Positions 1 to 64,000 of a stretch of 64,000 nucleotides of DNA are shown piece after piece; position 1 is the first letter of the stretch; each line of letters starts with the position of its first letter. The notes beneath the pieces are model-generated. The model was not told where the DNA came from, did not search any database, and saw nothing but the letters and a program-made list of their open reading frames with translations. The translations under genes and the position numbers were made by a program. The stretch covers positions 124,001-188,000 of the forward strand of contig NC_009440.1 of the NCBI RefSeq assembly GCF_000016605.1. Direction: 5' to 3'. This DNA comes from Metallosphaera sedula DSM 5348 (GTDB lineage Archaea; Thermoproteota; Thermoprotei_A; Sulfolobales; Sulfolobaceae).

Positions 1-282
1 GACCTCCTGGGGTTGAGTTCCAGGTTTGGTGGAAAGGGTTGTCTCAATTGTTTCAACTCTCTCAGCCAACTCCCCAAGCTTCTTCTTCACGTTTAGCAAT
101 TCCACTGTAAGTGGGTTCACTACGTCATCCATGACCTTAGAATCCTGAGGTCTTGTAGCCGGTGGGCTACCAAGAAGCTTGTATTTTACGTACTCTGAAA
201 GTAGCACGAATCCGTTGTTCCTGGCCTCATCCTCCAGTCTCTTGTACTCCTCGTCTGATAATTTTATAATTAGACTTCTCAT
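1..282 (-). CDS. ribbon-helix-helix-like protein, C-terminus cut by window edge
   Basis: A frame open from an ATG at 280-282 to the window edge gives 94 residues. The first ~38 residues (start MRSLIIKLSDEEYKRLEDEA) look like the beta strand plus two helices of a ribbon-helix-helix DNA-binding or antitoxin-like fold. After a proline-rich linker, residues ~55-80 form a charged helix (ELLNVKKKLGELAERVETIE) that could be a coiled coil for oligomerisation. The real length is unknown because the gene runs off the left edge. It lies upstream-facing away from nothing visible; no partner toxin can be seen here. DNA binding is inferred from the N-terminal pattern only. Confidence 0.6.
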   Translation of the reverse strand, partial: MRSLIIKLSDEEYKRLEDEARNNGFVLLSEYVKYKLLGSPPATRPQDSKVMDDVVNPLTVELLNVKKKLGELAERVETIETTLSTKPGTQPQEV

Positions 283-335
283 CCAAGAAATATCTCGCTT
301 ATCGATACATAAAAATTTGATTGTAAAAAGTAATA

Positions 336-1037
336 CTACATTTGCTTTTCTAGGAGAGTATTCAAGAAGTTTTCCTCTTGCGGAACTCCTATGAATTCCA
401 CGGATTCATTCACGGCAACCGTCGGAACTGACATAACCTGATACTTCTCTGCTATGTCGGGATTCTCGTAGGACTCAACCACATCAGATATTACGTTGCA
501 CTTTTCTGCCTTGCAAGCTTCGTATGCTACCATGTGAGCTAGAAGGGCGGCATATGGGCAGTATGGACAAGAGGGAGTAACCATTACCTCAACCTTTACC
601 TTTCCGTTTAGTTTCTCCCTTATTGCGTTCACAGTCTCAGGACTTAAACCGCTTTCGCCTTGAGATAATCTGACTATTGTCTCCACTAGTGCCCTTATTT
701 CCTCCCCAAGTGGCGCACCTGTCCACCTTATCTTGCCCTCGAGGAAGGCGACTGTGGGAACCCTAGATACCTCATATTTTTTAAATGACTCCTTATCCTT
801 CGCTAGATCGTGTACCTTTACCTTAAGCAAGTAATCTCCGTCTTGACCTTTTGGTGAGGCTTGTCTCACGAATTCCATAAACTTCTCCGTAACACCACAA
901 TACTGGCAATTGGGATTACTCGAGTCTATAAATACATGAGCCTCAACTTCCCCCTTCATGTCCCTTAAAGCGTCCACAAGGGCATTCTTCACTTCCTCTG
1001 TGAATAACTCAGCATATTCTTCCTCCATCTTTATCAC
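336..1037 (-). CDS. pdo: protein disulfide oxidoreductase (two-thioredoxin-fold, glutaredoxin-like)
   Basis: A cytosolic thiol-disulfide oxidoreductase with two thioredoxin folds, the family that makes and isomerises protein disulfides in hyperthermophilic archaea. Counting from the GTG at 1037, the N-terminal unit has CQYC (C44, C47) and the cis-proline motif RVPTVAF; the C-terminal unit has CPYC (C157, C160) and SVPTVAV. Length, 233 residues, is normal for the family. Both redox sites are intact, whereas in many relatives the first is degenerate. A TATA-like CTTTTATT lies about 28 bases upstream, so the transcript is probably leaderless and begins at the GTG at 1037 or the ATG at 1028. It is a single-gene unit, facing the same way as the AMMECR1 group behind it. 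Confidence 0.9.
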   Translation of the reverse strand: MIKMEEEYAELFTEEVKNALVDALRDMKGEVEAHVFIDSSNPNCQYCGVTEKFMEFVRQASPKGQDGDYLLKVKVHDLAKDKESFKKYEVSRVPTVAFLEGKIRWTGAPLGEEIRALVETIVRLSQGESGLSPETVNAIREKLNGKVKVEVMVTPSCPYCPYAALLAHMVAYEACKAEKCNVISDVVESYENPDIAEKYQVMSVPTVAVNESVEFIGVPQEENFLNTLLEKQM

Positions 1038-1132
1038 TCTTTATACCTAGATTCTGGGGAAATAAAAGTTTATCATAAAGGTTAGAAATTGAGGAGTACT
1101 AGTATAGATTAAAGTAAATTTCGGAAGGAAAG

Positions 1133-1798
1133 TTACTCATTGAGAGTTAAGGGTAGTTTACATTTAATGTCTGATGGCTTCATTATTGTAACATTTCCGT
1201 TTGGTGATTCCTCTCTAATAATAATACCTTGAAATTTTTTAATTTTAACTGAGTTCTCCAGCCAACAATCTGGTAGAAGTCCAGCCTTTATGCAGGTCTC
1301 CGCGAGAAATGTTTCAGCGTCCCAGCAGTATTCCACAGGAACCTGCGGAAGGAGTAAACCTGAGTACATGATACCTTTCTCGACAATTAGGCCATCCTTA
1401 CCCACCTCTATCATGGAAGGTAATTTTCTCCTATCATCGACCTCGATATTTTCAGGTTTGGTCAGTATGGTCACTTCTATTACCAGTTGATCTAGTTCTT
1501 CGGGCCTAACTGGTGGGAATCTAGGATCAGAAAATGCCGCTGCTAGCGCTGCTTTAGAGACGATCTCCTTGATGGGAGCCACAGCCTCTATGTAACCAAT
1601 GCAACCCCTAAGTTCATATTTTCCCCCTAGATCAGACTCGAGTGTAACAAATGCCATCCCGTATTTATCTAGAACCGGGTCTTCAAACTTGGGACTTTCA
1701 CCCTTACCTCTCAATCTTCTCTCAATCGAGGATCTAGCTATTTTCACCAGATTCTTCCCTACTTGCAGGTCTATGTCCTCTATGCTTAGTAGATTCAT
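1133..1798 (-). CDS. AMMECR1 domain protein
   Basis: A 221-residue member of the AMMECR1 family, found in archaea and eukaryotes, whose biochemical role is not established. The family signature LRGCIGY is present around residues 63-69, followed by the typical AFSDPRFPPV stretch and the strand region IEVTILTKPENIEV. The whole protein is one domain, of usual length. The ATG start at 1798 is inside the 3' end of the upstream Mut7-C gene, a 65-base overlap in different frames. I kept this start because the N-terminal helix (VGKNLVKIARSSIERRL) is conserved in the family. The overlap implies translational coupling with the RNase-like gene. Confidence 0.88.
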   Translation of the reverse strand: MNLLSIEDIDLQVGKNLVKIARSSIERRLRGKGESPKFEDPVLDKYGMAFVTLESDLGGKYELRGCIGYIEAVAPIKEIVSKAALAAAFSDPRFPPVRPEELDQLVIEVTILTKPENIEVDDRRKLPSMIEVGKDGLIVEKGIMYSGLLLPQVPVEYCWDAETFLAETCIKAGLLPDCWLENSVKIKKFQGIIIREESPNGNVTIMKPSDIKCKLPLTLNE

Positions 1799-2234
1799 AT
1801 GAATCCTTCAGTGATCTCGCCTTAATAAGAATCTCAGTGATCGTGTCCCAATGTCTACCTTTCCAGTACTCCTTTTTGCATTTCGTACAAACCCAAAGGT
1901 TTTTATCCTTTTTTTCCAGTATTCCGTTACATTCTGAACATCTTGATGCATCCGGATTGATGTCCAGTAATAGCCCGAACTTATGTGATAGAAGAGCTAA
2001 CGTCTTCTCTATTTCCTCATCAGGCAAGACAAGGAAACACTCAATGGAGTTTTTCTTGGCCCTGTTACAGAGACCCCTATCTCTGGTTAGTATAATTCTG
2101 TTCTCATTCTTGGCTATTTTCAGTATTTTCCAGTCCTCCATATCCTTGAAATATAGAGTATCGTAACCCAAAATCCTGAGCCAGCGGGCCAGTTTTCCCA
2201 ACATGGCGTCAACTATAAACTTCTGATATGCCAT
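1734..2234 (-). CDS. Mut7-C RNase-domain protein with zinc ribbon
   Basis: A 166-residue protein matching the Mut7-C (DUF82) pattern: N-terminal FIVDAMLGKLARWLRILGYD, a PIN-like nuclease core with ILTRDRGL, and a C-terminal zinc ribbon with CSEC and CTKC pairs followed by KGRHWD. Family members are predicted RNases; D5-region and DRG acidic residues are consistent with a PIN-type active site. The reading frame is open upstream to 2282, but the ATG at 2234 (MAYQKF) fits the family N-terminus and avoids overlapping the EMC6-like gene, which ends at 2240. It probably forms an operon with that gene and AMMECR1. Confidence 0.82.
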   Translation of the reverse strand: MAYQKFIVDAMLGKLARWLRILGYDTLYFKDMEDWKILKIAKNENRIILTRDRGLCNRAKKNSIECFLVLPDEEIEKTLALLSHKFGLLLDINPDASRCSECNGILEKKDKNLWVCTKCKKEYWKGRHWDTITEILIKARSLKDSYESTKHRGHRPASREESGENS

Positions 2235-2239
2235 GGAAC

Positions 2240-2488
2240 TTAAACTAGGCTGTTGTATGCAATAATCAATATTAAAAACCATGCAACAATCAATGTTATA
2301 ATTCCCTTCGTGTAGGCAGTTCTTCCCAGTTCCATATTAAGGACAAACTTGGCCAAGGGTAATGAGATGAGATAGATAGCTATCACTATTAATAACGAGT
2401 ACAGAAAGCTCTGGGTAAAGGCTGAGATTAGGCCTGCAACCCCACCTAGAATCCCTCTAAAAACTAATAATTTATCCTCGGGCTCCAC
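2240..2488 (-). CDS. small membrane protein, EMC6-like
   Basis: An 82-residue protein with GTG start at 2488, predicted to have about three membrane segments: GILGGVAGLISAFTQ, SLLIVIAIYLISLPLAKFVL and GIITLIVAWFLILIIAY. The order of a glycine-rich first helix, a middle helix and a final helix preceded by TKG resembles archaeal EMC6-like proteins, distant relatives of a subunit of the eukaryotic membrane-protein insertase EMC. The match is by pattern and not certain. It is divergent from rqcH with only 18 bases between the genes and is the first gene of the leftward group with the Mut7-C and AMMECR1 proteins. Confidence 0.5.
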   Translation of the reverse strand: MEPEDKLLVFRGILGGVAGLISAFTQSFLYSLLIVIAIYLISLPLAKFVLNMELGRTAYTKGIITLIVAWFLILIIAYNSLV

Positions 2489-2506
2489 AATATAGCCTAC
2501 GGAACG

Positions 2507-4312
2507 ATGTCTATAAAGTTATCAAGAAAACTTTCAATGAGCTATATTGATCTAGTGGCCTGGTTAGCTGAGAATAGGGAGAGGTTGGTCGGTTGTAGAA
2601 TAGATAACATTTTTGCTACTAATTTACCGCATCTGTACATCTTCGTTATTCATTGCCACAACGGCGATTCTCAGCTTGTGATCCAGCCCGGTAAAAGGGT
2701 ACACTTTACAAAGTTTAACCATGAGAGACTGCTTGATTCGAAGGCAAAGATGCTACGTGAGTTAATAAGGGGTGAACTGATAGAAGACGTTGATGTAGTT
2801 AATGGAGAAAGAATTTTAAGAATGAAACTAAAGGACAAAATTGTATATATAGAGCTTCTTCCAAAGGGTACGTTAATTGTGACGGATAACGATAATAGAA
2901 TCAAGTTTGCACTGGAACAAAGGGAGTTCAAGGACAGAACACTGAAGCCTGGGGAGCTCTACGTTCTACCTCCGTCTCCAACAGAGCTAAAACCTAACGA
3001 GATAGAAAGCTATCTAAAGAAGGGCGCCCTTTCCAGGGTTCTAGGGGTTCCACAGGAATTTCTTAATATTCTCTCAATAAATGCAAATAATCTAGATGAA
3101 TTGGAGGAAGCTAAGAAAAAACTGGAAAAAGTTATGCAAGATATACAACACGGCGTAATTCAGCCTTGCGTGGATTTGGAGAGAACGGTGTGGCCAGTTC
3201 GCTTTCCGGGATGTACCGAATTACCCAGTTATAATGAGGCCTTGGACAACTATTTCACCTCGCTGGAAAAGGCGGAGCTTGAGAAACTGGTTGATGAGGG
3301 GGAAGAGAAGAAGCTTGAGGCCACAATCTCCAAGCTCAAGGAGACTTTGACTAAGATGGAGGAGGAAGCTGAGACTTTGAGGAAGAAAGGTAAGGCAATA
3401 ATGAATAATTATCTAGAGGTTGAGGAAAAGATTAAGGAGGGTGCGAAGGAAATAGAGATTGAAGGGTTAAAGATAGAGATAGATCCCAAGATTTCAGCTT
3501 CTAAAAACGCATCTCAATATTTTGAAAAGGCCAAGGAATTAGATGCAAAGATAAGGAGGACAAGGGAGACAATCGAGGAGTTGGAAAAGAAAAAACAGGA
3601 AATTAAGGCTAAGTCTAAGGAGACCATTGAAGGAAGCAAGATTCTGGTAAGAAAGAAGGAGTGGTATGAAAGGTATCATTGGACCATCACATCTAATGGT
3701 TTCATTGTGATAGCTGGGAGGGATATTGACCAGAATGAGAGTATTGTGAGGAAAATGCTAGAGGACAAGGATATCTTTTTGCATGCAGATATCCAGGGGG
3801 CTCCAGCCACTGTGATTAAGAATCCAGTTGGTATAGGAGAGCAGGATCTAATGGACGCTGCAGTGTTGGCAGGTTGTTACTCTAAAGCGTGGAAATTGGG
3901 GCTAGCTAGCATAGATGTGTTTTGGGTTTACGGAGAGCAGGTCTCAAAGTCGCCACCCTCAGGCGAATATCTGCCCAAGGGATCCTTCATGATCTATGGG
4001 AAAAAGAATTACATCAAGAACGTGAAACTAGAGTTGACAATTGGGGTAAACGTGGAAAGCGATTTCAGGATTGAGGTGGGTTCATTTGAAGCTATTTCCA
4101 AAAGATGTAAGGTATTTGTCACCATAACTCCAGGAGATTCTGATCCAGAAAAACTAGGAGATAGAATCAGCAGGATATTCGCTAGGGAACTGGGTGTGGA
4201 TGGGGTTAAGGCTCTGAAGGATGAAATAGTGAGGATGATCCCAGGGAAATCCAAAATTAAGGGCACAACACACCAGCTGGCTAACTCAACCGGATTGAAT
4301 CTTAAGGATTAA
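2507..4312 (+). CDS. rqcH: RqcH, ribosome rescue NEMF/Rqc2-family protein
   Basis: A 601-residue homologue of Rqc2/NEMF/RqcH, which binds stalled 50S subunits carrying nascent chain-tRNA and, in relatives, adds C-terminal alanine tails. Domains: NFACT-N (about 1-180, starting MSYIDLVAWLAENRERLVGC), a helix-hairpin-helix region, a long coiled coil (about 255-385, rich in E and K) and NFACT-R/DUF814 (about 390-510) beginning WTITSNGFIVIAGRDIDQNE with FLHADIQGAPATVIKNP. Length is typical. It has an ATG start, is transcribed alone and divergently from the EMC6-like gene. Older annotations may call it fibronectin-binding protein, which does not apply here. Confidence 0.93.
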   Translation: MSIKLSRKLSMSYIDLVAWLAENRERLVGCRIDNIFATNLPHLYIFVIHCHNGDSQLVIQPGKRVHFTKFNHERLLDSKAKMLRELIRGELIEDVDVVNGERILRMKLKDKIVYIELLPKGTLIVTDNDNRIKFALEQREFKDRTLKPGELYVLPPSPTELKPNEIESYLKKGALSRVLGVPQEFLNILSINANNLDELEEAKKKLEKVMQDIQHGVIQPCVDLERTVWPVRFPGCTELPSYNEALDNYFTSLEKAELEKLVDEGEEKKLEATISKLKETLTKMEEEAETLRKKGKAIMNNYLEVEEKIKEGAKEIEIEGLKIEIDPKISASKNASQYFEKAKELDAKIRRTRETIEELEKKKQEIKAKSKETIEGSKILVRKKEWYERYHWTITSNGFIVIAGRDIDQNESIVRKMLEDKDIFLHADIQGAPATVIKNPVGIGEQDLMDAAVLAGCYSKAWKLGLASIDVFWVYGEQVSKSPPSGEYLPKGSFMIYGKKNYIKNVKLELTIGVNVESDFRIEVGSFEAISKRCKVFVTITPGDSDPEKLGDRISRIFARELGVDGVKALKDEIVRMIPGKSKIKGTTHQLANSTGLNLKD

Positions 4313-4463
4313 GATATGCCAGCTTATTCCGCGTCTTACTTATAGCCCCCTGAGGCCTCTGGTTCAAACTACCAATAGTTGAGTCCATGAAACATTCTAT
4401 CTCTAGACCCTGAAAGTATAGTCGTGTTTACTTTTTAACTCCTAACAAAAAGATAGATTGTTA

Positions 4464-4745
4464 ATGTCTAGTAGATGGGCACCTAGATGGGAATTAATAA
4501 AGATTACAGTTAACGGAAGACAGGAAACAGTATGTTATGATCAAGAAACTAAGCTATACTTATGTCCAAGATGCGGACCGGAATGCTTGAAGGGAGGGAT
4601 ACCAACATCGGGTTCATATTTCTTCAACCAACAGGATTTACTCAATCATTTGTTGGCTCATAGGTACGAGTTATGGAATAAGAAGAAACATAAGGAGGTT
4701 GAGGAAGAGGAAGAGGGCGGAGAGGAGGATGAGGACGAAGAGTAA
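4464..4745 (+). CDS. small zinc-finger protein with acidic tail
   Basis: A 93-residue protein I cannot name. Residues ~28-65 carry CPRCGPEC followed by LLNHLLAHR, a C-x2-C ... H-x3-H spacing consistent with a C2H2-like zinc finger. The last ~18 residues are almost all Glu, Asp and Gly (EEEEEGGEEDEDEE), an acidic tail. The ATG at 4464 is preferred over an in-frame TTG at 4458, and a TATA-like TACTTTTTAACT at about 4428-4439 would give a nearly leaderless message. The upstream gap 4313-4463 shows nothing else that I recognise. The gene overlaps the next one by 17 bases. A nucleic-acid or protein adaptor role is possible but is only inference. Confidence 0.7.
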   Translation: MSSRWAPRWELIKITVNGRQETVCYDQETKLYLCPRCGPECLKGGIPTSGSYFFNQQDLLNHLLAHRYELWNKKKHKEVEEEEEGGEEDEDEE

Positions 4746-5520
4746 GGTGGCTATAGTTGGGGCAATGACAATAGATGAAATTGTAAATGGCCAACAGTTG
4801 CTGGAAAGACCGGGAGGAGCTCCCGTGTACTCGGGCCTCGGAGTAACCATGGCAGATGGCGTAGCTGGAGGCTACGTCTCAGTGGGAAAGGACTTTAATT
4901 ATGATATTCCATCATATCTAAAAATAATTGAAAAAATAATATTTGAGCGAACAATGAGGTTTCTACTGGTCTTTAACGGAAATACTAGGAGACTAACACT
5001 GAAATTTTCTCACGGTAAAATCCCATTACATCTCGAAAAATTGTCTTCGTGGGATGGGATTCTGCTTAACCCAGTATGTGGAGAGATATCCTCTTCAATT
5101 TTCGAATTTAAGGCAATAGCTGTGGATATACAGGGTTTCATAAGAAATTGTGTTGAAGGTCAAGAAATTTCCTATACCAACAAGTTTAACGTAAGGGTTA
5201 AGTCTGAGCTATCAGTGTTCCACGCAAATAGGGACGAACTTTTAGCCAGTGGTTTATCAATTTGTGACCTTCATGAAATGGGATATCAAGAGATAATCAT
5301 CTCCAACGGGAGCGACGGTTTCCAACTATATACTAAGAACGAAGAACTAAAGCTAAAGCCAAAGGTCGTGGGAAGTTATGAAGTAGGGAACGGTGATTTT
5401 CTCTTGAGTTCCTATTTTACGTTTAGGCTTAATGGAGCTGATCCGAAACTGGCCTCACAGTACGCCCTAGAACTATCAGAAAAGTTTAGCACTCAAGGGC
5501 TGAACGTATTGCCCCGTTAA
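4729..5520 (+). CDS. divergent PfkB-family sugar kinase
   Basis: A 263-residue PfkB/ribokinase-like protein. The start has VAIVGAMTIDEIV and a PGGAPVYSGLGVT glycine-rich substrate-lid motif; the end has GSYEVGNGDFLLSSYFTFRL, corresponding to the anion-hole motif GAGD, with the catalytic Asp kept but the alanine replaced by Asn. It is somewhat shorter than normal (290-310) and substrate is unknown. The ATG at 4729 has GGAGAGGAGG just upstream and lies within the previous gene, so translation is probably coupled. Its 3' end overlaps the convergent FAD gene by 35 bases. Function as an active kinase is likely but not certain. Confidence 0.75.
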   Translation: MRTKSKVAIVGAMTIDEIVNGQQLLERPGGAPVYSGLGVTMADGVAGGYVSVGKDFNYDIPSYLKIIEKIIFERTMRFLLVFNGNTRRLTLKFSHGKIPLHLEKLSSWDGILLNPVCGEISSSIFEFKAIAVDIQGFIRNCVEGQEISYTNKFNVRVKSELSVFHANRDELLASGLSICDLHEMGYQEIIISNGSDGFQLYTKNEELKLKPKVVGSYEVGNGDFLLSSYFTFRLNGADPKLASQYALELSEKFSTQGLNVLPR

Positions 5521-6358
5521 GGTCCATGTTTTCCCAGGCTCCCAATCTCCCACATTCCCTTAGAAAGTCTGGTCTCTGTCTCTCTTTCTCGCCATATAGA
5601 AGACACTCATTGATGTATCTAGCCCTTAAGGACAAGACGTTCTCCCTAGATTCAATGAATCTCGTTCTTTTGAGATCAAGGATTATCCTGTCCACATCAG
5701 GCAGTTTACCCTTGTGATAGAAACTGTAAATGTAATATAGTCGTTCATTATCTGGAAAGCCTATGATGTGGGAGAAAGATATACCCGATTTTCCATTGAC
5801 GTAGACATCCCAGTCTCCAATCTTCCTGTCAAGGAGTACCTCCAGGATAAGACAACCTATTGCGTCTATCCTTTCGTTCAGTCCAAGGCTTCTATTAAGT
5901 CTCTGTCTGGACCCGGTGTTTAAAAGAGTTCTAAAGTCATAAATGCCCCTGTTAGTGAACAAGGTCCCGTTTGTTATCCTCACCGGATAACCTCTCACTA
6001 TCTTTACCTTACTGGCTAAATGACTCAATATTTCTGGAAAATTTCTGATAAACAGAGATTTTCTAGGAGGTATTATCCAGCTAGGAAGTGTTTCGCAAAC
6101 GGGACATACTTTTGACCTTAAATGTACCTCATCCACGATCCTTAAGGAGAGACCGATTTCGGCGAGATCTGCATCAGGATATATCTCAAGTATTTCCTTC
6201 TCTCTGCCCACTAGGGGTGGCAAGGCCGGTATCTTAACATTGTCCATTTCCTCCGATCCATATAATCCCCCATAATTCGCCTGCTCCTCAATAATCGTCG
6301 CTCCTTCACGTTTAGCTAGGACTAACCCTGTTATTCCTGCACCAATAACCAGGCTCAC
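5486..6358 (-). CDS. FAD/NAD(P)-binding oxidoreductase, mutase/amine-oxidase-like
   Basis: A 290-residue flavoprotein-like polypeptide with GTG start at 6358. The N-terminus LVIGAGITGLVLAKR is a dinucleotide-binding GxGxxG motif, followed by GATIIEEQANYGGLYG where an acidic residue ends the second strand. The C-terminus has RLGAWENMDLNGAIRSALE, a pattern seen near the end of UDP-galactopyranose mutase and protoporphyrinogen-oxidase-like enzymes. It is shorter than those families (370-450), and a CPVC pair occurs near residue 84. Reaction unknown. It is convergent with the PfkB gene and shares 35 bases with it. Confidence 0.65.
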   Translation of the reverse strand: MSLVIGAGITGLVLAKREGATIIEEQANYGGLYGSEEMDNVKIPALPPLVGREKEILEIYPDADLAEIGLSLRIVDEVHLRSKVCPVCETLPSWIIPPRKSLFIRNFPEILSHLASKVKIVRGYPVRITNGTLFTNRGIYDFRTLLNTGSRQRLNRSLGLNERIDAIGCLILEVLLDRKIGDWDVYVNGKSGISFSHIIGFPDNERLYYIYSFYHKGKLPDVDRIILDLKRTRFIESRENVLSLRARYINECLLYGEKERQRPDFLRECGRLGAWENMDLNGAIRSALEC

Positions 6359-6389
6359 AGGTATCCGTATTGAGTTTCTTCAATAAAGT

Positions 6390-6698
6390 TTAAGATGCAA
6401 AGACACCATCACTAATTACCTTATCGTCTCTTATAACAGGTGACTTTGGAGACCTTTGCGAATAAATTTCTCCTCTTATCAATTTCATTATCTGATCTCT
6501 TATCTCGTCATCAGTAAAGTAATCCAGTGTCATTCTAATTCCATTAAATTCAATCGTGGGGTTCACGAGGTCATAGAGCAAATCCATACTTGCTTCTACT
6601 TCTATGTTCCCAATCCGATACGATCTGATCAATTCATATATGACCGGAATTACTCCTTGATCTCCATTGGTTCCAAAGATCACCCTAATTGTACTCAT
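6390..6698 (-). CDS. conserved-looking small protein of unknown function
   Basis: A 102-residue acidic protein that I do not recognise. The first strand VRIFGT-like segment (IRVIFGTNGD), then helix-strand alternation and a motif DYFTDDEIRDQIMKLIRGE suggest a small alpha/beta fold. There is no signal peptide, membrane segment or metal motif. It is 31 bases upstream of the FAD gene on the same strand and could be its operon partner. The reading frame is clean and codon use resembles the neighbours, so it is probably a real gene. Confidence 0.55.
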   Translation of the reverse strand: MSTIRVIFGTNGDQGVIPVIYELIRSYRIGNIEVEASMDLLYDLVNPTIEFNGIRMTLDYFTDDEIRDQIMKLIRGEIYSQRSPKSPVIRDDKVISDGVFAS

Positions 6699-6784
6699 AT
6701 CAAGATTATCATTCGACCGTATTCTTGATTTAAAATATCCCAGTTGATATTACCAACCTTCTACATGTTGTTTCTACTCGGAAT

Positions 6785-6816
6785 AGTTTCGTTGATCACT
6801 CCTCTCATTTTATATT
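6785..6816 (+). promoter_or_regulatory. cedB promoter with candidate UV-response hexamer
   Basis: A TATA-like TTTATATTT at 6808-6816 lies about 25 bases before the cedB ATG, giving a leaderless transcript. AGTTTC at 6785-6790 fits ANTTTC, the hexamer associated with DNA-damage-induced, TFB3-dependent promoters in Sulfolobus. A match to such a short motif can occur by chance; its position just upstream of the core promoter of a gene from a UV-inducible system is what makes it worth noting. Confidence 0.45.
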
Positions 6817-6835
6817 TCAGGTCGACTGAAGCTGG

Positions 6836-8611
6836 ATGGAAACATTTGACAGATATACGCCATACATAATTCTCTTGCTTCCAATAATCTTGGCATTAGT
6901 ATTTAGGAACCCTTTTCTCCTCTCCCTATCTGGTATATTATTGGTTCTAATGCTATATACTGGCTCAATAAAGATTCCTGTAAATATTAGTTTTCCAATA
7001 AAGAGAGGAGATGGAATAGCGCATTCGATAGAAAAGGGGTTGATTATTCGAGGTAATTCTGCTATTGGGGTTGTCATCGTAGACGATATCCCCTATGATT
7101 ATAGGGATCTTTCGGACTCATCATTAAGGGCCTCGATAAATGCCTTTCATAAAATAACCAATATAGGGGAACATGTGGATATTATTTTCAGGAAAAAATA
7201 TATCGATCAGAGAATATATACCGAAAGATTACTTAATAAATTACAAAATCTCAGAATAATAATAGAAAATGACCCATCTAATGCCAAGGCAAAGAAGGAG
7301 ATGGAACTTCTTCAGAGTATTTTAGATAGGTTGGAGCAAGGAGAGAAACCTTTCTCGTATCAGGTAGTTCTGTTAGTCCATGGAAAGGATAAGCAAGAGG
7401 CGAGAAGTCTCGGTGAGGTTCTCATAAGGGGTTTAGAGAGCCTCAATATCAAATCGAGGTTCGCCACAGTCAAGGAGATAGAGGATATCCTATCTCTTAA
7501 CCTTACTAGGTTTAGGAAAGAGGGATTGCCTTCTCAAATACCATTTCTAACTCCATTCTCCCTAGAGAAGATGCCGGTGGTCGAGAAGTGGAGCGATGGA
7601 GTATATCTAGGAAAGGATATGGAAAGGCAAGTTCCGGTATTCTGGAATGTGGAAAAGTCCGAGAACCCTCACATCATGATAATAGGTCCAACTGGATCTG
7701 GAAAAACTGAGTTACTGATTTGGCTCGGGAGCCTAATGTCCCTACAATATTCAGTTCCAGTTGTATTTTTTGACGTAAAGGGAGATATTAGGACGAGGTT
7801 GAGGAGATATGGCTTCAACTTCAAGGTTCTGAATCCTCTTTTCTATTCACTGAAGTTACTGGACTTTCCCTACGTGGCCCCGTCAATAAAACCATTGTTT
7901 ATAGAAAAAATAGTAGGAGTTTCATTTAAGCTAAATCGCGAAGAAAGGGCAATACTTTTCAATGTGTTGAATAGGCATTTGAAGGAAACCCATGGGAGGC
8001 CTGAGTGGAGAACCATACTAAGGTATGAGGAAATAGGAGACAGATATTCCATAAGGAGATCCTTGGAACTAGTAGAGTCTTTTGACTCTGACGGTCCGTT
8101 TATCTTGGACGGTATGACGCATGGAATAAACGTAGTGGACCTAACTCAATTAAAGGATGAGACTCTGAGGAGATTTGTCATATATTCCTTTATATCAATG
8201 CTTTATGCATACTACTCGTCCGATGCCGATGTCGGTCTCAGGGTAGGTTTGGTAGTGGATGAGGCGTGGACAATTCTTAAGGACGATGACGAATACGGGA
8301 TAATAGGTGATCTAATAAAGAGAGGCAGGGGTCATGGTATATCCTTATTAATGGCTACTCAGAACATCCAGGATCTTGGACAAAACGCGGACATATTCAT
8401 GGATAACATAGGTACCCTTTGCTTCATGAATAATGGGGATAAGAATTTCTGGAAGGATGTGGTTAAGAGGTATTCCAATATTCTGGATGGTGAAGTTGAG
8501 AATAAACTGGCATTCCTAGGTAGAGGGGAGATGTTGGTCAGATTCCTGGGAGATCCAAGGCCAATCCTTGTGGCCCACAAACCGTTAACTGGAAGCTCTT
8601 TCCAGAATTGA
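6836..8611 (+). CDS. cedB: CedB, HerA/VirB4-like ATPase of the DNA-import system
   Basis: A 591-residue membrane-anchored HerA/FtsK-superfamily ATPase. Residues ~10-45 form two hydrophobic helices (YIILLLPIILALVF; LLSLSGILLVLMLY). Walker A is GPTGSGKT at 284-291, Walker B is LRVGLVVDEAW near 470, and LLMATQNIQDL is a sensor-like motif. This arrangement matches CedB, the ATPase that with the CedA membrane proteins imports chromosomal DNA between Sulfolobales cells after DNA damage. From memory cedB also lies next to the lysY cluster in Sulfolobus acidocaldarius, which supports the call. cedA genes are not in this window. The 3' end overlaps the convergent gene by 27 bases. A generic HerA/VirB4 ATPase is the alternative. 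Confidence 0.82.
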   Translation: METFDRYTPYIILLLPIILALVFRNPFLLSLSGILLVLMLYTGSIKIPVNISFPIKRGDGIAHSIEKGLIIRGNSAIGVVIVDDIPYDYRDLSDSSLRASINAFHKITNIGEHVDIIFRKKYIDQRIYTERLLNKLQNLRIIIENDPSNAKAKKEMELLQSILDRLEQGEKPFSYQVVLLVHGKDKQEARSLGEVLIRGLESLNIKSRFATVKEIEDILSLNLTRFRKEGLPSQIPFLTPFSLEKMPVVEKWSDGVYLGKDMERQVPVFWNVEKSENPHIMIIGPTGSGKTELLIWLGSLMSLQYSVPVVFFDVKGDIRTRLRRYGFNFKVLNPLFYSLKLLDFPYVAPSIKPLFIEKIVGVSFKLNREERAILFNVLNRHLKETHGRPEWRTILRYEEIGDRYSIRRSLELVESFDSDGPFILDGMTHGINVVDLTQLKDETLRRFVIYSFISMLYAYYSSDADVGLRVGLVVDEAWTILKDDDEYGIIGDLIKRGRGHGISLLMATQNIQDLGQNADIFMDNIGTLCFMNNGDKNFWKDVVKRYSNILDGEVENKLAFLGRGEMLVRFLGDPRPILVAHKPLTGSSFQN

Positions 8612-9007
8612 CTGCAATCCTGCCTTGATCTTGTTATACAGTAACTCGTCCTTAACGCCCGAGATAGAGATCTCCTTAATATCCTCCTTGTCTAGCACGA
8701 TGTTGTACTCTACCTTATCCGTCAACTTTGTGTCCTCTAGAATCTTACTCATGGCATTCATGTAGCTCTTGGGCAAGCTCAACTTCTTTTTAACAAGTAT
8801 TTTCATTGACGGCGGAGAAAAGTATATCTCGCCAATTATCTCGCCCTTTCTATTCTTGATGTAGTCAAGGCTCACCTTACCTCCTCTGGAGGGGACGTAC
8901 CCAGACTCTATCACGCTCAGGAGATATTCGTAAAACTCTAACTCCTTTTTCAATGAAGAGATCTTACCTTCTAGGAACTTCCTAAGTTCGTCTGTATTAG
9001 TCTCCAC
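8585..9007 (-). CDS. coiled-coil protein of unknown function
   Basis: A 140-residue protein with ATG start at 9007. The first ~35 residues (ELRKFLEGKISSLKKELEFY) predict a coiled coil; the rest reads as mixed alpha/beta with the strands EIIGEIYFSPPSMKILVKKK. There are no catalytic motifs, cysteines or membrane segments. It sits between cedB and lysY, convergent with cedB (27-base overlap) and divergent from lysY, so it may share the lysY promoter region. I see no reason from the sequence to tie it to DNA import or to lysine synthesis. Confidence 0.6.
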   Translation of the reverse strand: METNTDELRKFLEGKISSLKKELEFYEYLLSVIESGYVPSRGGKVSLDYIKNRKGEIIGEIYFSPPSMKILVKKKLSLPKSYMNAMSKILEDTKLTDKVEYNIVLDKEDIKEISISGVKDELLYNKIKAGLQSILERASS

Positions 9008-9030
9008 ATCTACTAATAAACCACAGTATT

Positions 9031-9040
9031 ATTTATAAGC
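9031..9040 (+). promoter_or_regulatory. TATA box of the lysYZM operon
   Basis: ATTTATAAGC at 9031-9040 is a good archaeal TATA element located 23-32 bases before the preferred lysY ATG at 9063, implying a leaderless or near-leaderless message. Confidence 0.6.
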
Positions 9041-9062
9041 AAGGTGTTAGTTAAGATTGCAG

Positions 9063-10112
9063 ATGATACGAACTGCAATAATCGGAGGTTCGGGTTACAC
9101 TGGTGGAGAACTCCTTAGACTGTTAGCAGTACATCCGCAAGTAGAAGTTACAATGGTGACGTCTAGGGAATATGCAGGCAAGCCAATCTCTTTGATTCAT
9201 CCAAATCTTAAGGGATTTTATACGATGAATTTTACAAATTTTTCAATTGATAAGATAGGGGAAAAGGCAGACGTGGTGTTCCTAGGTTTACCACACGGCG
9301 TTTCGCTCAATTACGTTCCGAAATTGCTTGAGATTGGACTACAGGTTGTCGACCTCAGTGCAGACTTCAGATTAAAGAACCCTGAAGTATATAAGTACTG
9401 GTACGGAATTGAACACCCTTACCCTGACCTTTTACAGAAAGCCGTTTACGGTCTCCCAGAGCTACATGCTGAAGAATTAAAGGGAGCCAAGCTTATAGCC
9501 TCACCAGGCTGTAACGCCACAGCGACGATCTTAGCGTTAGCTCCAGCAGTAAAGTGGGGCTTTGTGGGGCAAATGAAGTTCGTTAGTGACGTAAAGGTAT
9601 CGAGCAGTGAGGGTGGTGCTAAGCCCTCTGAGGGAAGCCATCATCCCGAGAGACAGAATGCTATTAGGCCCTATGAGGCAGATGGACATAGACATGCAGC
9701 GGAGGCTGAGCAGGAACTTTCCTTACTAGCAAACAAACAGGTGGAGGTTAGCATTGTTCCTCACGCAATAAGTAGTGTCAGGGGAGCCATGGCCTCTGTC
9801 CACATGTGGACAGAGACGGACATGGATGACATGGATATTTGGAAGAAAATTGCTGAATTTTACAGAGGGAAAAAGTTCGTGAGAATTATAAGAGGAGGGA
9901 TTCATCCCTATCCTGATCCCAAGTATATAATTGGTAGTAATTTTGCAGATATTGGATTTGCCAATGAGAAGAGGGTGAGGAGACTCACCATGTTTTCTGC
10001 AATAGATAATCTTATGAAAGGGGCAGCTGGCCAAGCTGTACAGAGTTTCAATATATCAAGAGGATTCAACGAAGACGAAGGTCTTAAATTACCACCTCTG
10101 AGGCCTGCGTAG
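9063..10112 (+). CDS. lysY: LysW-gamma-L-alpha-aminoadipyl/glutamyl-6-phosphate reductase
   Basis: The NADPH-dependent reductase of the LysW-linked lysine (and, in Sulfolobales, arginine) pathway: it reduces the acyl phosphate made by LysZ to a semialdehyde. The N-terminus AIIGGSGYTGGELLRLLAVHP is the Rossmann motif; the catalytic cysteine is in SPGCNATAT near residue 155; PHAISSVRGAM and GHRHAAEAEQEL are further ArgC-family motifs. 349 residues is normal. An in-frame TTG lies two codons upstream (9057), but the ATG fits family members and the TATA spacing. First gene of lysY-lysZ-lysM. Confidence 0.93.
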   Translation: MIRTAIIGGSGYTGGELLRLLAVHPQVEVTMVTSREYAGKPISLIHPNLKGFYTMNFTNFSIDKIGEKADVVFLGLPHGVSLNYVPKLLEIGLQVVDLSADFRLKNPEVYKYWYGIEHPYPDLLQKAVYGLPELHAEELKGAKLIASPGCNATATILALAPAVKWGFVGQMKFVSDVKVSSSEGGAKPSEGSHHPERQNAIRPYEADGHRHAAEAEQELSLLANKQVEVSIVPHAISSVRGAMASVHMWTETDMDDMDIWKKIAEFYRGKKFVRIIRGGIHPYPDPKYIIGSNFADIGFANEKRVRRLTMFSAIDNLMKGAAGQAVQSFNISRGFNEDEGLKLPPLRPA

Positions 10113-10114
10113 CC

Positions 10115-10903
10115 ATGATTGTAGTAAAGATAGGAGGGAGGGTAGTGAAGAACGCCCTCCAGAACGTTATAGAGAGCGTTCTAAGATACCCGGGAAAATT
10201 GATACTAGTCCATGGAGGTGGAGACATTGTCAGCGAGTATACGAAGCGCATGGGCATGGAGCCCACATTTGTTACATCACCTGAGGGCATAAGGAGTAGG
10301 TATACTAGTAAGGAAGAGTTAGACATTTACGTTATGACCATGGGCTTGATCAACAAGAACATTGTCACGCAACTAATTAGCAAGGGGAAGACAGCAATTG
10401 GTATTACTGGAGTAGACGGTGGGTCTGTTATTGGGACAAGAAAGAAAAGGATCATGATCTTAGACGAAAGAGGAAAGAAGAGGATAATAGACGGTGGCTA
10501 TACGGGGAAAATAGTTTCAGTTAATTCTCAACTTATATCTTCCTTAACGTCTTTAGTTGATGTAATAGTGATTTCACCGATAGCTCTAGATACGGAGGAG
10601 AGTACTCCTTTGAATGTAGACGGTGATCAAATGGCCTTTAACGTGGCTAGGGCTGTCAAAGCGGAGGCCCTTCTACTCCTGTCAGATGTGGATGGTGTGC
10701 TTCTAAACAACGCCGTTGTGAAGAAACTTAGTAAGGAGGAGGCAAAGGAGCTAGCCACAAAGATTGGGCCCGGGATGAACAGGAAAGTTCTCATGGCTGC
10801 CGAGAGTGTGGAGTCGGGAGTTAGTAAGGTAATAATAGGCTCGGGCTTAGTTCCTGATGCAATAAATTCCGCTTTGGCAGGAAGGGGGACTGAGATCTCA
10901 TGA
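10115..10903 (+). CDS. lysZ: [LysW]-aminoadipate/glutamate kinase
   Basis: An amino-acid kinase family enzyme (262 residues) that phosphorylates the side-chain carboxylate of LysW-bound alpha-aminoadipate, and of LysW-bound glutamate in organisms with one copy. Motifs: VKIGGRVVKN at the start, LILVHGGGDIV, and the ATP-site region LLLLSDVDGVL followed by GPGMNRKVLMAAE. It starts 2 bases after lysY and overlaps lysM by four bases, so the three are cotranscribed. The residues that discriminate the two substrates cannot be judged by eye. Confidence 0.92.
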   Translation: MIVVKIGGRVVKNALQNVIESVLRYPGKLILVHGGGDIVSEYTKRMGMEPTFVTSPEGIRSRYTSKEELDIYVMTMGLINKNIVTQLISKGKTAIGITGVDGGSVIGTRKKRIMILDERGKKRIIDGGYTGKIVSVNSQLISSLTSLVDVIVISPIALDTEESTPLNVDGDQMAFNVARAVKAEALLLLSDVDGVLLNNAVVKKLSKEEAKELATKIGPGMNRKVLMAAESVESGVSKVIIGSGLVPDAINSALAGRGTEIS

Positions 10904-11325
10904 GCGAGAAAATAGATGCTAAAGACATAAAAATACTGGAAGTTCTGAAGAAGAACGCACGCACTCCATACACTATGATCGCTAAGGACCTGAAGGTGAG
11001 CGAAGCTGCAATCAGGAAAAGGATCGAGAAATTGACAAAATTGGGTGTCATAAAGAGGTTTACCATAGATTACGAGCTAGAGAACGAAGTAAAGGCAATA
11101 GTTATGGTAAAGTCGACTCCGCAAATACCTACGCCTGAGATTTCTAAAAAAATAGCAAAGACACCGGGCGTAGAAACCGTATACGAGACCACAGGAGATT
11201 ATGATATAATTGTTATTGTACGGGGAATAAACATCTCATCTATCAACAGGACAATAGATGAAATAAGGAGTATACAGGGTGTTATGGGGACCAATAGTAC
11301 TATAATCCTTAGGACTTGGTTCTAA
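10900..11325 (+). CDS. lysM: Lrp/AsnC-family regulator LysM
   Basis: A 141-residue Lrp-type transcription regulator. Residues 6-60 form the winged helix-turn-helix (IKILEVLKKNARTPYTMIAK ... EAAIRKRIEKLTKLGVIKRF); residues 68-140 form the effector-binding RAM domain (AIVMVKSTPQ ... YDIIVIVRGI). In Sulfolobus, LysM is known to bind upstream of lysW and to respond to lysine. The gene overlaps lysZ and lies immediately before the lysW promoter, so it can control the next operon from close by. Confidence 0.9.
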   Translation: MSEKIDAKDIKILEVLKKNARTPYTMIAKDLKVSEAAIRKRIEKLTKLGVIKRFTIDYELENEVKAIVMVKSTPQIPTPEISKKIAKTPGVETVYETTGDYDIIVIVRGINISSINRTIDEIRSIQGVMGTNSTIILRTWF

Positions 11326-11366
11326 GTTCGAACTATTTATTTTCATAAAAGCTTTTGAACACTGAA
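11326..11366 (+). promoter_or_regulatory. lysW promoter region and candidate LysM operator
   Basis: Directly after the lysM stop is the perfect 8-base palindrome GTTCGAAC (11326-11333), then an AT-rich TATA-like TATTTATTTTCATAAAA, then the related half-sites TTGAAC and TGAAC (11355-11366). The arrangement of GAAC half-sites around the core promoter is what one expects for an Lrp-type operator; assignment to LysM is inference. Confidence 0.45.
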
Positions 11367-11390
11367 CTACAGATGATGATTCGATCTGCA

Positions 11391-11561
11391 ATGGTTTCGC
11401 TAAAATGTCCTGTCTGTGGAGGAGAGGTCCAGGTAGACGACAATGCCTTACCTGGGGAGATAGTAGAGCATGATTGTGGCGCACAGCTTGAGGTATACAG
11501 CGATCACGGAAGATTATCCTTGAGGTTAGCGGAACAAATAGGAGAGGACTGGGGAGAGTGA
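11391..11561 (+). CDS. lysW: LysW amino-group carrier protein
   Basis: A 56-residue acidic carrier whose C-terminal glutamate is ligated to the amino group of alpha-aminoadipate (or glutamate), shielding it during lysine (arginine) synthesis. Zinc ligands are [10 protein letters not shown] and the later HDCGAQLEV; the invariant C-terminal EDWGE is present. The frame is open 12 codons further upstream, but the ATG at 11391 (MVSLKCPV) matches the fixed length of the family. It overlaps lysX by 4 bases (GTGA). Confidence 0.95.
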
Positions 11562-12409
11562 TACTAGGAGTTTCCTACGATCTCCTTAGGTGGGAAGAGA
11601 GAAATTTAATAGATGAAGCAAAGAAAGCTGGTAATAAGGTAATACCACTTTTTACCAAGGACCTGACTTTTCTGTCAAGCGAAGATACCGGTTATCAGGA
11701 TATGGAGGCAGTCATTCAAAGAAACACTAGCCATAGCAGGGCTTCGGCAACCTCCATGCTGTTTGAGACCTACGGGTTTAAGGTATTTAATGATTCCCTG
11801 ACTCTTAATAGGTGCGAGAACAAACTCCTCACGACATTTCTACTAAGGAGTAGGGGCGTGGCAGTTCCGAGAACAGCAATAGCGTTCTCGAGGGAGAGAG
11901 CACTGGAAATAGCTGGAAAACTAGGTTATCCTGTGGTCATAAAGCCTATTGAGGGAAGTTGGGGAAGGATGGTAGCTAGAGCGCAAGACGAGGATACCTT
12001 GCGTAGTTTAATTGAATATCAGGAGTTCACAACGCTTCAGTATAAGACGATCTTTTACATCCAGGAGTACGTAAATAAACCGGATCGCGACATCAGAATC
12101 TTCGTTATAGGTGATGAGGCTCCAGTGGGAATATACAGGGAAAATCCCAAGAATTGGAAGACTAACACTGCACTGGGTGCCATAGCTAAGCCCCTAAAGA
12201 TAGATGAGGAGTTGAGGGAACTAGCCTTAAAGGTGAAGGAAGTAATTGGAGGGTTTTTCCTTGGAATAGATGTCTTTGAGGATAAGGAAAGAGGTTACCT
12301 TGTGGGAGAAGTGAACGGTGTACCGGAGTACAAGAATACGGTAAGGGTAAATCAGTTCAATGTTAGTGGTTTCCTTTTAAACAAGCTCACAGAGGTAATT
12401 AAGAAATGA
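11558..12409 (+). CDS. lysX: alpha-aminoadipate-LysW ligase
   Basis: An ATP-grasp ligase of 283 residues that joins the amino group of alpha-aminoadipate to the C-terminal Glu of LysW. Visible motifs: [20 protein letters not shown] (start of the ATP-grasp domain), [17 protein letters not shown] (ATP lysine and glycine-rich loop), FYIQEYVN and the Mg-binding end FLGIDVFED ... [13 protein letters not shown]. Start is GTG, overlapping the lysW stop. Only one such ligase is in the window; the ArgX paralogue for glutamate must lie elsewhere if the organism has it. Confidence 0.92.
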
Positions 12410-13566
12410 AACTAATCACGTTTTACGGGTCAAGAGGATTAAGGATAGTAAAGGGAGAAAATCAGTATGTCTGGGACGATAAGGGAAGAAGGTATCTGGA
12501 TCTCCACGCGGGACATGGCGTGGCCTTTCTAGGTCATAGAAACCCTAAGGTTGTGGAATATCTAAAGAGACAGCTGGATACCATTATCACCTTAACCACC
12601 GCCTTTGATATTGACATAAGGGATGAAATGCTGAAAGAGATAGATGATCTGAAGCCTGAAGGTATGGATAACATATTCCTACTAAACAGTGGGACTGAGG
12701 CTGTGGAACTTGCCATGAAGATAGCTAGGAAAATCACTGGAAGAAAGAAGTTCATTGCGTTCAAGAATTCGTTCCATGGGAGGACTATGGGTTCCCTTTC
12801 GATTACATGGAACAAGAAATATAGGGAGCCCTTTGAGCCCCTCATTTCTCCCATCGAGTTCTTGGAGTTCAATCAAATAGATGAACTTAAAAAGCTAGAC
12901 GATAGCGTGGCTGCAGTTATTCTGGAACCAGTACAGGGAGAGGGAGGCGTAATACCAGCTAAGCCTGAGTTTGTAAAGGCGTTAAGGGAGGAGACCGAGA
13001 GAAGGGGAATACTTCTGGTTTCCGATGAAGTGCAGGCTGGTTTTGGGAGAACAGGCAAGGTGTGGGCGTATCAGCATTATGGGATAAGGCCAGATATCTT
13101 GACTGCAGGGAAGGCCATAGGAGGAGGATTTCCGGTTAGCGCGGTTTTCGTCCCAGATTCAATAGCTGAGAAGCTGGGCGAAGGGGATCATGGAACCACT
13201 TACGGAGGCAACCCGATGGCAGCGGCCGCGGTCACTGCTGCATCAAGAGTGCTCAAGGAAGATAAGGTGCCCGAACAAGCTAAGGTTAAGGGCGAAACGT
13301 TCATGAAAATGCTTAGAGATGCACTGGTGGACTTCAAGTCGGTCAGGGAAGTCAGGGGATTGGGGTTAATGATAGGTGTTGACCTTAGGCTTAATCCAGG
13401 TACTGCAATAAAGGTGCTCCAGGATAATGGCGTGCTATCCCTTAAGGCCGGTGTCTCGACCATAAGGTTCCTATCACCCTACATGATAACTAATCAGGAC
13501 ATGGAGTTGGCAGTTGATGCAACTAGAAAAGGAGTTGCTGAAACAGAAGGCAAGAAAACTTCTTGA
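12406..13566 (+). CDS. lysJ: [LysW]-lysine/ornithine aminotransferase
   Basis: A 386-residue class III PLP aminotransferase that converts the LysW-bound semialdehyde to LysW-lysine (or -ornithine) using glutamate. Motifs: [44 protein letters not shown] with the PLP-binding Asp, and the Schiff-base lysine in [13 protein letters not shown]. It overlaps lysX by four bases and lysK by about 50, all in one operon. Confidence 0.92.
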
Positions 13567-14554
13567 GCAATTATTAAGCGTTTATACGCCTTCAGGCCAG
13601 GAGGGTCTAGCCAAAGGGATTTTTCAAAAGATAGCTGATGAGCTGAATCTGAATCTGTATGTGACTTCGACGAATTCCTTTTTCCTTGGTGATGGAGAAA
13701 TACTACTAGCCTCCCACATTGATACCGTCCCAGGTTACATACCACCTTCAATATTAGGCGAAGAGATTACAGGAAGGGGAGCGGTGGACGCAAAGGGACC
13801 TCTAGTTTCAATGATACTTGCATCCTGGATAATGAACGAGAGGGGTTGCAAGGTCCAGGTAGGTGCTCTATCGGATGAGGAGAATAAAAGCGCAGGAGCC
13901 AGGGAACTAGTTTCCTCGGGAAAAAGATTCTCACACATAATTGTGGGTGAACCTACCAACACCACACATATCGCTGTGGAGTACAGGGGATTATTGAGGA
14001 TCAACGTTAACTGTCACGGGAAACCAGAGCACTCGTCCTCAGCCACGGATAACATTATCCTTAAGTATATTCCCGCCATCCTAGAGTCCTCACAACTTCC
14101 TTCACAATATTCTTCACCGAGTATTGTCCCAACCATAGTTAGGAGTGGCGACTCTCCTAACGTTACCCCAAGCGACTTTTACGTCCATTTTGACGTGAGG
14201 TATCCATATGGAATCTCAGAAGGTGATATTCTGTCCAAGATTTCTGAGAAATTCGAAGGATGTGATCTGACCGTGGGTGAATCCATTCCCCCTGTAAAAG
14301 TTGGACCCTCGACGCCTGCTGTAAGGGCACTCATGAGGGGGTTACTTCAACAGGGAGTAAAGCCATCCTTAGTGAGAAAGGGAGGAACGAGTGATATGAA
14401 CTTGCTAATCTCTATTACCCCCAGTATAGCAACATATGGACCCGGCGATTCTAGATTAGAGCATACTGAGTTTGAAAGGATAACTCTCGATGAAATATAT
14501 ATAGCCACACTCACCTATGTCAATGCACTAGAAGAGTTATGCTTAAAGCATTGA
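13517..14554 (+). CDS. lysK: [LysW]-lysine/ornithine hydrolase
   Basis: An M20-family zinc carboxypeptidase (345 residues) that releases lysine (or ornithine) from LysW. Metal-site motifs: [21 protein letters not shown] and [20 protein letters not shown] is the late family motif. The start is uncertain: TTG 13514, ATG 13517 or TTG 13535, the last with AAAAGGAG just before it; all lie within the end of lysJ, so there is a 32-53-base overlap. The gene overlaps the next by 16 bases. Confidence 0.9.
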
Positions 14555-15306
14555 TGAAACCCCTCTATCCCATTTACGAGCAGATACTTTGGAGGGAGAT
14601 AAGGAAGGGTCCTATACCCAATCATGTTGGAATCATACCTGACGGCAATAGGCGATGGGCCAGAAGTAACAACTCCTCTATAAATGAAGCTTATCTCATG
14701 GGCTATAAGAAACTAAGGAACGTCTTAATCTGGTTATTGGATCTGGGTGTCAAGAACGTTACGGTGTTTGCGCTTTCCACAGAGAATTGCACCAAGAGAA
14801 CTAGGACCGAACTAGACGTCATTATGGGATATATAAAGAGGGGAATCGAGGAGATGGTCACAGAGAACTTCGTTGATAGGTATAGGATAAAGGTCAGGGC
14901 TATTGGTAAACTTGAAATGGTCAGTGACGATTTACGTGACACCGTGAAGAAAGTAATGGAAAGATCAGCCAGCTACTTGGATAGAAAGCTCACCCTTGCC
15001 ATCTGCTATGGCGGGAGACAGGAGATTCTTGATGCGGTTTCTCGGATGATAAGGGACACGAACAAGAAGGATCTATCAAACCTGACAGAGGAGGAGTTCA
15101 GGAAGTATTTTTATGACGAGGAATTGAGTGATATTGATTTAGTCATCAGGACATCAGGGGAGATGAGGATAAGTAACTTCCTTTTGTGGCACCTTGCCTA
15201 TTCAGAACTCTTTTTCTGTGAAGCCTACTGGCCAGACTTTAGGAGAATTGATCTCTGGAGAGCCATAAGGGCATATCAAAGACGAGTGAGAAGGTTCGGG
15301 GCTTAA
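14539..15306 (+). CDS. uppS: cis-prenyl diphosphate synthase (UPP synthase family)
   Basis: A 255-residue cis-prenyltransferase that extends a prenyl diphosphate with isopentenyl diphosphate to give the long polyprenyl carrier, which in archaea feeds dolichol-linked glycan synthesis. Motifs: [12 protein letters not shown] with the catalytic Asp, [20 protein letters not shown] and [18 protein letters not shown] followed by YWPDF. Normal length. The ATG is inside the end of lysK (16-base overlap), which ties expression to the lysine operon although the pathways are unrelated. Confidence 0.92.
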
Positions 15307-15344
15307 CCTTTTTAATCCTCGGACAAATGATTTTCTGAACGCTA

Positions 15345-15731
15345 ATGGGTGTATATCAAGGTAGGGACTTGAGGAAAATTACAGGTGGAAAGAAGAACGT
15401 ATCAAGGGGGAAGAGGAAATTCGAGATAGGTAGCCAGCCTACAGAAACAAAGGTTTATTCCGAGGATATAAGAGAGAAGGCAAGAGTGTTAGGAGGAAAC
15501 GCTAAGGTGAGGCTCACGTACGCTGCTTACGCTAATGTAATAAACTTAAGCGATGGCACGGCCAAGAAGGTAAAAATTTTAGAGGTTATTGAAAGCTCTG
15601 CAAACAGGGAATATGCTAGAAGAGGAATAATAGTAAAGGGATCCATAATTAGGACTGAGATCGGGAAAGCATTAGTTACGTCCAGACCAGGACAGCATGG
15701 AGTCATCAACGCTATACTGATGCAACAATGA
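15345..15731 (+). CDS. rps8e: 30S ribosomal protein S8e
   Basis: A 128-residue archaeal/eukaryotic small-subunit protein. The start [19 protein letters not shown] and later [29 protein letters not shown] and [15 protein letters not shown] are classical S8e sequence. A T-rich element (CTTTTTAATCC at about 15306-15316) is about 30 bases upstream. It overlaps the SRP19 gene by four bases. Confidence 0.96.
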
Positions 15732-16021
15732 GCTTAAGGGATTTTGAGAAGGAGAGGGTCGTTGTTTGGCTGGCCTACTTTATAGCTCCAAGCAGAAGGA
15801 AGGGTAGGAGATTTCCAAGGCTAAAGGTAACACTAAAGGACCTTCTTGATTCGTCCAAGGCATTAAATCTAGACCCTCTTGTTTTAGAGAAGGAGCATCC
15901 AGCTAGTAAGATAAAGGGATTAGTTGCGGTGAAGAAGTTAGGCTCTAAGGAGGCCACCGTGAAGGCGATTTACCAAAGGTTAAAACAATCACCCCAATCA
16001 GGCAGTTACAGAAACCCATGA
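15728..16021 (+). CDS. srp19: signal recognition particle protein SRP19
   Basis: A 97-residue basic protein that binds the 7S RNA and prepares it for SRP54. Typical features: [18 protein letters not shown] near the start, the basic segment [13 protein letters not shown], and [18 protein letters not shown]. Coupled to rps8e by a 4-base overlap. The 99 bases after it hold only the TATA-like CTATTTAATC of the next gene; an overlapping 70-codon frame there is not believable. Confidence 0.93.
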
Positions 16022-16120
16022 GTCGAATTTTGGTCCAGTTCAGGCATTTCGCAGGAATTAGTTCTCACCTGAAGTATGGCACAGCTCACTATTTAATCTG
16101 TAACGTGTCTAGAACTTTAA

Positions 16121-17041
16121 ATGGTCTCAGTTGTTACTGGAGGAGCAGGTTACATAGGAGGACATCTAGTGGATGCCTTACTTCAACAGGGCAATCAAGT
16201 CCTAGTGCTGGACGATCTTTCAAGTGGTAACTACATTAATTCCATGGCTAAGTTCCAGAGGATAGATCTTCGGTCACAATCCCCTAAGCTTGAGAGTTGC
16301 GACACAATGTATCACCTAGCAGCTAACCCAGACGTGAGAACGTCCATGGAGAACATTGAGGAACATTTCGAAAGGGATGTAAAGGCTACCCTTAATGCAC
16401 TAGAGTCGGCAAGGAAATCAGACTGCAAGTTCTTCATCTTTTTCTCGTCTTCTACAGTGTACGGGGAGGCAAAGACCCCCACCCCAGAGACTGCGGAGAC
16501 AAATCCAATCTCCAACTACGGTCTCTTCAAGTTAATGGGGGAAGAAATGACGAGGTTCTACTCTCAGAATTATGGGATAACGGCCCTATCCCTAAGGCTA
16601 GCAAACATTACGGGTGGTAGAGTTTCTCATGGCGTAGTAATAGATTTCATTAAAAAGTTAATGAAAGACCCCACAACCCTCGAAATTCTGGGAAATGGGA
16701 AACAGCGCAAGAGCTACCTTCATGTTAGCGATCTTATTCAGGCGGTTCTTTTCCTTAAGGATAGACATAGGCGAGGATACGATTACTTCAATGTGGGGAA
16801 TGAGGATTGGATCACCGTAGACGAGATAGCTAGTATCGTGGAAGAGGAAATGGGACTAAGGCCTGTTCATGTGTACCGGGATGCAGATAACGGAAGGGGC
16901 TGGAAGGGAGACGTGAGATTAATGTTGCTTGACATCTCTAAGATAAAGTCCCTCGGTTGGGCACCGACTCTCTCCTCTAGGGAAGTGATTAGACGGGCCA
17001 CGAGGGAAGCATTAAGGTTGTTAGGCTATGAGAAGGTTTAG
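16121..17041 (+). CDS. NAD-dependent sugar-nucleotide epimerase (GalE-like)
   Basis: A 306-residue extended short-chain dehydrogenase. [18 protein letters not shown] is the NAD-binding GxxGxx[10 protein letters not shown] follows the second strand with an acidic residue for NAD; the catalytic residues are in FFSSSTVYG and the YGLFK motif (Y-x3-K); [12 protein letters not shown] is a family motif near residue 200. Likely UDP-glucose 4-epimerase or a related sugar-nucleotide epimerase for glycans; substrate cannot be fixed. Start ATG is about 28 bases after a TATA-like element. Overlaps the next gene by 14 bases. Confidence 0.85.
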
Positions 17042-17249
17042 GCTACTTGGAGCCTTAATGGTCACCTTTTCCATTCTTATTATTATCTTATCATTCGTTA
17101 ATCTATTTCTAGGATACAGGTTTGAGATATTTCAGAAAATACCTCCTATATTCATCCATTTCATAGAGTTTCTAGTTATTTTAATTGTGTTTGGGTACAT
17201 AGCCTATACCGGGATCATTATGTTAACTATTCCAGACGATGAGAGATGA
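17028..17249 (+). CDS. small two-helix membrane protein
   Basis: A 73-residue protein with two membrane helices ([20 protein letters not shown] and [20 protein letters not shown]) and charged ends (MRRFR, PDDER). I do not recognise it. It overlaps the epimerase gene by 14 bases in another frame, which supports real, coupled translation, perhaps acting in the same envelope or glycan process. Confidence 0.6.
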
Positions 17250-17285
17250 CTCTCTCAGTCCATTCAATTAGTGGGTGGGTCTTTT

Positions 17286-17440
17286 CCCTGTGAGGGGCGA
17301 TTTCCCATTCAGCTCCCATGGTTATTTTCAACTCTCAAATCATCTTGACTTATCCCTCGCGCTACGCGATTGCGTCAGAAGTCCCCATACGTGAACTACC
17401 CACGCGTATGAGGGGCTTCAGGGAGTGAAGGATAGGGTAT
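17286..17440 (+). repeat. hairpin-rich remnant, possibly an IS200/IS605 right end
   Basis: Three inverted repeats are stacked here: CCCT/AGGG (17286-17296), CGCG-cta-CGCG (17358-17368), and a strong imperfect hairpin of GAAGTCCCCATACG (17378-17391) with CGTATGAGGGGCTTC (17405-17419). Subterminal imperfect hairpins of this size mark the ends of IS200/IS605-type elements. A 28-codon frame, 17345-17428, containing YAIASEVPI and ending between hairpin and flank, resembles the tail of a TnpB protein, but too little remains to prove it. No transposase gene is left. Identification is tentative. Confidence 0.4.
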
Positions 17441-17491
17441 GGCTCGTTTACTTTAAATATCCACTTGATCTATTTTGCTTAGCTTTACCCT

Positions 17492-17583
<92 letters not shown>

Positions 17584-17664
17584 CACTTATAGTTCTCGCT
17601 TCTATACCTCTTGGCAAGGACTGTAATACAGGAATCTTGTAAGCCTAAGTGCTGGCTTCGAGCT

Positions 17665-18112
17665 CTATTTCATGAGGATCTTCCTGATCTTATTCCAGTT
17701 TATTGTATTTTCTAGTTTTAGCAGAGCATTATCTAAGGTCAGGAATTTCATTTCATTCACCAGGCTTGATGCGTATAGCATTCTGTCGAAATAGTCTTGG
17801 ATTGTCTCCATGTATTTATCAGCCATCTCCTCAATCTCCGGCGTTGTTATATCAATCCGGTGAAGCTCATTGTTATTCAGTATATATCGTAGACCGTCAA
17901 TATAATCTTCTAGTCGATACTCAATTCCCCCTTCTTCGAAGCCGTAAGAGCACCCACTTAGCTTCAACTAGCGACAGTGGACTATAACTAGCTTCAAATT
18001 GCCCGATTAATCGGGGAAAGAGATCATTGAAATCTTCAATCCCTATGTCCACATTAAATAGAGGCAAGAGGAAGGATGTATCAAGAAGAATTTTCTCCTT
18101 CAGCGATTTCAC
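17665..18112 (-). pseudogene. vapC: VapC PIN-domain toxin, frameshifted
   Basis: Two overlapping frames together make one PIN-domain RNase toxin. The first (GTG at 18112) has the catalytic N-terminus KILLDTSFLLPLF and SPLSLVEAKWVLLRL; it runs into a stop at 17921. The second, in another frame to 17665, supplies the rest, with DYFDRMLYASSL and FLTLDNALLKLE, the usual C-terminal acidic motifs. They join at a run of five G at 17926-17932; removing one G restores a continuous protein of about 148 residues. It could be a genuine inactivation, a slippage site, or a sequencing error. The antitoxin gene upstream overlaps by 32 bases. Confidence 0.8.
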
Positions 18113-18335
18113 GCTGAACTTCCTCGCTTATTTCCTCAAACTCCTCAGGGGTTAGTTTAACCGTTTTCCTTTTTGATAGGAGATCCTCCAGAGATGGTAT
18201 CACGTCGATTATTATCCTGTCTCGCTCTATTCTGACTTCAACCTCAGAATTTACTTTAATCCTTGTTTTCTGCCTTAGAGCCTTTGGAAGATATAGCTCC
18301 CCTTTCTTTCCGACTCTCACCCTGTATTTCTCCAT
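18081..18335 (-). CDS. vapB: VapB antitoxin, AbrB/SpoVT type
   Basis: An 84-residue antitoxin. The N-terminus YRVRVGKKGELYLPKALRQK is the AbrB swapped-hairpin DNA-binding domain; the C-terminal half (SLEDLLSKRKTVKLTPEEFEEI) is a charged, probably disordered segment that would wrap the toxin. The open frame reaches 18473, but the ATG at 18335 begins right at the AbrB strand. Overlap with vapC implies coupled translation and autoregulation by the complex, as known for vapBC. Since the toxin appears broken, the antitoxin may be an orphan. Confidence 0.85.
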   Translation of the reverse strand: MEKYRVRVGKKGELYLPKALRQKTRIKVNSEVEVRIERDRIIIDVIPSLEDLLSKRKTVKLTPEEFEEISEEVQREIAEGENSS

Positions 18336-18553
18336 ATGATTATCTTTACCGTATTCTAAATAAACGTTCCGAAAATTGACATGATATTCCCACAGTCCTA
18401 CTAGCTCTAGTGCTCCTTGCATTGGAAAGCTACTATCGTGAACAAAAAGATACCAATCTAGCTTACCTGACACAAATAGATTATGAAGCGAGATTTACAT
18501 GTCATGAAGTAAGTTCCAAAAATTTATATCGTAGAGTTTTTCATGTATGACGG

Positions 18554-18627
18554 GGGCCCGTAGCTCAGCTAGGTAGAGCGGCGGGCTTTTAACCCGTAGG
18601 CCCCGGGTTCGAATCCCGGCGGGCCCG
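18554..18627 (+). tRNA. tRNA-Lys(TTT)
   Basis: Acceptor GGGCCCG/CGGGCCC, D arm GCTC...GAGC, anticodon stem GCGGG/CCCGT with loop CTTTTAA (anticodon TTT), T arm CCGGG-TTCGAAT-CCCGG and discriminator G at 18627. No intron, and CCA is not encoded (CTA follows). TATA box AATTTATATC at 18521-18530. It is a close sequence relative of tRNA-Lys(CTT) about 1 kb upstream. The following 18628-18890 shows no gene; only the TATA-like CTTAAACTTTTA near 18855 stands out. Confidence 0.97.
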
Positions 18628-18890
18628 CTACATCCCCCACTTTCCACGCTACAGCGTTCTAGGAGAGATATTGACGAATAAACCCTAAACTTAACATAGA
18701 GAGGTCTACAAGGACTTTTCCACTCCATTTTGCCTTGAGACTAAGACGAACAGCGCAACATTCAGCAAGGATTGAAATTACTTAGTGACGGACTTTCTGT
18801 GCACTCTAGTGTGTTCAGATCATAGCCGAAACTCGATCTATCAGACTGACATAGCTTAAACTTTTACCGTCTACCCTGATATAATATCTC

Positions 18891-19415
18891 ATGAATAGAA
18901 GACTACTTATTTATTCTTCAATCTTCTCAGTAGCCTCCTTTGGAGTAGCAGCAGTCATGAGCCTTTCGCTCTCCCTCTACGCCCTTAGCGTGTTTCTTGA
19001 TCCAATTCTTACTCTCACAATCCCCCTCATAATAATCTCGGTTGGGATTCAACTGATTAATGAGAAAAACGGCCCACTTCTTGTGGGGCTAATAAGTGCA
19101 CTCCTCTACGGGCTATTCTTCCTTCTCTTCTTAAGCGCGACCTTCCTGGTTGTGGGTGTAGTTGTAGAGGCTGTGTCTAGGAAAGTGGGTTACAGGGGAT
19201 TTAAGGCAGTAATGGTCAACACGACCCTAGCTGGAGGACTTGCAGGGGTGCTCAGCGTTGTGTTCGGGTTCATCTTTCTCGGGATACCCGCTGTTCATGA
19301 GCTTCCCCTTCTAACCTTGGCCTTCAGTCTCCTTTATTTTGGAGAAAGCGCAATCATGGGAGTAATATCCAATAATATAGGAAAATTCCTCATTAAATCA
19401 GGTGTAATAAAGTGA
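18891..19415 (+). CDS. membrane protein, probable ECF transporter substrate-binding (S) component
   Basis: A 174-residue integral membrane protein with five or six helices and few charges, for example LDPILTLTIPLIIISVGIQL and LISALLYGLFFLLFLSATFL. By itself it is not specific, but size, topology and position ahead of a CbiQ-like protein and a double ATPase match the S (substrate-capture) component of an energy-coupling-factor vitamin or metal transporter. The substrate cannot be told from sequence. Overlaps the next gene by 4 bases; promoter about 30 bases upstream. Confidence 0.65.
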   Translation: MNRRLLIYSSIFSVASFGVAAVMSLSLSLYALSVFLDPILTLTIPLIIISVGIQLINEKNGPLLVGLISALLYGLFFLLFLSATFLVVGVVVEAVSRKVGYRGFKAVMVNTTLAGGLAGVLSVVFGFIFLGIPAVHELPLLTLAFSLLYFGESAIMGVISNNIGKFLIKSGVIK

Positions 19416-19996
19416 AATGGAAGGTATGGTATGGTCTATTTTATGCCTCCTGCGTCGTTATGGCTTCCTATCTTGTCCCACTCTGGAGCTTAGTAATTTC
19501 CCTTGGATTAACATATAAACAATACAGGTTTATGATACCTGAAATACTGGCGCTCTTCCTCTCCTACCTTGTCACCTCCCACTTCAACCCCTTAATCTTC
19601 ACGTATGTGATGAGGGCTTTCACTTTCATAAACGTCTTCCTCTCCCTTTCCGAATTTCTTGATAGGGTATCCTTGGTGGGCCTAGTGGGCGAGAAGGGGA
19701 TACCACTGGTGATAACGTTAAGTTACATTCCGTTATTCTATCAGTTGGCCTCAGATGTGTTCTTCTATAGGAGGGCAAGAAAACTAGGTTTCAGTGTTGA
19801 AAAGTTATCAAGACCCATAGTCGTTGAGATGGTGAAGATAGCGGAGGACTTAAACAAGGCCTACGAAATAAAGTTACACGGTAAATTCTCTAGGAGAATA
19901 GACCTCAAGCCCTCAAAATACGATATCCTACCCATTACTGCGGGGGTTGTTACAATTTGCTTGTCATTACTCATCCCTATCTCCCTGGTAAAGTAG
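19412..19996 (+). CDS. ECF transporter transmembrane (T) component
   Basis: A 194-residue protein with several membrane helices followed by the cytoplasmic helices RRARKLGFSVEKLSRPIVVE and MVKIAEDLNKAYEIKLHG. EcfT/CbiQ proteins couple the ATPases through such helices ending in Ala-Arg-Gly-like motifs; here ARKLG and LHGKFS sit at the right places but are divergent. The final segment returns to the membrane. It couples ATP hydrolysis to the S component. Overlap with the ATPase gene is 40 bases. Confidence 0.7.
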   Translation: MKWKVWYGLFYASCVVMASYLVPLWSLVISLGLTYKQYRFMIPEILALFLSYLVTSHFNPLIFTYVMRAFTFINVFLSLSEFLDRVSLVGLVGEKGIPLVITLSYIPLFYQLASDVFFYRRARKLGFSVEKLSRPIVVEMVKIAEDLNKAYEIKLHGKFSRRIDLKPSKYDILPITAGVVTICLSLLIPISLVK

Positions 19997-21060
19997 AGCT
20001 GGAAAGGGACGAGATAGTAGGACTGGTGGGAAGGAATGGGAGCGGTAAGACTACCCTGATCAACTCCATTCTGTGTCAGAAGCACAATGTGTTCCTGGAC
20101 GAGCAAGATTTCTGTGAGAGAAAGGATTACTCGCTGGTCTCCGCCGTATTCCAAGACCCAAGTTCCCAAATTCTGGCCACCACCCTTGAAGATGAGCTTA
20201 GACTAATGTCCCATTTTCATCATGTGAATTTTGAGATCGGGAAGAGGTTAATGGGTCCCTACTTCTCCACGGATTTCTTCAAGTTGTCCGATGGATATAG
20301 GAAAAGGTTTGTGATATCCTCGGTGCTCTCCTACGGACCTGAGTACCTGCTAATCGACGAGCCACTATCTAACCTCGACGACGAGGGAATCAAACTTGTC
20401 CTAGGCTCAATACCAAAGGGAAGTTTAATATCAGAACATAGGACTAAACATCTCCTCAACCTCGTTCAAAGAGTTTACCTCCTGTCAGGAGACGTGCGAG
20501 AGGTTGACAAGGAGAAGCTGGAGGACCAGGAATTCTTGAGGAGGAACGGACTCAGGGGGTTTCAGATAGAGTATCAAAGAGGGTCACCAGGATCCGAGAT
20601 TCTAGACGTTCAAGTGGGGCTGAGGTTGAAGGTAAGAGAGGGAGAGGTAGTCTGTTTAATAGGTAAGAACGGTGTCGGAAAGACCACCATACTCAGGAAA
20701 CTCTCCAAGAAGATCTACTCGGTCTTTCAGAACCTTGATTTGCAGTTCTTTTACGAGACCGTGGCTGATGAAGTGGGTAACGATGACGCGCTTTCCCTTT
20801 TCGGTCTCACTGAACTGAGGGAGAGAAGCCCCTTTACGCTTAGCCTAGGTCAGAAGATGAGGGTGCTTATAGCCTCAGCCTACGCTTCAGGTTACAAGGT
20901 CATAGGACTGGACGAGCCTACCACGGCCATGGACGGTGACGGATTACAAAATTTTGTGAAAATGGTCGAACTTTTAAGGGAGGAAAGGAGAGGTTTAATT
21001 TTGGCTACTCATGACAAGGACGTTATTCCCATCTGCGACCAAATAATCTCTTTAAGTTGA
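19957..21060 (+). CDS. ECF transporter ATPase, two fused ABC domains
   Basis: A 367-residue protein with two ABC ATPase domains. Domain 1 (about 10-185): VGRNGSGKTTL, FQDPSSQILATTLEDE, KLSDGYRKRF, LLIDEPLSNLDD and switch SEHRTK. Domain 2 (about 205-367): IGKNGVGKTTI, FQNLDLQFFYETVADE, LSLGQKMR, IGLDEPTTAMDG and switch ATHDKD. The FQ-x4-Q pattern in both is typical of ECF ATPases. The ABC signatures are altered (LSDGY, LSLGQ rather than LSGGQ). Each domain is short for an ABC protein. The start is a TTG at 19957 inside the T-component gene; no better start is available. Confidence 0.82.
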   Translation: MLVITHPYLPGKVELERDEIVGLVGRNGSGKTTLINSILCQKHNVFLDEQDFCERKDYSLVSAVFQDPSSQILATTLEDELRLMSHFHHVNFEIGKRLMGPYFSTDFFKLSDGYRKRFVISSVLSYGPEYLLIDEPLSNLDDEGIKLVLGSIPKGSLISEHRTKHLLNLVQRVYLLSGDVREVDKEKLEDQEFLRRNGLRGFQIEYQRGSPGSEILDVQVGLRLKVREGEVVCLIGKNGVGKTTILRKLSKKIYSVFQNLDLQFFYETVADEVGNDDALSLFGLTELRERSPFTLSLGQKMRVLIASAYASGYKVIGLDEPTTAMDGDGLQNFVKMVELLREERRGLILATHDKDVIPICDQIISLS

Positions 21061-21077
21061 GGATCGTGATAAGAATC

Positions 21078-21692
21078 ATGCTACAGGACATCCTATCCGC
21101 GCTGAACCTGGTGGGGATAGTATCCTTCTCGATATCAGGTTCTTTAAAGGCCTTTGAGAAGAAGCTGGACCTGTTGGGCGTGTTTGTACTGGGTTTTTCC
21201 ACAGCACTTGCGGGAGGTATAATCAGGGATATCCTTCTCGGTATCTATCCTCCAACCAACCTTAGGGTAATGGATTATCCACTACTCGCCATCTTAGGCT
21301 CTGTCCTTGCAGTGTTCTTTTACAGGTACATAGAGAACCTTTCAAAGGCCCTACTTATCGCTGACGCCATAGGGCTAGGTACCTTCACCGCCACGGGGGC
21401 AGAGATAGCCATAGAGCATGGACTCAACGTAATAGGGGTAGCGATATTGGCCTCAATCACGGCAGTTGGGGGAGGAGTAGTTAGAGATCTTCTTTCCAAT
21501 GAGGTTCCGAGCGTCTTGAAAAGGGACTTCTATGCTACCCCCACGATTCTAGGTGGTCTAATCTTCTATCCCTCCTACAGTTTATTAGGGGGAAGTTCTG
21601 CCCTTATCTCTACGTTTGTGTTCGTAACCGTCCTTAGAATAGTAGCGATACTAAGAAAGTGGGAACTCCCGAAAGTAGGCCTGAGCCGTTAG
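21078..21692 (+). CDS. TRIC/UPF0126 family membrane channel
   Basis: A roughly 204-residue membrane protein made of two similar halves, each with three helices. Motifs GIVSFSISGSLKAFEKKLDL ... FSTALAGGIIRDILLG in the first half and DAIGLGTFTATGAEIA ... ITAVGGGVVRDLLSNE in the second are diagnostic of UPF0126, prokaryotic relatives of TRIC cation channels. The frame begins with a TTG at 21057 that overlaps the ATPase stop; ATG 21078 starts nearer the conserved region. It may simply be cotranscribed with the transporter. Confidence 0.88.
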   Translation: MLQDILSALNLVGIVSFSISGSLKAFEKKLDLLGVFVLGFSTALAGGIIRDILLGIYPPTNLRVMDYPLLAILGSVLAVFFYRYIENLSKALLIADAIGLGTFTATGAEIAIEHGLNVIGVAILASITAVGGGVVRDLLSNEVPSVLKRDFYATPTILGGLIFYPSYSLLGGSSALISTFVFVTVLRIVAILRKWELPKVGLSR

Positions 21693-21801
21693 GCACAGGG
21701 AAAGTGTAATTCAAGGGTGAAGGAAAATTCCCGTTCGGAGTATCACGTAAATGTTCGGGGTCAAATTATTTTTAGTGTGGTGGATAGTAGTGGTCGGATA
21801 A

Positions 21802-22134
<333 letters not shown>

Positions 22135-22149
22135 CTTTTTCCCCTTCTA
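22135..22149 (+). terminator. pyrimidine-rich terminator after zfx
   Basis: CTTTTTCCCCTTCT follows the zfx stop codon almost directly. T-rich, pyrimidine-rich runs without a hairpin are the usual termination signal in this group. Confidence 0.45.
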
Positions 22150-22273
22150 TGGCAAGGTCCTACGCACTACTTTGTTTTCCAGACTTTCTAAAATGAGGAG
22201 ATGGTATCCAGATCTCTTCTTACGTAGTAGAGGTTGTAAATCAAGATCAAACTAAGTTTAGAATAGTCTTATA

Positions 22274-22468
22274 TTGTTCAAGGTTTACAACGACATGTTG
22301 GGTAACAGGTCAAAGTTGTACAACGCTGGGTGGACCGGAAGAAACAAGAGGTTCAGGATTAGTAAGAGACTTGCTTTAAAGTTAGCAAGGCAACAGAGCA
22401 GGTATTCCCAAAGGGCAAATAGGAGCTGGATCAGAAGAATATTTCAGCCAATTCTGATTAAAGAGTAG
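22274..22468 (+). CDS. small very basic protein, unknown
   Basis: A 64-residue protein starting at TTG 22274, or 57 residues from ATG 22295. About a third is Arg or Lys (GRNKRFRISKRLALKLARQQ; RANRSWIRRIF), with no cysteines, so an RNA- or DNA-binding role is plausible but unproven. I do not recognise the family. It is 17 bases ahead of the next small gene on the same strand. Confidence 0.5.
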   Translation: MFKVYNDMLGNRSKLYNAGWTGRNKRFRISKRLALKLARQQSRYSQRANRSWIRRIFQPILIKE

Positions 22469-22485
22469 CCGACAATATCGTTATC

Positions 22486-22734
22486 ATGAAAGATTTATTG
22501 GGTGATTATGAGCCCCGTGGTAAGGTAATACAGGGGGTAGGTAAGTTCATAGCCTTTGGATTAGACGATCCATTTCATTTAACGACTGTGACAGGTTTAG
22601 CCATTTACGGTGCGGGTAAATTAATGGAGAGAAGAAGCAATTATGGGATCAGGAGGGCCAAGCTCGATATGACTCTAACAATGCTGGAGTTAAAGAACTT
22701 AGTAGAAGAGATTCACGGAATAAGGATTCAATAA
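22486..22734 (+). CDS. small protein of unknown function
   Basis: An 82-residue protein (ATG). A mildly hydrophobic segment (VTGLAIYGAGKLM) lies mid-protein and a helical C-terminus (KLDMTLTMLELKNLVEEIHG) ends it. No motif recognised. Probably cotranscribed with the basic protein before it. Confidence 0.5.
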   Translation: MKDLLGDYEPRGKVIQGVGKFIAFGLDDPFHLTTVTGLAIYGAGKLMERRSNYGIRRAKLDMTLTMLELKNLVEEIHGIRIQ

Positions 22735-22835
22735 TACCTTCTTTCTTATTGTAGACTAGTTCTCGGTCATAAAGTCAAGTTTTAGAGGTTTAGGGTACCG
22801 GCAAGATATATTAGGAGTCCAGAGAATAATCTTCA

Positions 22836-24023
22836 ATGCTTGATGACATTGTAATTGGACTTAGTATCATAGTATCCATATGGAGCGTCTATAACTCTGC
22901 CTTCGCTATCTACGGGTTGTCCTGGAAATCCGATGAGCCCAAAACCTCCTCAGGCCCATCCTTTTCCTTGTTAGTTCCGGTGAGGAACGAAGAGAAAGTC
23001 CTAGGGAGACTCCTTGAAAGGCTAGTTAACCAAGAATATGATAGGTCAAAGTATGAGATAATTGTCCTAGAGGACGGATCTACAGACAACACGTTAGGGG
23101 TATGCAATAAATTTTCAGAAATGTATAGTATTATCAAATGTGTCCATCTGGAAAAGAGCAATGTCGTTAATGGGAAGAGCAGAGCCCTCAATTATGGATT
23201 GAAAATATCAAGGGGAGATATTATAGGCGTATTTGACGCCGATACTGTACCTAGACTTGACGTGTTAGGTTATGTAGCCCAGAAGTTTATTTCTAATTCT
23301 AGAGTAGGAGGCGTACAGGGAAGGTTAGTCCCCATCAATGTTAGGGAAAGCATAGTGGCTAGGTTAGCCTCGCTAGAAGAGTTGTTCAGTGAGTACTCGA
23401 TTTCAGGAAGGGCCAGAGCAGGCCTTTTCGTACCACTTGAGGGTACATGTAGTTTCGTTAGGAGAGATGCCTTGGAGAAAGTGGGAGGTTGGAACGAGAA
23501 TGTACTTACAGAGGACCTAGATCTCAGCCTAAAACTAACAAGCTTGAACTATTTGATCGTTTACTCACCTTCTGTTCAGAGCTGGAGGGAAGTCCCGGTT
23601 ACATTCAGTTCACTAGTTAGGCAGAGATTAAGGTGGTACAGGGGTAACTTTGAGCTTACCATGAGGATCTCTAGGTTTAAGTTTACTTGGAGGTTGGTAG
23701 ATGCAGCTATGTTAGTAGGCACTCCAGTATTCATGGTTTTAAGCTTGGCGAACTATTCCCTTGTCTTTATTTACTCATATCAATTGCACGTCCTTATAGC
23801 TGCTATTATCTCGTTTTCGTCCATGATGACTCTTCTTCTAATAATTATGATATCCAGGAGACATATGATTGAAACAATTTATATAATTCTATCCGCATTA
23901 TATCTTAATTTTACCATAAGTCTCCATTTAATTTCCATTGTTCTAGAATTGGCTGGCGCACCTAAGGGATGGAGTAAGACGGAAAGGTCTGGTAAGATCA
24001 CGGTAGATGTGCCGAGACCATAG
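22836..24023 (+). CDS. membrane glycosyltransferase, family 2
   Basis: A 395-residue processive-type GT2 enzyme. It begins with one membrane helix, then the GT-A domain: SLLVPVRNEEKVLGRLLERL, VLEDGSTDNT (nucleotide-binding Asp), GVFDADTVP (metal-binding DxD), TEDLDLSLKL (acidic acceptor motif) and RQRLRWYRG (Q-x2-RW). Two or three C-terminal helices follow. It probably transfers sugar from a nucleotide donor to a membrane-linked or polymeric acceptor at the cytoplasmic face. It is transcribed alone. The gap 24024-24169 holds only a weak AT-rich promoter element. Confidence 0.85.
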   Translation: MLDDIVIGLSIIVSIWSVYNSAFAIYGLSWKSDEPKTSSGPSFSLLVPVRNEEKVLGRLLERLVNQEYDRSKYEIIVLEDGSTDNTLGVCNKFSEMYSIIKCVHLEKSNVVNGKSRALNYGLKISRGDIIGVFDADTVPRLDVLGYVAQKFISNSRVGGVQGRLVPINVRESIVARLASLEELFSEYSISGRARAGLFVPLEGTCSFVRRDALEKVGGWNENVLTEDLDLSLKLTSLNYLIVYSPSVQSWREVPVTFSSLVRQRLRWYRGNFELTMRISRFKFTWRLVDAAMLVGTPVFMVLSLANYSLVFIYSYQLHVLIAAIISFSSMMTLLLIIMISRRHMIETIYIILSALYLNFTISLHLISIVLELAGAPKGWSKTERSGKITVDVPRP

Positions 24024-24169
24024 ATGCGTAGTTGAGATGCTGGCTCTCTGAGTCCGAGTATTCATGGTATTGTACTAGATAGTTCATGACAGGCAGGATC
24101 TACCTTCTCCCAATTGATGGGACTTGAATCCAAAGAAATATCTCTAACTCCATCCACATTTACCTTGAC

Positions 24170-25381
24170 ATGATGCAAAGACCCATTGCGATGACAATAG
24201 CAGGAAGTGACTCAGGAGGAGGGGCTGGAGTTCAGGCAGACCTCAAGACCTTTACATCTCTTGGCGTGTTCGGCGTATCTGTCATAACTGGTTTGACTGC
24301 CCAGAATACAGCTAGAGTCACCAAGGTCCTGGAAGTCCCCCCAGAGTTTGTGGAGTCCCAATTCGATACTATAATGGAGGACTTTCAGGTTAAGTATGCC
24401 AAGACAGGAATGCTTGCATCGAGCAGGATAGTTGACGCTGTGGAGAGAAAGCTGACACAATATGGAATTAACCTAGTCCTAGACCCAGTTATGATATCAA
24501 AGAGTGGTTACCCTCTAGTAACCGAGGAAGTGGTAAGGGATATAGTGAGGCTAGCTAGAAAATCCCTGATAATAACCCCCAACAAATATGAGGCGGAAAG
24601 ACTAACTGGATTTAGGATAAGAACTCGAGATGATCTAAGAAATACAGCATTGCACCTCTATAAGAGCTTGGGTGTAAACGTTGTGGTAAAGGGAGGGAAA
24701 GCCATTGGAGGATATGATTTCGCAGTCGTTGATGGCGATGAGATTGAGCTACGTGGAGAATTAATAAATACCGATAATCTTCACGGGAGTGGTGATGTAT
24801 TTTCCGCCTCAATTACGGCCTTTCTGAGCAAGGGTCTTAATCTACGCGACGCGTTAAGGGAGGCTAAGAAAGTTGTAAGTGAGGCAATCAAATTCTCTCT
24901 TGCAATTGGTCACGGGAACGGGCCAGTGGATCCTTTCTCCTCTGTGGAGAGGGTGGTTAAGATTAACCAAGCCAGGGAGGATCTCGAGAGACTTGTGGAA
25001 TTTCTTGAAAGGAACAAGGAAATCGTTAAGAAAATGATAACTCATGAGGAAAAAATGAACATTGGTGTCCTAACAGAGTATGGGGATTTCGCAACTTTAG
25101 CCGGGGGGATCATAAGGTACATTGACTGGATTAAGGTAGATGGTCCCATTGTGGTGAACTGGTACTACAATATAGTACACAAGGCCTTGAAACAAACTGG
25201 CAAGAGGCTTGGTATTTTGGTGTCCTTGACAAACGAGATATTAAATGCTTGTGAGGGCGGTAAACTGAAAATTTCTGAAAGTGGAATTTACGGCGATCTG
25301 GTAATGATAGATGGGAGGGCAGTCTTGGTGGGAAACAGTTTAAGTGAGATTATGGAGAAACTGGAGGTCCTGAGGAATTGA
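24170..25381 (+). CDS. thiD: HMP/HMP-P kinase ThiD with C-terminal extension
   Basis: Residues 1-270 are a clear ThiD, phosphorylating hydroxymethylpyrimidine and its monophosphate for thiamine: TIAGSDSGGGAGVQADLKTF, GLTAQNT, KTGMLAS, LDPVMISKSG, ITPNKYEAERLTG and TDNLHGSGDVFSAS with the catalytic Asp. The remaining ~135 residues form another domain. In other archaea ThiD is fused to ThiN (thiamine phosphate synthase), but I cannot recognise ThiN's motifs here, so the tail may be divergent ThiN or something else. ATG 24170; a second ATG follows at once. Overlaps rbsK by 4 bases. Confidence 0.9.
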   Translation: MMQRPIAMTIAGSDSGGGAGVQADLKTFTSLGVFGVSVITGLTAQNTARVTKVLEVPPEFVESQFDTIMEDFQVKYAKTGMLASSRIVDAVERKLTQYGINLVLDPVMISKSGYPLVTEEVVRDIVRLARKSLIITPNKYEAERLTGFRIRTRDDLRNTALHLYKSLGVNVVVKGGKAIGGYDFAVVDGDEIELRGELINTDNLHGSGDVFSASITAFLSKGLNLRDALREAKKVVSEAIKFSLAIGHGNGPVDPFSSVERVVKINQAREDLERLVEFLERNKEIVKKMITHEEKMNIGVLTEYGDFATLAGGIIRYIDWIKVDGPIVVNWYYNIVHKALKQTGKRLGILVSLTNEILNACEGGKLKISESGIYGDLVMIDGRAVLVGNSLSEIMEKLEVLRN

Positions 25382-26253
25382 TAACCGTAGTGGGAAGTTA
25401 TAACCTTGATATGACGTTCAAGCTCAATCACTTTCCTATACCTGGAGAGACAGTATTTGCTCAGGAAGTCAGAGTAGGTCATGGGGGAAAGGGCTCCAAT
25501 CAAGCAGTCTCAGCTTCTAGATTGGGAGCAAGAGCGAGGTTCGTAGGCGCAGTCGGAAATGACGCGAATGGTAAAAATGCGATAAACTTTCTCAGCTCTG
25601 AGGGCGTGGATACCTCATGTGTAAGGGTGAAGAATGCCCATACCGGATCGGCTTACATCTTACTCAATGGTGGTGGAGAGACTATGATAGTGGTGAACCG
25701 AGGGGCAAACTACGAATTAACCCCAGAGGACCTAGACGGGTGTCTAGAGGGGAAAGTATTGCTCACTCAGCTCGAGATCAGGGAAGATGTGGTGAAGAGG
25801 GCACTGTCAGGGTTTTCCGGTATCAGGATTTTGAACCCCGCTCCCGCAGAGTTAAATGATGTTGAAATACTCAATTATGTGGATATATTAACCCCCAATG
25901 AGGTTGAGTTCCAGGAGATCAGTAATTCAGATGATATGTCGTATGGAGCACAGATATTGCTAAAGAGGGTCAAACGTGCTGTGATAGTGACTCTTGGAGA
26001 AAACGGTGCAATAATCTATACCAAGAGCAAGTCGGTGAGGATACCCACAATCAAGGTAAACCCCGTGGATACCACTGGCGCAGGCGACGTCTTTAATGCA
26101 GCTTTGGCGGTTTTCCTTGAAAGGGATTACGACCTGGAGACCGCGGTTGAAAAGGCAAACATTATAGCCTCGTACTCAGTTACCACTTATGGAGCGCTTG
26201 GACCAACGTGGAAAGAGATCAAGGAAAAGTACCCGGAAATCCCACTCCCATGA
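25378..26253 (+). CDS. ribokinase-like PfkB carbohydrate kinase
   Basis: A 291-residue sugar kinase very close to ribokinase in pattern: VVGSYNLDMTFKLNHFPIPG at the start, GHGGKGSNQAVSASRLGA (first PfkB signature), LTPNEVEF, and DTTGAGDVFNAALAVFL (second signature with the catalytic Asp). TTG start overlapping the thiD stop. Substrate is probably ribose, or a nucleoside; sequence alone does not decide. Confidence 0.87.
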   Translation: MITVVGSYNLDMTFKLNHFPIPGETVFAQEVRVGHGGKGSNQAVSASRLGARARFVGAVGNDANGKNAINFLSSEGVDTSCVRVKNAHTGSAYILLNGGGETMIVVNRGANYELTPEDLDGCLEGKVLLTQLEIREDVVKRALSGFSGIRILNPAPAELNDVEILNYVDILTPNEVEFQEISNSDDMSYGAQILLKRVKRAVIVTLGENGAIIYTKSKSVRIPTIKVNPVDTTGAGDVFNAALAVFLERDYDLETAVEKANIIASYSVTTYGALGPTWKEIKEKYPEIPLP

Positions 26254-26301
26254 GTGTCCAGGTCTCTGTGATCTAGAGGACGCAGATGAGAGGGTATAGG
26301 A

Positions 26302-26988
26302 GTGAAAATCACATTTCTAGGTACAGGGGCAGGAAGTACCGCAGGATCGAGAAGGTTTAAGGCAGGAATACTAGTTGAGGGGAAGGAAGGGAAGATTGTG
26401 TTGGATTTTGGGTCAGGTATTAACATGAGATTGGAGGACATGCGCGTAGTTCCTGACGCCGTCTTCATAACCCATTTGCACATTGACCATTTCTCTGGAA
26501 TATTTGATCATCTCGTGAGAAGACAAATCGATAGGGTACCAGAACTCAAGGTATTCTCTCCGCCTGGATTTTCAGAGGTACTTAGAGTCTACCAAAAGAC
26601 TAATAACATTTCAGCTCAGGTTATGGAAGACCACCTCCCCTCAGGAAAAATAGGTGATCTAGAGGTCTATTCCTTGGAAGCCTGTCATAAGATATACGCC
26701 GTGTCCTATATCATCACAGACGGAAAAAGGAGAGTACTTTACTCAGGCGATACCCTGGAGCCCTGTGATACAGTGCTAAGAGAGATATCAGGGGTTGACC
26801 TGGTTATCCATGAAGCCAGTTGCTTAGAGAACTGTAAGGAATGGGGACATACCTCTGTTAAGGAGGCGATTAACCTGTTTAGGAACCCTGTCCTAACTCA
26901 CGTCCCAGCACAGCTCGAGGGTGAGGTTGAGAATTCCGTGAAGGGCAAGGCCTTACTCGCTAAGGACGGGTTGAGTTTGGATGTGTAG
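26302..26988 (+). CDS. metallo-beta-lactamase fold hydrolase (RNase Z-like)
   Basis: A 228-residue MBL-fold protein: FLGTGAGST at the start, FITHLHIDHFSG (HxHxDH metal motif), YSGDTLEPCD (metal-bridging Asp), and a later VLTHV. It looks like the RNase Z/arylsulfatase-type branch, but lacks the length of true tRNase Z. Target unknown. GTG start, 48 bases after the kinase gene; it overlaps the amidotransferase gene by 8 bases. Confidence 0.8.
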   Translation: MKITFLGTGAGSTAGSRRFKAGILVEGKEGKIVLDFGSGINMRLEDMRVVPDAVFITHLHIDHFSGIFDHLVRRQIDRVPELKVFSPPGFSEVLRVYQKTNNISAQVMEDHLPSGKIGDLEVYSLEACHKIYAVSYIITDGKRRVLYSGDTLEPCDTVLREISGVDLVIHEASCLENCKEWGHTSVKEAINLFRNPVLTHVPAQLEGEVENSVKGKALLAKDGLSLDV

Positions 26989-27685
26989 ATTTGTCGCCTT
27001 CGCGGGAAAGGGGGAAATTGACGGCGAAGTTATAGGAGCTCTCATGAAATCTTCAAGGAAAGACGTTCTTTCCAGTAACTCGCATCCAGACGGATGGGGA
27101 TACGCCATCTATGTACTGGATGGTGAATGGAGTAGATTTCAATATGCGTCTGCGAGACCTATGTACGCTGATGAAAACGTCTCAATTCTATATACGATTA
27201 GGGGAGAAAGGATAGTCGGGATAATTCACGCTAGGAAGACTTTGAAAAGGTTTCTCACGGGGGTTTCTCACGCTCATCCATACCACATAAGGGCAGGCCC
27301 CTATGACCTCTTCTTCGCCCACAACGGTTCAGTCTCCAGATCCGCGTTCAAAGACTCCGATTTGCCATATACTGATAGCTATATGATACTCAGGGAAATA
27401 GCTAAGGAGGTCTCCTCCATGGATCCAGCTACGGCGTATTTGAGAGTGATGAGTAGATTAAAGGGAAATGCCACCAGTTTAAATTCAGCTCTTCTCTCTT
27501 ATGCTGAGGGGACAGGGCCCGAATTATTTGCGTACTACTATTATAATAGAAATAACATGAGAGAGATGGAGGAGTATTACAAGATGTATTCTCACGATTC
27601 CTACGTTTATTCTGCCACGGTCAACTACTATCTAGGGGGGAGAGGGAAAGAATTGCCCCTTGATAGGGTATACAGGATCAACTAG
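26981..27685 (+). CDS. class II glutamine amidotransferase-like protein
   Basis: A 234-residue Ntn-type amidohydrolase. The catalytic Cys is residue 2 (MCRFVAFAG) after Met removal; HPDGWGYAIYV, IIHARKT and FAHNGSV are the substrate and oxyanion motifs of YafJ/EgtC-like stand-alone glutaminases. No synthetase domain follows, so either a partner is encoded elsewhere or the substrate is a gamma-glutamyl compound. It is the last gene of the thiD-led group. Confidence 0.85.
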   Translation: MCRFVAFAGKGEIDGEVIGALMKSSRKDVLSSNSHPDGWGYAIYVLDGEWSRFQYASARPMYADENVSILYTIRGERIVGIIHARKTLKRFLTGVSHAHPYHIRAGPYDLFFAHNGSVSRSAFKDSDLPYTDSYMILREIAKEVSSMDPATAYLRVMSRLKGNATSLNSALLSYAEGTGPELFAYYYYNRNNMREMEEYYKMYSHDSYVYSATVNYYLGGRGKELPLDRVYRIN

Positions 27686-27802
27686 GTTCAATTCCCAGCT
27701 AGTTTAATACATGGCAGGGCAAGAGTTTATACCTTGAGACTAATCTTGGGTTTTTACAATCAAATAATTCAGATATTCTTTCTAGAAGATCTATGGCTTA
27801 AG

Positions 27803-27833
27803 TTCATAAACATGTGGAAGAATAATTATTCTT
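27803..27833 (+). promoter_or_regulatory. promoter and 16-base palindrome abutting the TnpB-like gene
   Basis: TTCATAAAC at about 27803-27811 can serve as TATA box about 26 bases before the ATG. Between it and the ATG lies AAGAATAATTATTCTT (27818-27833), a perfect palindrome that ends on the base before the start codon. A protein bound there would sit on the transcription start, so it is a good candidate operator. The rest of the gap 27686-27802 holds nothing recognised. Confidence 0.5.
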
Positions 27834-28664
27834 ATGAAAGAACATTTGGTTGAGGCCAAAATAATTGATTACGGTAAGCTAAAAACTATACACAGCGACA
27901 TAGTTTACTACGTGTCCTACTATAAAACGTTAGAGAAATCAGGAGTAAAGACCAAGCCCTCTCCCCCTCCCAGCCTGAAGGACATGAACGTAATTTATAC
28001 GAAGCCAAGGATAGGCCCCCTGAAATTAATCGGAGAAGGACCAGTTTACAAGCTAGATAAGGTAGGGGCAATTGTGAGTGTGGATTTTCCAGGAACTCCG
28101 CTATATGCCATAGTGGACTTTGAGGATAGCATTAGGGTATATCTTGCGTATCCAGTGGAGGACCCTATTGTGGGAATAGATCTAGGAATAAGACACCTGT
28201 TCACAGTGGTTGCAGTTACCAAGAACGGAAAGATATACAAATCAAAGTACATAGGTAACGGTAGTATAATGGAGACCTTTACTAAATACATGAGCGAGAC
28301 GCAGGGACTCTCCTATGTCAGGGAGATAAGGGAAAAGGTCAGGATATCTTTAAGGGAGTTGATGGATTTCCTTGTCGAGTTAAGCCCTAAGATTGTCGCG
28401 CTGGAGGATTTGAGATTATATGACGCGAAGATAGGCAGAGGTCTCAAACTGATCGAAGATGAACTGGAGAGGGAATTGTTGGAGAAAGGGATAAGATTCA
28501 GGAGATTGGATCCTAGAAACACCTCGAAGGTTTGTTCCCAGTGCGGGTACAAGAAAGGTGAAGTTATGGGATCCCTGTTCGTGTGTCCAGCGTGCGGATA
28601 TAAGGTGGACAGGGACTTCAACGCTGCATATAACCTCGCACTGAAGTGTTACTATACCTGTTAA
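27834..28664 (+). CDS. compact TnpB-like RuvC/zinc-finger protein, probably domesticated
   Basis: A 276-residue protein whose C-terminal two thirds match the RuvC nuclease of IS200/IS605 TnpB, ancestor of Cas12. RuvC-I VGIDLGIRHLF (D116), RuvC-II IVALEDLRL (E191), the DPRNTSKVCSQCGYKK motif, a C4 zinc finger (C234, C237, C251, C254) and RuvC-III KVDRDFNAAYNLAL (D259/D261) are all intact. But it is far shorter than TnpB (350-450): the ~110-residue N-terminus lacks the usual REC region and only residues ~55-108 resemble the strand-rich WED part. No tnpA and no IS-type hairpins or repeats flank it. It is single in this window and sits in ordinary metabolic genes. Either an exapted RNA-guided or DNA-processing nuclease or a decayed one kept open. 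Confidence 0.82.
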   Translation: MKEHLVEAKIIDYGKLKTIHSDIVYYVSYYKTLEKSGVKTKPSPPPSLKDMNVIYTKPRIGPLKLIGEGPVYKLDKVGAIVSVDFPGTPLYAIVDFEDSIRVYLAYPVEDPIVGIDLGIRHLFTVVAVTKNGKIYKSKYIGNGSIMETFTKYMSETQGLSYVREIREKVRISLRELMDFLVELSPKIVALEDLRLYDAKIGRGLKLIEDELERELLEKGIRFRRLDPRNTSKVCSQCGYKKGEVMGSLFVCPACGYKVDRDFNAAYNLALKCYYTC

Positions 28665-28721
28665 TAGTACGAGTGGTCAAGCCAAGGTAAATCGTTTTAT
28701 CTAGCTATCTACTATTCTGTC

Positions 28722-29777
28722 ATGAATTATAAGAACAGGGTACAAAGGGTAAAGGAGCGTCTAAAGGGAAAGGCGGACTACCTTGTTCTGGGCCCTGGAA
28801 GTAACATGTTTTACCTCACGGGTTTCACGGAGGAACCAATGGAGAGACCGATCCTCCTGATACTCGGAGAACAGGATTACATGATAGCCCCAAAGATGTA
28901 TGAACAACAGTTATCAGGTCTCAGCCTAGAAGTAAGAACTTACGTGGACGGAGAAGATCCCTATTCTCTTTTACAGATCAAGAAAGGTTCTTCTCTTGCT
29001 ATCGACGACCAACTTTGGTCAATGTTTCTAGTTAGTATACTTAATAGGTTCTCCCCATCGGACCTAATCCTGGTTTCACCACTCATAGCTCCAATAAGAT
29101 CAGTTAAGGATGAGGAGGAGATAGGGATAATGAAGGAAGGGTTGAAAATTGCAGAGCAATCCTTCATGGAATTTATTTCGAGGGTTAAGGAGGGGGAGAC
29201 GGAATGTCGCTTGTCGCAGATATTGGAGGGGATTTTCAGGGAGAATGGAGTAACGCCATCCTTCTCTACAATCCTCACCTCAGGTCCAAACACGGCAATG
29301 CCACACCTGAGATGCACTGAGAGGAAAGTGCGTAAAGGAGAACCTGTGATTGTGGATTTTGGTATCAAATACCATGGGTATTCCACAGATACCACAAGGG
29401 TCGTTACTATTGGGAAGCCATCACAGGAGGTGACAAAAATTTGGGAAATAGTTCACGAGGCTGTGGTAAAGGCTGAGGAGTCCACCTATGGATTGTCGGG
29501 GATGAAGATAGACCAAAGGGCTAGAGGCGTCATAGAAGGTAGGGGCTACGGTAAATACTTCATTCATAGAACCGGACATGGAATTGGAATAGACGTTCAC
29601 GAGTTCCCCTACATCTCTCCCGACAACGGCGATGTGATACCTAGGAACTCCGTTTTTACCATAGAACCTGGGATCTACATACCCGAGAAATTTGGGATTA
29701 GAATCGAGGACATGGTCATTATGCGAGACAGGGCGGAGGTTCTCTCTTCCTTGCCTAAGGAGATCTATCAAGTCTAG
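28722..29777 (+). CDS. pepQ: Xaa-Pro dipeptidase/aminopeptidase (M24)
   Basis: A 351-residue prolidase-type metallopeptidase. The N-terminal creatinase-like domain (about 1-115) precedes the pita-bread catalytic domain, whose five metal ligands are visible in VIVDFGIKYHGYSTDTTRV (two Asp), HRTGHGIGIDVHEFP (His), TIEPGIYIP (Glu) and RIEDMVIM (Glu). It cleaves dipeptides with C-terminal proline, or N-terminal X-Pro bonds. TATA-like GTTTTATC at about 28693. Its end overlaps the convergent aminotransferase by 4 bases. Confidence 0.9.
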   Translation: MNYKNRVQRVKERLKGKADYLVLGPGSNMFYLTGFTEEPMERPILLILGEQDYMIAPKMYEQQLSGLSLEVRTYVDGEDPYSLLQIKKGSSLAIDDQLWSMFLVSILNRFSPSDLILVSPLIAPIRSVKDEEEIGIMKEGLKIAEQSFMEFISRVKEGETECRLSQILEGIFRENGVTPSFSTILTSGPNTAMPHLRCTERKVRKGEPVIVDFGIKYHGYSTDTTRVVTIGKPSQEVTKIWEIVHEAVVKAEESTYGLSGMKIDQRARGVIEGRGYGKYFIHRTGHGIGIDVHEFPYISPDNGDVIPRNSVFTIEPGIYIPEKFGIRIEDMVIMRDRAEVLSSLPKEIYQV

Positions 29778-30904
29778 CCTCGAATAACCCTCTTCAGTAT
29801 CTCAACTCCGGCCTTGATCTGCTCCTCATTGGGAACTGTGATACTCAGCCTAGCCATTGTCTCTCCGCCCCGTAGGAAGAAGTCCTTAGCAGGAACGAAA
29901 GCTAGGCCTTGCCTTACCGCTTCCTCCAAAACTCTATGGGCATCCCTCTTAAGGTCAAGCAAAAGGAAGAACCCGCAACTGGGCTGATTAAACTCTGATA
30001 TCCCTGCATCCGTTAGGGAGTCCACAAGGACTTTCATTTTCTTCCTGTAGTGCTCTGGAAGAATCTTCGTTCTAGATAAAATGAATCCAGATCTCAAAAG
30101 GCGCGAGACGACATACTGATTTAGAGTTGAAGTGGAAAAGTCCAGTTGTTCCATGAGGCTCAACTTCTCCGCTATTTCTGGAGGGGCTACCACGAAACCT
30201 ATCCTTAGACCCGGTGCCAAGATCTTACTGAAACTGCTGACGTGTATGACCCTGCCACTACGATCGTAATTTTTTAATGGAGCTGGAACGCACCCAGCTA
30301 TGGGTCTGTAAGGGTCGTCTTCTATCACATAGAAGTCCCTTTCCTCAGCCAACTCAACCAGTATCTTCCTCCTTTCCTCATTCAAGTTCACTCCAGCAGG
30401 GTTATGACAGTCCGGTATCACGTAGACTAGATCTGGCTTAACTATCTTGGTAACGAGCTCCAGCTCATCTGTGGAAATACCCTTTCCATCCACAGTGACG
30501 GGTATCGTGACCGAAGCCCTTAACTTAAAGGCTGAAAAAGTCTCCACGAAGGTTGGGTTCTCCACCACAACTGTCCCGTTCTCGAGGAAGTACTTCGACA
30601 GCAACTCTATGGCGTGTTGAGCACCGCTGGTTATGACTATCGGATCCTTACTTCTCAAGCCTATGGCAGGAAGATATTTGTTCACCTCCTCAATTAGCTC
30701 CTGCTGACCTCCAGCACCTGGGTAGAAAAGTGATCTTGGGCCCAGGTCGGCCAGCACTTCCTCGTAGGCTCTTCCTATCTCATCAACTGGAATAGTTGAC
30801 GGATCGGGTGACCCGCTGGCCATGTTAATTTTTACGTTACGCCCGAGCCTAGATCCCATCTCCACGGGCGAGAGTTCTATTTCTCTTCCTATCCTTGAGA
30901 CCAT
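29774..30904 (-). CDS. class I/II PLP aminotransferase (LysN/AAT-like)
   Basis: A 376-residue fold-type I aminotransferase. NMASGSPDPSTIP begins the core, YPGAGGQQELIEEVN binds PLP phosphate, VIPDCHNPAGVN holds the Asn, IEDDPYRPI the PLP-ring Asp, and SSFSKILAPGLRIGF the Schiff-base Lys. This pattern is shared by 2-aminoadipate, aromatic and multi-substrate aminotransferases of the MocR/LysN group. It overlaps the upstream OCD-family gene by 16 bases. It could supply 2-aminoadipate to the lysine pathway, but that is only a suggestion. Confidence 0.85.
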   Translation of the reverse strand: MVSRIGREIELSPVEMGSRLGRNVKINMASGSPDPSTIPVDEIGRAYEEVLADLGPRSLFYPGAGGQQELIEEVNKYLPAIGLRSKDPIVITSGAQHAIELLSKYFLENGTVVVENPTFVETFSAFKLRASVTIPVTVDGKGISTDELELVTKIVKPDLVYVIPDCHNPAGVNLNEERRKILVELAEERDFYVIEDDPYRPIAGCVPAPLKNYDRSGRVIHVSSFSKILAPGLRIGFVVAPPEIAEKLSLMEQLDFSTSTLNQYVVSRLLRSGFILSRTKILPEHYRKKMKVLVDSLTDAGISEFNQPSCGFFLLLDLKRDAHRVLEEAVRQGLAFVPAKDFFLRGGETMARLSITVPNEEQIKAGVEILKRVIRG

Positions 30905-31827
30905 TTTCCTCTTACCTCCAGCTTTGTACCAGCTCCCTTATCCTTGGCCTTAAGATAGAGCCTCTTCATGACACTAACATCCTCTAGGCCTATGCCAACT
31001 GACTTGAAAATAGTTAATCCAGACTCCACGGAAACCTTCCCACTCACCAACTCGGAGAGTGTGACTAACTTGTTCCAGTCCATCATTCCCATCTTCTCGG
31101 CTAAGATTAGATCTCCCGCCTCCTCCTTCGCCTGTTCCTTATCCTCCACCGCGACTATTTTAGACGCCTTGATCACTTCTGGGAAAAGCTCTACCCTTTC
31201 AGGTAGATTAGATCCCATGGCGTTTATGTGAGCCCTTTCCTTCAGATAATCCAGTTTCAGGATCGGAGAAGTCGCGGTAGTTATAGTAACCACTACCTCC
31301 ACCCTTGAAACTAAATCCTTCAAGTTGGGAACTGTCTCGAGCCTAATTCCCATCTTTGAGAGAGCTTCCTTTGCCCTTGCCTCTCTCTCCTGGCTCCTTG
31401 TATATCCCATGATCTTGAGCCCAGGTTTAAGAGAATGGAAAGCCTCAACCTGGGCTATTCCTTGCTTTCCTAGTCCCACTATCCCTACAGACGAGTAGTC
31501 TCTCCTGATGATGTCCGAAGCAAGTACCGAGAGAGCACCTGTCCTCAGGAGAGATAACCTATCGGCCTCAGATATCATGAGAAGCTCTCCATCACCCGAG
31601 AAAAGAAGCGACACAAAGTTTCCCCTTATGTAAGTTTTAAAGCCAATATACCCCTCCATTGCTCCAGCCTGATAGGTAAGGGTAGACCCTGAAAATGACG
31701 TCCTAATTCTTTTTGTGTTTACAGCCTTCTTGTTATCTTCAAGGATAAATGCTTCCCTTAAGGCATCATATGCATCCTTAAAGCTTAGAAGGGAATTCAC
31801 CTCATTCTCCTTTATTAAAAGCGTCAA
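30889..31827 (-). CDS. ornithine cyclodeaminase/mu-crystallin family protein
   Basis: A 312-residue NAD(P)-dependent enzyme. LRTGALSVLASDIIRRDYSS leads to the Rossmann motif GIVGLGKQGIAQVEAF; HINAMGSNLPERVEL and the early KTYIRGNFVSLL are family motifs. The family includes ornithine cyclodeaminase, archaeal alanine dehydrogenase and ketimine reductases; the true substrate is open. The genetic coupling to an aminotransferase fits alanine or cyclic-imine amino-acid metabolism. Confidence 0.8.
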   Translation of the reverse strand: MTLLIKENEVNSLLSFKDAYDALREAFILEDNKKAVNTKRIRTSFSGSTLTYQAGAMEGYIGFKTYIRGNFVSLLFSGDGELLMISEADRLSLLRTGALSVLASDIIRRDYSSVGIVGLGKQGIAQVEAFHSLKPGLKIMGYTRSQEREARAKEALSKMGIRLETVPNLKDLVSRVEVVVTITTATSPILKLDYLKERAHINAMGSNLPERVELFPEVIKASKIVAVEDKEQAKEEAGDLILAEKMGMMDWNKLVTLSELVSGKVSVESGLTIFKSVGIGLEDVSVMKRLYLKAKDKGAGTKLEVRGKWSQG

Positions 31828-31891
31828 TGAAGGTCCTCAGTAAGATAGGGGCCCAATTGCTTAAAAATAGAACGGTTTAACCATTGATTTT

Positions 31892-32206
31892 ATGGAGTTA
31901 ACGCCCAGACTGCAGGATATTGTTAACATCATTAGAAACAAAGGAGAAATAAACATCCAGGATATAGCTCTTTTCCTTAAGGTCTCACCTAAAACCGCAA
32001 AGGGATATGTAAGAGAACTTGTTAGGTTAGGTTACGTGTCCATGGACGAGAGTGGGAACGTGAAACTAATTTTAGCGTCAGAGAATCCAATTGAACGAAT
32101 AACCAAGATAGTTGAAATACACGAGGGCGAGATCTCCATGCTTAGGAAGCAGATTGAGGAATTGAGGGAAGAGCTTCAGAAACTTAAGAAAAGGGGAAAG
32201 AGTTAA
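31892..32206 (+). CDS. winged-HTH protein with C-terminal coiled coil
   Basis: A 104-residue DNA-binding protein. Residues 5-55 form a winged helix (LQDIVNIIRNKGEINIQDIA; VSPKTAKGYVRELVRLGYVS), and residues 70-100 a strongly predicted coiled coil (EGEISMLRKQIEELREELQK). ATG start about 27 bases after the TATA-like CTTAAAAATAG. Divergent from the OCD/aminotransferase operon, so it may regulate that operon or itself. Confidence 0.75.
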   Translation: MELTPRLQDIVNIIRNKGEINIQDIALFLKVSPKTAKGYVRELVRLGYVSMDESGNVKLILASENPIERITKIVEIHEGEISMLRKQIEELREELQKLKKRGKS

Positions 32207-32279
32207 GGCATGACATGACCAGGCTTTCTTGAAGGAAATTGGTTTCATGATATTCTCTGGAAAATCTAATGATTCCAGT

Positions 32280-32759
32280 CTAAGATTTCGATCTGCATAA
32301 ATTCCACATATCATCTCCGATCCAGTGCAATGCAGACGCCACTTTCCCCCTTTTGTTCTTTAGGGCTTCGTCTGCCCCTTCCACGGTATTCATGATGGCG
32401 ACTGGCTGATCAAGCTTCGTCTTTACCACAAGAAGACGGCCCGGTTTCACGTCTCCAGAATGCTCCACAACGCCAGGCGCGTAAAGGTCTGCTCCTCTGG
32501 CGACAGCCTTCACTGCGCCCTCGTCTATCTTTACCCAGGGAAGGTTAGTTCTGTGCTTTAAAAGGAAACATAGTGTTGGAGTCAGATTCTCGCCGAAAAA
32601 ACTCAGAACATCATCCACAAAGTAAAACAGTTGTCTTTTCTCCTTTCCTATCTCGATCTTATCTGATGTCAGATCTACACCATAGAGATTTCTAACTTTC
32701 TCCTTGAACTCCTTGGCCTCCTTTTGGGAAAGGAGATGTCTCTGCAACCTACTGGTCAC
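32280..32759 (-). CDS. PUA-domain RNA-binding protein (MCT-1-like)
   Basis: A 159-residue protein with a pre-PUA part (1-~75, RHLLSQKEAKEFKEKVRNLYG) and a PUA domain (~80-155) recognisable by VKIDEGAVKAVARGADLYAPGVVEHSG and LVVKTKLDQPVAIMNT. This layout matches archaeal MCT-1/DENR-associated or tRNA-modification-linked PUA proteins, which bind structured RNA. The start overlaps the end of the hydroxylase gene by 11 bases, an odd partner. Confidence 0.82.
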   Translation of the reverse strand: MTSRLQRHLLSQKEAKEFKEKVRNLYGVDLTSDKIEIGKEKRQLFYFVDDVLSFFGENLTPTLCFLLKHRTNLPWVKIDEGAVKAVARGADLYAPGVVEHSGDVKPGRLLVVKTKLDQPVAIMNTVEGADEALKNKRGKVASALHWIGDDMWNLCRSKS

Positions 32760-34887
32760 CTAATACCTTCTCCAATAAGATAGGCATGGTACTGAACTTC
32801 CTCTTCAGACAACTGGAGATCGCATTGGATATAACCGGAGTTCCTACGACCGTCCCGGCCTCGCCTATTCCCTTGCTTCCAGTGGGATGGGGTGAAAGAC
32901 CGTTGGTGAGATACTTCCATGTGAAGCGTGGGGTCTCTACCGCTGTGGGTAACGCATAGTCGCCAAAGGTAGGATTCTGTAAGGTACCATCATTAATTAC
33001 GGCCTCCTCATATAAGGCCTGGCTTATTCCTTGAAGCGCACCTCCGTGGATCTGTCCCTCAGCCAATAGGGGATTAATAACGTTCCCCACGTCATCGACG
33101 GCAATGTATTTCTTCACGCTAATTAGTCCAGTCTCCCTATCTATCTCCATTAATGCCATGTGAACTCCATAAGGTGATGTGGGCTTTTTGACCGGATAGA
33201 CGGAGGTCACATCAAGGGAAATACCGAGCTTATAGGCTGACTTGATGATCTCAGCTAACTCTAGACTTTTTCCAGTCTTTTTATGAACCACTTTGCCCTC
33301 CCTATACTCTACCTCCTCTACGTCAGCTTCAAGGGCTTTCGCGCCAGCCTCTGTTAGCCTTTTCCTAAGTTCTTGAGAAGCCATTATTACTGCCGAGCCT
33401 CCAATAGTAACTGTTCTACTTCCCCAAGTCCCAATTCCATCTTCAATCACATCAGTATCTCCCCACCTGACCTCCACAAGATCCATGGAGATTTCCAAGG
33501 CATCGGCTGCGAGCTGTGCAAAAGCAGTTGCATCACCTTGGCCGTGCGGTCCAGTGCCAGTGACCACAACTATCCTTCCGTCGTACTTAGCGTAAACCCT
33601 GGCTGTCTCCCAGGGGCCGAACGCTGTTATTTCAACGTACATCGCCAGTCCTACGCACTGGTTGTCTTTAGCTTCAGCCTTAAGTTGTTCATAGTATGAT
33701 TTAGCTGAGTTTAGTAACTCTGGGTAGTTTCCGGAATCATAGGTTATACCAAACACGTTAGTGTAGGGCATCTCCTCAGGTCTTATCACGTTTCTGAGCC
33801 TGACCTCTAGCGGGTCCAGCTTCAGCTCTTCAGCTATCTCCTCGATTATACTTTCAATGAAATAGGTAGCCTCTGGTCTACCGGCTCCCCTATATGAGGT
33901 AGTCGGAGTTAGGTTAGTGTTAACGCTGTAAGCAGCGACAAACCCATGCTTTATTCTATACGGTCCAGGGAGCATCCTAGCGGCGCTCATGACGTTCCCA
34001 GAATCATCGTCGTTGGCATCACGATAGGGAGCCCCTAGATTTCCCACCACAGTTCCAACAACTGCCGTGATAGTTCCGTCCCTCTTTACACCAACCTTGT
34101 ATCTCAGCCACTTATCTCTTCCATGTCCAGCGCTCAGCATCTCCTCTGTTCTCGTGGGTATCCACTTTAGGGGGATCCCAAGTTTAAGGGCAAGGAAGCT
34201 CACCGCATATTCCTCTGGGTGAGTTATTATCTTGCTCCCAAAGGCCCCTCCCACGTCTGGTTGAATGACCCTGATATTCTGTATTCCCAGGAAGCTCACC
34301 AGGTTTCTCCTTAAATAGTGCGCCGACTGAGTAGAGGACCAGACGTTCAGCCTATTACCGTCAAACCAGGCTAGAGTCCCTCTGGTCTCCATGGGCGAAG
34401 CTATAATCCTTTGGTTATGGAGTTCTCCGGATAACACGATTGGAGATTGTTCCAGCTCTTTCTTCGCTTCTCCTCCAACGAACTCCTTTTTCGCGTAAAT
34501 ATTACTTTCAGCCTTAGAGTAGACCTTGACCTTGTCTTCCATGGCCCTGAAGGGATCTGTTTCATAGGGTAGTTGCTCGTATTCCACTTCAACGCTCTCT
34601 AAAAGATCGTAAGCCTCATATCGGTCTCTGGCGATCACTGCTGCAATAGGTTGACCTGCATATATGACTTCGTTAGACGGAATAGGAAAATCCTTCCCTG
34701 GATTTATTTGAGAACCAGTGAAAACGTTCTGACTTGGTTTAACACTAATCCGCGCGTGTGGATATTTAGATCTTACAAAGGCCACGTAGTAGGTCCCCGG
34801 TATCTGGATGTCGTCAACAAATGAACCCCTTCCTGTTATAAGCTTCGGATCCTCAACCCTTCTAACAGGTTTACCTACGTATCTCAT
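32749..34887 (-). CDS. molybdopterin-binding large subunit, xanthine/aldehyde/CO dehydrogenase family
   Basis: A 712-residue Mo-hydroxylase large subunit. Begins VGKPVRRVEDPKLITGRGSF; middle motifs QPDVGGAFGSK and TSYRGAGRPEATYFIE bind the molybdopterin cytosine dinucleotide; GTGPHGQGDATAFAQ and, near the end, GSKGIGEAGTVVGTP with the catalytic Glu. The AYRCSFR motif of true CO dehydrogenase is absent; aldehyde (glyceraldehyde) oxidation is more likely. The FAD and 2Fe-2S subunits are not next to it, so it is either assembled with subunits encoded elsewhere or has another role. First gene of a unit with the PUA protein. Confidence 0.87.
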   Translation of the reverse strand: MRYVGKPVRRVEDPKLITGRGSFVDDIQIPGTYYVAFVRSKYPHARISVKPSQNVFTGSQINPGKDFPIPSNEVIYAGQPIAAVIARDRYEAYDLLESVEVEYEQLPYETDPFRAMEDKVKVYSKAESNIYAKKEFVGGEAKKELEQSPIVLSGELHNQRIIASPMETRGTLAWFDGNRLNVWSSTQSAHYLRRNLVSFLGIQNIRVIQPDVGGAFGSKIITHPEEYAVSFLALKLGIPLKWIPTRTEEMLSAGHGRDKWLRYKVGVKRDGTITAVVGTVVGNLGAPYRDANDDDSGNVMSAARMLPGPYRIKHGFVAAYSVNTNLTPTTSYRGAGRPEATYFIESIIEEIAEELKLDPLEVRLRNVIRPEEMPYTNVFGITYDSGNYPELLNSAKSYYEQLKAEAKDNQCVGLAMYVEITAFGPWETARVYAKYDGRIVVVTGTGPHGQGDATAFAQLAADALEISMDLVEVRWGDTDVIEDGIGTWGSRTVTIGGSAVIMASQELRKRLTEAGAKALEADVEEVEYREGKVVHKKTGKSLELAEIIKSAYKLGISLDVTSVYPVKKPTSPYGVHMALMEIDRETGLISVKKYIAVDDVGNVINPLLAEGQIHGGALQGISQALYEEAVINDGTLQNPTFGDYALPTAVETPRFTWKYLTNGLSPHPTGSKGIGEAGTVVGTPVISNAISSCLKRKFSTMPILLEKVLGDQ

Positions 34888-34912
34888 TTGTTTTTACTAG
34901 ATAGAGGGTACT

Positions 34913-35479
34913 TTAAATCTTCTTAAGCCTATTTAACACTGTAGGATGCGTGGAAAGAGGAGACGATTTCTCCCTAGGGTTCATGTGAAGCGCAAGAAGA
35001 CGCGTATACCGTTCCCTTCCCACCAATTCCGCGGCAAACCTATCCGCTGAGTACTCAAAGTGCCTAGAAACGTACCTCACAAGAACTATACCTATTAACA
35101 TTAGGCCAAGCCCTAGAACCACATCCACGTCGAGAAGATAAATGGAGATGCTCGTTATCCCTAACAATAAGATGAAGGTCTTAAGGTGATGTCTCCCCTG
35201 GAGATGGCCTAGCTCATGGGCAATAGCTGATGTTAAGCTCTCCGTACCCTCCTTGACCAGTCCTGACGTAACCACTATCACGTTGTTTGGGAGCGATAAG
35301 GCATTAACGAGTGGGTCTTCCTTCACCCTTACCGAAAACTCAAGGCCTGTTCTCAGCTTAAGATCAGTTAGGGACTCTCCATTAATCTCCCTATACCTTT
35401 TAAGGGATATGGCCGGGACTGAGAAATACAGACCCGTTAATACTGAGAGACAGACTAAGATGAAAATAATCAATAACAC
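34913..35479 (-). CDS. M48-family membrane zinc peptidase (HtpX-like)
   Basis: A 188-residue protein with an N-terminal membrane segment (IIFILVCLSVLTGLYFSVPA), the zinc motif IAHELGHLQGRHH (HExxH), a central hydrophobic pair (LLLGITSISIYLL; VVLGLGLMLIGIVLV) and the third-ligand region FEYSADRFAAELVG. It is shorter than HtpX (280-300) but all catalytic residues are there. It likely acts in membrane protein quality control. GTG start. Confidence 0.85.
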   Translation of the reverse strand: MLLIIFILVCLSVLTGLYFSVPAISLKRYREINGESLTDLKLRTGLEFSVRVKEDPLVNALSLPNNVIVVTSGLVKEGTESLTSAIAHELGHLQGRHHLKTFILLLGITSISIYLLDVDVVLGLGLMLIGIVLVRYVSRHFEYSADRFAAELVGRERYTRLLALHMNPREKSSPLSTHPTVLNRLKKI

Positions 35480-35565
35480 GTGATATTATGGGCCGTAGTA
35501 CTATTTAATCTTGAGTAGATCGCCAACACTTTCACTTTAAATTATTGGGGGATTTGAATTGTACC

Positions 35566-36582
35566 ATGAAAGCCATTATCATGGAGGGAGGAAAGGCAGT
35601 ACTCAAGGAAGTCCCAATTCCCAAGCTGGGTCAGGGCGACGTCCTTGTGGAGATGAAGGCATGTGGACTTTGTGGAACAGATATAGAGAAAATGTGCGGA
35701 CAATACACGGCCTCTCAACCCATACTGGGACACGAGCCCGCTGGGGTAGTAGCCGAATCCATGTCAGACGCAGTTAAGCCTGGGGATAGGGTATTCGCAC
35801 ATCATCACGTCCCATGTTACGAATGTTATTACTGTAAGAAGGGAAGCCCTACCATGTGCCCGTATTATAGGAAGACGAACTTAGATCCTGGGGGCTTCGC
35901 CGAGTTCTTCAGGGTGCCAGCGTGGAACGTGGAGAAAGGAGGAATACTCGTATTGCCCAGTAACGTTTCATTTGAGGAGGGTTCCTTCGTGGAGCCCCTA
36001 GCTACAGTGGTTAGGGCCCAGAGGCGCGTAGGAATATCGAGGGACGACTCGGTTCTCATAGTCGGTGCAGGTCCCATGGGGCTATTACATCTTCTAAAGA
36101 TTAAGGACATGGGAGTGTCAAACGTAATCATTTCTGACGTATCGGAGTACAGGTTGAACTTCGCTGAATCTCTAGGTGCTTCCCTCTTGCTCAATCCCAC
36201 CAAACACCAAGTGGAACAGGAAGCGAAGAAGGCCACGGATGGTCGTGGCGTAGATGTGGCGATAATAGCCTCAGGGGCTCCTCAAGCTATCCTTTCAGGT
36301 CTGAACTCTGTGAGGAAGGGAGGTAGGGTGCTACTGTTTGGGGTTCCCTACAAAGGAACGATACTCAACTACGATATTAGCGAGCTCCTTAACAACGAAA
36401 TCTCAGTAATTCCCAGTAATGCAGCTGTAGAGGAGGACACAAGGGAGGCCCTGAAACTCATCTCTGAGAGAAGGGTTGATGTAAGGAAGCTTGTGACACA
36501 TAGATATGACCTAGAGCAGTTCCACGAGGCCGTAAGGGTAGCCAAACAAGGAAACGCCATAAAGGTAGTAATAACTAGTTAA
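35566..36582 (+). CDS. zinc-dependent medium-chain alcohol dehydrogenase
   Basis: A 338-residue MDR enzyme. Catalytic zinc: ACGLCGTDIE with GHEPAG; structural zinc: CYECYYCKKGSPTMC; Rossmann motif VLIVGAGPMGLLHLL; acidic residue in ISDVSEYR suggests NAD. A sorbitol/threonine-dehydrogenase-like polyol or amino-alcohol substrate is possible. The frame opens at 35545, but ATG 35566 (MKAIIM) is the family start and is about 30 bases after CTTTAAATTATT. Its 3' end overlaps the convergent cobD by 72 bases. Confidence 0.88.
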   Translation: MKAIIMEGGKAVLKEVPIPKLGQGDVLVEMKACGLCGTDIEKMCGQYTASQPILGHEPAGVVAESMSDAVKPGDRVFAHHHVPCYECYYCKKGSPTMCPYYRKTNLDPGGFAEFFRVPAWNVEKGGILVLPSNVSFEEGSFVEPLATVVRAQRRVGISRDDSVLIVGAGPMGLLHLLKIKDMGVSNVIISDVSEYRLNFAESLGASLLLNPTKHQVEQEAKKATDGRGVDVAIIASGAPQAILSGLNSVRKGGRVLLFGVPYKGTILNYDISELLNNEISVIPSNAAVEEDTREALKLISERRVDVRKLVTHRYDLEQFHEAVRVAKQGNAIKVVITS

Positions 36583-37419
36583 AATGAAAAGGAGATAGAG
36601 AAGCAAGGTAAGCCTAAACAAGGCTAAGGCTCTCTCCACGTCCCTAGAGTCTGGAAGGTTCCCTGAACCTGCAGAGTAGGCATTTATCTTTTCGAGTCTG
36701 ACCTCGAGGAGGCCAGCTGCTATAGCTATAGGGTACCTAGCGTTGGGACTCTCCATCTTAGTGTTGCGTAGGGTGACAATTGCGTTTCTCACGTTCAGTC
36801 CCAGGAGAAGACCGGCAAGTAGCATCATTAGTCCGGTCAATCTCGCAGGAACGTAGTTTAGAGCAGTGTCCATCCTTGCTGAGAAGTACCCCTCATTAAT
36901 CAGGTCTGGGGTCTTATACCCAACCATGCTATCCATGGTATTGGCAAACCTTTGAAGTAAGGCTCCAGGAAGCCCAAGCAAGAGAAACCAGAACAGGGGG
37001 GAAGTTATCCCGTCAACAAGGCTCTCAAAGAGAGACTCTATGGACGCCGATGCTACGTGACCCAAGGAGACCTCTCTCAAATCCCTTCTGACTATGTTCT
37101 GCACAATCCTTCTAGATTCCTCCCTCAAGGGAATAGACGATCTCACAATCATGTATAACATCCTGATCGAGAAGGTGGTTTTCAGAACGAGAACAAGCAG
37201 GATTGCCTCTATTAACCTGGGTAAATACAGGGGCGTCAGGCACAGTAGAAGGACTGGGATTACCGAGGCTAGCCACAGAATTACTCCGTAGACTTTTCCC
37301 TTGAATGGCCTTATCAGCTTCTCCGATATCCTCCCAACATACACCACAGGGTGTATGAAGGTAGGTGGCTCACCCATCACTAGGTCTAAAGCAAGTGAGG
37401 CAATGAGAATGGGTAGCAT
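36511..37419 (-). CDS. cobD: adenosylcobinamide-phosphate synthase CobD/CbiB
   Basis: A 302-residue polytopic membrane enzyme that attaches the aminopropanol arm to adenosylcobyric acid. The opening LDLVMGEPPTFIHPVVYVGR and the later ESLVDGITSPLFWFLLLGLP, NTMDSMVGYKT and YFSARMDTALNYVPARLTG are diagnostic. It overlaps cobS by 34 bases and extends 72 bases into the convergent dehydrogenase gene. Confidence 0.93.
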   Translation of the reverse strand: MLPILIASLALDLVMGEPPTFIHPVVYVGRISEKLIRPFKGKVYGVILWLASVIPVLLLCLTPLYLPRLIEAILLVLVLKTTFSIRMLYMIVRSSIPLREESRRIVQNIVRRDLREVSLGHVASASIESLFESLVDGITSPLFWFLLLGLPGALLQRFANTMDSMVGYKTPDLINEGYFSARMDTALNYVPARLTGLMMLLAGLLLGLNVRNAIVTLRNTKMESPNARYPIAIAAGLLEVRLEKINAYSAGSGNLPDSRDVERALALFRLTLLLYLLFILTSYYYLYGVSLFGYPYGLVELL

Positions 37420-38126
37420 TTTACTTCACTGATCAGCATGATGGGGAAGCTTAATGTTATCGCCATACCGGTTAGGTCCCCCGAAGAACCTCCCAGCACC
37501 CTCTTCCCCGCGTATACAAATAGAATCGTAAGAATAGCAGTAACTATCAGGGAACAGAGGGATAGGAATGGGACGCTCTCAACAAGTAGGACTGGCCACT
37601 TTCCCTTAAGTCTTTCGTGGAAAGCCTTACCCAGCGAGCTCCCCTCCATGGGCTTAGAGATCGAAAGGGAGAGCAGACCTACAACCCTGGAAAGGACCTC
37701 CGCCGAGATTAGTTGATACAAGGTAGTAAATCCTGTCCCACCCATTACCTGTGTTGCAACGTAAAATATCGTGAGGTACACAACCAGCAGACCCACACCG
37801 CCGGCCCCTACTGCCACGTCCCTTAGAGCCCTCCTCCTCTCCTCCTGTGTCCCCCTTATCATGAGGGCATCACCGAAATCGAGCAGTCCGTCCAGGTGAT
37901 TGAACCCCCTCACCCCCTCGACCACAGGAATCAGGAGAACCCAGGCTAAATGACCTAGGATAAGGTAAAGCGGGAGGATAGCTAGGTAGTCTATAACTCC
38001 AGTTACTATCCCAACCACCAGGGGTGAGAGGAAAGCGTATTCCATTACCAGTTCGAAGTCTACCTTTCCCGCTGGAATTACAGTAAAGAAGCTTAGCTGT
38101 CCCAAAATTCCCTTTAATACTCGCAC
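37386..38126 (-). CDS. cobS: adenosylcobinamide-GDP ribazoletransferase CobS
   Basis: A 246-residue membrane enzyme joining adenosylcobinamide-GDP and alpha-ribazole, the last step of cobalamin assembly. It begins GQLSFFTVIPAGK; the metal-binding motif GFNHLDGLLDFGDALM is intact, followed by RRRALRDVAVGAGGV. First gene of the leftward cobS-cobD pair, divergent from cobQ with 17 bases between starts, so both are controlled from one short region. Confidence 0.93.
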   Translation of the reverse strand: MRVLKGILGQLSFFTVIPAGKVDFELVMEYAFLSPLVVGIVTGVIDYLAILPLYLILGHLAWVLLIPVVEGVRGFNHLDGLLDFGDALMIRGTQEERRRALRDVAVGAGGVGLLVVYLTIFYVATQVMGGTGFTTLYQLISAEVLSRVVGLLSLSISKPMEGSSLGKAFHERLKGKWPVLLVESVPFLSLCSLIVTAILTILFVYAGKRVLGGSSGDLTGMAITLSFPIMLISEVKCYPFSLPHLL

Positions 38127-38143
38127 ACTCTCATACTGGTGAC

Positions 38144-39547
38144 ATGGCGATTATAATATCTTCCAGCATGAGCGATTCCGGCAAATCGCTAGTCACATCC
38201 GCTCTGGTAAGGCATTTCAGGGGGATTCCCTTTAAGGCGCAGAACATGTCGCTGAACAGTTACCCCACACATGACGGTGGGGAGATAGCCTTCATTCAGG
38301 CGTTTCAAGCCATGGGAAGTGGTCTACAACCTGAGAGGTTCATGAACCCTATTCTCCTTAAACCCTCAGGAAAAGGGATCGAGGTAATCTTCTGGGGGGA
38401 GTCACAAGGCAACTTTTCGCCCAATGAGTATTACTCGAGGTTAACTACGTATTGGGAAAAGATTAGGTCAAGTGTTAGGGAGGACATGGTTGTGGAGAGC
38501 GCTGGCGGGCTCGGAGAGCCAAACTTCATGGAAAGGGATATCACAGGTTTCAAGCTCATGCAGGAAGGTATCCAGGCCATTCTCGTGTTGGATATAGATA
38601 GGGGAGGAGCCTTCGCCTCAGCCTTTGGGATTTACCAGATGTTGCCGTCATCGGTTAGGGACAAGTTAAGGGGATTTATCATCAACAAGTTCCGAGGAGA
38701 CGAGAAGTTACTGGAACCAGCCATATCCTGGCTTGAGTCCAAGACCTCCATGAAATATCTAGGAATTATCCCGTATGACGATAGGCTTAGAATAATGGCC
38801 GAGGACTCCATGAACGTGTCTGATCTAGGGGATGGCGAGCTGGAAGTTGACGTGGTCGCCTACCCATACATGAGTAACTTCAATGAATTTCACGTCTTCG
38901 AGAAGTCCAATGCTAGGCTCAGGTTCGTTACCAGGCCGTCCCATTTAAGCAAGGCCGACCTTATCATTTTGCCCGGAACCAGGAACACTAAACTGTCACT
39001 TTCGTGGCTAGTGGAGAGAGGTTTCACGGAGGTCTTGAGGAGGAAGCCTGTCCTTGGGGTATGCGGTGGGTTTCAGATAATGGGTAAAACTCTCCACGAT
39101 CCCTACGGACTAGAGGCTGGAGAGCCCTCGTCTTATGAGGGTCTAAATCTTCTTCCAATCAACGTGAGATTCAGGAGGAACAAGGTGGTCTCCCTATCCC
39201 TTGGGGAATCGGAGTATGGATTGATACGCGGATATGAGATCAGGAGGGGGGAGATAGAGTACATCGAAGGCAAACCCCTCCTCCTCATCACGAAGAGAAA
39301 TCATGAGCACGTTGAGATTTATGACGGATCTAGGAATGGTCAGTACGTGGGATTAAGCGTTCACGGTTCCCTCTTCTCTGAGGGGGGTAGGAGACTCCTT
39401 GAGGATTTCGGGATAAAACTCAGGGCTGGATCCATAGAGGAAGAGATAAGCACCTCGGTGGATAAGGTGTACCATCTCCTAAGGGATACGCTAGATCTTG
39501 ACGCAATAGAACAGATTTATATGGATAGTATGGTTAAACACGCTTAA
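38144..39547 (+). CDS. cobQ: cobyric acid synthase CobQ/CbiP
   Basis: A 467-residue glutamine-dependent amidotransferase that amidates side chains of adenosylcobyrinate diamide. N-terminal P-loop-like SSSMSDSGKSLVTSAL, KAQNMSLNSYPT, and the family motif GGEIAFIQAFQA; C-terminal triad-type glutaminase with LGVCGGFQIMG (nucleophile Cys) and GLSVHGSLF (His). Length is normal. Ends on the first base of the guaA start codon (1-base overlap). Confidence 0.94.
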   Translation: MAIIISSSMSDSGKSLVTSALVRHFRGIPFKAQNMSLNSYPTHDGGEIAFIQAFQAMGSGLQPERFMNPILLKPSGKGIEVIFWGESQGNFSPNEYYSRLTTYWEKIRSSVREDMVVESAGGLGEPNFMERDITGFKLMQEGIQAILVLDIDRGGAFASAFGIYQMLPSSVRDKLRGFIINKFRGDEKLLEPAISWLESKTSMKYLGIIPYDDRLRIMAEDSMNVSDLGDGELEVDVVAYPYMSNFNEFHVFEKSNARLRFVTRPSHLSKADLIILPGTRNTKLSLSWLVERGFTEVLRRKPVLGVCGGFQIMGKTLHDPYGLEAGEPSSYEGLNLLPINVRFRRNKVVSLSLGESEYGLIRGYEIRRGEIEYIEGKPLLLITKRNHEHVEIYDGSRNGQYVGLSVHGSLFSEGGRRLLEDFGIKLRAGSIEEEISTSVDKVYHLLRDTLDLDAIEQIYMDSMVKHA

Positions 39548-40656
39548 TGTTCTCTCCAGAGAAGTTTATTGAGGAGATAGAGCCTCAGATCAGGTCAGTC
39601 GTCGGGGACAATAGGGTTGTGGCTGCAGTGAGTGGTGGAGTTGACAGTACAACCGCCGCAGCCTTGATGTATAGGATTTTAGGGGACAAGGTCACTCCGG
39701 TCATGATAGACACGGGGTTTCTCAGGGAGAATGAGGCCAATAGGGTCAAGGATCTCTTGAAGAGCGTTATGCCCCTCAAGATAGTGGACAGGAGCGAGAG
39801 GTTCATAAGCTCAATAGAGGGTCTAGAGGACGCTGAGGAAAAGAGGAAGAAATTCAGAGATGTCTTCTACTCAACTATTTCTGAGATCGTGGCACAGGAA
39901 AATTCTAGGTTCCTGGTTCAGGGCACCATTGCACCTGATTGGATAGAAACCCAGGGCGGAATCAAGACGCAACATAATGTGCTAGTCCAGTTGGGCATAA
40001 ATACTGAAAAAACCTGGGGCTTCTCCTTAGTGGAACCGTTGGCTGACCTATACAAGAATGAGGTAAGGGAACTGGCTAGGTACCTGGGGCTTCCCAGGGA
40101 AATATCGGAGAGGCAGCCCTTCCCCGGGCCAGGGCTTCTGGTGAGATGCGTTGGAAGACTGTCCAAGGAGAAACTGGAGATAACTAGGAAGAGCAATGCA
40201 ATTGTGGAAGACCTACTTGAGCCCCTGAGACCTTCCCAATACTTTGCTGCGGTGTTTGAGAGCAATTCCTCACTTGATACGAAACTATCGGAACTACTTC
40301 ACGACCAAATCATGGTTTACTCCGTAAAGTCAACGGGGGTTAAGGGAGACGTTAGAACTTACGGAAAGATGGCGTCGTTCAGCCTCAGGGATAATTACAC
40401 CCAGATAAGGGAGATATCTCAAAAAATAACCAGCGGTGAATACACTAGAGCCCTTATGAGGGTGAGAACTACTAAAGGAAAGTATACTGTGGCCATCAGG
40501 GCAGTTAGCACCGAGGACTTTATGACCGCCGATATCGTTGAGATAGATCCCTCACTACTTTCAAGGATAGCGGATGAATTACTCAGAATTCCTGGAGTAG
40601 GAGAAGTCGTCTACGACGTAACAACTAAGCCTCCGGCCACGATAGAATTTGAGTAA
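39547..40656 (+). CDS. guaAB: GMP synthase, ATP-pyrophosphatase subunit
   Basis: A 369-residue protein holding the ATP pyrophosphatase and dimerisation parts of GMP synthase, which adenylates and then aminates XMP. The P-loop is VAAVSGGVDSTTAAAL; TLAPDWIET-like QGTIAPDWIETQGGIKTQHN, QPFPGPGLLVRCVG and the C-terminal TTKPPATIEFE are typical. The glutaminase subunit is a separate gene in archaea and is not in this window. Tightly linked to cobQ. Confidence 0.92.
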   Translation: MFSPEKFIEEIEPQIRSVVGDNRVVAAVSGGVDSTTAAALMYRILGDKVTPVMIDTGFLRENEANRVKDLLKSVMPLKIVDRSERFISSIEGLEDAEEKRKKFRDVFYSTISEIVAQENSRFLVQGTIAPDWIETQGGIKTQHNVLVQLGINTEKTWGFSLVEPLADLYKNEVRELARYLGLPREISERQPFPGPGLLVRCVGRLSKEKLEITRKSNAIVEDLLEPLRPSQYFAAVFESNSSLDTKLSELLHDQIMVYSVKSTGVKGDVRTYGKMASFSLRDNYTQIREISQKITSGEYTRALMRVRTTKGKYTVAIRAVSTEDFMTADIVEIDPSLLSRIADELLRIPGVGEVVYDVTTKPPATIEFE

Positions 40657-40662
40657 AAAGGC

Positions 40663-42246
40663 TTATGGTTTTAGAAGAACGATTGACTCGTAATCCGGAT
40701 CTATCTTCACGTTTATTACCTTGAGCTTAGGGTCTCTCCGCTCCAGGATGTCCTTCAACCCTCCGTAGGTATCCACTGTGACTGCCCCCGTGGATCTCTC
40801 TAGGAATTCATCCACGTCCACAAACGTTCCCGATTTTCCTATAGACGGTATGTCCGATTTGAACGTGTCAAGGTAAGTGGCTCCCCCGTCATTGAGCACA
40901 AGGATTACTCCCTTCGCCTTTTCAGCCCTTTGCTGAATGAGGCCAACATTTCTTAGTACACCAGCTAGGTCAGTAATCCCGAGGGCACCTGGATCGTTGG
41001 ACTGCAGCACACCAGCGACACCTATTCCCTTCTCGAGAATTGATTCGCTCGTGTTCCACACAGGGCTCTCGATGGGCAGTCTAACCAGGTCGAGAGTTGG
41101 GGCACTCAAATCCACGAAGTATCTCGAAAACTTGAACTGTTGTAGAAGCCTAGTAACGTCATATGGCCATAGTCCCGAGTGGGGTTTCATGGTGAACACT
41201 CTCCTGCTTGACGCTATCTCGCTTCTCACCTCCCTCTTGATGTTTTCCTTTAGTTTCTGTTTGAGTATTGTTATCAGTTCCTTAAGGAAGAGGCCTGTGT
41301 CTGCAACAATGGGAAGTTGTGGCATTACTACCTTGCCTATATCCTCTCCATCCACATTGTTGTGCATGAGGAAACCCTTATACCTCATGGACCAGCCGGC
41401 AGTACTAAGTTGAGGCAATCTAGACCCAAGTACTAGAATCGAGTCTGCTTCCATCATGAGCTTGGAAGCAACTTCCGTGGAAAATGCTCCCAATCCCTCG
41501 CCTGCGTAGAGCGGATGTGAGGCCGGGAAAACTCCCTTGGCTCTAAAGGTTGTGATCACCGGCGCGTCAAGTAACTCCGCGAGTTCCAATAATTGAGGTG
41601 ACGCATTGCTTGCCCTAACTCCATACCCTGCAACCACTACAGGCAACTTGGAGTTTCCCATTACCTCAGCCACCTTGGCCACTGTGTTTTTGTCTGGCGT
41701 CTTCCTCTCAGGCTTCTGCTCTGCGGTAGAGAGTGGATATGCCTTTAACCGGAAAAGCTCCTCTGCTATCTCCACAAGAGCGGGCCTCATTCTATTGCTC
41801 AGAGCTTCCTTGTACCCCTTCTCCACAGTGACTGTAATCTCCTCTATGCTGATTACCCTCTCCTTGAACTTGATGAAGGGTGAGAGGGAACTTGATACGT
41901 CGTCAGGTGACTTCAGTTCGCCAACTCTAGCCTTTCCCACATCCCTATAGGACCTCAATGTACCGATCATGAGTAGCGGAACGGAATCGGAGAATGCCTG
42001 AGCCACTACACTGCTACCCTCGAGTAATGAGCTTCCTGGAGTGCTGATTACAACTCCAGCATCTCCTGAATCCCTGGCGAAAGCGTCTGCCAGTTCCAGA
42101 GCCTCCCTTACACTCAAGGAAATATCTATTTCAAGGCCATACTGGGCTAATCTCTCCCTAAGGAAATCTGGGACTGCGTTCGAGGTGAACACTCGCTTAA
42201 CTCCTATTTCCTTAAGGACGTAAGCTAATGCCTCATCTCCCGTCAT
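40663..42246 (-). CDS. ThDP-dependent enzyme related to acetolactate synthase
   Basis: A ThDP-family protein of 527 residues from ATG 42246, which follows GGTAGGGAG; the frame opens at 42321. The N domain ([36 protein letters not shown], with the glutamate that activates ThDP; STPGSS) and the central domain ([40 protein letters not shown]) are clear. In the C domain I cannot see the GDG...NN magnesium-ThDP motif; [12 protein letters not shown] and [10 protein letters not shown] stand in its place. It may be a divergent or inactive paralogue. Promoter TTTATATT near 42320, just after tRNA-Cys. Confidence 0.75.
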
Positions 42247-42333
42247 CTCCCTACCTACGGTCTCCTCTTTCCTCTTAGGCTGGCTCAAAGTTGGATCGCT
42301 ATAATACCAGAAACTGGTCAATATAAACTTGAG

Positions 42334-42445
42334 AGCCGGGGGCGGGATTTGAACCCGCGAAATAACGGGTTTCCAACCTGAAACCCACTGCAGCCCCTAG
42401 CGCTACCTATGGTAGTGCCGCCTTAGACCGCTCGGCCACCCCGGC
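42334..42445 (-). tRNA. tRNA-Cys(GCA) with two introns
   Basis: Acceptor GCCGGGG/CCCCGGC with discriminator T (42334), typical of tRNA-Cys; T arm GCGGG-TTCAAAT-CCCGC; D arm GCC...GGC. The anticodon arm is recovered only by removing two segments. Intron 1, 42397-42416 (20 bases), lies between positions 28 and 29: central helix GGCG/CGCT, three-base bulges and inner helix CTACC-ata-GGTAG. Intron 2, 42371-42387 (17 bases), is at the canonical 37/38. The result is stem GCGGG/CCCGT and loop CTGCAGA with anticodon GCA (42389-42391) in a 75-base tRNA. The fold for intron 2 is weak (one C-U mismatch). TATA box CTTTATAATT near 42465. Confidence 0.85.
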
Positions 42446-42504
42446 GGTATTAGAGTTGGAGTAAAAAATTATAAAGTAATTGTGGTTGATCATGTGTGGT
42501 TTAG

Positions 42505-43068
42505 TTGATCGCATTTGAGAAAATTGGAGAAATCTTGAGCCAAATAAAGGAAAAAATGGACTTCGTAATAATAGGCGACACTGTGGTGGACTTGTCTTTA
42601 GGAAGGAAGGGAACCGAGAGCGACGTGGATCTATTTCCCACTAACTTCAGCGTCCTAGTTGAGTATGACGTTCTTCGCGATCTTGCGGATGAGAGGGGTT
42701 GGGATATGGGCTCTACCCCCATTGATACGCCTAGAATAGTAGTTCCCCTGGGCGACGAGCAGTTGCAAGTGGATTTCTATGAGAATATACAGGACTTCTT
42801 TGTCCCGCCCGTTGTAATAGAGAGCGCAGAGGAGAGGGAAATAGGAAAGGACACGTTCAAGGTCATAAAACTAGAAGACTATATTCTTCTCAAGGCTAAT
42901 GCGTTCAGGGAGGAAGACGAGGAGGAGCTGAAGAGAATTGTTCAGTTGATAGGAGAGAAGAAACTAAAAATAGACTTGAAACTTTTGAAGCAACACAGCG
43001 AAGCCTTCGAAGAAAATAGCGAAAGCGTGAGAGAGAGATTGTCTTCCCTTGGGTTCAAGCTCTCTTAG
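42505..43068 (+). CDS. nucleotidyltransferase-fold protein
   Basis: A 187-residue protein with a polymerase-beta-like nucleotidyltransferase core: [20 protein letters not shown] followed by DVDLF (metal-binding DxD after a GS/GD motif) and a later acidic strand LQVDFYEN. The C-terminal part is helical ([20 protein letters not shown]). It resembles MNT-type or unknown-substrate transferases. TTG start. Its 3' end overlaps the convergent L40e gene by 14 bases. Confidence 0.65.
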
Positions 43069-43225
43069 TTGGCAACTCCTTCTTCTTTGGTCTGAGATTT
43101 GTACTATGACATCTTCTGCATTTTGTAGCCCTGATCGAGTTAAGGGCACCGCAGTTTCTGCACACCTTCTTTATAAACACTCTCTCTTGGACTATCTGAA
43201 TTTTTGCCTGATCTGTTAAAGGCAT
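43055..43225 (-). CDS. rpl40e: 50S ribosomal protein L40e
   Basis: A short 56-residue gene found by translating the reverse strand of what looks like a gap. It starts [20 protein letters not shown] and has the zinc-binding [10 protein letters not shown] and [10 protein letters not shown] pairs, with a basic tail, as in archaeal L40e (the ubiquitin-fused large-subunit protein of eukaryotes). ATG start about 20 bases after a TATA box (ATTATATAAG at 43241-43250), so leaderless. That TATA is nearly symmetric and may also serve the divergent NusA-like gene. Confidence 0.95.
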
Positions 43226-43295
43226 CCGTTCCTACCCAGTACTTATATAATAGCTAGATTCAAAAGTATTGCGGTAAAGGGAGTGTGGACTTAGA

Positions 43296-43802
43296 ATGAA
43301 AATTCCTCTTGATTATCTTTGTGTGAGGAGCGGCCTTCTTTGCAATCGTTGCCAAAGCCTAGTGGATAGTGGCCAAGTTGATCAGTTTGAGGTCAAGGTA
43401 ATGGAAGCTTTGTTGGATTTAGAGGAGACTCAGTTCAGGGAGTTAAAGGATGCAACCTACTATAAGGCAATTAGGTCTGGAAACTTGTTGATCCTTCTGG
43501 TTGAAAGTCCGCCCTCCATAGATTCCTCTAAGTGGATTAAGATAGCTCGCGCGCTTCAGGATAAGCTAAAGCTTAAGGTTAGAATCCTGGAGAAGACCAC
43601 GAGCATAAAGAATAGTGCTGTTCAGCTTCTCTCCCCGGCAAGGGTCCTGGGTGTGAATACGGTTTGGCTTCCCGACGGTTCAGTTCAGTATGTGATAAGA
43701 GTAGCAAAGAATGAGAAGAGGCTCTTGCCAGCCAACGCTGTAGATCTAGAAAACGCTTTATCTAAGATACATGACACTAAGGTCAAAATAAGGGTTGAGT
43801 AA
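43296..43802 (+). CDS. NusA-like KH-domain protein
   Basis: A 168-residue archaeal NusA-like protein. It begins with a CxxC-bearing strand ([20 protein letters not shown]), followed by two KH-like units, the second with [20 protein letters not shown]. Archaeal NusA consists of just these RNA-binding modules; a role in transcription elongation or rRNA synthesis is assumed from the family. ATG start. It abuts aspS with a one-base overlap. Confidence 0.8.
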
Positions 43803-45091
43803 TGCTCCGGACACACTTTATCCAGGATGTAACACCTGATCTGGATGGAAAGGAAGTTGTTTTAGCGGGTTGGGTTCATAACGTTAGGGACTTAGGTGGA
43901 AAGAAGTTCATTCTTCTCAGGGATAAGAGCGGAATAGGACAGGTAGTAGTGGATAAGACATCTCCTTCGTTTGAGGTCGCAAAGGAGCTAAGTCAGGAAT
44001 CAGCCATTCAGATTAAGGGGACAGTTAAGGCTGATAAGAGAGCACCAAATGGAGTTGAGGTGTCCTGTAGCGAGCTGAGGATCCTCAGTAAGGCTAAGGC
44101 TCCTCTTCCGCTTGACGTCTCCGATAAGGTCAAAGCAGATATAGAGGTCAGGCTTAAGGAGAGGCTACTGGACCTGAGAAGGCAGGAAATGCAGGCTATG
44201 ATAAGGATTCAATCCACAGCTGTGAGGACGTTCAGGGAGACCCTCTACAAACACGGGTTCTACGAGATATTTACACCAAAGATTATAGCCACGGGGACGG
44301 AGGGAGGTGCTCAACTCTTTCCCGTTATATACTTCGGGAAGGAGGCGTTCCTAGCTCAGAGCCCGCAGTTGTATAAGGAGCTGTTGGCTGGTGCCGTGGA
44401 GAGGGTTTTTGAGGTTGCTCCAGCTTGGAGAGCCGAGGAGTCTGATACTCCCTATCACCTGGCCGAGTTCATTAGTATGGACGTTGAGATGGCCTTCGCT
44501 GATTACAACGATGTAATGAAGATAGTTGAGGATGTGATAGCCAACGTACTTGAGAACGTGGCGAGAAACCATCAAAACGATCTGGCCATACTTAATCATA
44601 GACTCCCATCCATCACCAGGCCCATTAAGAGAGTTACCTACGAGGAGGCAATAGAGATACTCCAGTCCCAGGGTCTACCCACGAAGTTTGGGGATGATAT
44701 AGGTACTCCAGAGTCGAGGGTACTTAACAAGGTGCTGGAGCAGGATCTCTACTTTATCACTGACTGGCCAGCTGAAGCCCGTCCCTTCTACACTAAAAGG
44801 AGAGAGGATAACCCCAAGATTAGTGAGAGCTTCGACCTGGTTTATAGATGGCTTGAACTAGTGTCAGGGAGTAGCAGGAACCATACTAGGGAGGTTTTGG
44901 AGAGGGAGCTAAGGGCAAGGGGTCTCAATCCAATTAACTTTGAGTTCTTCCTGAAGTGGTTCGACTACGGTATTCCGCCTCACGCCGGGTTTGGAATGGG
45001 ACTTCAGAGATTCATGTTAATGCTTACCGGTCTTCAGAGCGTCAAGGAGGTATCCTTGTTCCCGAGGGACAAGAAGAGATTGGTCCCATGA
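43802..45091 (+). CDS. aspS: aspartyl-tRNA synthetase, archaeal type
   Basis: A 429-residue class IIb synthetase. N-terminal OB fold ([34 protein letters not shown]) binds the anticodon; catalytic motif 1 is around [18 protein letters not shown], motif 2 is [14 protein letters not shown], and motif 3 is [15 protein letters not shown]. Length is typical of the archaeal enzyme; many archaeal AspRSs charge tRNA-Asn as well, which cannot be decided here. Tail-to-tail with truD, directly abutting. Confidence 0.95.
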
Positions 45092-46189
45092 TCAAGTGAA
45101 CTCTTTTGGATCGGCGTTTAGGATCTCAGATAGAACCACAGTTGCATACATCCCTCTTTCCAAGGAAAACGTTACGAACTCGCCGTCAAAATGCAGGCCT
45201 CTGACATTCATGAAAGCGTTTCTTTTCACAGGTCTAAGGGATATTCCCAGTTCCTCAATGTGGAAACTGCCCCTCTGTATCCCTTCAACCTCGAAGACTT
45301 CCAGGCACTCTGCGTCGCATTGTTTGGGATCCGTGGGAATGGTTATCTCATCCCTCTCGTGCACTGTGGAATATCTTAGTTTCCTGGATAGCACCCTGTT
45401 GAAAAGGTAACTTTGATAAGCCTCCACATAAAAGCTAAGTTTAACCCGCGATTTCCTGAGAGCAGAGAGGCAATCTTCGGTCTTCCTCAACTCAAGGTAA
45501 ATGTTTCTCTCCTGGCTCGGTATCTTCCTGAGAAGTTCCTCTTTTACCTCCCCTTTCATGTATTCCTCTCTAAATAGCCTGATGTTCTCGTTCTCCCACA
45601 CGAAGGGATAACCTAGAATGAAGTCCACCGCCTTGCACCAGTCCCTTTGAGTTAAGGCCTTCCCTACCAGATGCGTTATGGGTCTTCTGGTTCCAAACCT
45701 TTGATACCCTATGAAGGCTGGTAAAACGCCTTCACCCTTTATGGTGTTGACCCTTCTTTTGAGCTCCTCCTTATCCCCTGTCTCAAGCTTTATGGAGAAA
45801 ATGTTACCGGTGTGGTTCAGTTTTGTCGAAGTGAATCCCATGAACTCTATGGAAAAGGACTCCTCCCTGTGGAAATCCTTTGACTTCCTCGTTACGTATA
45901 TTAGTTGCTCCGTAACTGCATTAGTATCCTTTATTCCTAGGTACCTTGGTTTTTCACCGAGAATAGAGGCCAGCCTGGACATAACCGCATTATGTTCCAT
46001 TCCTCTTTTTCTCAGGAGATAAACGGCATATTTGCCACTCTCTGATCCTCTCCAGGCTGTACACGGTTTTCCGTCAATCTCCTCCGTTACCCGAAAGCCG
46101 TCAGGCCTTGGAATTTCTGCACGAATTGAAGCCCATCTATGCACCTTAAACTCTATTCCTATTGCTAAGTCCAGTAAACTCATTCTCAC
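45092..46189 (-). CDS. truD: tRNA pseudouridine synthase TruD/Pus7 family
   Basis: A 365-residue pseudouridine synthase that modifies U13 (and related sites) of tRNA in the family. The catalytic Asp is in YLGIKDTNAVTEQ; FIGYQRFGTRRPITHLVGKA and SYQSYLFNRVLS-like AYQSYLFNRVLSRKL are other signatures, and FSIEFMGFTSTKLNHTGN marks the second conserved block. It overlaps pth2 by four bases. Confidence 0.93.
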   Translation of the reverse strand: MRMSLLDLAIGIEFKVHRWASIRAEIPRPDGFRVTEEIDGKPCTAWRGSESGKYAVYLLRKRGMEHNAVMSRLASILGEKPRYLGIKDTNAVTEQLIYVTRKSKDFHREESFSIEFMGFTSTKLNHTGNIFSIKLETGDKEELKRRVNTIKGEGVLPAFIGYQRFGTRRPITHLVGKALTQRDWCKAVDFILGYPFVWENENIRLFREEYMKGEVKEELLRKIPSQERNIYLELRKTEDCLSALRKSRVKLSFYVEAYQSYLFNRVLSRKLRYSTVHERDEITIPTDPKQCDAECLEVFEVEGIQRGSFHIEELGISLRPVKRNAFMNVRGLHFDGEFVTFSLERGMYATVVLSEILNADPKEFT

Positions 46190-46539
46190 AGTAGTTTCAG
46201 GTCACCGGTTATTTTATCAATTAGATCGTCTGGTCCTGGTCCTATCCCCGCACATGTCACGGTTCCCGGTTCGACCTGGGTCCTCCCCGCGTCAGATATG
46301 ACGGTCGTGGGCAGTCCCTGCGATCTGGCCTTATCCACCCTAGAAAGAAGATCCTCTAGGGAGCTCACCTTGACGACAACCTTTGGCTGTCCCTCGTGAA
46401 GCCAGCTATCTAGCCAGTCCCTCCAGCTTGATCTACTCATACAATCCAGGACCAGGCTGACCGCGGCGTGAGCGACTTGTGCAGCTATCTTACCTTTACC
46501 CATGTTGATATCTGTTCTCACCATGACTACCATTTTCAT
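46186..46539 (-). CDS. pth2: peptidyl-tRNA hydrolase, Pth2 type
   Basis: A 117-residue archaeal/eukaryotic Pth2, which hydrolyses peptidyl-tRNA dropped by ribosomes. Motifs VMVRTDINMGKGKIAAQVAH, QGLPTTVISDAGRTQVEPGT and CAGIGPGPDDLIDKITG are all present. The ATG at 46539 is the family start; the frame reaches upstream to 46572. Linked to truD, both tRNA functions. Confidence 0.94.
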   Translation of the reverse strand: MKMVVMVRTDINMGKGKIAAQVAHAAVSLVLDCMSRSSWRDWLDSWLHEGQPKVVVKVSSLEDLLSRVDKARSQGLPTTVISDAGRTQVEPGTVTCAGIGPGPDDLIDKITGDLKLL

Positions 46540-46586
46540 GTGGTTCCTCTCTAGATACCACAGGATTAACATAACAACTAGTTAAG

Positions 46587-46620
46587 CCTGACATCTCTGA
46601 CTCCCCTCTTTCGTGTCAGG
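46587..46620. repeat. short inverted repeat in divergent intergenic region
   Basis: CCTGACA (46587-46593) and TGTCAGG (46614-46620) are perfect inverted copies with 20 bases between, in the promoter region shared by pth2 and the zinc-ribbon gene. Could be an operator; the TATA-like TTTAATAAA follows at about 46642. Confidence 0.3.
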
Positions 46621-46681
46621 ATCTGAAGAGGCTATATTAGATTTAATAAACCCTAAGTGTTGGTATTAGAGAGGATTCATT

Positions 46682-46879
46682 ATGACAATGAGGCTAAGCT
46701 TAAGGGAAGAAGTGGAACCGCCTGTATGCTCCAGTTGCGGGAAGATCATGCATCCCAAGGAGAAGGGTGCAATTTTCAACTGCCCCAACTGCGGCGAAGT
46801 GACCATATACAGGGACATGTACTGTAGACTGCAGGGCGTATCCTACACTTGTCCCAAGTGTGGATTCGTTGGTCCTTAG
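46682..46879 (+). CDS. small zinc-ribbon protein (HVO_2753-like)
   Basis: A 65-residue protein with four Cys pairs: CSSCGK, CPNCGE, the lone C of MYCRLQ and CPKCGFVGP. This double zinc-ribbon shape is that of the small archaeal RNA-binding zinc proteins usually encoded beside aEF1-beta, as here (next gene after 9 bases). It probably works with translation. ATG start. Confidence 0.88.
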   Translation: MTMRLSLREEVEPPVCSSCGKIMHPKEKGAIFNCPNCGEVTIYRDMYCRLQGVSYTCPKCGFVGP

Positions 46880-46888
46880 GGTGATTTT

Positions 46889-47164
46889 ATGACAGATGTT
46901 ATGGTTGTATTGAAGGTTTTCCCGGAAGGAGATGAAACAGATCTGGAAAAGGTTGCCAACGAACTTGTCTCGAAACTTCCTGAGGGTTATAAGCTAGTTA
47001 GAAAGGAGACAGAGCCCATAGCCTTTGGGTTGAAGGCTCTCGTGGTATACGTTTCAATGCCTGAGAAAACAGAGGGCGGCACTGATACCCTGGAGGAATT
47101 GGCATCTAGTATAGAAGGAGTAAGCCACGCAGAGGTAGTGGGGATAACAAGGCTCGGGTTTTAA
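46889..47164 (+). CDS. ef1b: elongation factor 1-beta (aEF1B)
   Basis: A 91-residue guanine nucleotide exchange factor for aEF1A. The family's small ferredoxin-like fold is indicated by MVVLKVFPEGDETDLEKVAN and EPIAFGLKALVVYVSMPE, ending EVVGITRLGF. Normal length. Cotranscribed with the zinc-ribbon gene. Confidence 0.95.
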   Translation: MTDVMVVLKVFPEGDETDLEKVANELVSKLPEGYKLVRKETEPIAFGLKALVVYVSMPEKTEGGTDTLEELASSIEGVSHAEVVGITRLGF

Positions 47165-47220
47165 AACAGAGTATAAGTTAATCTCTTTTATCCTGTAGTG
47201 CATATTTAACTTGATTAGAT

Positions 47221-49527
47221 TTGAGTGCTGGTTCTAGCCCAGAGCAAAGGTCGCCAAGACGAGAGTTGTCTCTGAAGGTGATGGAAGCAAGGCAAAAGGA
47301 TGTTGGTAGAGGAAAGGTAAGAATAGACGTTGAGATGCTTGCACAAATCGATGTTAGTCCAGGTGATGTAGTGGAGATTGAGGGTACTAGAAAGACGGCA
47401 GCAATAGCGTGGCCACTGTCCCCAGATGACGCCACTAGCGAGAGAGATATAATCAGAATGGATGGCATAACTAGGAAGAACGCAGGTGTCTCCATTGGAG
47501 ACAAGGTGATAGTAAGGAAGGCCTCTGTGAAGCAAGCTGCATCCATCAAACTTGCCCCTTCCAACTTTTCGATTACCGTAGATCCAGGTTTCGTGGCATA
47601 CGTCAAGAAGAAGCTTAAGGAGTTCCCACTGGTTGAAGGTGACACTGTTCTTATCCCAGTGCTGGGTCAGGCTATTCCCTTCACGGTAATACAGGTCAGA
47701 CCGGCGTCGATTGTGATGGTTGTCGACGAGACCAGTATTTCCATCTCTGACAAGCCCATAGAGCAGACCAGGTATCCCAGGGTCACGTACGAGGATATAG
47801 GAGGAATGAAAAACGTTATACAGAAGATCAGAGAACTTGTGGAGTTACCGTTGAGACATCCAGAACTCTTCAAGAGGTTGGGAATCGAGCCACCAAAGGG
47901 GATCATGTTATACGGTCCTCCAGGTGTGGGTAAGACCCTGCTGGCCAAGGCTGTTGCCAATGAAACTGAATCCTATTTCACCTCAATAAACGGGCCAGAG
48001 ATAATGAGCAAGTTCTACGGCGAGAGCGAGCAGAGGCTCAGGGAGATCTTCGAAGATGCTAAGAAACATGCCCCAGCCATAATATTCATTGATGAAGTAG
48101 ACGCCATAGCTCCCAAGAGGGATGAGGTTATAGGAGAGGTAGAGAGACGTGTTGTCGCGCAGTTGCTGACACTCATGGATGGTCTAGAGAGTAGGGGAAA
48201 TGTAATAGTCATTGCAGCTACCAACAGGCCAAATGCAGTAGATCCTGCACTGAGAAGGCCTGGGAGATTTGACCGTGAAATAGAGATACCCCTACCAGAT
48301 AAGCAGGGCAGACTGGAAATACTTCAGATCCACACTAGGAACATGCCACTTTCAAAGGACGTGGAACTGGAGAAATTGGCTGATATAAGTCATGGCTATA
48401 CTGGGGCCGACCTTTCTGCCCTAGTCAGGGAGGCTGCAATGAACGCCCTGAGAAGATATTTGCCCATGATAGATATCAGTCAGGACAAGATCCCGCCAGA
48501 GATCCTAGAGAGAATGGAAGTCAAGATGGAGGACTTCATGAATGCATTCAAGGAAATTGTGCCCAGCGGCATGAGAGAGATCTACATTGAGGTTCCAGAG
48601 GTAAAGTGGGATGACATAGGCGGTCTCAACGAGATTAAGGAAGAGCTTAGAGAGGTAGCAGAGTATCCGCTGAAGTTCCCAGACTACTATGAAACCGCAG
48701 GAGTGGAACCACCAAAGGGAATACTCCTGTTTGGACCTCCAGGCACAGGTAAGACCATGCTGGCAAAGGCTGTAGCAACCGAGAGCGGAGCGAACTTTAT
48801 TGCTGTGAGAGGTCCTGAAGTTCTCTCTAAGTGGGTAGGGGAGAGTGAGAGGGCAATCAGGGAGATATTTAGAAAGGCGAGAATGTATGCACCATCGGTG
48901 ATATTCTTCGACGAAATAGATGCCATAGCTCCCATGAGGGGAATCTCCTCTGACTCTGGTGTAACTGAGAGACTAGTTAACCAACTTCTAGCTGAGATGG
49001 ATGGCATAGAGAACCTAGACAACGTTGTTATTGTGGCAGCTACCAATAGGCCAGATATACTAGATCCAGCCCTACTGAGGCCTGGAAGGTTCGAGAAACT
49101 TATGTACGTACCCCCACCTGACAAGAACGCTAGATATGACATACTAAAGGTTCACACCAAGAAGGTTGCTCTCTCGGACGAAGTTAACCTAGAGGAACTA
49201 GCTGAGAGGACAGAGGGATATACAGGCGCCGATCTGGCAGCCTTGGTTAGGGAGGCTGCAATGAGGGCCATCAGAGAAGGGATGAGGGAATGCGTAAATA
49301 GGGTCAGTGCAGCTTGTCCACCTAATGATAAGGATTGTCGCGACGCGAAAATGAGAGATTGCATGAAGGGCGCAACAATTAAGGTGGAGAACAGGCATTT
49401 CAACGAAGCCTTAACTAAGGTTAAGCCATCGCTCAGCCAGGAGATGATACAATTCTATCAGACATGGATTGATAAGGCAAGACAGCAACTACCAAGACAG
49501 ACTGTGAAGCCCAGTACGTTTACGTGA
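47221..49527 (+). CDS. cdc48: Cdc48/VAT AAA+ unfoldase
   Basis: A 768-residue type II AAA+ ATPase that unfolds ubiquitin-like-tagged or damaged proteins, often for the proteasome. N domain 1-190; D1: [57 protein letters not shown]2: [54 protein letters not shown]. All Walker and arginine-finger residues are intact. The C-terminus has an unusual Cys-bearing insert ([20 protein letters not shown]). The start is TTG, about 15 bases after a TATA-like CATATTTAAC, so leaderless. Confidence 0.96.
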
Positions 49528-49533
49528 CAATTC

Positions 49534-49764
49534 ATGTGGAGAGACACACCTCTGATCTATATTGTCCTTGAGAAGTTGCGCAAGATTAACGGCACCATAA
49601 GGGACGAGGACCTCTACAAGGAAGTCAAGAAGGACGTAAATTACGAATTTTCATTTAGTGATTTTCTTAAGGCGCTAATGGCCCTTGAAATAAGGGGAGT
49701 CATTAGCGTATCGTTAATTAGGGAGAACACAAGAATGGTTACCTATCTAGGTGAAAAGGAATAG
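49534..49764 (+). CDS. small winged-helix-like protein between cdc48 and fen1
   Basis: A 76-residue protein I cannot name. The order helix (LIYIVLEKLRKING), helix (RDEDLYKEVKKDVNYEF), helix (SFSDFLKALMALEIRG) and two strands (VISVSLIRENTRMVTYLG) fits a winged helix. It starts 7 bases after cdc48, and its stop codon TAG (49762-49764) overlaps the presumed AUA start of fen1. The linkage suggests replication or repair, but this is inference. Confidence 0.65.
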   Translation: MWRDTPLIYIVLEKLRKINGTIRDEDLYKEVKKDVNYEFSFSDFLKALMALEIRGVISVSLIRENTRMVTYLGEKE

Positions 49765-50810
49765 GCGTAGATCTTTCCGATCTGGTCTCGGAGATAAAGA
49801 GGGATCTTAACTTAGCTGAGGTCAGGGGAAAGAAGGTCGGAATAGATGCCTATAACGCAATTTACCAGTTTCTCGCAGCGATCAGGCAGTATGATGGAAC
49901 TCCTCTTATGAATAGACAAGGCAAGGTAACTAGTCATCTAAATGGAGTCTTTTATAGAACCGTGAACCTTCTTGAGGAAGGGATCATTCCAATTTACGTT
50001 TTCGATGGGAAGCCTCCTGAGTTGAAGGCCCAGGAACTGGAGAACAGGAGAAAAATGAAGGAGGAGGCAGAGAAGAAGCTAGAGAAGGCCAAGGAATCGG
50101 GAAAGGTGGAGGAAATGAGGAAGTACTCGCAGATGACTTCCAGACTGACCACCGATATGGCGAAGGAAAGCAAGGAACTCCTGGAATACATGGGAGTCCC
50201 CACAGTTCAGGCCCCATCTGAGGGTGAAGCTGAGGCTGCCTACCTTAATGCGAAGGGAATTACGTATGCCTCCGCCAGTCAAGACTATGATTCTCTGCTC
50301 TTCGGCGCAGAGAAGTTGATCAGAAACCTCACCATAAGCGGGAAGAGGAAACTGCCCAACAAGGACGTGTACGTGGAGGTAAAACCTGAACTCATCGAGA
50401 CAGCTTCCCTCCTCAAGAAGCTAGAGATAACAAGGGAGCAACTGATTGACATTGCGATTCTGGTGGGAACGGACTACAACCCCGATGGAGTAAGGGGCAT
50501 AGGCCCCAAGAAAGCCTATAAACTGATCAAGACCTACAAAAAAATTGAAAATATAGATAAAAGGGAGTTACCTGAGCCTATTTACTTTGACTACGAAAAG
50601 ATAAGGGAGTTGTTCCTTAAACCTCAAGTAACTCTTCCGTCCACACCACTTGAGCTGAGCGATCCCGATCCCAGCAAGATAATTCAGTTTCTGGTGAACG
50701 AGAACGATTTTAACGAGGAAAGGGTTAGGGGAACGATAGAGAGGCTTCAGAAGGCTATGAAGGAGATTAAGGATATAAAAAGACAAACAGGGTTGGATCA
50801 GTGGTTTTAA
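49761..50810 (+). CDS. fen: flap endonuclease 1, apparent AUA start
   Basis: A 349-residue FEN1/XPG structure-specific nuclease that removes 5' flaps in replication and repair. From 49761 the frame reads I/M-GVDLSDLVSEIKRDL, then KKVGIDAYNAIYQFLAAIRQ with the first catalytic Asp; GEAEAAYLNAKG and SQDYDSLLFG supply further metal ligands; VGTDYNPDGVRGIGPKKA is the H3TH; the tail ends in TGLDQWF, a PCNA-binding (PIP) motif. An in-frame TGA at 49752 precludes an upstream start, and there is no ATG, GTG or TTG before 49908, which would delete the catalytic Asp. The codon aligned with the initiator is ATA, overlapping the previous TAG stop. Confidence 0.9.
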   Translation: MGVDLSDLVSEIKRDLNLAEVRGKKVGIDAYNAIYQFLAAIRQYDGTPLMNRQGKVTSHLNGVFYRTVNLLEEGIIPIYVFDGKPPELKAQELENRRKMKEEAEKKLEKAKESGKVEEMRKYSQMTSRLTTDMAKESKELLEYMGVPTVQAPSEGEAEAAYLNAKGITYASASQDYDSLLFGAEKLIRNLTISGKRKLPNKDVYVEVKPELIETASLLKKLEITREQLIDIAILVGTDYNPDGVRGIGPKKAYKLIKTYKKIENIDKRELPEPIYFDYEKIRELFLKPQVTLPSTPLELSDPDPSKIIQFLVNENDFNEERVRGTIERLQKAMKEIKDIKRQTGLDQWF

Positions 50811-50855
50811 CAAGTTCATAATGTGAATTTAAATTTTAAGATACGTATTTGATTT

Positions 50856-51518
50856 GTGTCATTTACGAGTACTCGCTACTTTCCTGTATTTCTTAACCTG
50901 AGAGGGATGCGAATCCTAGTGATTGGCGGAGGCAAGGTTGGGAGTAAGCGAGCTCTTAAATTCAGTGAGTATGGCGCTGAGGTTACAGTTCTCTCCCTGG
51001 CCTTTTCAGAGGAGTTGTCTAAAAGGGATGATATTAAGAAGATTTCCCTTGATGCCAGGGAGGTTAATCGAGAGTTTATACGGAACTACGATATCGTAAT
51101 AACTGCGACCAATAACCCTGAGGTAAACTCTAGGATATGTGATCTCTGCAGGGAGGAGAGAAAGCTTTGTAACAACCCAACCAATCCCTCCGAGTCCTCG
51201 TTCATTGTTCCCATCTTTTACGAAGATGAGGACATAGGGATAGCCGTGACTACTATGGGAAAATCCAGTATTATGTCTAAGGTAATACTGGATAGGGCCT
51301 TGGAGGCCTTGAGGGAAGACCCCAAGATACTACTGGAGCTGAAGGTTATGGCTGACGTCAAGGCAATGCTTAAGAGGAAGGTCGCTGATCCAAGCATTAG
51401 GTATGTCCTATATCAAAAAATATTTGTTGATAGAGAATTCGAAAGTTTCATTAATAATGGAAACGTGAACAGTGCAATGAAAAGGGCGGAGGAGATCATC
51501 AATGAATCCAGTCAATGA
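50856..51518 (+). CDS. precorrin-2 dehydrogenase/sirohydrochlorin synthase (Met8/CysG-N type)
   Basis: A 220-residue NAD-dependent enzyme oxidising precorrin-2 to sirohydrochlorin. [26 protein letters not shown]-type start: the Rossmann motif is [26 protein letters not shown] and [20 protein letters not shown] are family motifs. GTG start after an AT-rich promoter (GAATTTAAATTTTA). First gene of the hem operon; links it to siroheme and cobalamin. Overlaps hemA by 17 bases. Confidence 0.9.
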
Positions 51519-52776
51519 CATCATAGATTCCTATTCTGCAATAGTTTACACCCATAAAACCGTAGGAGTGGATAAACTAGCTTCCCATTATCTAGGATGG
51601 AACGAAATAAAGGAACTCTCAAAGTACTATGACGGCGAAATGGCAGTTCTGCAGACGTGCAACAGGATAGAGATTTACCTTTTCTCGAGGAACGAGTCAA
51701 GCGTAAATGAGATACTTCACTACCTCAACGAGGTTCACAACAAGGTAATATCCACTGATGCCACAATCCTTAGAGGAGAGGAGGCAATTAAACATCTGTT
51801 TGAGGTTGCCTCGGGTATCGACTCGCTCTCGGTGGGCGAATACGAGATATTGAAGCAGATAAAGGACGCCATGAGGGATTCCATAAAGCTAGGCATTGGT
51901 TCCCGTTACATAAGGGCACTACTCGAGAGGTCCCTAAAGGTAGGGAGAAGGGTTAGACTGGAGACGGGAATTTCCCGTGGGAAGGTTGGAGTTTACTCGT
52001 TAGCTGTAGAGTTCGCCAAAAGTCGTTTCGGTGATATCCTAGGCAAGAAAATAGCCATACTGGGTGCAGGGGAGATTGGGGGAAAGCTAGCACTCATTCT
52101 TCACAACGAGGGAGCAACAGACGTGACCATCTTTAACAGAACCTTTGAGCGCGGGAGGAACCTCGCAATCAAATATGGGTATAGTTACTTCCCCCTGGAC
52201 TTTAGCAGGTTGCATAACTATGATATAATTTTCTCGGCCATATTCTACCCTGAGAAGGTTAAGGCTCCCGAGGGAACGGTGGTCATAGATCTGGGATCTC
52301 CGCCAGTATTTGAGGGTTCAAACGTCTATACCCTCAAGGACCTGGAGGAGTTGTCTAAGGCCACGCTTGAGGAGAGGCAGAGGGAGATAGAGAGGGCCGA
52401 GTCCATAATCAGGGAGGGATTAGAGGAGTTCAGGAAGGACTGTCTGAACTTAGTTTATGACAACTTTGTTTCCTCTTTCATGTCACGGGTTGAGGAGACA
52501 AGGAAGGAAGAGGTGGAGAGGGCGCTCAAAGTCCTTGGTGACGATGGCGAGGAAACCAGGGAGGTGTTGGAGGCAATGACCAGGTCTATGATCAAGAAAA
52601 TCTTCTCTCCTATGTTCCAGAACCTGAGACGAGCAGTGGAAAACAATGAGATAAATTACATTAACTTAGCCACATCACTATTAACCCATGGTGGGATATC
52701 CCAAGATAAGACCAAGGAGATTAAGACAGAACAAGAATATAAGGGACGCAGTAGCGGAGACGAAACTGACTCATGA
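51502..52776 (+). CDS. hemA: glutamyl-tRNA reductase
   Basis: A 424-residue enzyme reducing glutamyl-tRNA to glutamate-1-semialdehyde, first committed step of the C5 heme route. Catalytic Cys in [31 protein letters not shown], the NADPH motif [15 protein letters not shown] and [10 protein letters not shown] follow; the C-terminal dimerisation helices are rich in E and R. The last ~30 residues are encoded by DNA shared, in another frame, with hemB (89 bases), so the tail [18 protein letters not shown] is probably non-conserved. Confidence 0.95.
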
Positions 52777-53698
52777 TAACCTAATCTTACCCATCTTTGT
52801 TAAGGAGGGTATATCTAAGCCCGAGGAAATTTCCTCAATGCCTGACGTTTATAGGTACCCTGTGGGTGATCCCCTAATTAAGTTCGTAGAGGGGAATTAT
52901 TCCAAGGGAATAAGGAAGGTTATCCTGTTCGGGATTCCATCCTTCAAGGATAACATAGCGAGCTCCGCATATCAGAAGGATGGAGTAATTCAGAGGTCGT
53001 TAAAGCTATTGAAGGAAACATTTGGAGACAAGATACTTCTCTTCGCAGACGAATGCACTGACGAGTACACTAGTCATGGACACTGTGGGATAGTGAATTA
53101 CAGGGGGAAACAATATTACATTGACAACGATGAGAGCTTGAAGGTCCACGCGAAGATAGCCCTGTCTCAAGCCGAGGCAGGTGCCGACGTGATTGCACCC
53201 TCTAGCATGATGGATGGAGTTGTTGGCGCCATTAGGGAAGAGCTTGACAGAAATGGCTTTACTGATACCCTTATCATGTCTTATAGCGTGAAGTACGCCT
53301 CAGTCTTCTATTCCCCGTTTAGAGAGGCAGCCAGCTCAGCCCCTGCATTTGGGGACAGGAAAAGCTACCAGATGGACCCACGAAACGCCAACGAGGCGAT
53401 AAAGGAGGCCAGATTGGACTTAGAGGAGGGGGCTGATATACTTATGGTGAAACCGGCCCACACTTACCTAGACGTGATAAGGCTGGTAAAGGAGACCTAT
53501 CCCGAATATCCCCTAGCAGCATATCATGTTAGCGGAGAGTATTCCATGATCAAGGCCGCGGCCATAAACGGTTGGTTGAACGAGAAGGTGGCCGTCCTCG
53601 AGATCACTCACGCCATTAGGCGTGCGGGGGCTGATATGATCCTGACCTATTACGCTCCAAAACTGGCAGAGTGGATTTTGGAGGCGAGTCCGTTTTGA
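52688..53698 (+). CDS. hemB: delta-aminolevulinic acid dehydratase (porphobilinogen synthase)
   Basis: A 336-residue enzyme condensing two 5-aminolevulinates. The N-terminus [15 protein letters not shown] is conserved and fixes the ATG at 52688 despite overlap with hemA. Active-site lysines are in [18 protein letters not shown] and [11 protein letters not shown]. In the metal site, [17 protein letters not shown] keeps the first and last cysteines of the classical zinc motif but has Asp in place of the second, a mixed type. It overlaps hemL by four bases at the preferred start. Confidence 0.95.
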
Positions 53699-54948
53699 GC
53701 AGTGATTTGTGGAATAAGGCTCAAGCTGTCTTTGCAGGTGGAGTAAATAGCCCAGTAAGGGCTGCGGTAAAGCCATTTCCCTTCTATACTAGATCTGCTA
53801 AGGGCGCATACCTAGTTACAGAGGATTCAAGGAGACTCATTGATTTCGTTTTGGGATATGGTCCCCTGATTCTTGGTCACGCCCACCCCAAGGTAATCGA
53901 GGCAGTGAAGGACCAGTTAGAGAGGGGATGGTTATACGGAACCCCCAGCAGGGCGGAGGTTGAGCTTGCCTCCATGATTACCAAGCATGTACCATCTGCC
54001 CAGAAGGTCAGATTCGTGAATAGTGGCACAGAAGCTACCATGACCGCACTCAGGTTAAGCAGGGGATTCACTGGTAGGAGTAAGATACTCAAGTTCGACG
54101 GTAATTATCACGGGGCCCACGATTACGTTCTCATCGACGCGGGAAGCGCAGCTTCGGAGTTCGGAGTTCCCTTCTCTCAGGGAATACCCACGGAGGTCTC
54201 ATCCACCGTGTTGGTTTGCCCCTACAATGACTTGACCTGCGTGGAGACGGTATTGAAGAGGGAGGAGATAGCTGGGGTAATAGTGGAGCCTGTGATGGGA
54301 AACATGGGAGTTATTCCACCTGAGAAGGATTTCTTACCAGGTTTGAGGAAGCTCACCAGAGAATACGGGTCAGTGCTAATTTTCGACGAAGTGATTACGG
54401 GCTTCAGGTTAGGATTAGGTGGCGCGCAATCCTATTTTGGGGTGACGCCCGACCTGACAACCTTGGGTAAGATAATAGGCGGAGGTTTCCCCATAGGTGC
54501 AGTTTGCGGTAGGAAAGAGATAATGGACCAGCTCACCCCCTCTGGAAGAGTGTTCAACGCTGGAACCTTTAATGCAAACCCAATTTCCATGACAGCCGGG
54601 ATAGCCACAATACAAGAACTTGAGAAAAAGGAGGTGTACACGGTGAGCGAGAGGGCTGCAAGGGTCTTGGCTGAGGAGATAGATCGGGCCATAAAGATGG
54701 ACCACGTCGTGAACAGGGTCTACAACTTTTTCCAGTTCTTCCTTGGGGTGAAGGATGTCAGAAACGCTAATGATGCTCGTAAGGCAAAGAGGGATCTTTA
54801 CGTTAAAGTTCACGAGAGTTTACTGAAGGAGGGGGTATTCATCCCTCCAAGTCAGTTTGAGGCCCTCTTTACCTCAGGAGCTCATGATGACGACGTGGTG
54901 AATGAAAGTGCTAGGGTCTTCAAGAAGGTACTGGAGGATCTAACGTGA
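53695..54948 (+). CDS. hemL: glutamate-1-semialdehyde 2,1-aminomutase
   Basis: A roughly 418-residue PLP enzyme converting glutamate-1-semialdehyde to 5-aminolevulinate. It begins [63 protein letters not shown] and the PLP Lys in [15 protein letters not shown] are diagnostic. TTG 53695, overlapping the hemB stop (TTGA) with GGAGG about 10 bases before it, is the likely start; GTG 53671 is an alternative. Confidence 0.94.
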
Positions 54949-55817
54949 AGATAAGGATCGCCGCGAGGGGAAGTAAGCTAAGCCTTAAGCAAGTGGAGAT
55001 AGTGACCACTTATTTACAGGCCAAGGGATATGAAACGGAGTTCATCGAAATCAAGACCAAGGCAGACCTATTTGGAAATAAACCCCTCCATGAGATAGGC
55101 AAGGGCGTTTTTGAGAAGGAAGTCAATGAGGCGGTTCTTCAGGGAAGGGCGGATATAGCTGTACACAGCATGAAGGATATGTCATCCGAGTTACCCCCAG
55201 GTCTAGAATTGTTGGCAACTCCCAAGAGGGAGAACCCGGTAGACGTTCTAGTCTCTGAGTTAAACCTTGAGGAATTGCCAGAGAAATCACGAATAGGCAC
55301 AGGGAGTCTAAGGAGGGCTAATTTCCTTAAGGTCGTGAGACCCGATCTGGTAGTCGAGAATATAAGAGGTAATGTGGACACCAGACTTAGAAAGTATAGG
55401 GACCATGAATATGATGGAATAATTTTGGCTGAGGCTGGGTTAAGGAGGCTTGGAGTCGAGGTTAAGAGATTCCCACTCGACGTAGAAAGCTTCACTCCTG
55501 AACCCAACCAGGGTATAATAGCTGTTGTGGGAAGTCCCAAGTTCCTGGGTCTATTTCAAGAGCTTAACGATACGGGGACCATGAAGGAGGCTCTAGCAGA
55601 GAAGGAGACGGTAAAAGTAGTTGGGGGTGGGTGTCACTCACCTTTGGGAGTTCTGTTTAGGCTGGAGGATGACGTGTTACATGGTATAGCGAGTTACAGC
55701 AATGGAGTAAAGAGAGTCACCGTTAAGCTCTCGACGCGTGAGTCACCTCAGATTGCCGGTAATCAACTAGGTAAAGCCCTGGTAAAGGCGATGAAAGATG
55801 AGGGTCTTATACCTTAG
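54945..55817 (+). CDS. hemC: porphobilinogen deaminase
   Basis: A 290-residue hydroxymethylbilane synthase. It starts [35 protein letters not shown]-type region ([16 protein letters not shown]), [26 protein letters not shown] and the dipyrromethane-binding Cys in [10 protein letters not shown] are all present. GTG start in a 4-base overlap with hemL; 3' end overlaps hemD by 20 bases. Confidence 0.95.
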
Positions 55818-56472
55818 ACCTGAGGGGAGTTCGTTACCAGAGCTTCCAGGGTTTAGTATCCTCAACGTCTCTATTTTCTCCGTAAAGTGCCTCGAGTATG
55901 ACAACTCGTATCTGAAGAGTGACGGAGTTGCGTTTACTAGCGTAAACGCGGTAAGATGCTTCAAGGACTTTGATAGTATACGGGGAAAAAGTATATTTTC
56001 CATAGGTCCGGGGACGGCTGAGGAGTTAAGGAAGCATGGGTTCGAATCGATCTATCCAGAAAGGTATACTAGCAAGGATCTAGCTCTCCTGATCCTCAGG
56101 AGTGGCGTTCGCGAGGTTTCTGCCTTCAGGAGCCTCAAGGCATCAGATGATATGAGGAGGATACTAGTCTCTATCCTATATCATGAAGTATACGACTACG
56201 ATCTAATCTTAGATGAAGAGAAGCTAAACCAAGTTAAGGAACTTCTCGCTACGTGTTCCGTGGATGTTGTGGTGCTGACGAGTTCATTAATAGCTAAAAG
56301 TGTAGCTAATTTCATAAGGGATTGTCATAAAGTAGTTACCATAGGACCAATGACATCTGCTTCACTGAAAACACTTAGACCGGACTTGAGTTTCACTGAA
56401 AGCGACGAGTCCACAATAGATGGGACCGTTAAGGTTTTGAAGAGTTTGAAAGGAGGTGAAAGAGATGGATGA
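55798..56472 (+). CDS. hemD: uroporphyrinogen-III synthase
   Basis: A 224-residue, low-similarity protein identified partly by position after hemC. Two alpha/beta halves are visible: VAFTSVNAVRCFKDF in the first, and VVVLTSSLIAKSVANFI and TIGPMTSASLKTLRPDL in the second, the usual HemD pattern. It cyclises hydroxymethylbilane with inversion of ring D. ATG 55798 inside hemC. Last clear hem gene of the operon. Confidence 0.88.
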   Translation: MRVLYLRPEGSSLPELPGFSILNVSIFSVKCLEYDNSYLKSDGVAFTSVNAVRCFKDFDSIRGKSIFSIGPGTAEELRKHGFESIYPERYTSKDLALLILRSGVREVSAFRSLKASDDMRRILVSILYHEVYDYDLILDEEKLNQVKELLATCSVDVVVLTSSLIAKSVANFIRDCHKVVTIGPMTSASLKTLRPDLSFTESDESTIDGTVKVLKSLKGGERDG

Positions 56473-56728
56473 CGTTCGAGACCTATTACTTAAGGTGCTC
56501 AGGAAAATAGATCCCACCATCATTGAGGACACTGTGGATATCAAGTTTATACAGAACTTCAAGGACAGATATGACGTGTTCGGCCAGTTCAAGAATGCCA
56601 AGGGGATTTACGAATTTGCGGTGAGCTTTGATAACAAGGGAAATATTAAGAGAGAACACGTTAACATGATAGTCCCTCATAAGGTTAGAGATGATATTGA
56701 ACGTAAAGTTTACGATAAAGGTGATTGA
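56465..56728 (+). CDS. small protein of unknown function after hemD
   Basis: An 87-residue alpha/beta protein (MDDVRDLLLKVLRKIDPTII). The ATG at 56465 has GGAGGTG about 10 bases before it. No motif recognised. It overlaps hemD by 8 bases and is followed without a gap by the phosphodiesterase-like gene, so it belongs to the same transcript; a function in tetrapyrrole metabolism is possible but unsupported. Confidence 0.6.
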   Translation: MDDVRDLLLKVLRKIDPTIIEDTVDIKFIQNFKDRYDVFGQFKNAKGIYEFAVSFDNKGNIKREHVNMIVPHKVRDDIERKVYDKGD

Positions 56729-58330
56729 TTGAAAGTTTTATTGGTTGTTGTGGACGGGCTGGCCTATCATTTAATGGAGAGATTCATAGATCAACTTCCC
56801 ACTATTCAGGAGATGGCGGAGGAAGGGGTGTATGGTCCCCTTGAGAGCACTTTCCCGTCCATAACCCCTGTGGCTTTAGCCTCTCTTTTCACTGGGGTAT
56901 CACCAAAGGTTCACGGTGTTGTAGCCCCCAGAATATTCGTGAAGGGAAGAAAGATTCAGTCTAGCATATCTGCCTTTTCCAGTAGCTCACTCATGGTAGA
57001 CCCTATCTGGGCTACGCTGGGAAGGAAAGGTTACAAGGTTGTGATAACCTCTGCTCCTCAGGCCTTACCAGATAAATGGAAACTAGATAATGTGATTCTG
57101 TTCGATCCATACAAGGCCAAGGTTAAGAGATGCTCCGAGGGAACCCTCCTCAAGGAGGGCGAAAACGAGTTTATTGGAAAGAAGTGGAGCGTAAAGGTAG
57201 AGGACCAGATTTACCTTGTGGGAGTGGAAGGACAAGAATTCAAAGTGGAGATGGGGTCATGGATTGGACCTCTGGAAGTAAACGGAAAGTGCGGAGAGGA
57301 AGAGTTGAAGGCTTCTATCTTTCTTCATGCAACTCCCCGTGGAGTATATGTAACTCCGCCAGCCTTTCTGAACTTTAAGTGGGGAAACAACAGGGACCTT
57401 CTCCTTGAGGTTTGGGAGAATGTAGTCAAGAAAGTTGGAATGTTGCTGGACGGTGATTATAAGGGATTAAACAAGGGCCTAATCACGTTCGATGAGTATT
57501 TAAAGACAGCTGAACTCTCCTTTAACTTTTTCGTGGAATACTCGCTCTACCTCCTTAGGAGAAGCGATTGGGATTTTGGAGTCACCTATCTTCCGATAGT
57601 GGATAATCTTCAGCACCTTTTGTATGGCGTGGATGATGGGAAGGCACTAGAGCACATTTTTCAGGCTTACAAAATGGCTGATAAGTTTCTAATGTTGCAT
57701 AGGAGTTTAGCAGAAAATATATTCCTTTGTTCCGACCACGGAATAACAAAAATAAAGAAGAGAGTCTATGTCAATAAAATATTGGAGAGGTTAAACGTGT
57801 TGAAAATGGACGACGGTAAAATAAACTGGGGGAAAACTAAGGCCTACTATGGCGGGGGAGGCTTAATCAGGATAAACCTTAAAGATAGGGAGGAAGCCGG
57901 CGTGGTCTATCCGAAGGAGTATCAGAAGCTGGTAAGGTATATCGTGAAAAACCTAGAGGATCTTAAGGACGATGATGGTGAATCCATTTTCACGGGTATT
58001 TACATGAGGGACACTCCTGCCTCAGACAGACAGGGTGACATTGAGCTTAGCATTAGGGACTATTATTCGCTCAGTTCCAACGTTGATCATGAGAACGAGA
58101 TAGATACCGTGAAACCCTATTCCACTTCCACGGGAGATCACGGGTTTTACAGGAAGGAGGACCTTTATGGAGTGATCCTAGGAATAGGACCCAAAATAGC
58201 CAGGGGTAAGAAGATAAAGGCCAAGATCGTCGACATAGCTCCCACAATCCTGAAGATTATGGACGTTCAAGGTCCTAAGATGGAGGGAAGGGTCCTAGTG
58301 GAGGCCCTGAGTAATGGAGGTCAGGAGTAA
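56729..58330 (+). CDS. alkaline phosphatase-superfamily phosphodiesterase
   Basis: A 533-residue metal-dependent phosphodiesterase/pyrophosphatase-like enzyme. LLVVVDGLAYHLMER has the metal Asp; STFPSITPVALASLFTG holds the nucleophile Thr and is typical of the nucleotide pyrophosphatase/PglZ-like branch; SDHGITKIKKR and TSTGDHGFYRKED supply the remaining Asp/His ligands. Substrate unknown. TTG start immediately after the previous stop. It overlaps the next gene by 17 bases. Confidence 0.8.
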   Translation: MKVLLVVVDGLAYHLMERFIDQLPTIQEMAEEGVYGPLESTFPSITPVALASLFTGVSPKVHGVVAPRIFVKGRKIQSSISAFSSSSLMVDPIWATLGRKGYKVVITSAPQALPDKWKLDNVILFDPYKAKVKRCSEGTLLKEGENEFIGKKWSVKVEDQIYLVGVEGQEFKVEMGSWIGPLEVNGKCGEEELKASIFLHATPRGVYVTPPAFLNFKWGNNRDLLLEVWENVVKKVGMLLDGDYKGLNKGLITFDEYLKTAELSFNFFVEYSLYLLRRSDWDFGVTYLPIVDNLQHLLYGVDDGKALEHIFQAYKMADKFLMLHRSLAENIFLCSDHGITKIKKRVYVNKILERLNVLKMDDGKINWGKTKAYYGGGGLIRINLKDREEAGVVYPKEYQKLVRYIVKNLEDLKDDDGESIFTGIYMRDTPASDRQGDIELSIRDYYSLSSNVDHENEIDTVKPYSTSTGDHGFYRKEDLYGVILGIGPKIARGKKIKAKIVDIAPTILKIMDVQGPKMEGRVLVEALSNGGQE

Positions 58331-59693
58331 GAGACACAACAGGGTCAGGGCACCGTTTGATTGCGAGAGAGGGTTGCCCTATACAGAGGTAAACGTGAAC
58401 GGGAAAATTGTGGAGAACTGTGAGCCTCCTACAAGACTTCATGGGCTTAGCTTTCCCTTAAGCGGGATGTATCTACATCGAGTCAAACTTCTGAGAACCT
58501 TTCCCTGGCTCCTGGAAAAGGTAGCAGAACGGATGAATGTTCCAGAAGGATACTCCACCGTGGAGGATTACAGGGTTGAGAGGGTTAGCGTGGATACGCT
58601 AATAGTAGGATCAGGACTTTCAGGTTTAACAGCTCTATCCAAGAGTAAGGCCATGCTTGTCACGAATGATCTTTACACAGACCTCTTTGACGATCCCTTG
58701 AATCAGGGAGAGCTTTTGGGGAAGGTCAAGGACATTATCAAGCAGAACGAGGGTAGGATAATTCAGGGCGACTTCCTAGGAAAGTTTACTGAGGGCTTTG
58801 TGGTCAGAACGGGTAAGAAACTCGTTCTAGTTTCCCCCTCCAGGGTGATCTTCGCCGTTGGTGGAAGATATTTGCCTCCTATCTTCGAGGGTAATGACTA
58901 TCCCAACGTGATTTCCAGGAGACTTTATCTCAAGAGGAGATCTGCCTATAGAAGGATAGTGGTTCTTGGATCTTCGGATGATGCAATTAAAACTAGTCTA
59001 ATTTCAGGAGGTAAAATTCTGACTCCGCGTGGGGTAAGGCTCTTCTCAAGAAGGTACTTGGAGTTGGCCGAAACTAGGGGGGTGGAGATAGAGGAGGTCG
59101 ACTCTCTTAAGGTGAAACCAAGGGATGGCAAACTTTTCGTGGAGTGGAATAGTAGTAATCTTCTGGTTGACGCTGTGGTTTTCGCTCCAGTTAAACAGCC
59201 CAGACTGGAACCCATAGCTAATGCAGGGTGTGAATACAGGTTTTACCCAAACATGGGACTATACGTTCCGGAACATGAGATGGACGGTTACATGAGGAGT
59301 TGTGGGCACTTTGTAGTTGGAGGGGCCAGAGGCATCATGGACGAAGAAACGTCGATGTTAAGTGCTGAGGCTCCTTTTAGCGCTGAGGCCCTCTCTACCC
59401 TAGCCAGTCATCTGAAAGAAACTCCCCTTCACGAGTACTACACAAGGAATTTCGTATCTGTGAAGAGTCCATATTACTATTCTCCAGGAGGTTACGCTTG
59501 TTTCTGCGAAGATGTGCTCTGGAGTGATGTGGAACAGGTCATGAAAATGGGTTACGACAATGTGGAGTTAATCAAAAGGGTTGGTGGGATTGGTCTTGGC
59601 GAGTGTCAGGGCAAGGTTTGCACATACGTTACTGGTAGTATCCTGTCAAGTCAGAGGCTGATAACCTTCAGATCACCGCTTTACCCGATGTGA
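58314..59693 (+). CDS. amine/opine dehydrogenase alpha subunit, HcnA/HcnB-SoxA-like flavoprotein
   Basis: A 459-residue protein. Residues ~1-65 (RAPFDCERGLPYTEVNVNGK) look like the 2Fe-2S ferredoxin-like domain of sarcosine oxidase alpha, though without its full cysteine set. The middle is a pyridine-nucleotide/FAD disulfide oxidoreductase (LIVGSGLSGLTAL; VIFAVGGRYLPPIF). The C-terminus YACFCEDVLWSDVEQ ... GLGECQGKVC is a BFD-like 2Fe-2S-binding domain. This resembles the alpha subunit of dye-linked proline/hydroxyproline or sarcosine dehydrogenases, partner of the next gene (4-base overlap). Confidence 0.8.
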   Translation: MEVRSKRHNRVRAPFDCERGLPYTEVNVNGKIVENCEPPTRLHGLSFPLSGMYLHRVKLLRTFPWLLEKVAERMNVPEGYSTVEDYRVERVSVDTLIVGSGLSGLTALSKSKAMLVTNDLYTDLFDDPLNQGELLGKVKDIIKQNEGRIIQGDFLGKFTEGFVVRTGKKLVLVSPSRVIFAVGGRYLPPIFEGNDYPNVISRRLYLKRRSAYRRIVVLGSSDDAIKTSLISGGKILTPRGVRLFSRRYLELAETRGVEIEEVDSLKVKPRDGKLFVEWNSSNLLVDAVVFAPVKQPRLEPIANAGCEYRFYPNMGLYVPEHEMDGYMRSCGHFVVGGARGIMDEETSMLSAEAPFSAEALSTLASHLKETPLHEYYTRNFVSVKSPYYYSPGGYACFCEDVLWSDVEQVMKMGYDNVELIKRVGGIGLGECQGKVCTYVTGSILSSQRLITFRSPLYPM

Positions 59694-59698
59694 TAGCC

Positions 59699-60796
59699 AT
59701 GGTGGTAATTTTAGGGGCTGGAGGACACGGGATAAGTCTAGCTTATCATTTAGCAAAGAAAGGCGTTTCTTCCACCGTCATTGAAATGTCTAGAATAAAC
59801 TACGGATCCAGTGGAAGGAACGCTGGAAGGTTTAGGTACCACTTCTACACGAGGGAAAATGTGGAGTTTGCAAAGGAGGCCATCCCCTACCTCCTAAAGA
59901 TGTGCAAGGAATTACCACTTAACCCGGTCTGCGTTAAAACCGGTTATCTTTGGGTCCTTGAGGACGAGAAAACATTGGACGTCATCAAAAAAATGGACGG
60001 ATTGTGGAAGTCCATGGGAGTGGGTGGAAAGTTCCTCGATTGTTCGGAGATAGACTACCTGAAGAGTGAGAGTCAGTGCTACCTTGCTCCACAGGACGGG
60101 GCATTTCATCACGATTACCTTACCTTCGGGATGTATGAGGAAGTGAAGGAGGAGATTACCCTAATCACGGGAGAGGCCAAGGAGCTAGTTGTGTCGGGAG
60201 GGAAAGTGAAAGGAGTTAAGGTCAATGGAAAGGTCATCAACAGCGACGTAGTTGTTGTAACCTTGGGGGCTTGGAGTGGAAAGTTCATGAAGGAGAACGG
60301 AATCTCACTTCCTGTAGAGCCAGAGAAGAAGGAGATCTTCATCACAGAGGACCTGAGGTATAGGGTAAAGCCCCTTGTGATAACTCCCAAGGTGTACTTC
60401 TCCCATACACTAAAGGGAGAAATAATTGGTGGAGTTGAGGATGTTAGGGAAAGAGGTTTCCTTGACTTTAACGTATCCCTAGAGAGAACAATACTGTTCT
60501 TAAGGGATGTAAGGAGGCTAATTAAAGGGGCCGAGGGGATAAGGGTGTTGAGAGGATGGGCAGGCTATTATGAAATGACACCAGATCACTCCCACGTAAT
60601 GGGTTATTCCGAGTCTTGGCCCGAAGGCCTCTTTGTCGATGCTGGCTACAGCGGTCACGGCATGATGTTCTCCCCTTACTCTGGCAAGGTAATGGCGGAC
60701 CTAATTCTGGATAATGTGAAGAGCAGGTTTATTGACATTTTTAGTCCGGAGAGATTTGAGAAGAATAGGTTAGTAGATGAAAGAATGGTCATTTGA
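59699..60796 (+). CDS. FAD-dependent amine oxidoreductase, beta subunit (DAO family)
   Basis: A 365-residue flavoprotein of the D-amino acid oxidase/sarcosine oxidase beta family: VVILGAGGHGISLAYHLAKK (FAD ADP-binding), GSSGRNAGRFRYHFYTREN, VVVTLGAWSGKFM, and the C-terminal GWAGYYEMTPDHSHVMGYS and YSGHGMMFSPYSGK. It probably oxidises a secondary or imino amino acid and passes electrons to the alpha subunit. The frame begins at 59690; ATG 59699 starts directly at the FAD motif. Confidence 0.87.
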   Translation: MVVILGAGGHGISLAYHLAKKGVSSTVIEMSRINYGSSGRNAGRFRYHFYTRENVEFAKEAIPYLLKMCKELPLNPVCVKTGYLWVLEDEKTLDVIKKMDGLWKSMGVGGKFLDCSEIDYLKSESQCYLAPQDGAFHHDYLTFGMYEEVKEEITLITGEAKELVVSGGKVKGVKVNGKVINSDVVVVTLGAWSGKFMKENGISLPVEPEKKEIFITEDLRYRVKPLVITPKVYFSHTLKGEIIGGVEDVRERGFLDFNVSLERTILFLRDVRRLIKGAEGIRVLRGWAGYYEMTPDHSHVMGYSESWPEGLFVDAGYSGHGMMFSPYSGKVMADLILDNVKSRFIDIFSPERFEKNRLVDERMVI

Positions 60797-60861
60797 GCTG
60801 GGATCTAACGTCAGAACTCTTTTCATTTCTGTCAGGCCAAACTCCTGTAGCCTGGTATCGT

Positions 60862-60871
60862 GGGGGGGGGG
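60862..60871 (+). repeat. poly-G run of ten
   Basis: An uninterrupted run of ten G within a 132-base gap between the amine-oxidoreductase and phosphohexomutase genes. Such runs are prone to slippage in replication and to sequencing error. It lies 30-40 bases upstream of the promoter region (TTTTTATTAATC, about 60898) of the next gene. Confidence 0.9.
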
Positions 60872-60928
60872 ACCTATTCTTAGCCTTCCAGCGCGCGTTT
60901 TTATTAATCTTCTCCCATTTAGATTGTT

Positions 60929-62287
60929 ATGGGAAAACTGTTTGGTACAGACGGAGTTAGAGGAATAGTAAACCAGGAGTTAACAGTGGAACTGGCTCAA
61001 GGGTTGGGTAAGGCAATAGGCACGTTCTTTGGAGAGGGTAGCAACATCCTCCTGGGGAGGGACGCGAGGGCAGGAGGGGACATGTTAAGCAGGGCGGTTG
61101 AGAGCGGTTTACTTAGTACAGGGGTAAGAGTCTTTGAGGGAGGATTTGCGCCCACTCCGGCGCTTCAATACGCTGTAAAAACACTTGGCTATGACGGTGG
61201 AGTGATAATAACCGCGAGTCATAACCCAAGGGAACATAATGGGATTAAGGTTCTGGATAGGGACGGCGTTGAAGTCTCTAGGGAAAAGGAGGACAAGATA
61301 GAGGAAATATACTTCTCAGGAAGGTTCAACGTCGTCCCCTGGAATAGGCTAACATACGACGTAAAGAGAGATGACAGGGTAATAGACACTTACGTTCAGG
61401 GAGTTCTATCCCACGTTGATGTAGAAAAGATAAGGGCAAGGAACTTCAAGGTACTCGTGGATGGTGCCAATAGCGTTGGATCAATTTCAACTCCAATGGT
61501 CGCAAGATTACTGGGTTGTAAGATCTTCACAATCAACGCAAACTTAGATCCTACTTTCCCTGCAAGGAACCCAGAGCCGACCATGGAATCTCTTAAGGAG
61601 ACTGCAGGGATTGCCTCGTCTCTTAAGGTGGACTTGGCAGTAGCTCATGACGGGGATGCAGATAGGGCGATCTTTATAGACTCTAAGGGTAGGGTGCAAT
61701 GGGGAGATAGGAGCGGTTCTCTGCTCAGTTGGTGGGCTTCAGGTAAGGTGAACTTCCCCAGGAGAATATTCACTGCAGTTTCCAGTTCCTCGCTGGTTCA
61801 AGAGTTCCTATCTCGTTATGGAATAGAGGTTGTATGGACTAAGGTGGGAAGTGTGGATATTGCCAGAAAACTTATCCAAGAAAAGGGGATAGCGGGCTTT
61901 GAGGAGAACGGTGGATTCATTTTCCCAGGACACCAGTATGTGAGGGACGGTGCAATGTCCTTTGCCCTCATGTTGGAGATGATGGCCTCTGAGGGGGTTA
62001 GCTCGGCCGACCTCTTCGATAGACTACCCCAGTATTATTTGGTCAAAACCAAGGTTGATCTTAAGCCAGGGATGGACGTTGCCAGAATCTATGAAAAGGT
62101 GGAAAGAGAGCTTGGCACAGGGAACCAGGTGGTTAAGATTGACGGTGTAAAGATCATTGGGAAAGACTTCTGGATCCTAGTGAGAAAGAGCGGTACTGAG
62201 CCAATAATTAGGGTGATGGTTGAGGCTAAGGAGCAGGGAATGGCTGAAAGCTTGGCAAACCAAGTCAAAGCCCTGATAGGTGCTTGA
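60929..62287 (+). CDS. glmM: phosphoglucosamine mutase/phosphohexomutase
   Basis: A 452-residue alpha-D-phosphohexomutase: [13 protein letters not shown], the phosphoserine loop [15 protein letters not shown], the metal loop [12 protein letters not shown], the sugar-binding [14 protein letters not shown] and the phosphate-binding [15 protein letters not shown], one in each of four domains. GlmM-like numbering suggests glucosamine-6-P, though archaeal relatives also take glucose- or galactosamine-phosphates. ATG start about 30 bases after a TATA-like TTTTTATTAA; 3' end next to the Trm112 gene. Confidence 0.93.
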
Positions 62288-62288
62288 C

Positions 62289-62675
62289 ATGAAATACAGA
62301 CTAATGGACATTCTGGCTTGCCCCATGTGCAAACATTTTCACCTGGATCTCTACGTGTTCCAGGAGAAGGAGTATCCCAAGAGGGAACCTAACGGACAGC
62401 TTCCCCTCTGTGAAATTTACTGTGCCTATAAGAACACCGAGGTAAAGTCCCTAGAGTCTCCACCTTGTCAAGAGTGCATAAAGAAGGAGGTAGTGGAGGG
62501 CCTACTGGTGTGCCCGGCGTGTAACAGATGGTACCCCATCATCGACGAGATACCTAGGATGTTGCCAGATAAGTTAAGGAAAAGGGAGAGCGAACTTGAG
62601 TTTCTTGAAAAATACAAATCTAAAATTCCCCAAAAGGTGCTAGAGAGCGGACTTCCCTTCAATCTCAAGAGTTAA
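62289..62675 (+). CDS. Trm112-like zinc protein
   Basis: A 128-residue protein of the Trm112 type: MKYRLMDILACPMCK at the start, ending with the zinc-ribbon LVCPACNRWYPIIDEIPRMLP. A Cys-rich insert (CEIYC ... CQEC) separates the two halves, which is longer than typical Trm112. Family members are small activating partners of SAM methyltransferases acting on tRNA, rRNA and translation factors. The ATG at 62289 is 1 base after the glmM stop. Confidence 0.8.
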   Translation: MKYRLMDILACPMCKHFHLDLYVFQEKEYPKREPNGQLPLCEIYCAYKNTEVKSLESPPCQECIKKEVVEGLLVCPACNRWYPIIDEIPRMLPDKLRKRESELEFLEKYKSKIPQKVLESGLPFNLKS

Positions 62676-62747
62676 CTATCCCAGCTTTACTCAAATTAAA
62701 ATGAGCTTATTAATGGCCATTCCCTAACTTACTATGGTGTAAACATT

Positions 62748-63167
62748 ATGGAAGGCTCATTCATTAGTAATCTGGATGAATGGATTAAGATGCAGAAGAA
62801 TCTGCTTGCAACAATCAAGGACATGGAGAAGAAAGAGGAGACAATGGAGGAGGACAGGTTAGACCTAATTCTCGCCTCGAGGGTAGCTTTCCAGCACATG
62901 ATGAGGACCTTGAAGGCTTTCGATCAATGGTTACAGGACCCCATGATAATCAAGCATATGCCAAGGGAGATGCTTGAGGATGTTAAGAAGACCAGTTGGG
63001 CTATACTTCAGCAACTCCTAGAACTAGATGTGAGACATACGAGCCAGGCCAAGGAATTGATAACGAAGCTTGGGAAAGAGGGGAAGTTAGATCCCTTAAT
63101 CTGGAGCAGACCGCCAGTGGAAGAACAACCTAGCCAGCCAAAGAGAGGTACCTTCACAACAATGTAA
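62748..63167 (+). CDS. helical protein of unknown function (DUF2153-like)
   Basis: A 139-residue, almost entirely helical protein ([40 protein letters not shown]) with a proline-rich C-terminus. I associate it with the crenarchaeal DUF2153 family, from memory and not verified; no function known. ATG start with AT-rich sequence before it; a single-gene unit. Confidence 0.6.
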
Positions 63168-63322
63168 GCTTAAATGTTTTCAATTTTAGTTACTAAGTCT
63201 AAATTAACTGAGACATATTTTGGCGTTAAGATTTTCTACTTTTTATATTTACTATTAATTAGATAAATAATACCAACTACTATAATGGTATTTCTTAACT
63301 TTAATCTTACGAGAGAATTATT
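63168..63322. terminator. AT-rich convergent intergenic region
   Basis: 155 bases between convergent genes, with no plausible gene. T-rich runs on the + strand (ATTTTCTACTTTTTATATTT, about 63226-63245) probably end transcription from the left. Confidence 0.4.
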
Positions 63323-63802
63323 CTATCTTCTCCTTCTTCTTTCAGATCTTAACTTAAGGTTGTACTCCTGGTCAATGGACACTATTTTCTGTTTCAGCTC
63401 AGTAACCACATTGTTTACCGTGTTAATGAAACCCTCATCTAACAGTTGTTTATTTGCAGCTAAGGCCTCCTCTCCGTCATTAGTTAGTTTAAGCTTCTTG
63501 GTCTGGTCTGACTCGATATATCCTAGATAGAGCAGGGAAGTAATATCCTCTTTCACAGTGGGACTAATCAGGTTGTTCCCTAGCGTGTTGAATTGATGCC
63601 CCATGTTTAATCCCTTCTGGGCCCCCTCATACAACAACGTGATTAATCCCTTCTCTGTAACTCCTCCAAGAACCTTTATGATGTATAGTAACTGAAGCTT
63701 TCTCTTGTCCTCCTTGAGCACCGAGGGAGAAATCACTTGCTTAGATGACGTCTTAAGTTCCTTGGATTTGCCTGGCTGTCCTCCTTGACTTGGTTGAGAC
63801 AT
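63323..63802 (-). CDS. winged-HTH-like protein with low-complexity N-terminus
   Basis: A 159-residue protein. A Ser/Gln/Gly/Lys-rich ~25-residue leader (QPSQGGQPGKSKELKTSSKQ) precedes a winged-helix-like domain (LQLLYIIKVLGGVTEKGLI ... VKEDITSLLYLGYIES ... LKLTNDGEEALAANKQ), then a coiled tail ending RSERRRRR. DNA binding is inferred. It starts 4 bases after the stop of the partial upstream gene, so the two are cotranscribed. Confidence 0.7.
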   Translation of the reverse strand: MSQPSQGGQPGKSKELKTSSKQVISPSVLKEDKRKLQLLYIIKVLGGVTEKGLITLLYEGAQKGLNMGHQFNTLGNNLISPTVKEDITSLLYLGYIESDQTKKLKLTNDGEEALAANKQLLDEGFINTVNNVVTELKQKIVSIDQEYNLKLRSERRRRR

Positions 63803-63806
63803 TCAA

Positions 63807-64000
63807 TCACCGTGTTGCTATAGTACTGGTGGATAAGATTTTAATTATTTCCTCAGCCACCTTCCTTGGAGTGCTACTCCTAGTTATTGCTCCACCCACA
63901 ACGTAAATCGAAATGGGAAGCTCAGCTAGCTCGGGTATTGTCTTTGGACTTAACCCTCCTGCAACTGAGATTAATCCGTACTTACCAGCTTCCCTTATTT
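63807..64000 (-). CDS. C-terminus of a TIM-barrel protein (HPS/OMP decarboxylase-like)
   Basis: The frame open at the right edge gives the last 64 residues: GLISVAGGLSPKTIPELAEL and SIYVVGGAITRSSTPRKVAE. Glycine-rich strand ends (VAGGLSP; VVGGAIT) are the phosphate-binding strands 7 and 8 of the orotidine-phosphate-decarboxylase/hexulose-phosphate-synthase superfamily. The N-terminal part is outside the window, so the exact enzyme is open. Stop at 63807-63809. Confidence 0.65.
   Translation of the reverse strand, partial: IREAGKYGLISVAGGLSPKTIPELAELPISIYVVGGAITRSSTPRKVAEEIIKILSTSTIATR

What the first reader, a model, noticed from the sequence alone, without database searches (positions are those of the whole stretch)
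27834..28664. Minimal, apparently domesticated TnpB-type RuvC protein
Seen: all three RuvC acidic sites (D116, E191, D259/D261) and a complete C4 zinc finger in a 276-residue protein, about 100 residues shorter than TnpB, with no REC-like N-terminus. There is no tnpA, no terminal hairpin and no target duplication in the flanks. Known: TnpB is an RNA-guided nuclease of IS200/IS605 elements and has been exapted repeatedly (Cas12, TldR repressors). Inferred: a stand-alone host gene with conserved catalytic residues and its own regulated promoter could be a new compact RNA-guided or RNA-independent nuclease.
Basis: partly seen in the sequence, partly recalled or inferred. Interest (0 to 1): 0.75.

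Follow-up and report, generated by a model that had tools for sequence, protein, structure and literature searches.

The report
Domesticated, guide-less TnpB-derived nuclease of Sulfolobaceae
A family of heat- and acid-loving archaea turned one transposon nuclease into a permanent single-copy gene that kept its cutting site but lost most of the parts its relatives use to hold a guide RNA, so it is probably a new, RNA-independent host nuclease.

Summary
ORF 27834-28664 encodes a 276-aa TnpB-type RuvC protein with the full D116/E191/D261 triad and a C4 zinc finger. It is present once, intact and full length, in 30 of 31 Sulfolobaceae genomes. No full-length relative was found elsewhere in the class or in the phylum sample, and none in the viral contigs scanned. 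It forms one clade (100/99) and is mostly in conserved synteny. Mobile TnpBs in the same genomes are multicopy and often decayed.

First, the N-terminus is not unrelated: folded alone, it matches the TnpB WED domain best, with REC cut from 104 to 46 residues and one helix. This removes the TAM-reading part. [quoted passage not shown]

Best reading: a TnpB domesticated in or near the Sulfolobaceae ancestor that abandoned RNA guidance but kept catalysis, now probably a structure-specific host nuclease. Domestication is shown by comparative genomics. Loss of guidance is strongly suggested. Substrate and pathway are inferred. No held paper describes it.

The parts
27834..28664 (+). domesticated TnpB-derived RuvC protein gene, 276 aa
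27837..27869 (+). WED strand 1 (residues 2-12)
   Evidence: AF2 models; matches ISDra2 TnpB WED
27870..28007 (+). vestigial REC (residues 13-58): one helix 16-35, then a conserved PPP linker; 46 aa against 104 aa in ISDra2 TnpB
   Evidence: domain limits of TnpB from PMC10097598
28008..28157 (+). rest of the WED OB-like barrel (residues 59-108)
28158..28661 (+). RuvC domain with inserted TNB zinc finger (residues 109-276)
   Evidence: VIA Z 15.8 to AsCas12f, 12.7 to TnpB 8h1j, about 14 to bacterial RuvC
28179..28181 (+). catalytic D116
   Evidence: invariant in 30 orthologues
28404..28406 (+). catalytic E191
   Evidence: invariant
28614..28616 (+). catalytic D261
   Evidence: invariant
28254..28391 (+). 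RuvC alpha1/alpha2 region (residues 141-186), omega-RNA-binding in TnpB, here shortened and without net positive charge
   Evidence: role in TnpB from PMC10097598
28533..28595 (+). C4 zinc finger (C234, C237, C251, C254)
28647..28661 (+). C-terminal tail CYYTC, nearly invariant; replaces the variable TnpB C-terminal domain
27783..27812 (+). upstream block conserved in Metallosphaera, possible promoter
   Evidence: function inferred
26981..27685 (+). class II amidotransferase-like gene, conserved upstream neighbour
28722..29777 (+). pepQ-like peptidase gene, downstream neighbour in Metallosphaera

Best explanation
The gene is a TnpB that was domesticated once, in or near the ancestor of the Sulfolobaceae, and has been inherited vertically since. 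During domestication it lost mobility and its TAM-reading REC domain (reduced to one helix). It also lost the basic RuvC helices that hold the omega-RNA, and the omega-RNA itself. It kept the WED OB-fold, the RuvC DED active site and the TNB zinc finger. It therefore most likely works as a small RNA-independent, metal-dependent nuclease: WED and zinc finger bind a nucleic acid of particular structure (a flap, branch, bubble or R-loop are candidates) and RuvC cuts it, in genome or RNA maintenance. Shown: single-copy orthology, purifying selection, intact triad, missing RNA-binding charge, no conserved 3' RNA. Shown by predicted structure only: WED plus short REC plus RuvC plus TNB architecture. 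Inferred: that it cuts, that it needs no guide, and its substrate and pathway.
For: Distribution: 30 of 31 Sulfolobaceae genomes have exactly one full-length orthologue without stops; in 229 genomes of the class and 398 drawn from the phylum, no full-length match lies outside this family. The exception is a 79%-complete assembly with different local gene order. Mobile TNB-domain copies per genome run from 2 to 70, and many TnpB copies carry stops. Synteny with pfkB, MBL and GATase2 across most genera. One clade at 100/99 with a branching order that looks host-like. dN against M. javensis 0.028, the lowest of seven local genes; dS saturated, ratio about 0.01. Triad and zinc ligands among the invariant columns. 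N-terminus folded alone (pLDDT 88): its 17 best structural matches are all TnpB or Cas12, first ISDra2 TnpB residues 2-178 with all 111 residues aligned (Z 6.3), which leaves about 66 residues of REC missing. RuvC matches Cas12f, TnpB and bacterial RuvC. Charge of the omega-RNA-binding helix region -5 to 0 against 0 to +21 in 86 TnpBs; whole-protein net charge +6 to +14 against +31 to +55 in near full-length Sulfolobales TnpBs. No 3' RNA: fourfold-site identity flat, about 0.15-0.42, with no rise at the 3' end; downstream DNA not conserved; in most orthologues outside Metallosphaera a convergent ORF ends -4 to +6 nt from the stop; no Rfam hit.
Against: No biochemical, expression or genetic data. 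IscB and IsrB lack REC and are still RNA-guided through bulky RNAs (PMC10097598), so REC loss alone does not prove RNA independence, and a guide encoded elsewhere cannot be excluded. The protein is still mildly basic and keeps the WED fold, which could bind RNA. The N-terminal structural match has moderate Z (6.3). A conserved triad does not prove catalysis.
Confidence: 0.62

Rival explanations
1. A compact RNA-guided nuclease that uses a guide RNA encoded elsewhere in the genome (in trans), with the RNA doing the work of REC as in IscB/IsrB.
For: WED fold and complete RuvC/TNB kept; REC-less IscB/IsrB are RNA-guided (PMC10097598).
Against: The RuvC helix region that binds the omega-RNA in TnpB has no net positive charge in all 15 representatives; no conserved RNA at the gene; total net charge far below TnpBs.
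Confidence: 0.15
2. A nucleic-acid-binding regulator or structural protein in which the acids are kept for metal-dependent folding or binding and not for cutting (a TldR-like fate).
For: Domesticated TnpB regulators (TldR) exist, a phage-encoded example being in PMC13418256; a small conserved protein at the end of a metabolic gene row.
Against: To my knowledge TldRs lose the RuvC acids; here all three are invariant over 30 genomes down to about 38% identity.
Confidence: 0.13
3. An immobilised transposon remnant or selfish gene without host function, fixed by chance.
For: Clear descent from TnpB.
Against: dN/dS about 0.01, lowest dN of seven neighbouring genes; retained once and intact in 30 genomes while mobile copies decay; kept where synteny broke (L048, L050).
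Confidence: 0.02
4. A nuclease acting mainly on RNA (an RNase H-fold enzyme of RNA processing or decay).
For: RNase H/RuvC fold and OB-like WED; weak resemblance of the N-terminus to SmpB (Z 2.7).
Against: Relatives cut DNA (PMC8612924); the SmpB match is too weak to carry weight.
Confidence: 0.08

Closest known systems
TnpB of IS200/IS605 elements (ISDra2 TnpB; Sulfolobales copies)
   Same: WED fold, RuvC DED triad, C4 TNB zinc finger, common ancestry
   Different: REC reduced from 104 to 46 aa, omega-RNA-binding helix region without positive charge, no omega-RNA found, no C-terminal domain, no transposon, single copy, vertical
Cas12f (AsCas12f1, Cas12f2)
   Same: best structural and sequence match of the RuvC/TNB part: Z 15.8, 24% identity over 159 residues
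   Different: far smaller N-terminus; known Cas12f proteins work with guide RNA beside CRISPR, which was not tested in detail here
TldR (nuclease-dead TnpB repressors)
   Same: domesticated from TnpB
   Different: catalytic triad kept; REC and guide RNA apparently lost instead (the opposite trade-off; TldR features from general knowledge)
Bacterial RuvC resolvase
   Same: same fold, Z about 14 over 133-140 residues
   Different: only distant fold kinship; has WED and zinc finger, which RuvC lacks; Holliday-junction activity untested
IscB/IsrB
   Same: transposon RuvC proteins without a REC domain (PMC10097598)
   Different: belong to the Cas9 line and use a large omega-RNA; none seen here

Membership tests
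TnpB RNA-guided nuclease | RuvC DED triad | tested here: met
   D116, E191, D261 invariant in 30 orthologues
TnpB RNA-guided nuclease | C4 TNB zinc finger | tested here: met
   Pfam PF07282 E 1.7e-17; four Cys invariant
TnpB RNA-guided nuclease | WED domain | tested here: met
   N-terminus folded alone matches ISDra2 TnpB 2-178, Z 6.3, all 111 residues, 17 best matches all TnpB/Cas12
TnpB RNA-guided nuclease | four-helix REC domain with TAM-reading residues | tested here: not met
   46 residues with one helix in place of 104 residues with four
TnpB RNA-guided nuclease | basic omega-RNA-binding RuvC helices | tested here: not met
   net charge -5 to 0 against 0 to +21
[quoted passage not shown]
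   no conservation at the 3' end or downstream, convergent ORF within a few nt in many species; RNA-seq not available, so expression of an unconserved RNA is untested
TnpB RNA-guided nuclease | NCBIfam guided_TnpB curated cut-off | tested here: not met
   67 of 100 bits
IS200/IS605 mobile element | tnpA, terminal hairpins, multiple copies | tested here: not met
Cas12 (type V CRISPR effector) | adjacent CRISPR array or adaptation genes | not tested
   no dedicated array search; the neighbours identified are metabolic genes
TldR repressor | loss of RuvC catalytic residues | tested here: not met
   triad invariant
RuvC-type Holliday junction resolvase | junction cleavage as a dimer | not testable with these tools
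   fold similarity only

The most novel reading that the evidence does not exclude
A TnpB lineage that shed RNA guidance altogether and became an essential or near-essential RNA-independent structure-specific nuclease of an archaeal family, reversing the usual route in which RuvC nucleases become RNA-guided.
Probability: 0.35. Interest if true: 0.8.

Novelty: new variant of a known kind. Interest (0 to 1): 0.62.

Why it matters
Known TnpB exaptations mostly keep the guide RNA (Cas12, Fanzor) or keep the guide and lose catalysis (TldR). This family appears to show the opposite trade-off: catalysis kept, guidance lost. If confirmed it would be a natural minimal RuvC/WED/zinc-finger nuclease of about 275 residues, show what a TnpB does without RNA, and give a conserved gene of unknown role that can be tested genetically in Sulfolobus acidocaldarius and S. 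islandicus.

Tried and rejected
Hidden omega-RNA: tested by fourfold-site conservation, flank alignment, Rfam and convergent-gene spacing; none found. A roughly 1-kb apparent gap downstream in several genera looked like room for a non-coding RNA, but it is filled by a convergent ORF on the other strand. PADLOC 'Csx1' model PDLC01039 (E 1.6e-17) looked like a possible lead but hits ordinary 380-440-aa TnpBs across these genomes, so it is a generic TnpB model. Viral carriage: 48 viral relatives, all partial and none a full-length orthologue. Sister group: the closest row in the tree is a long-branch Heimdallarchaeota TnpB, support 97/75 and flagged as possible long-branch attraction, so the donor TnpB clade is unresolved. 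Literature: searches on TnpB domestication, Sulfolobales or locus tags gave no description of this gene; the PNAS 2023 TnpB diversity paper is not held and the essential-gene tables of S. islandicus could not be read. The locus tags searched were guesses, so their absence means little.

Full report
Observation. The window is position 124001-188000 of a single 2,191,517-bp contig. From memory that size fits Metallosphaera sedula DSM 5348, and the nearest named orthologue is M. javensis at 95% identity. That the family code f1 is Sulfolobaceae is inferred from the named loci. ORF 27834-28664 is real, single copy in its genome, and related to TnpB/Cas12f by its TNB zinc finger and RuvC motifs.

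Distribution. A protein search of 197 genomes of the order and a profile search of 229 genomes of the class found exactly one full-length, stop-free orthologue in 30 of the 31 genomes of the window's own family and none in any other family. A sample of 398 genomes of the phylum agrees. The one family member without it is 79% complete, in 40 contigs, and has another gene order around pfkB, so absence there is not informative. No viral contig carries it. Mobile TnpBs in the same genomes number up to dozens, often with stops.

Vertical inheritance and selection. In most genera the gene follows glycosyltransferase, thiD, pfkB, MBL and a class II amidotransferase in the same order and strand. Two lineages lost that context and kept the gene (L048 and L050). 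The 15 representatives form one clade in a RuvC tree of 103 rows (100/99), with the genera nested in an order that looks host-like (not tested against a species tree). Between the window and M. javensis dN is 0.028, lower than in six neighbouring genes (0.062-0.101); dS is saturated, so the ratio of about 0.01 is only indicative.

Anatomy. AlphaFold2 from eight orthologues gives pLDDT 85 for the whole protein, and 88 for residues 1-111 folded alone. Residues 109-276 are a RuvC domain closest to Cas12f (Z 15.8, 3.1 A over 159 residues), with TnpB (12.7) and bacterial RuvC (about 14) near. The N-terminus was folded and searched on its own. Its 17 best matches are all TnpB or Cas12, first ISDra2 TnpB residues 2-178 (Z 5.9-6.3, 106-111 residues aligned, about 3.8-4.1 A); the Z is moderate, but the ranking is unmixed and covers the whole domain. 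In ISDra2 TnpB the WED domain is residues 1-12 and 117-176, and REC (13-116, four helices) is inserted after strand 1 (PMC10097598). Here the same place holds residues 13-58 with one helix. TAM-reading residues essential in ISDra2 (Y52, K76, Q80) lie in the REC domain, most of which is missing here.

RNA-binding surface. In TnpB the omega-RNA scaffold is gripped by helices 1 and 2 of RuvC through conserved basic residues (PMC10097598). In the aligned region (window residues 141-186) the 15 family members have net charge -5 to 0, and 86 TnpBs have 0 to +21 with median +14; Sulfolobales TnpBs have +6 to +13. The low P-value printed there is not phylogenetically independent and I do not rely on it; the near-separation of the ranges is the point. 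Whole-protein net charge is +6 to +14 against +31 to +55 in near full-length Sulfolobales TnpBs.

No omega-RNA. Fourfold-site identity among six Metallosphaera is flat along the gene (0.15-0.42) and does not rise at the 3' end. The DNA after the stop is not conserved. In most orthologues outside Metallosphaera a convergent ORF ends from 4 nt inside to 6 nt beyond the stop, leaving no room for a conserved right-end RNA. Rfam finds nothing at threshold. By contrast, an ordinary S. acidocaldarius TnpB, Saci_1941, shows processing sites possibly linked to an omega-RNA (PMC12817955).

Mechanism. The retained parts (OB-fold, RuvC triad, zinc finger) are those that bind and cut nucleic acid. The lost parts are those that read a TAM, house the guide-target duplex and hold the guide RNA. 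The economical reading is an RNA-independent, probably structure-specific nuclease with a housekeeping role. Cutting, guide independence, substrate and pathway are inferences. The main caveat is that REC-less IscB/IsrB are RNA-guided through bulky RNAs, so a trans-encoded RNA remains possible (about 15%).

Membership and novelty. By descent it is a TnpB; by defining features of the RNA-guided nuclease it fails on REC, omega-RNA-binding helices, omega-RNA and the curated score, so it should not be filed as an RNA-guided TnpB. It is not a TldR, since the triad is intact. I found no paper describing it in the held library, but the main TnpB diversity paper was not held, so prior notice cannot be excluded.

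Noticed in passing
window 28647-28661: The protein ends in CYYTC; Y274 is invariant and C272, Y273 and C276 nearly invariant in 30 orthologues, although this part is variable and dispensable in TnpB. Could be a disulfide or second metal site; unexplained.
   Followed up: partly
window 27783-27812: Block TAGAAGATCTATGGCTTAAGTTCATAAAC upstream of the gene is conserved in several Metallosphaera species, including one (L009) with a different upstream gene; a possible promoter.
   Followed up: partly
L040, L041, L054, L049 just upstream of the gene: A small ORF of about 87-89 aa lies between the amidotransferase and this gene in Aramenus, genus g5 and Acd1, 20-85 nt upstream; the Aramenus sequence (first 60 aa) has no Pfam match; absent in Metallosphaera.
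   Followed up: no
L043, L044, L045, L051, L052, L053, L055 downstream of the gene: In several genera a convergent ORF of 328-359 aa, reminiscent of histone-deacetylase-like amidohydrolases by eye, ends at or near the stop of this gene.
   Followed up: partly
G119:C1:1310454-1311307 (L207, L209): The pfkB homologue is split into two overlapping ORFs, a possible frameshift or decayed gene.
   Followed up: no
PADLOC model PDLC01039: The model labelled 'Csx1 (found elsewhere)' matches ordinary TnpB genes in many archaea and some bacteria and seems misnamed.
   Followed up: yes
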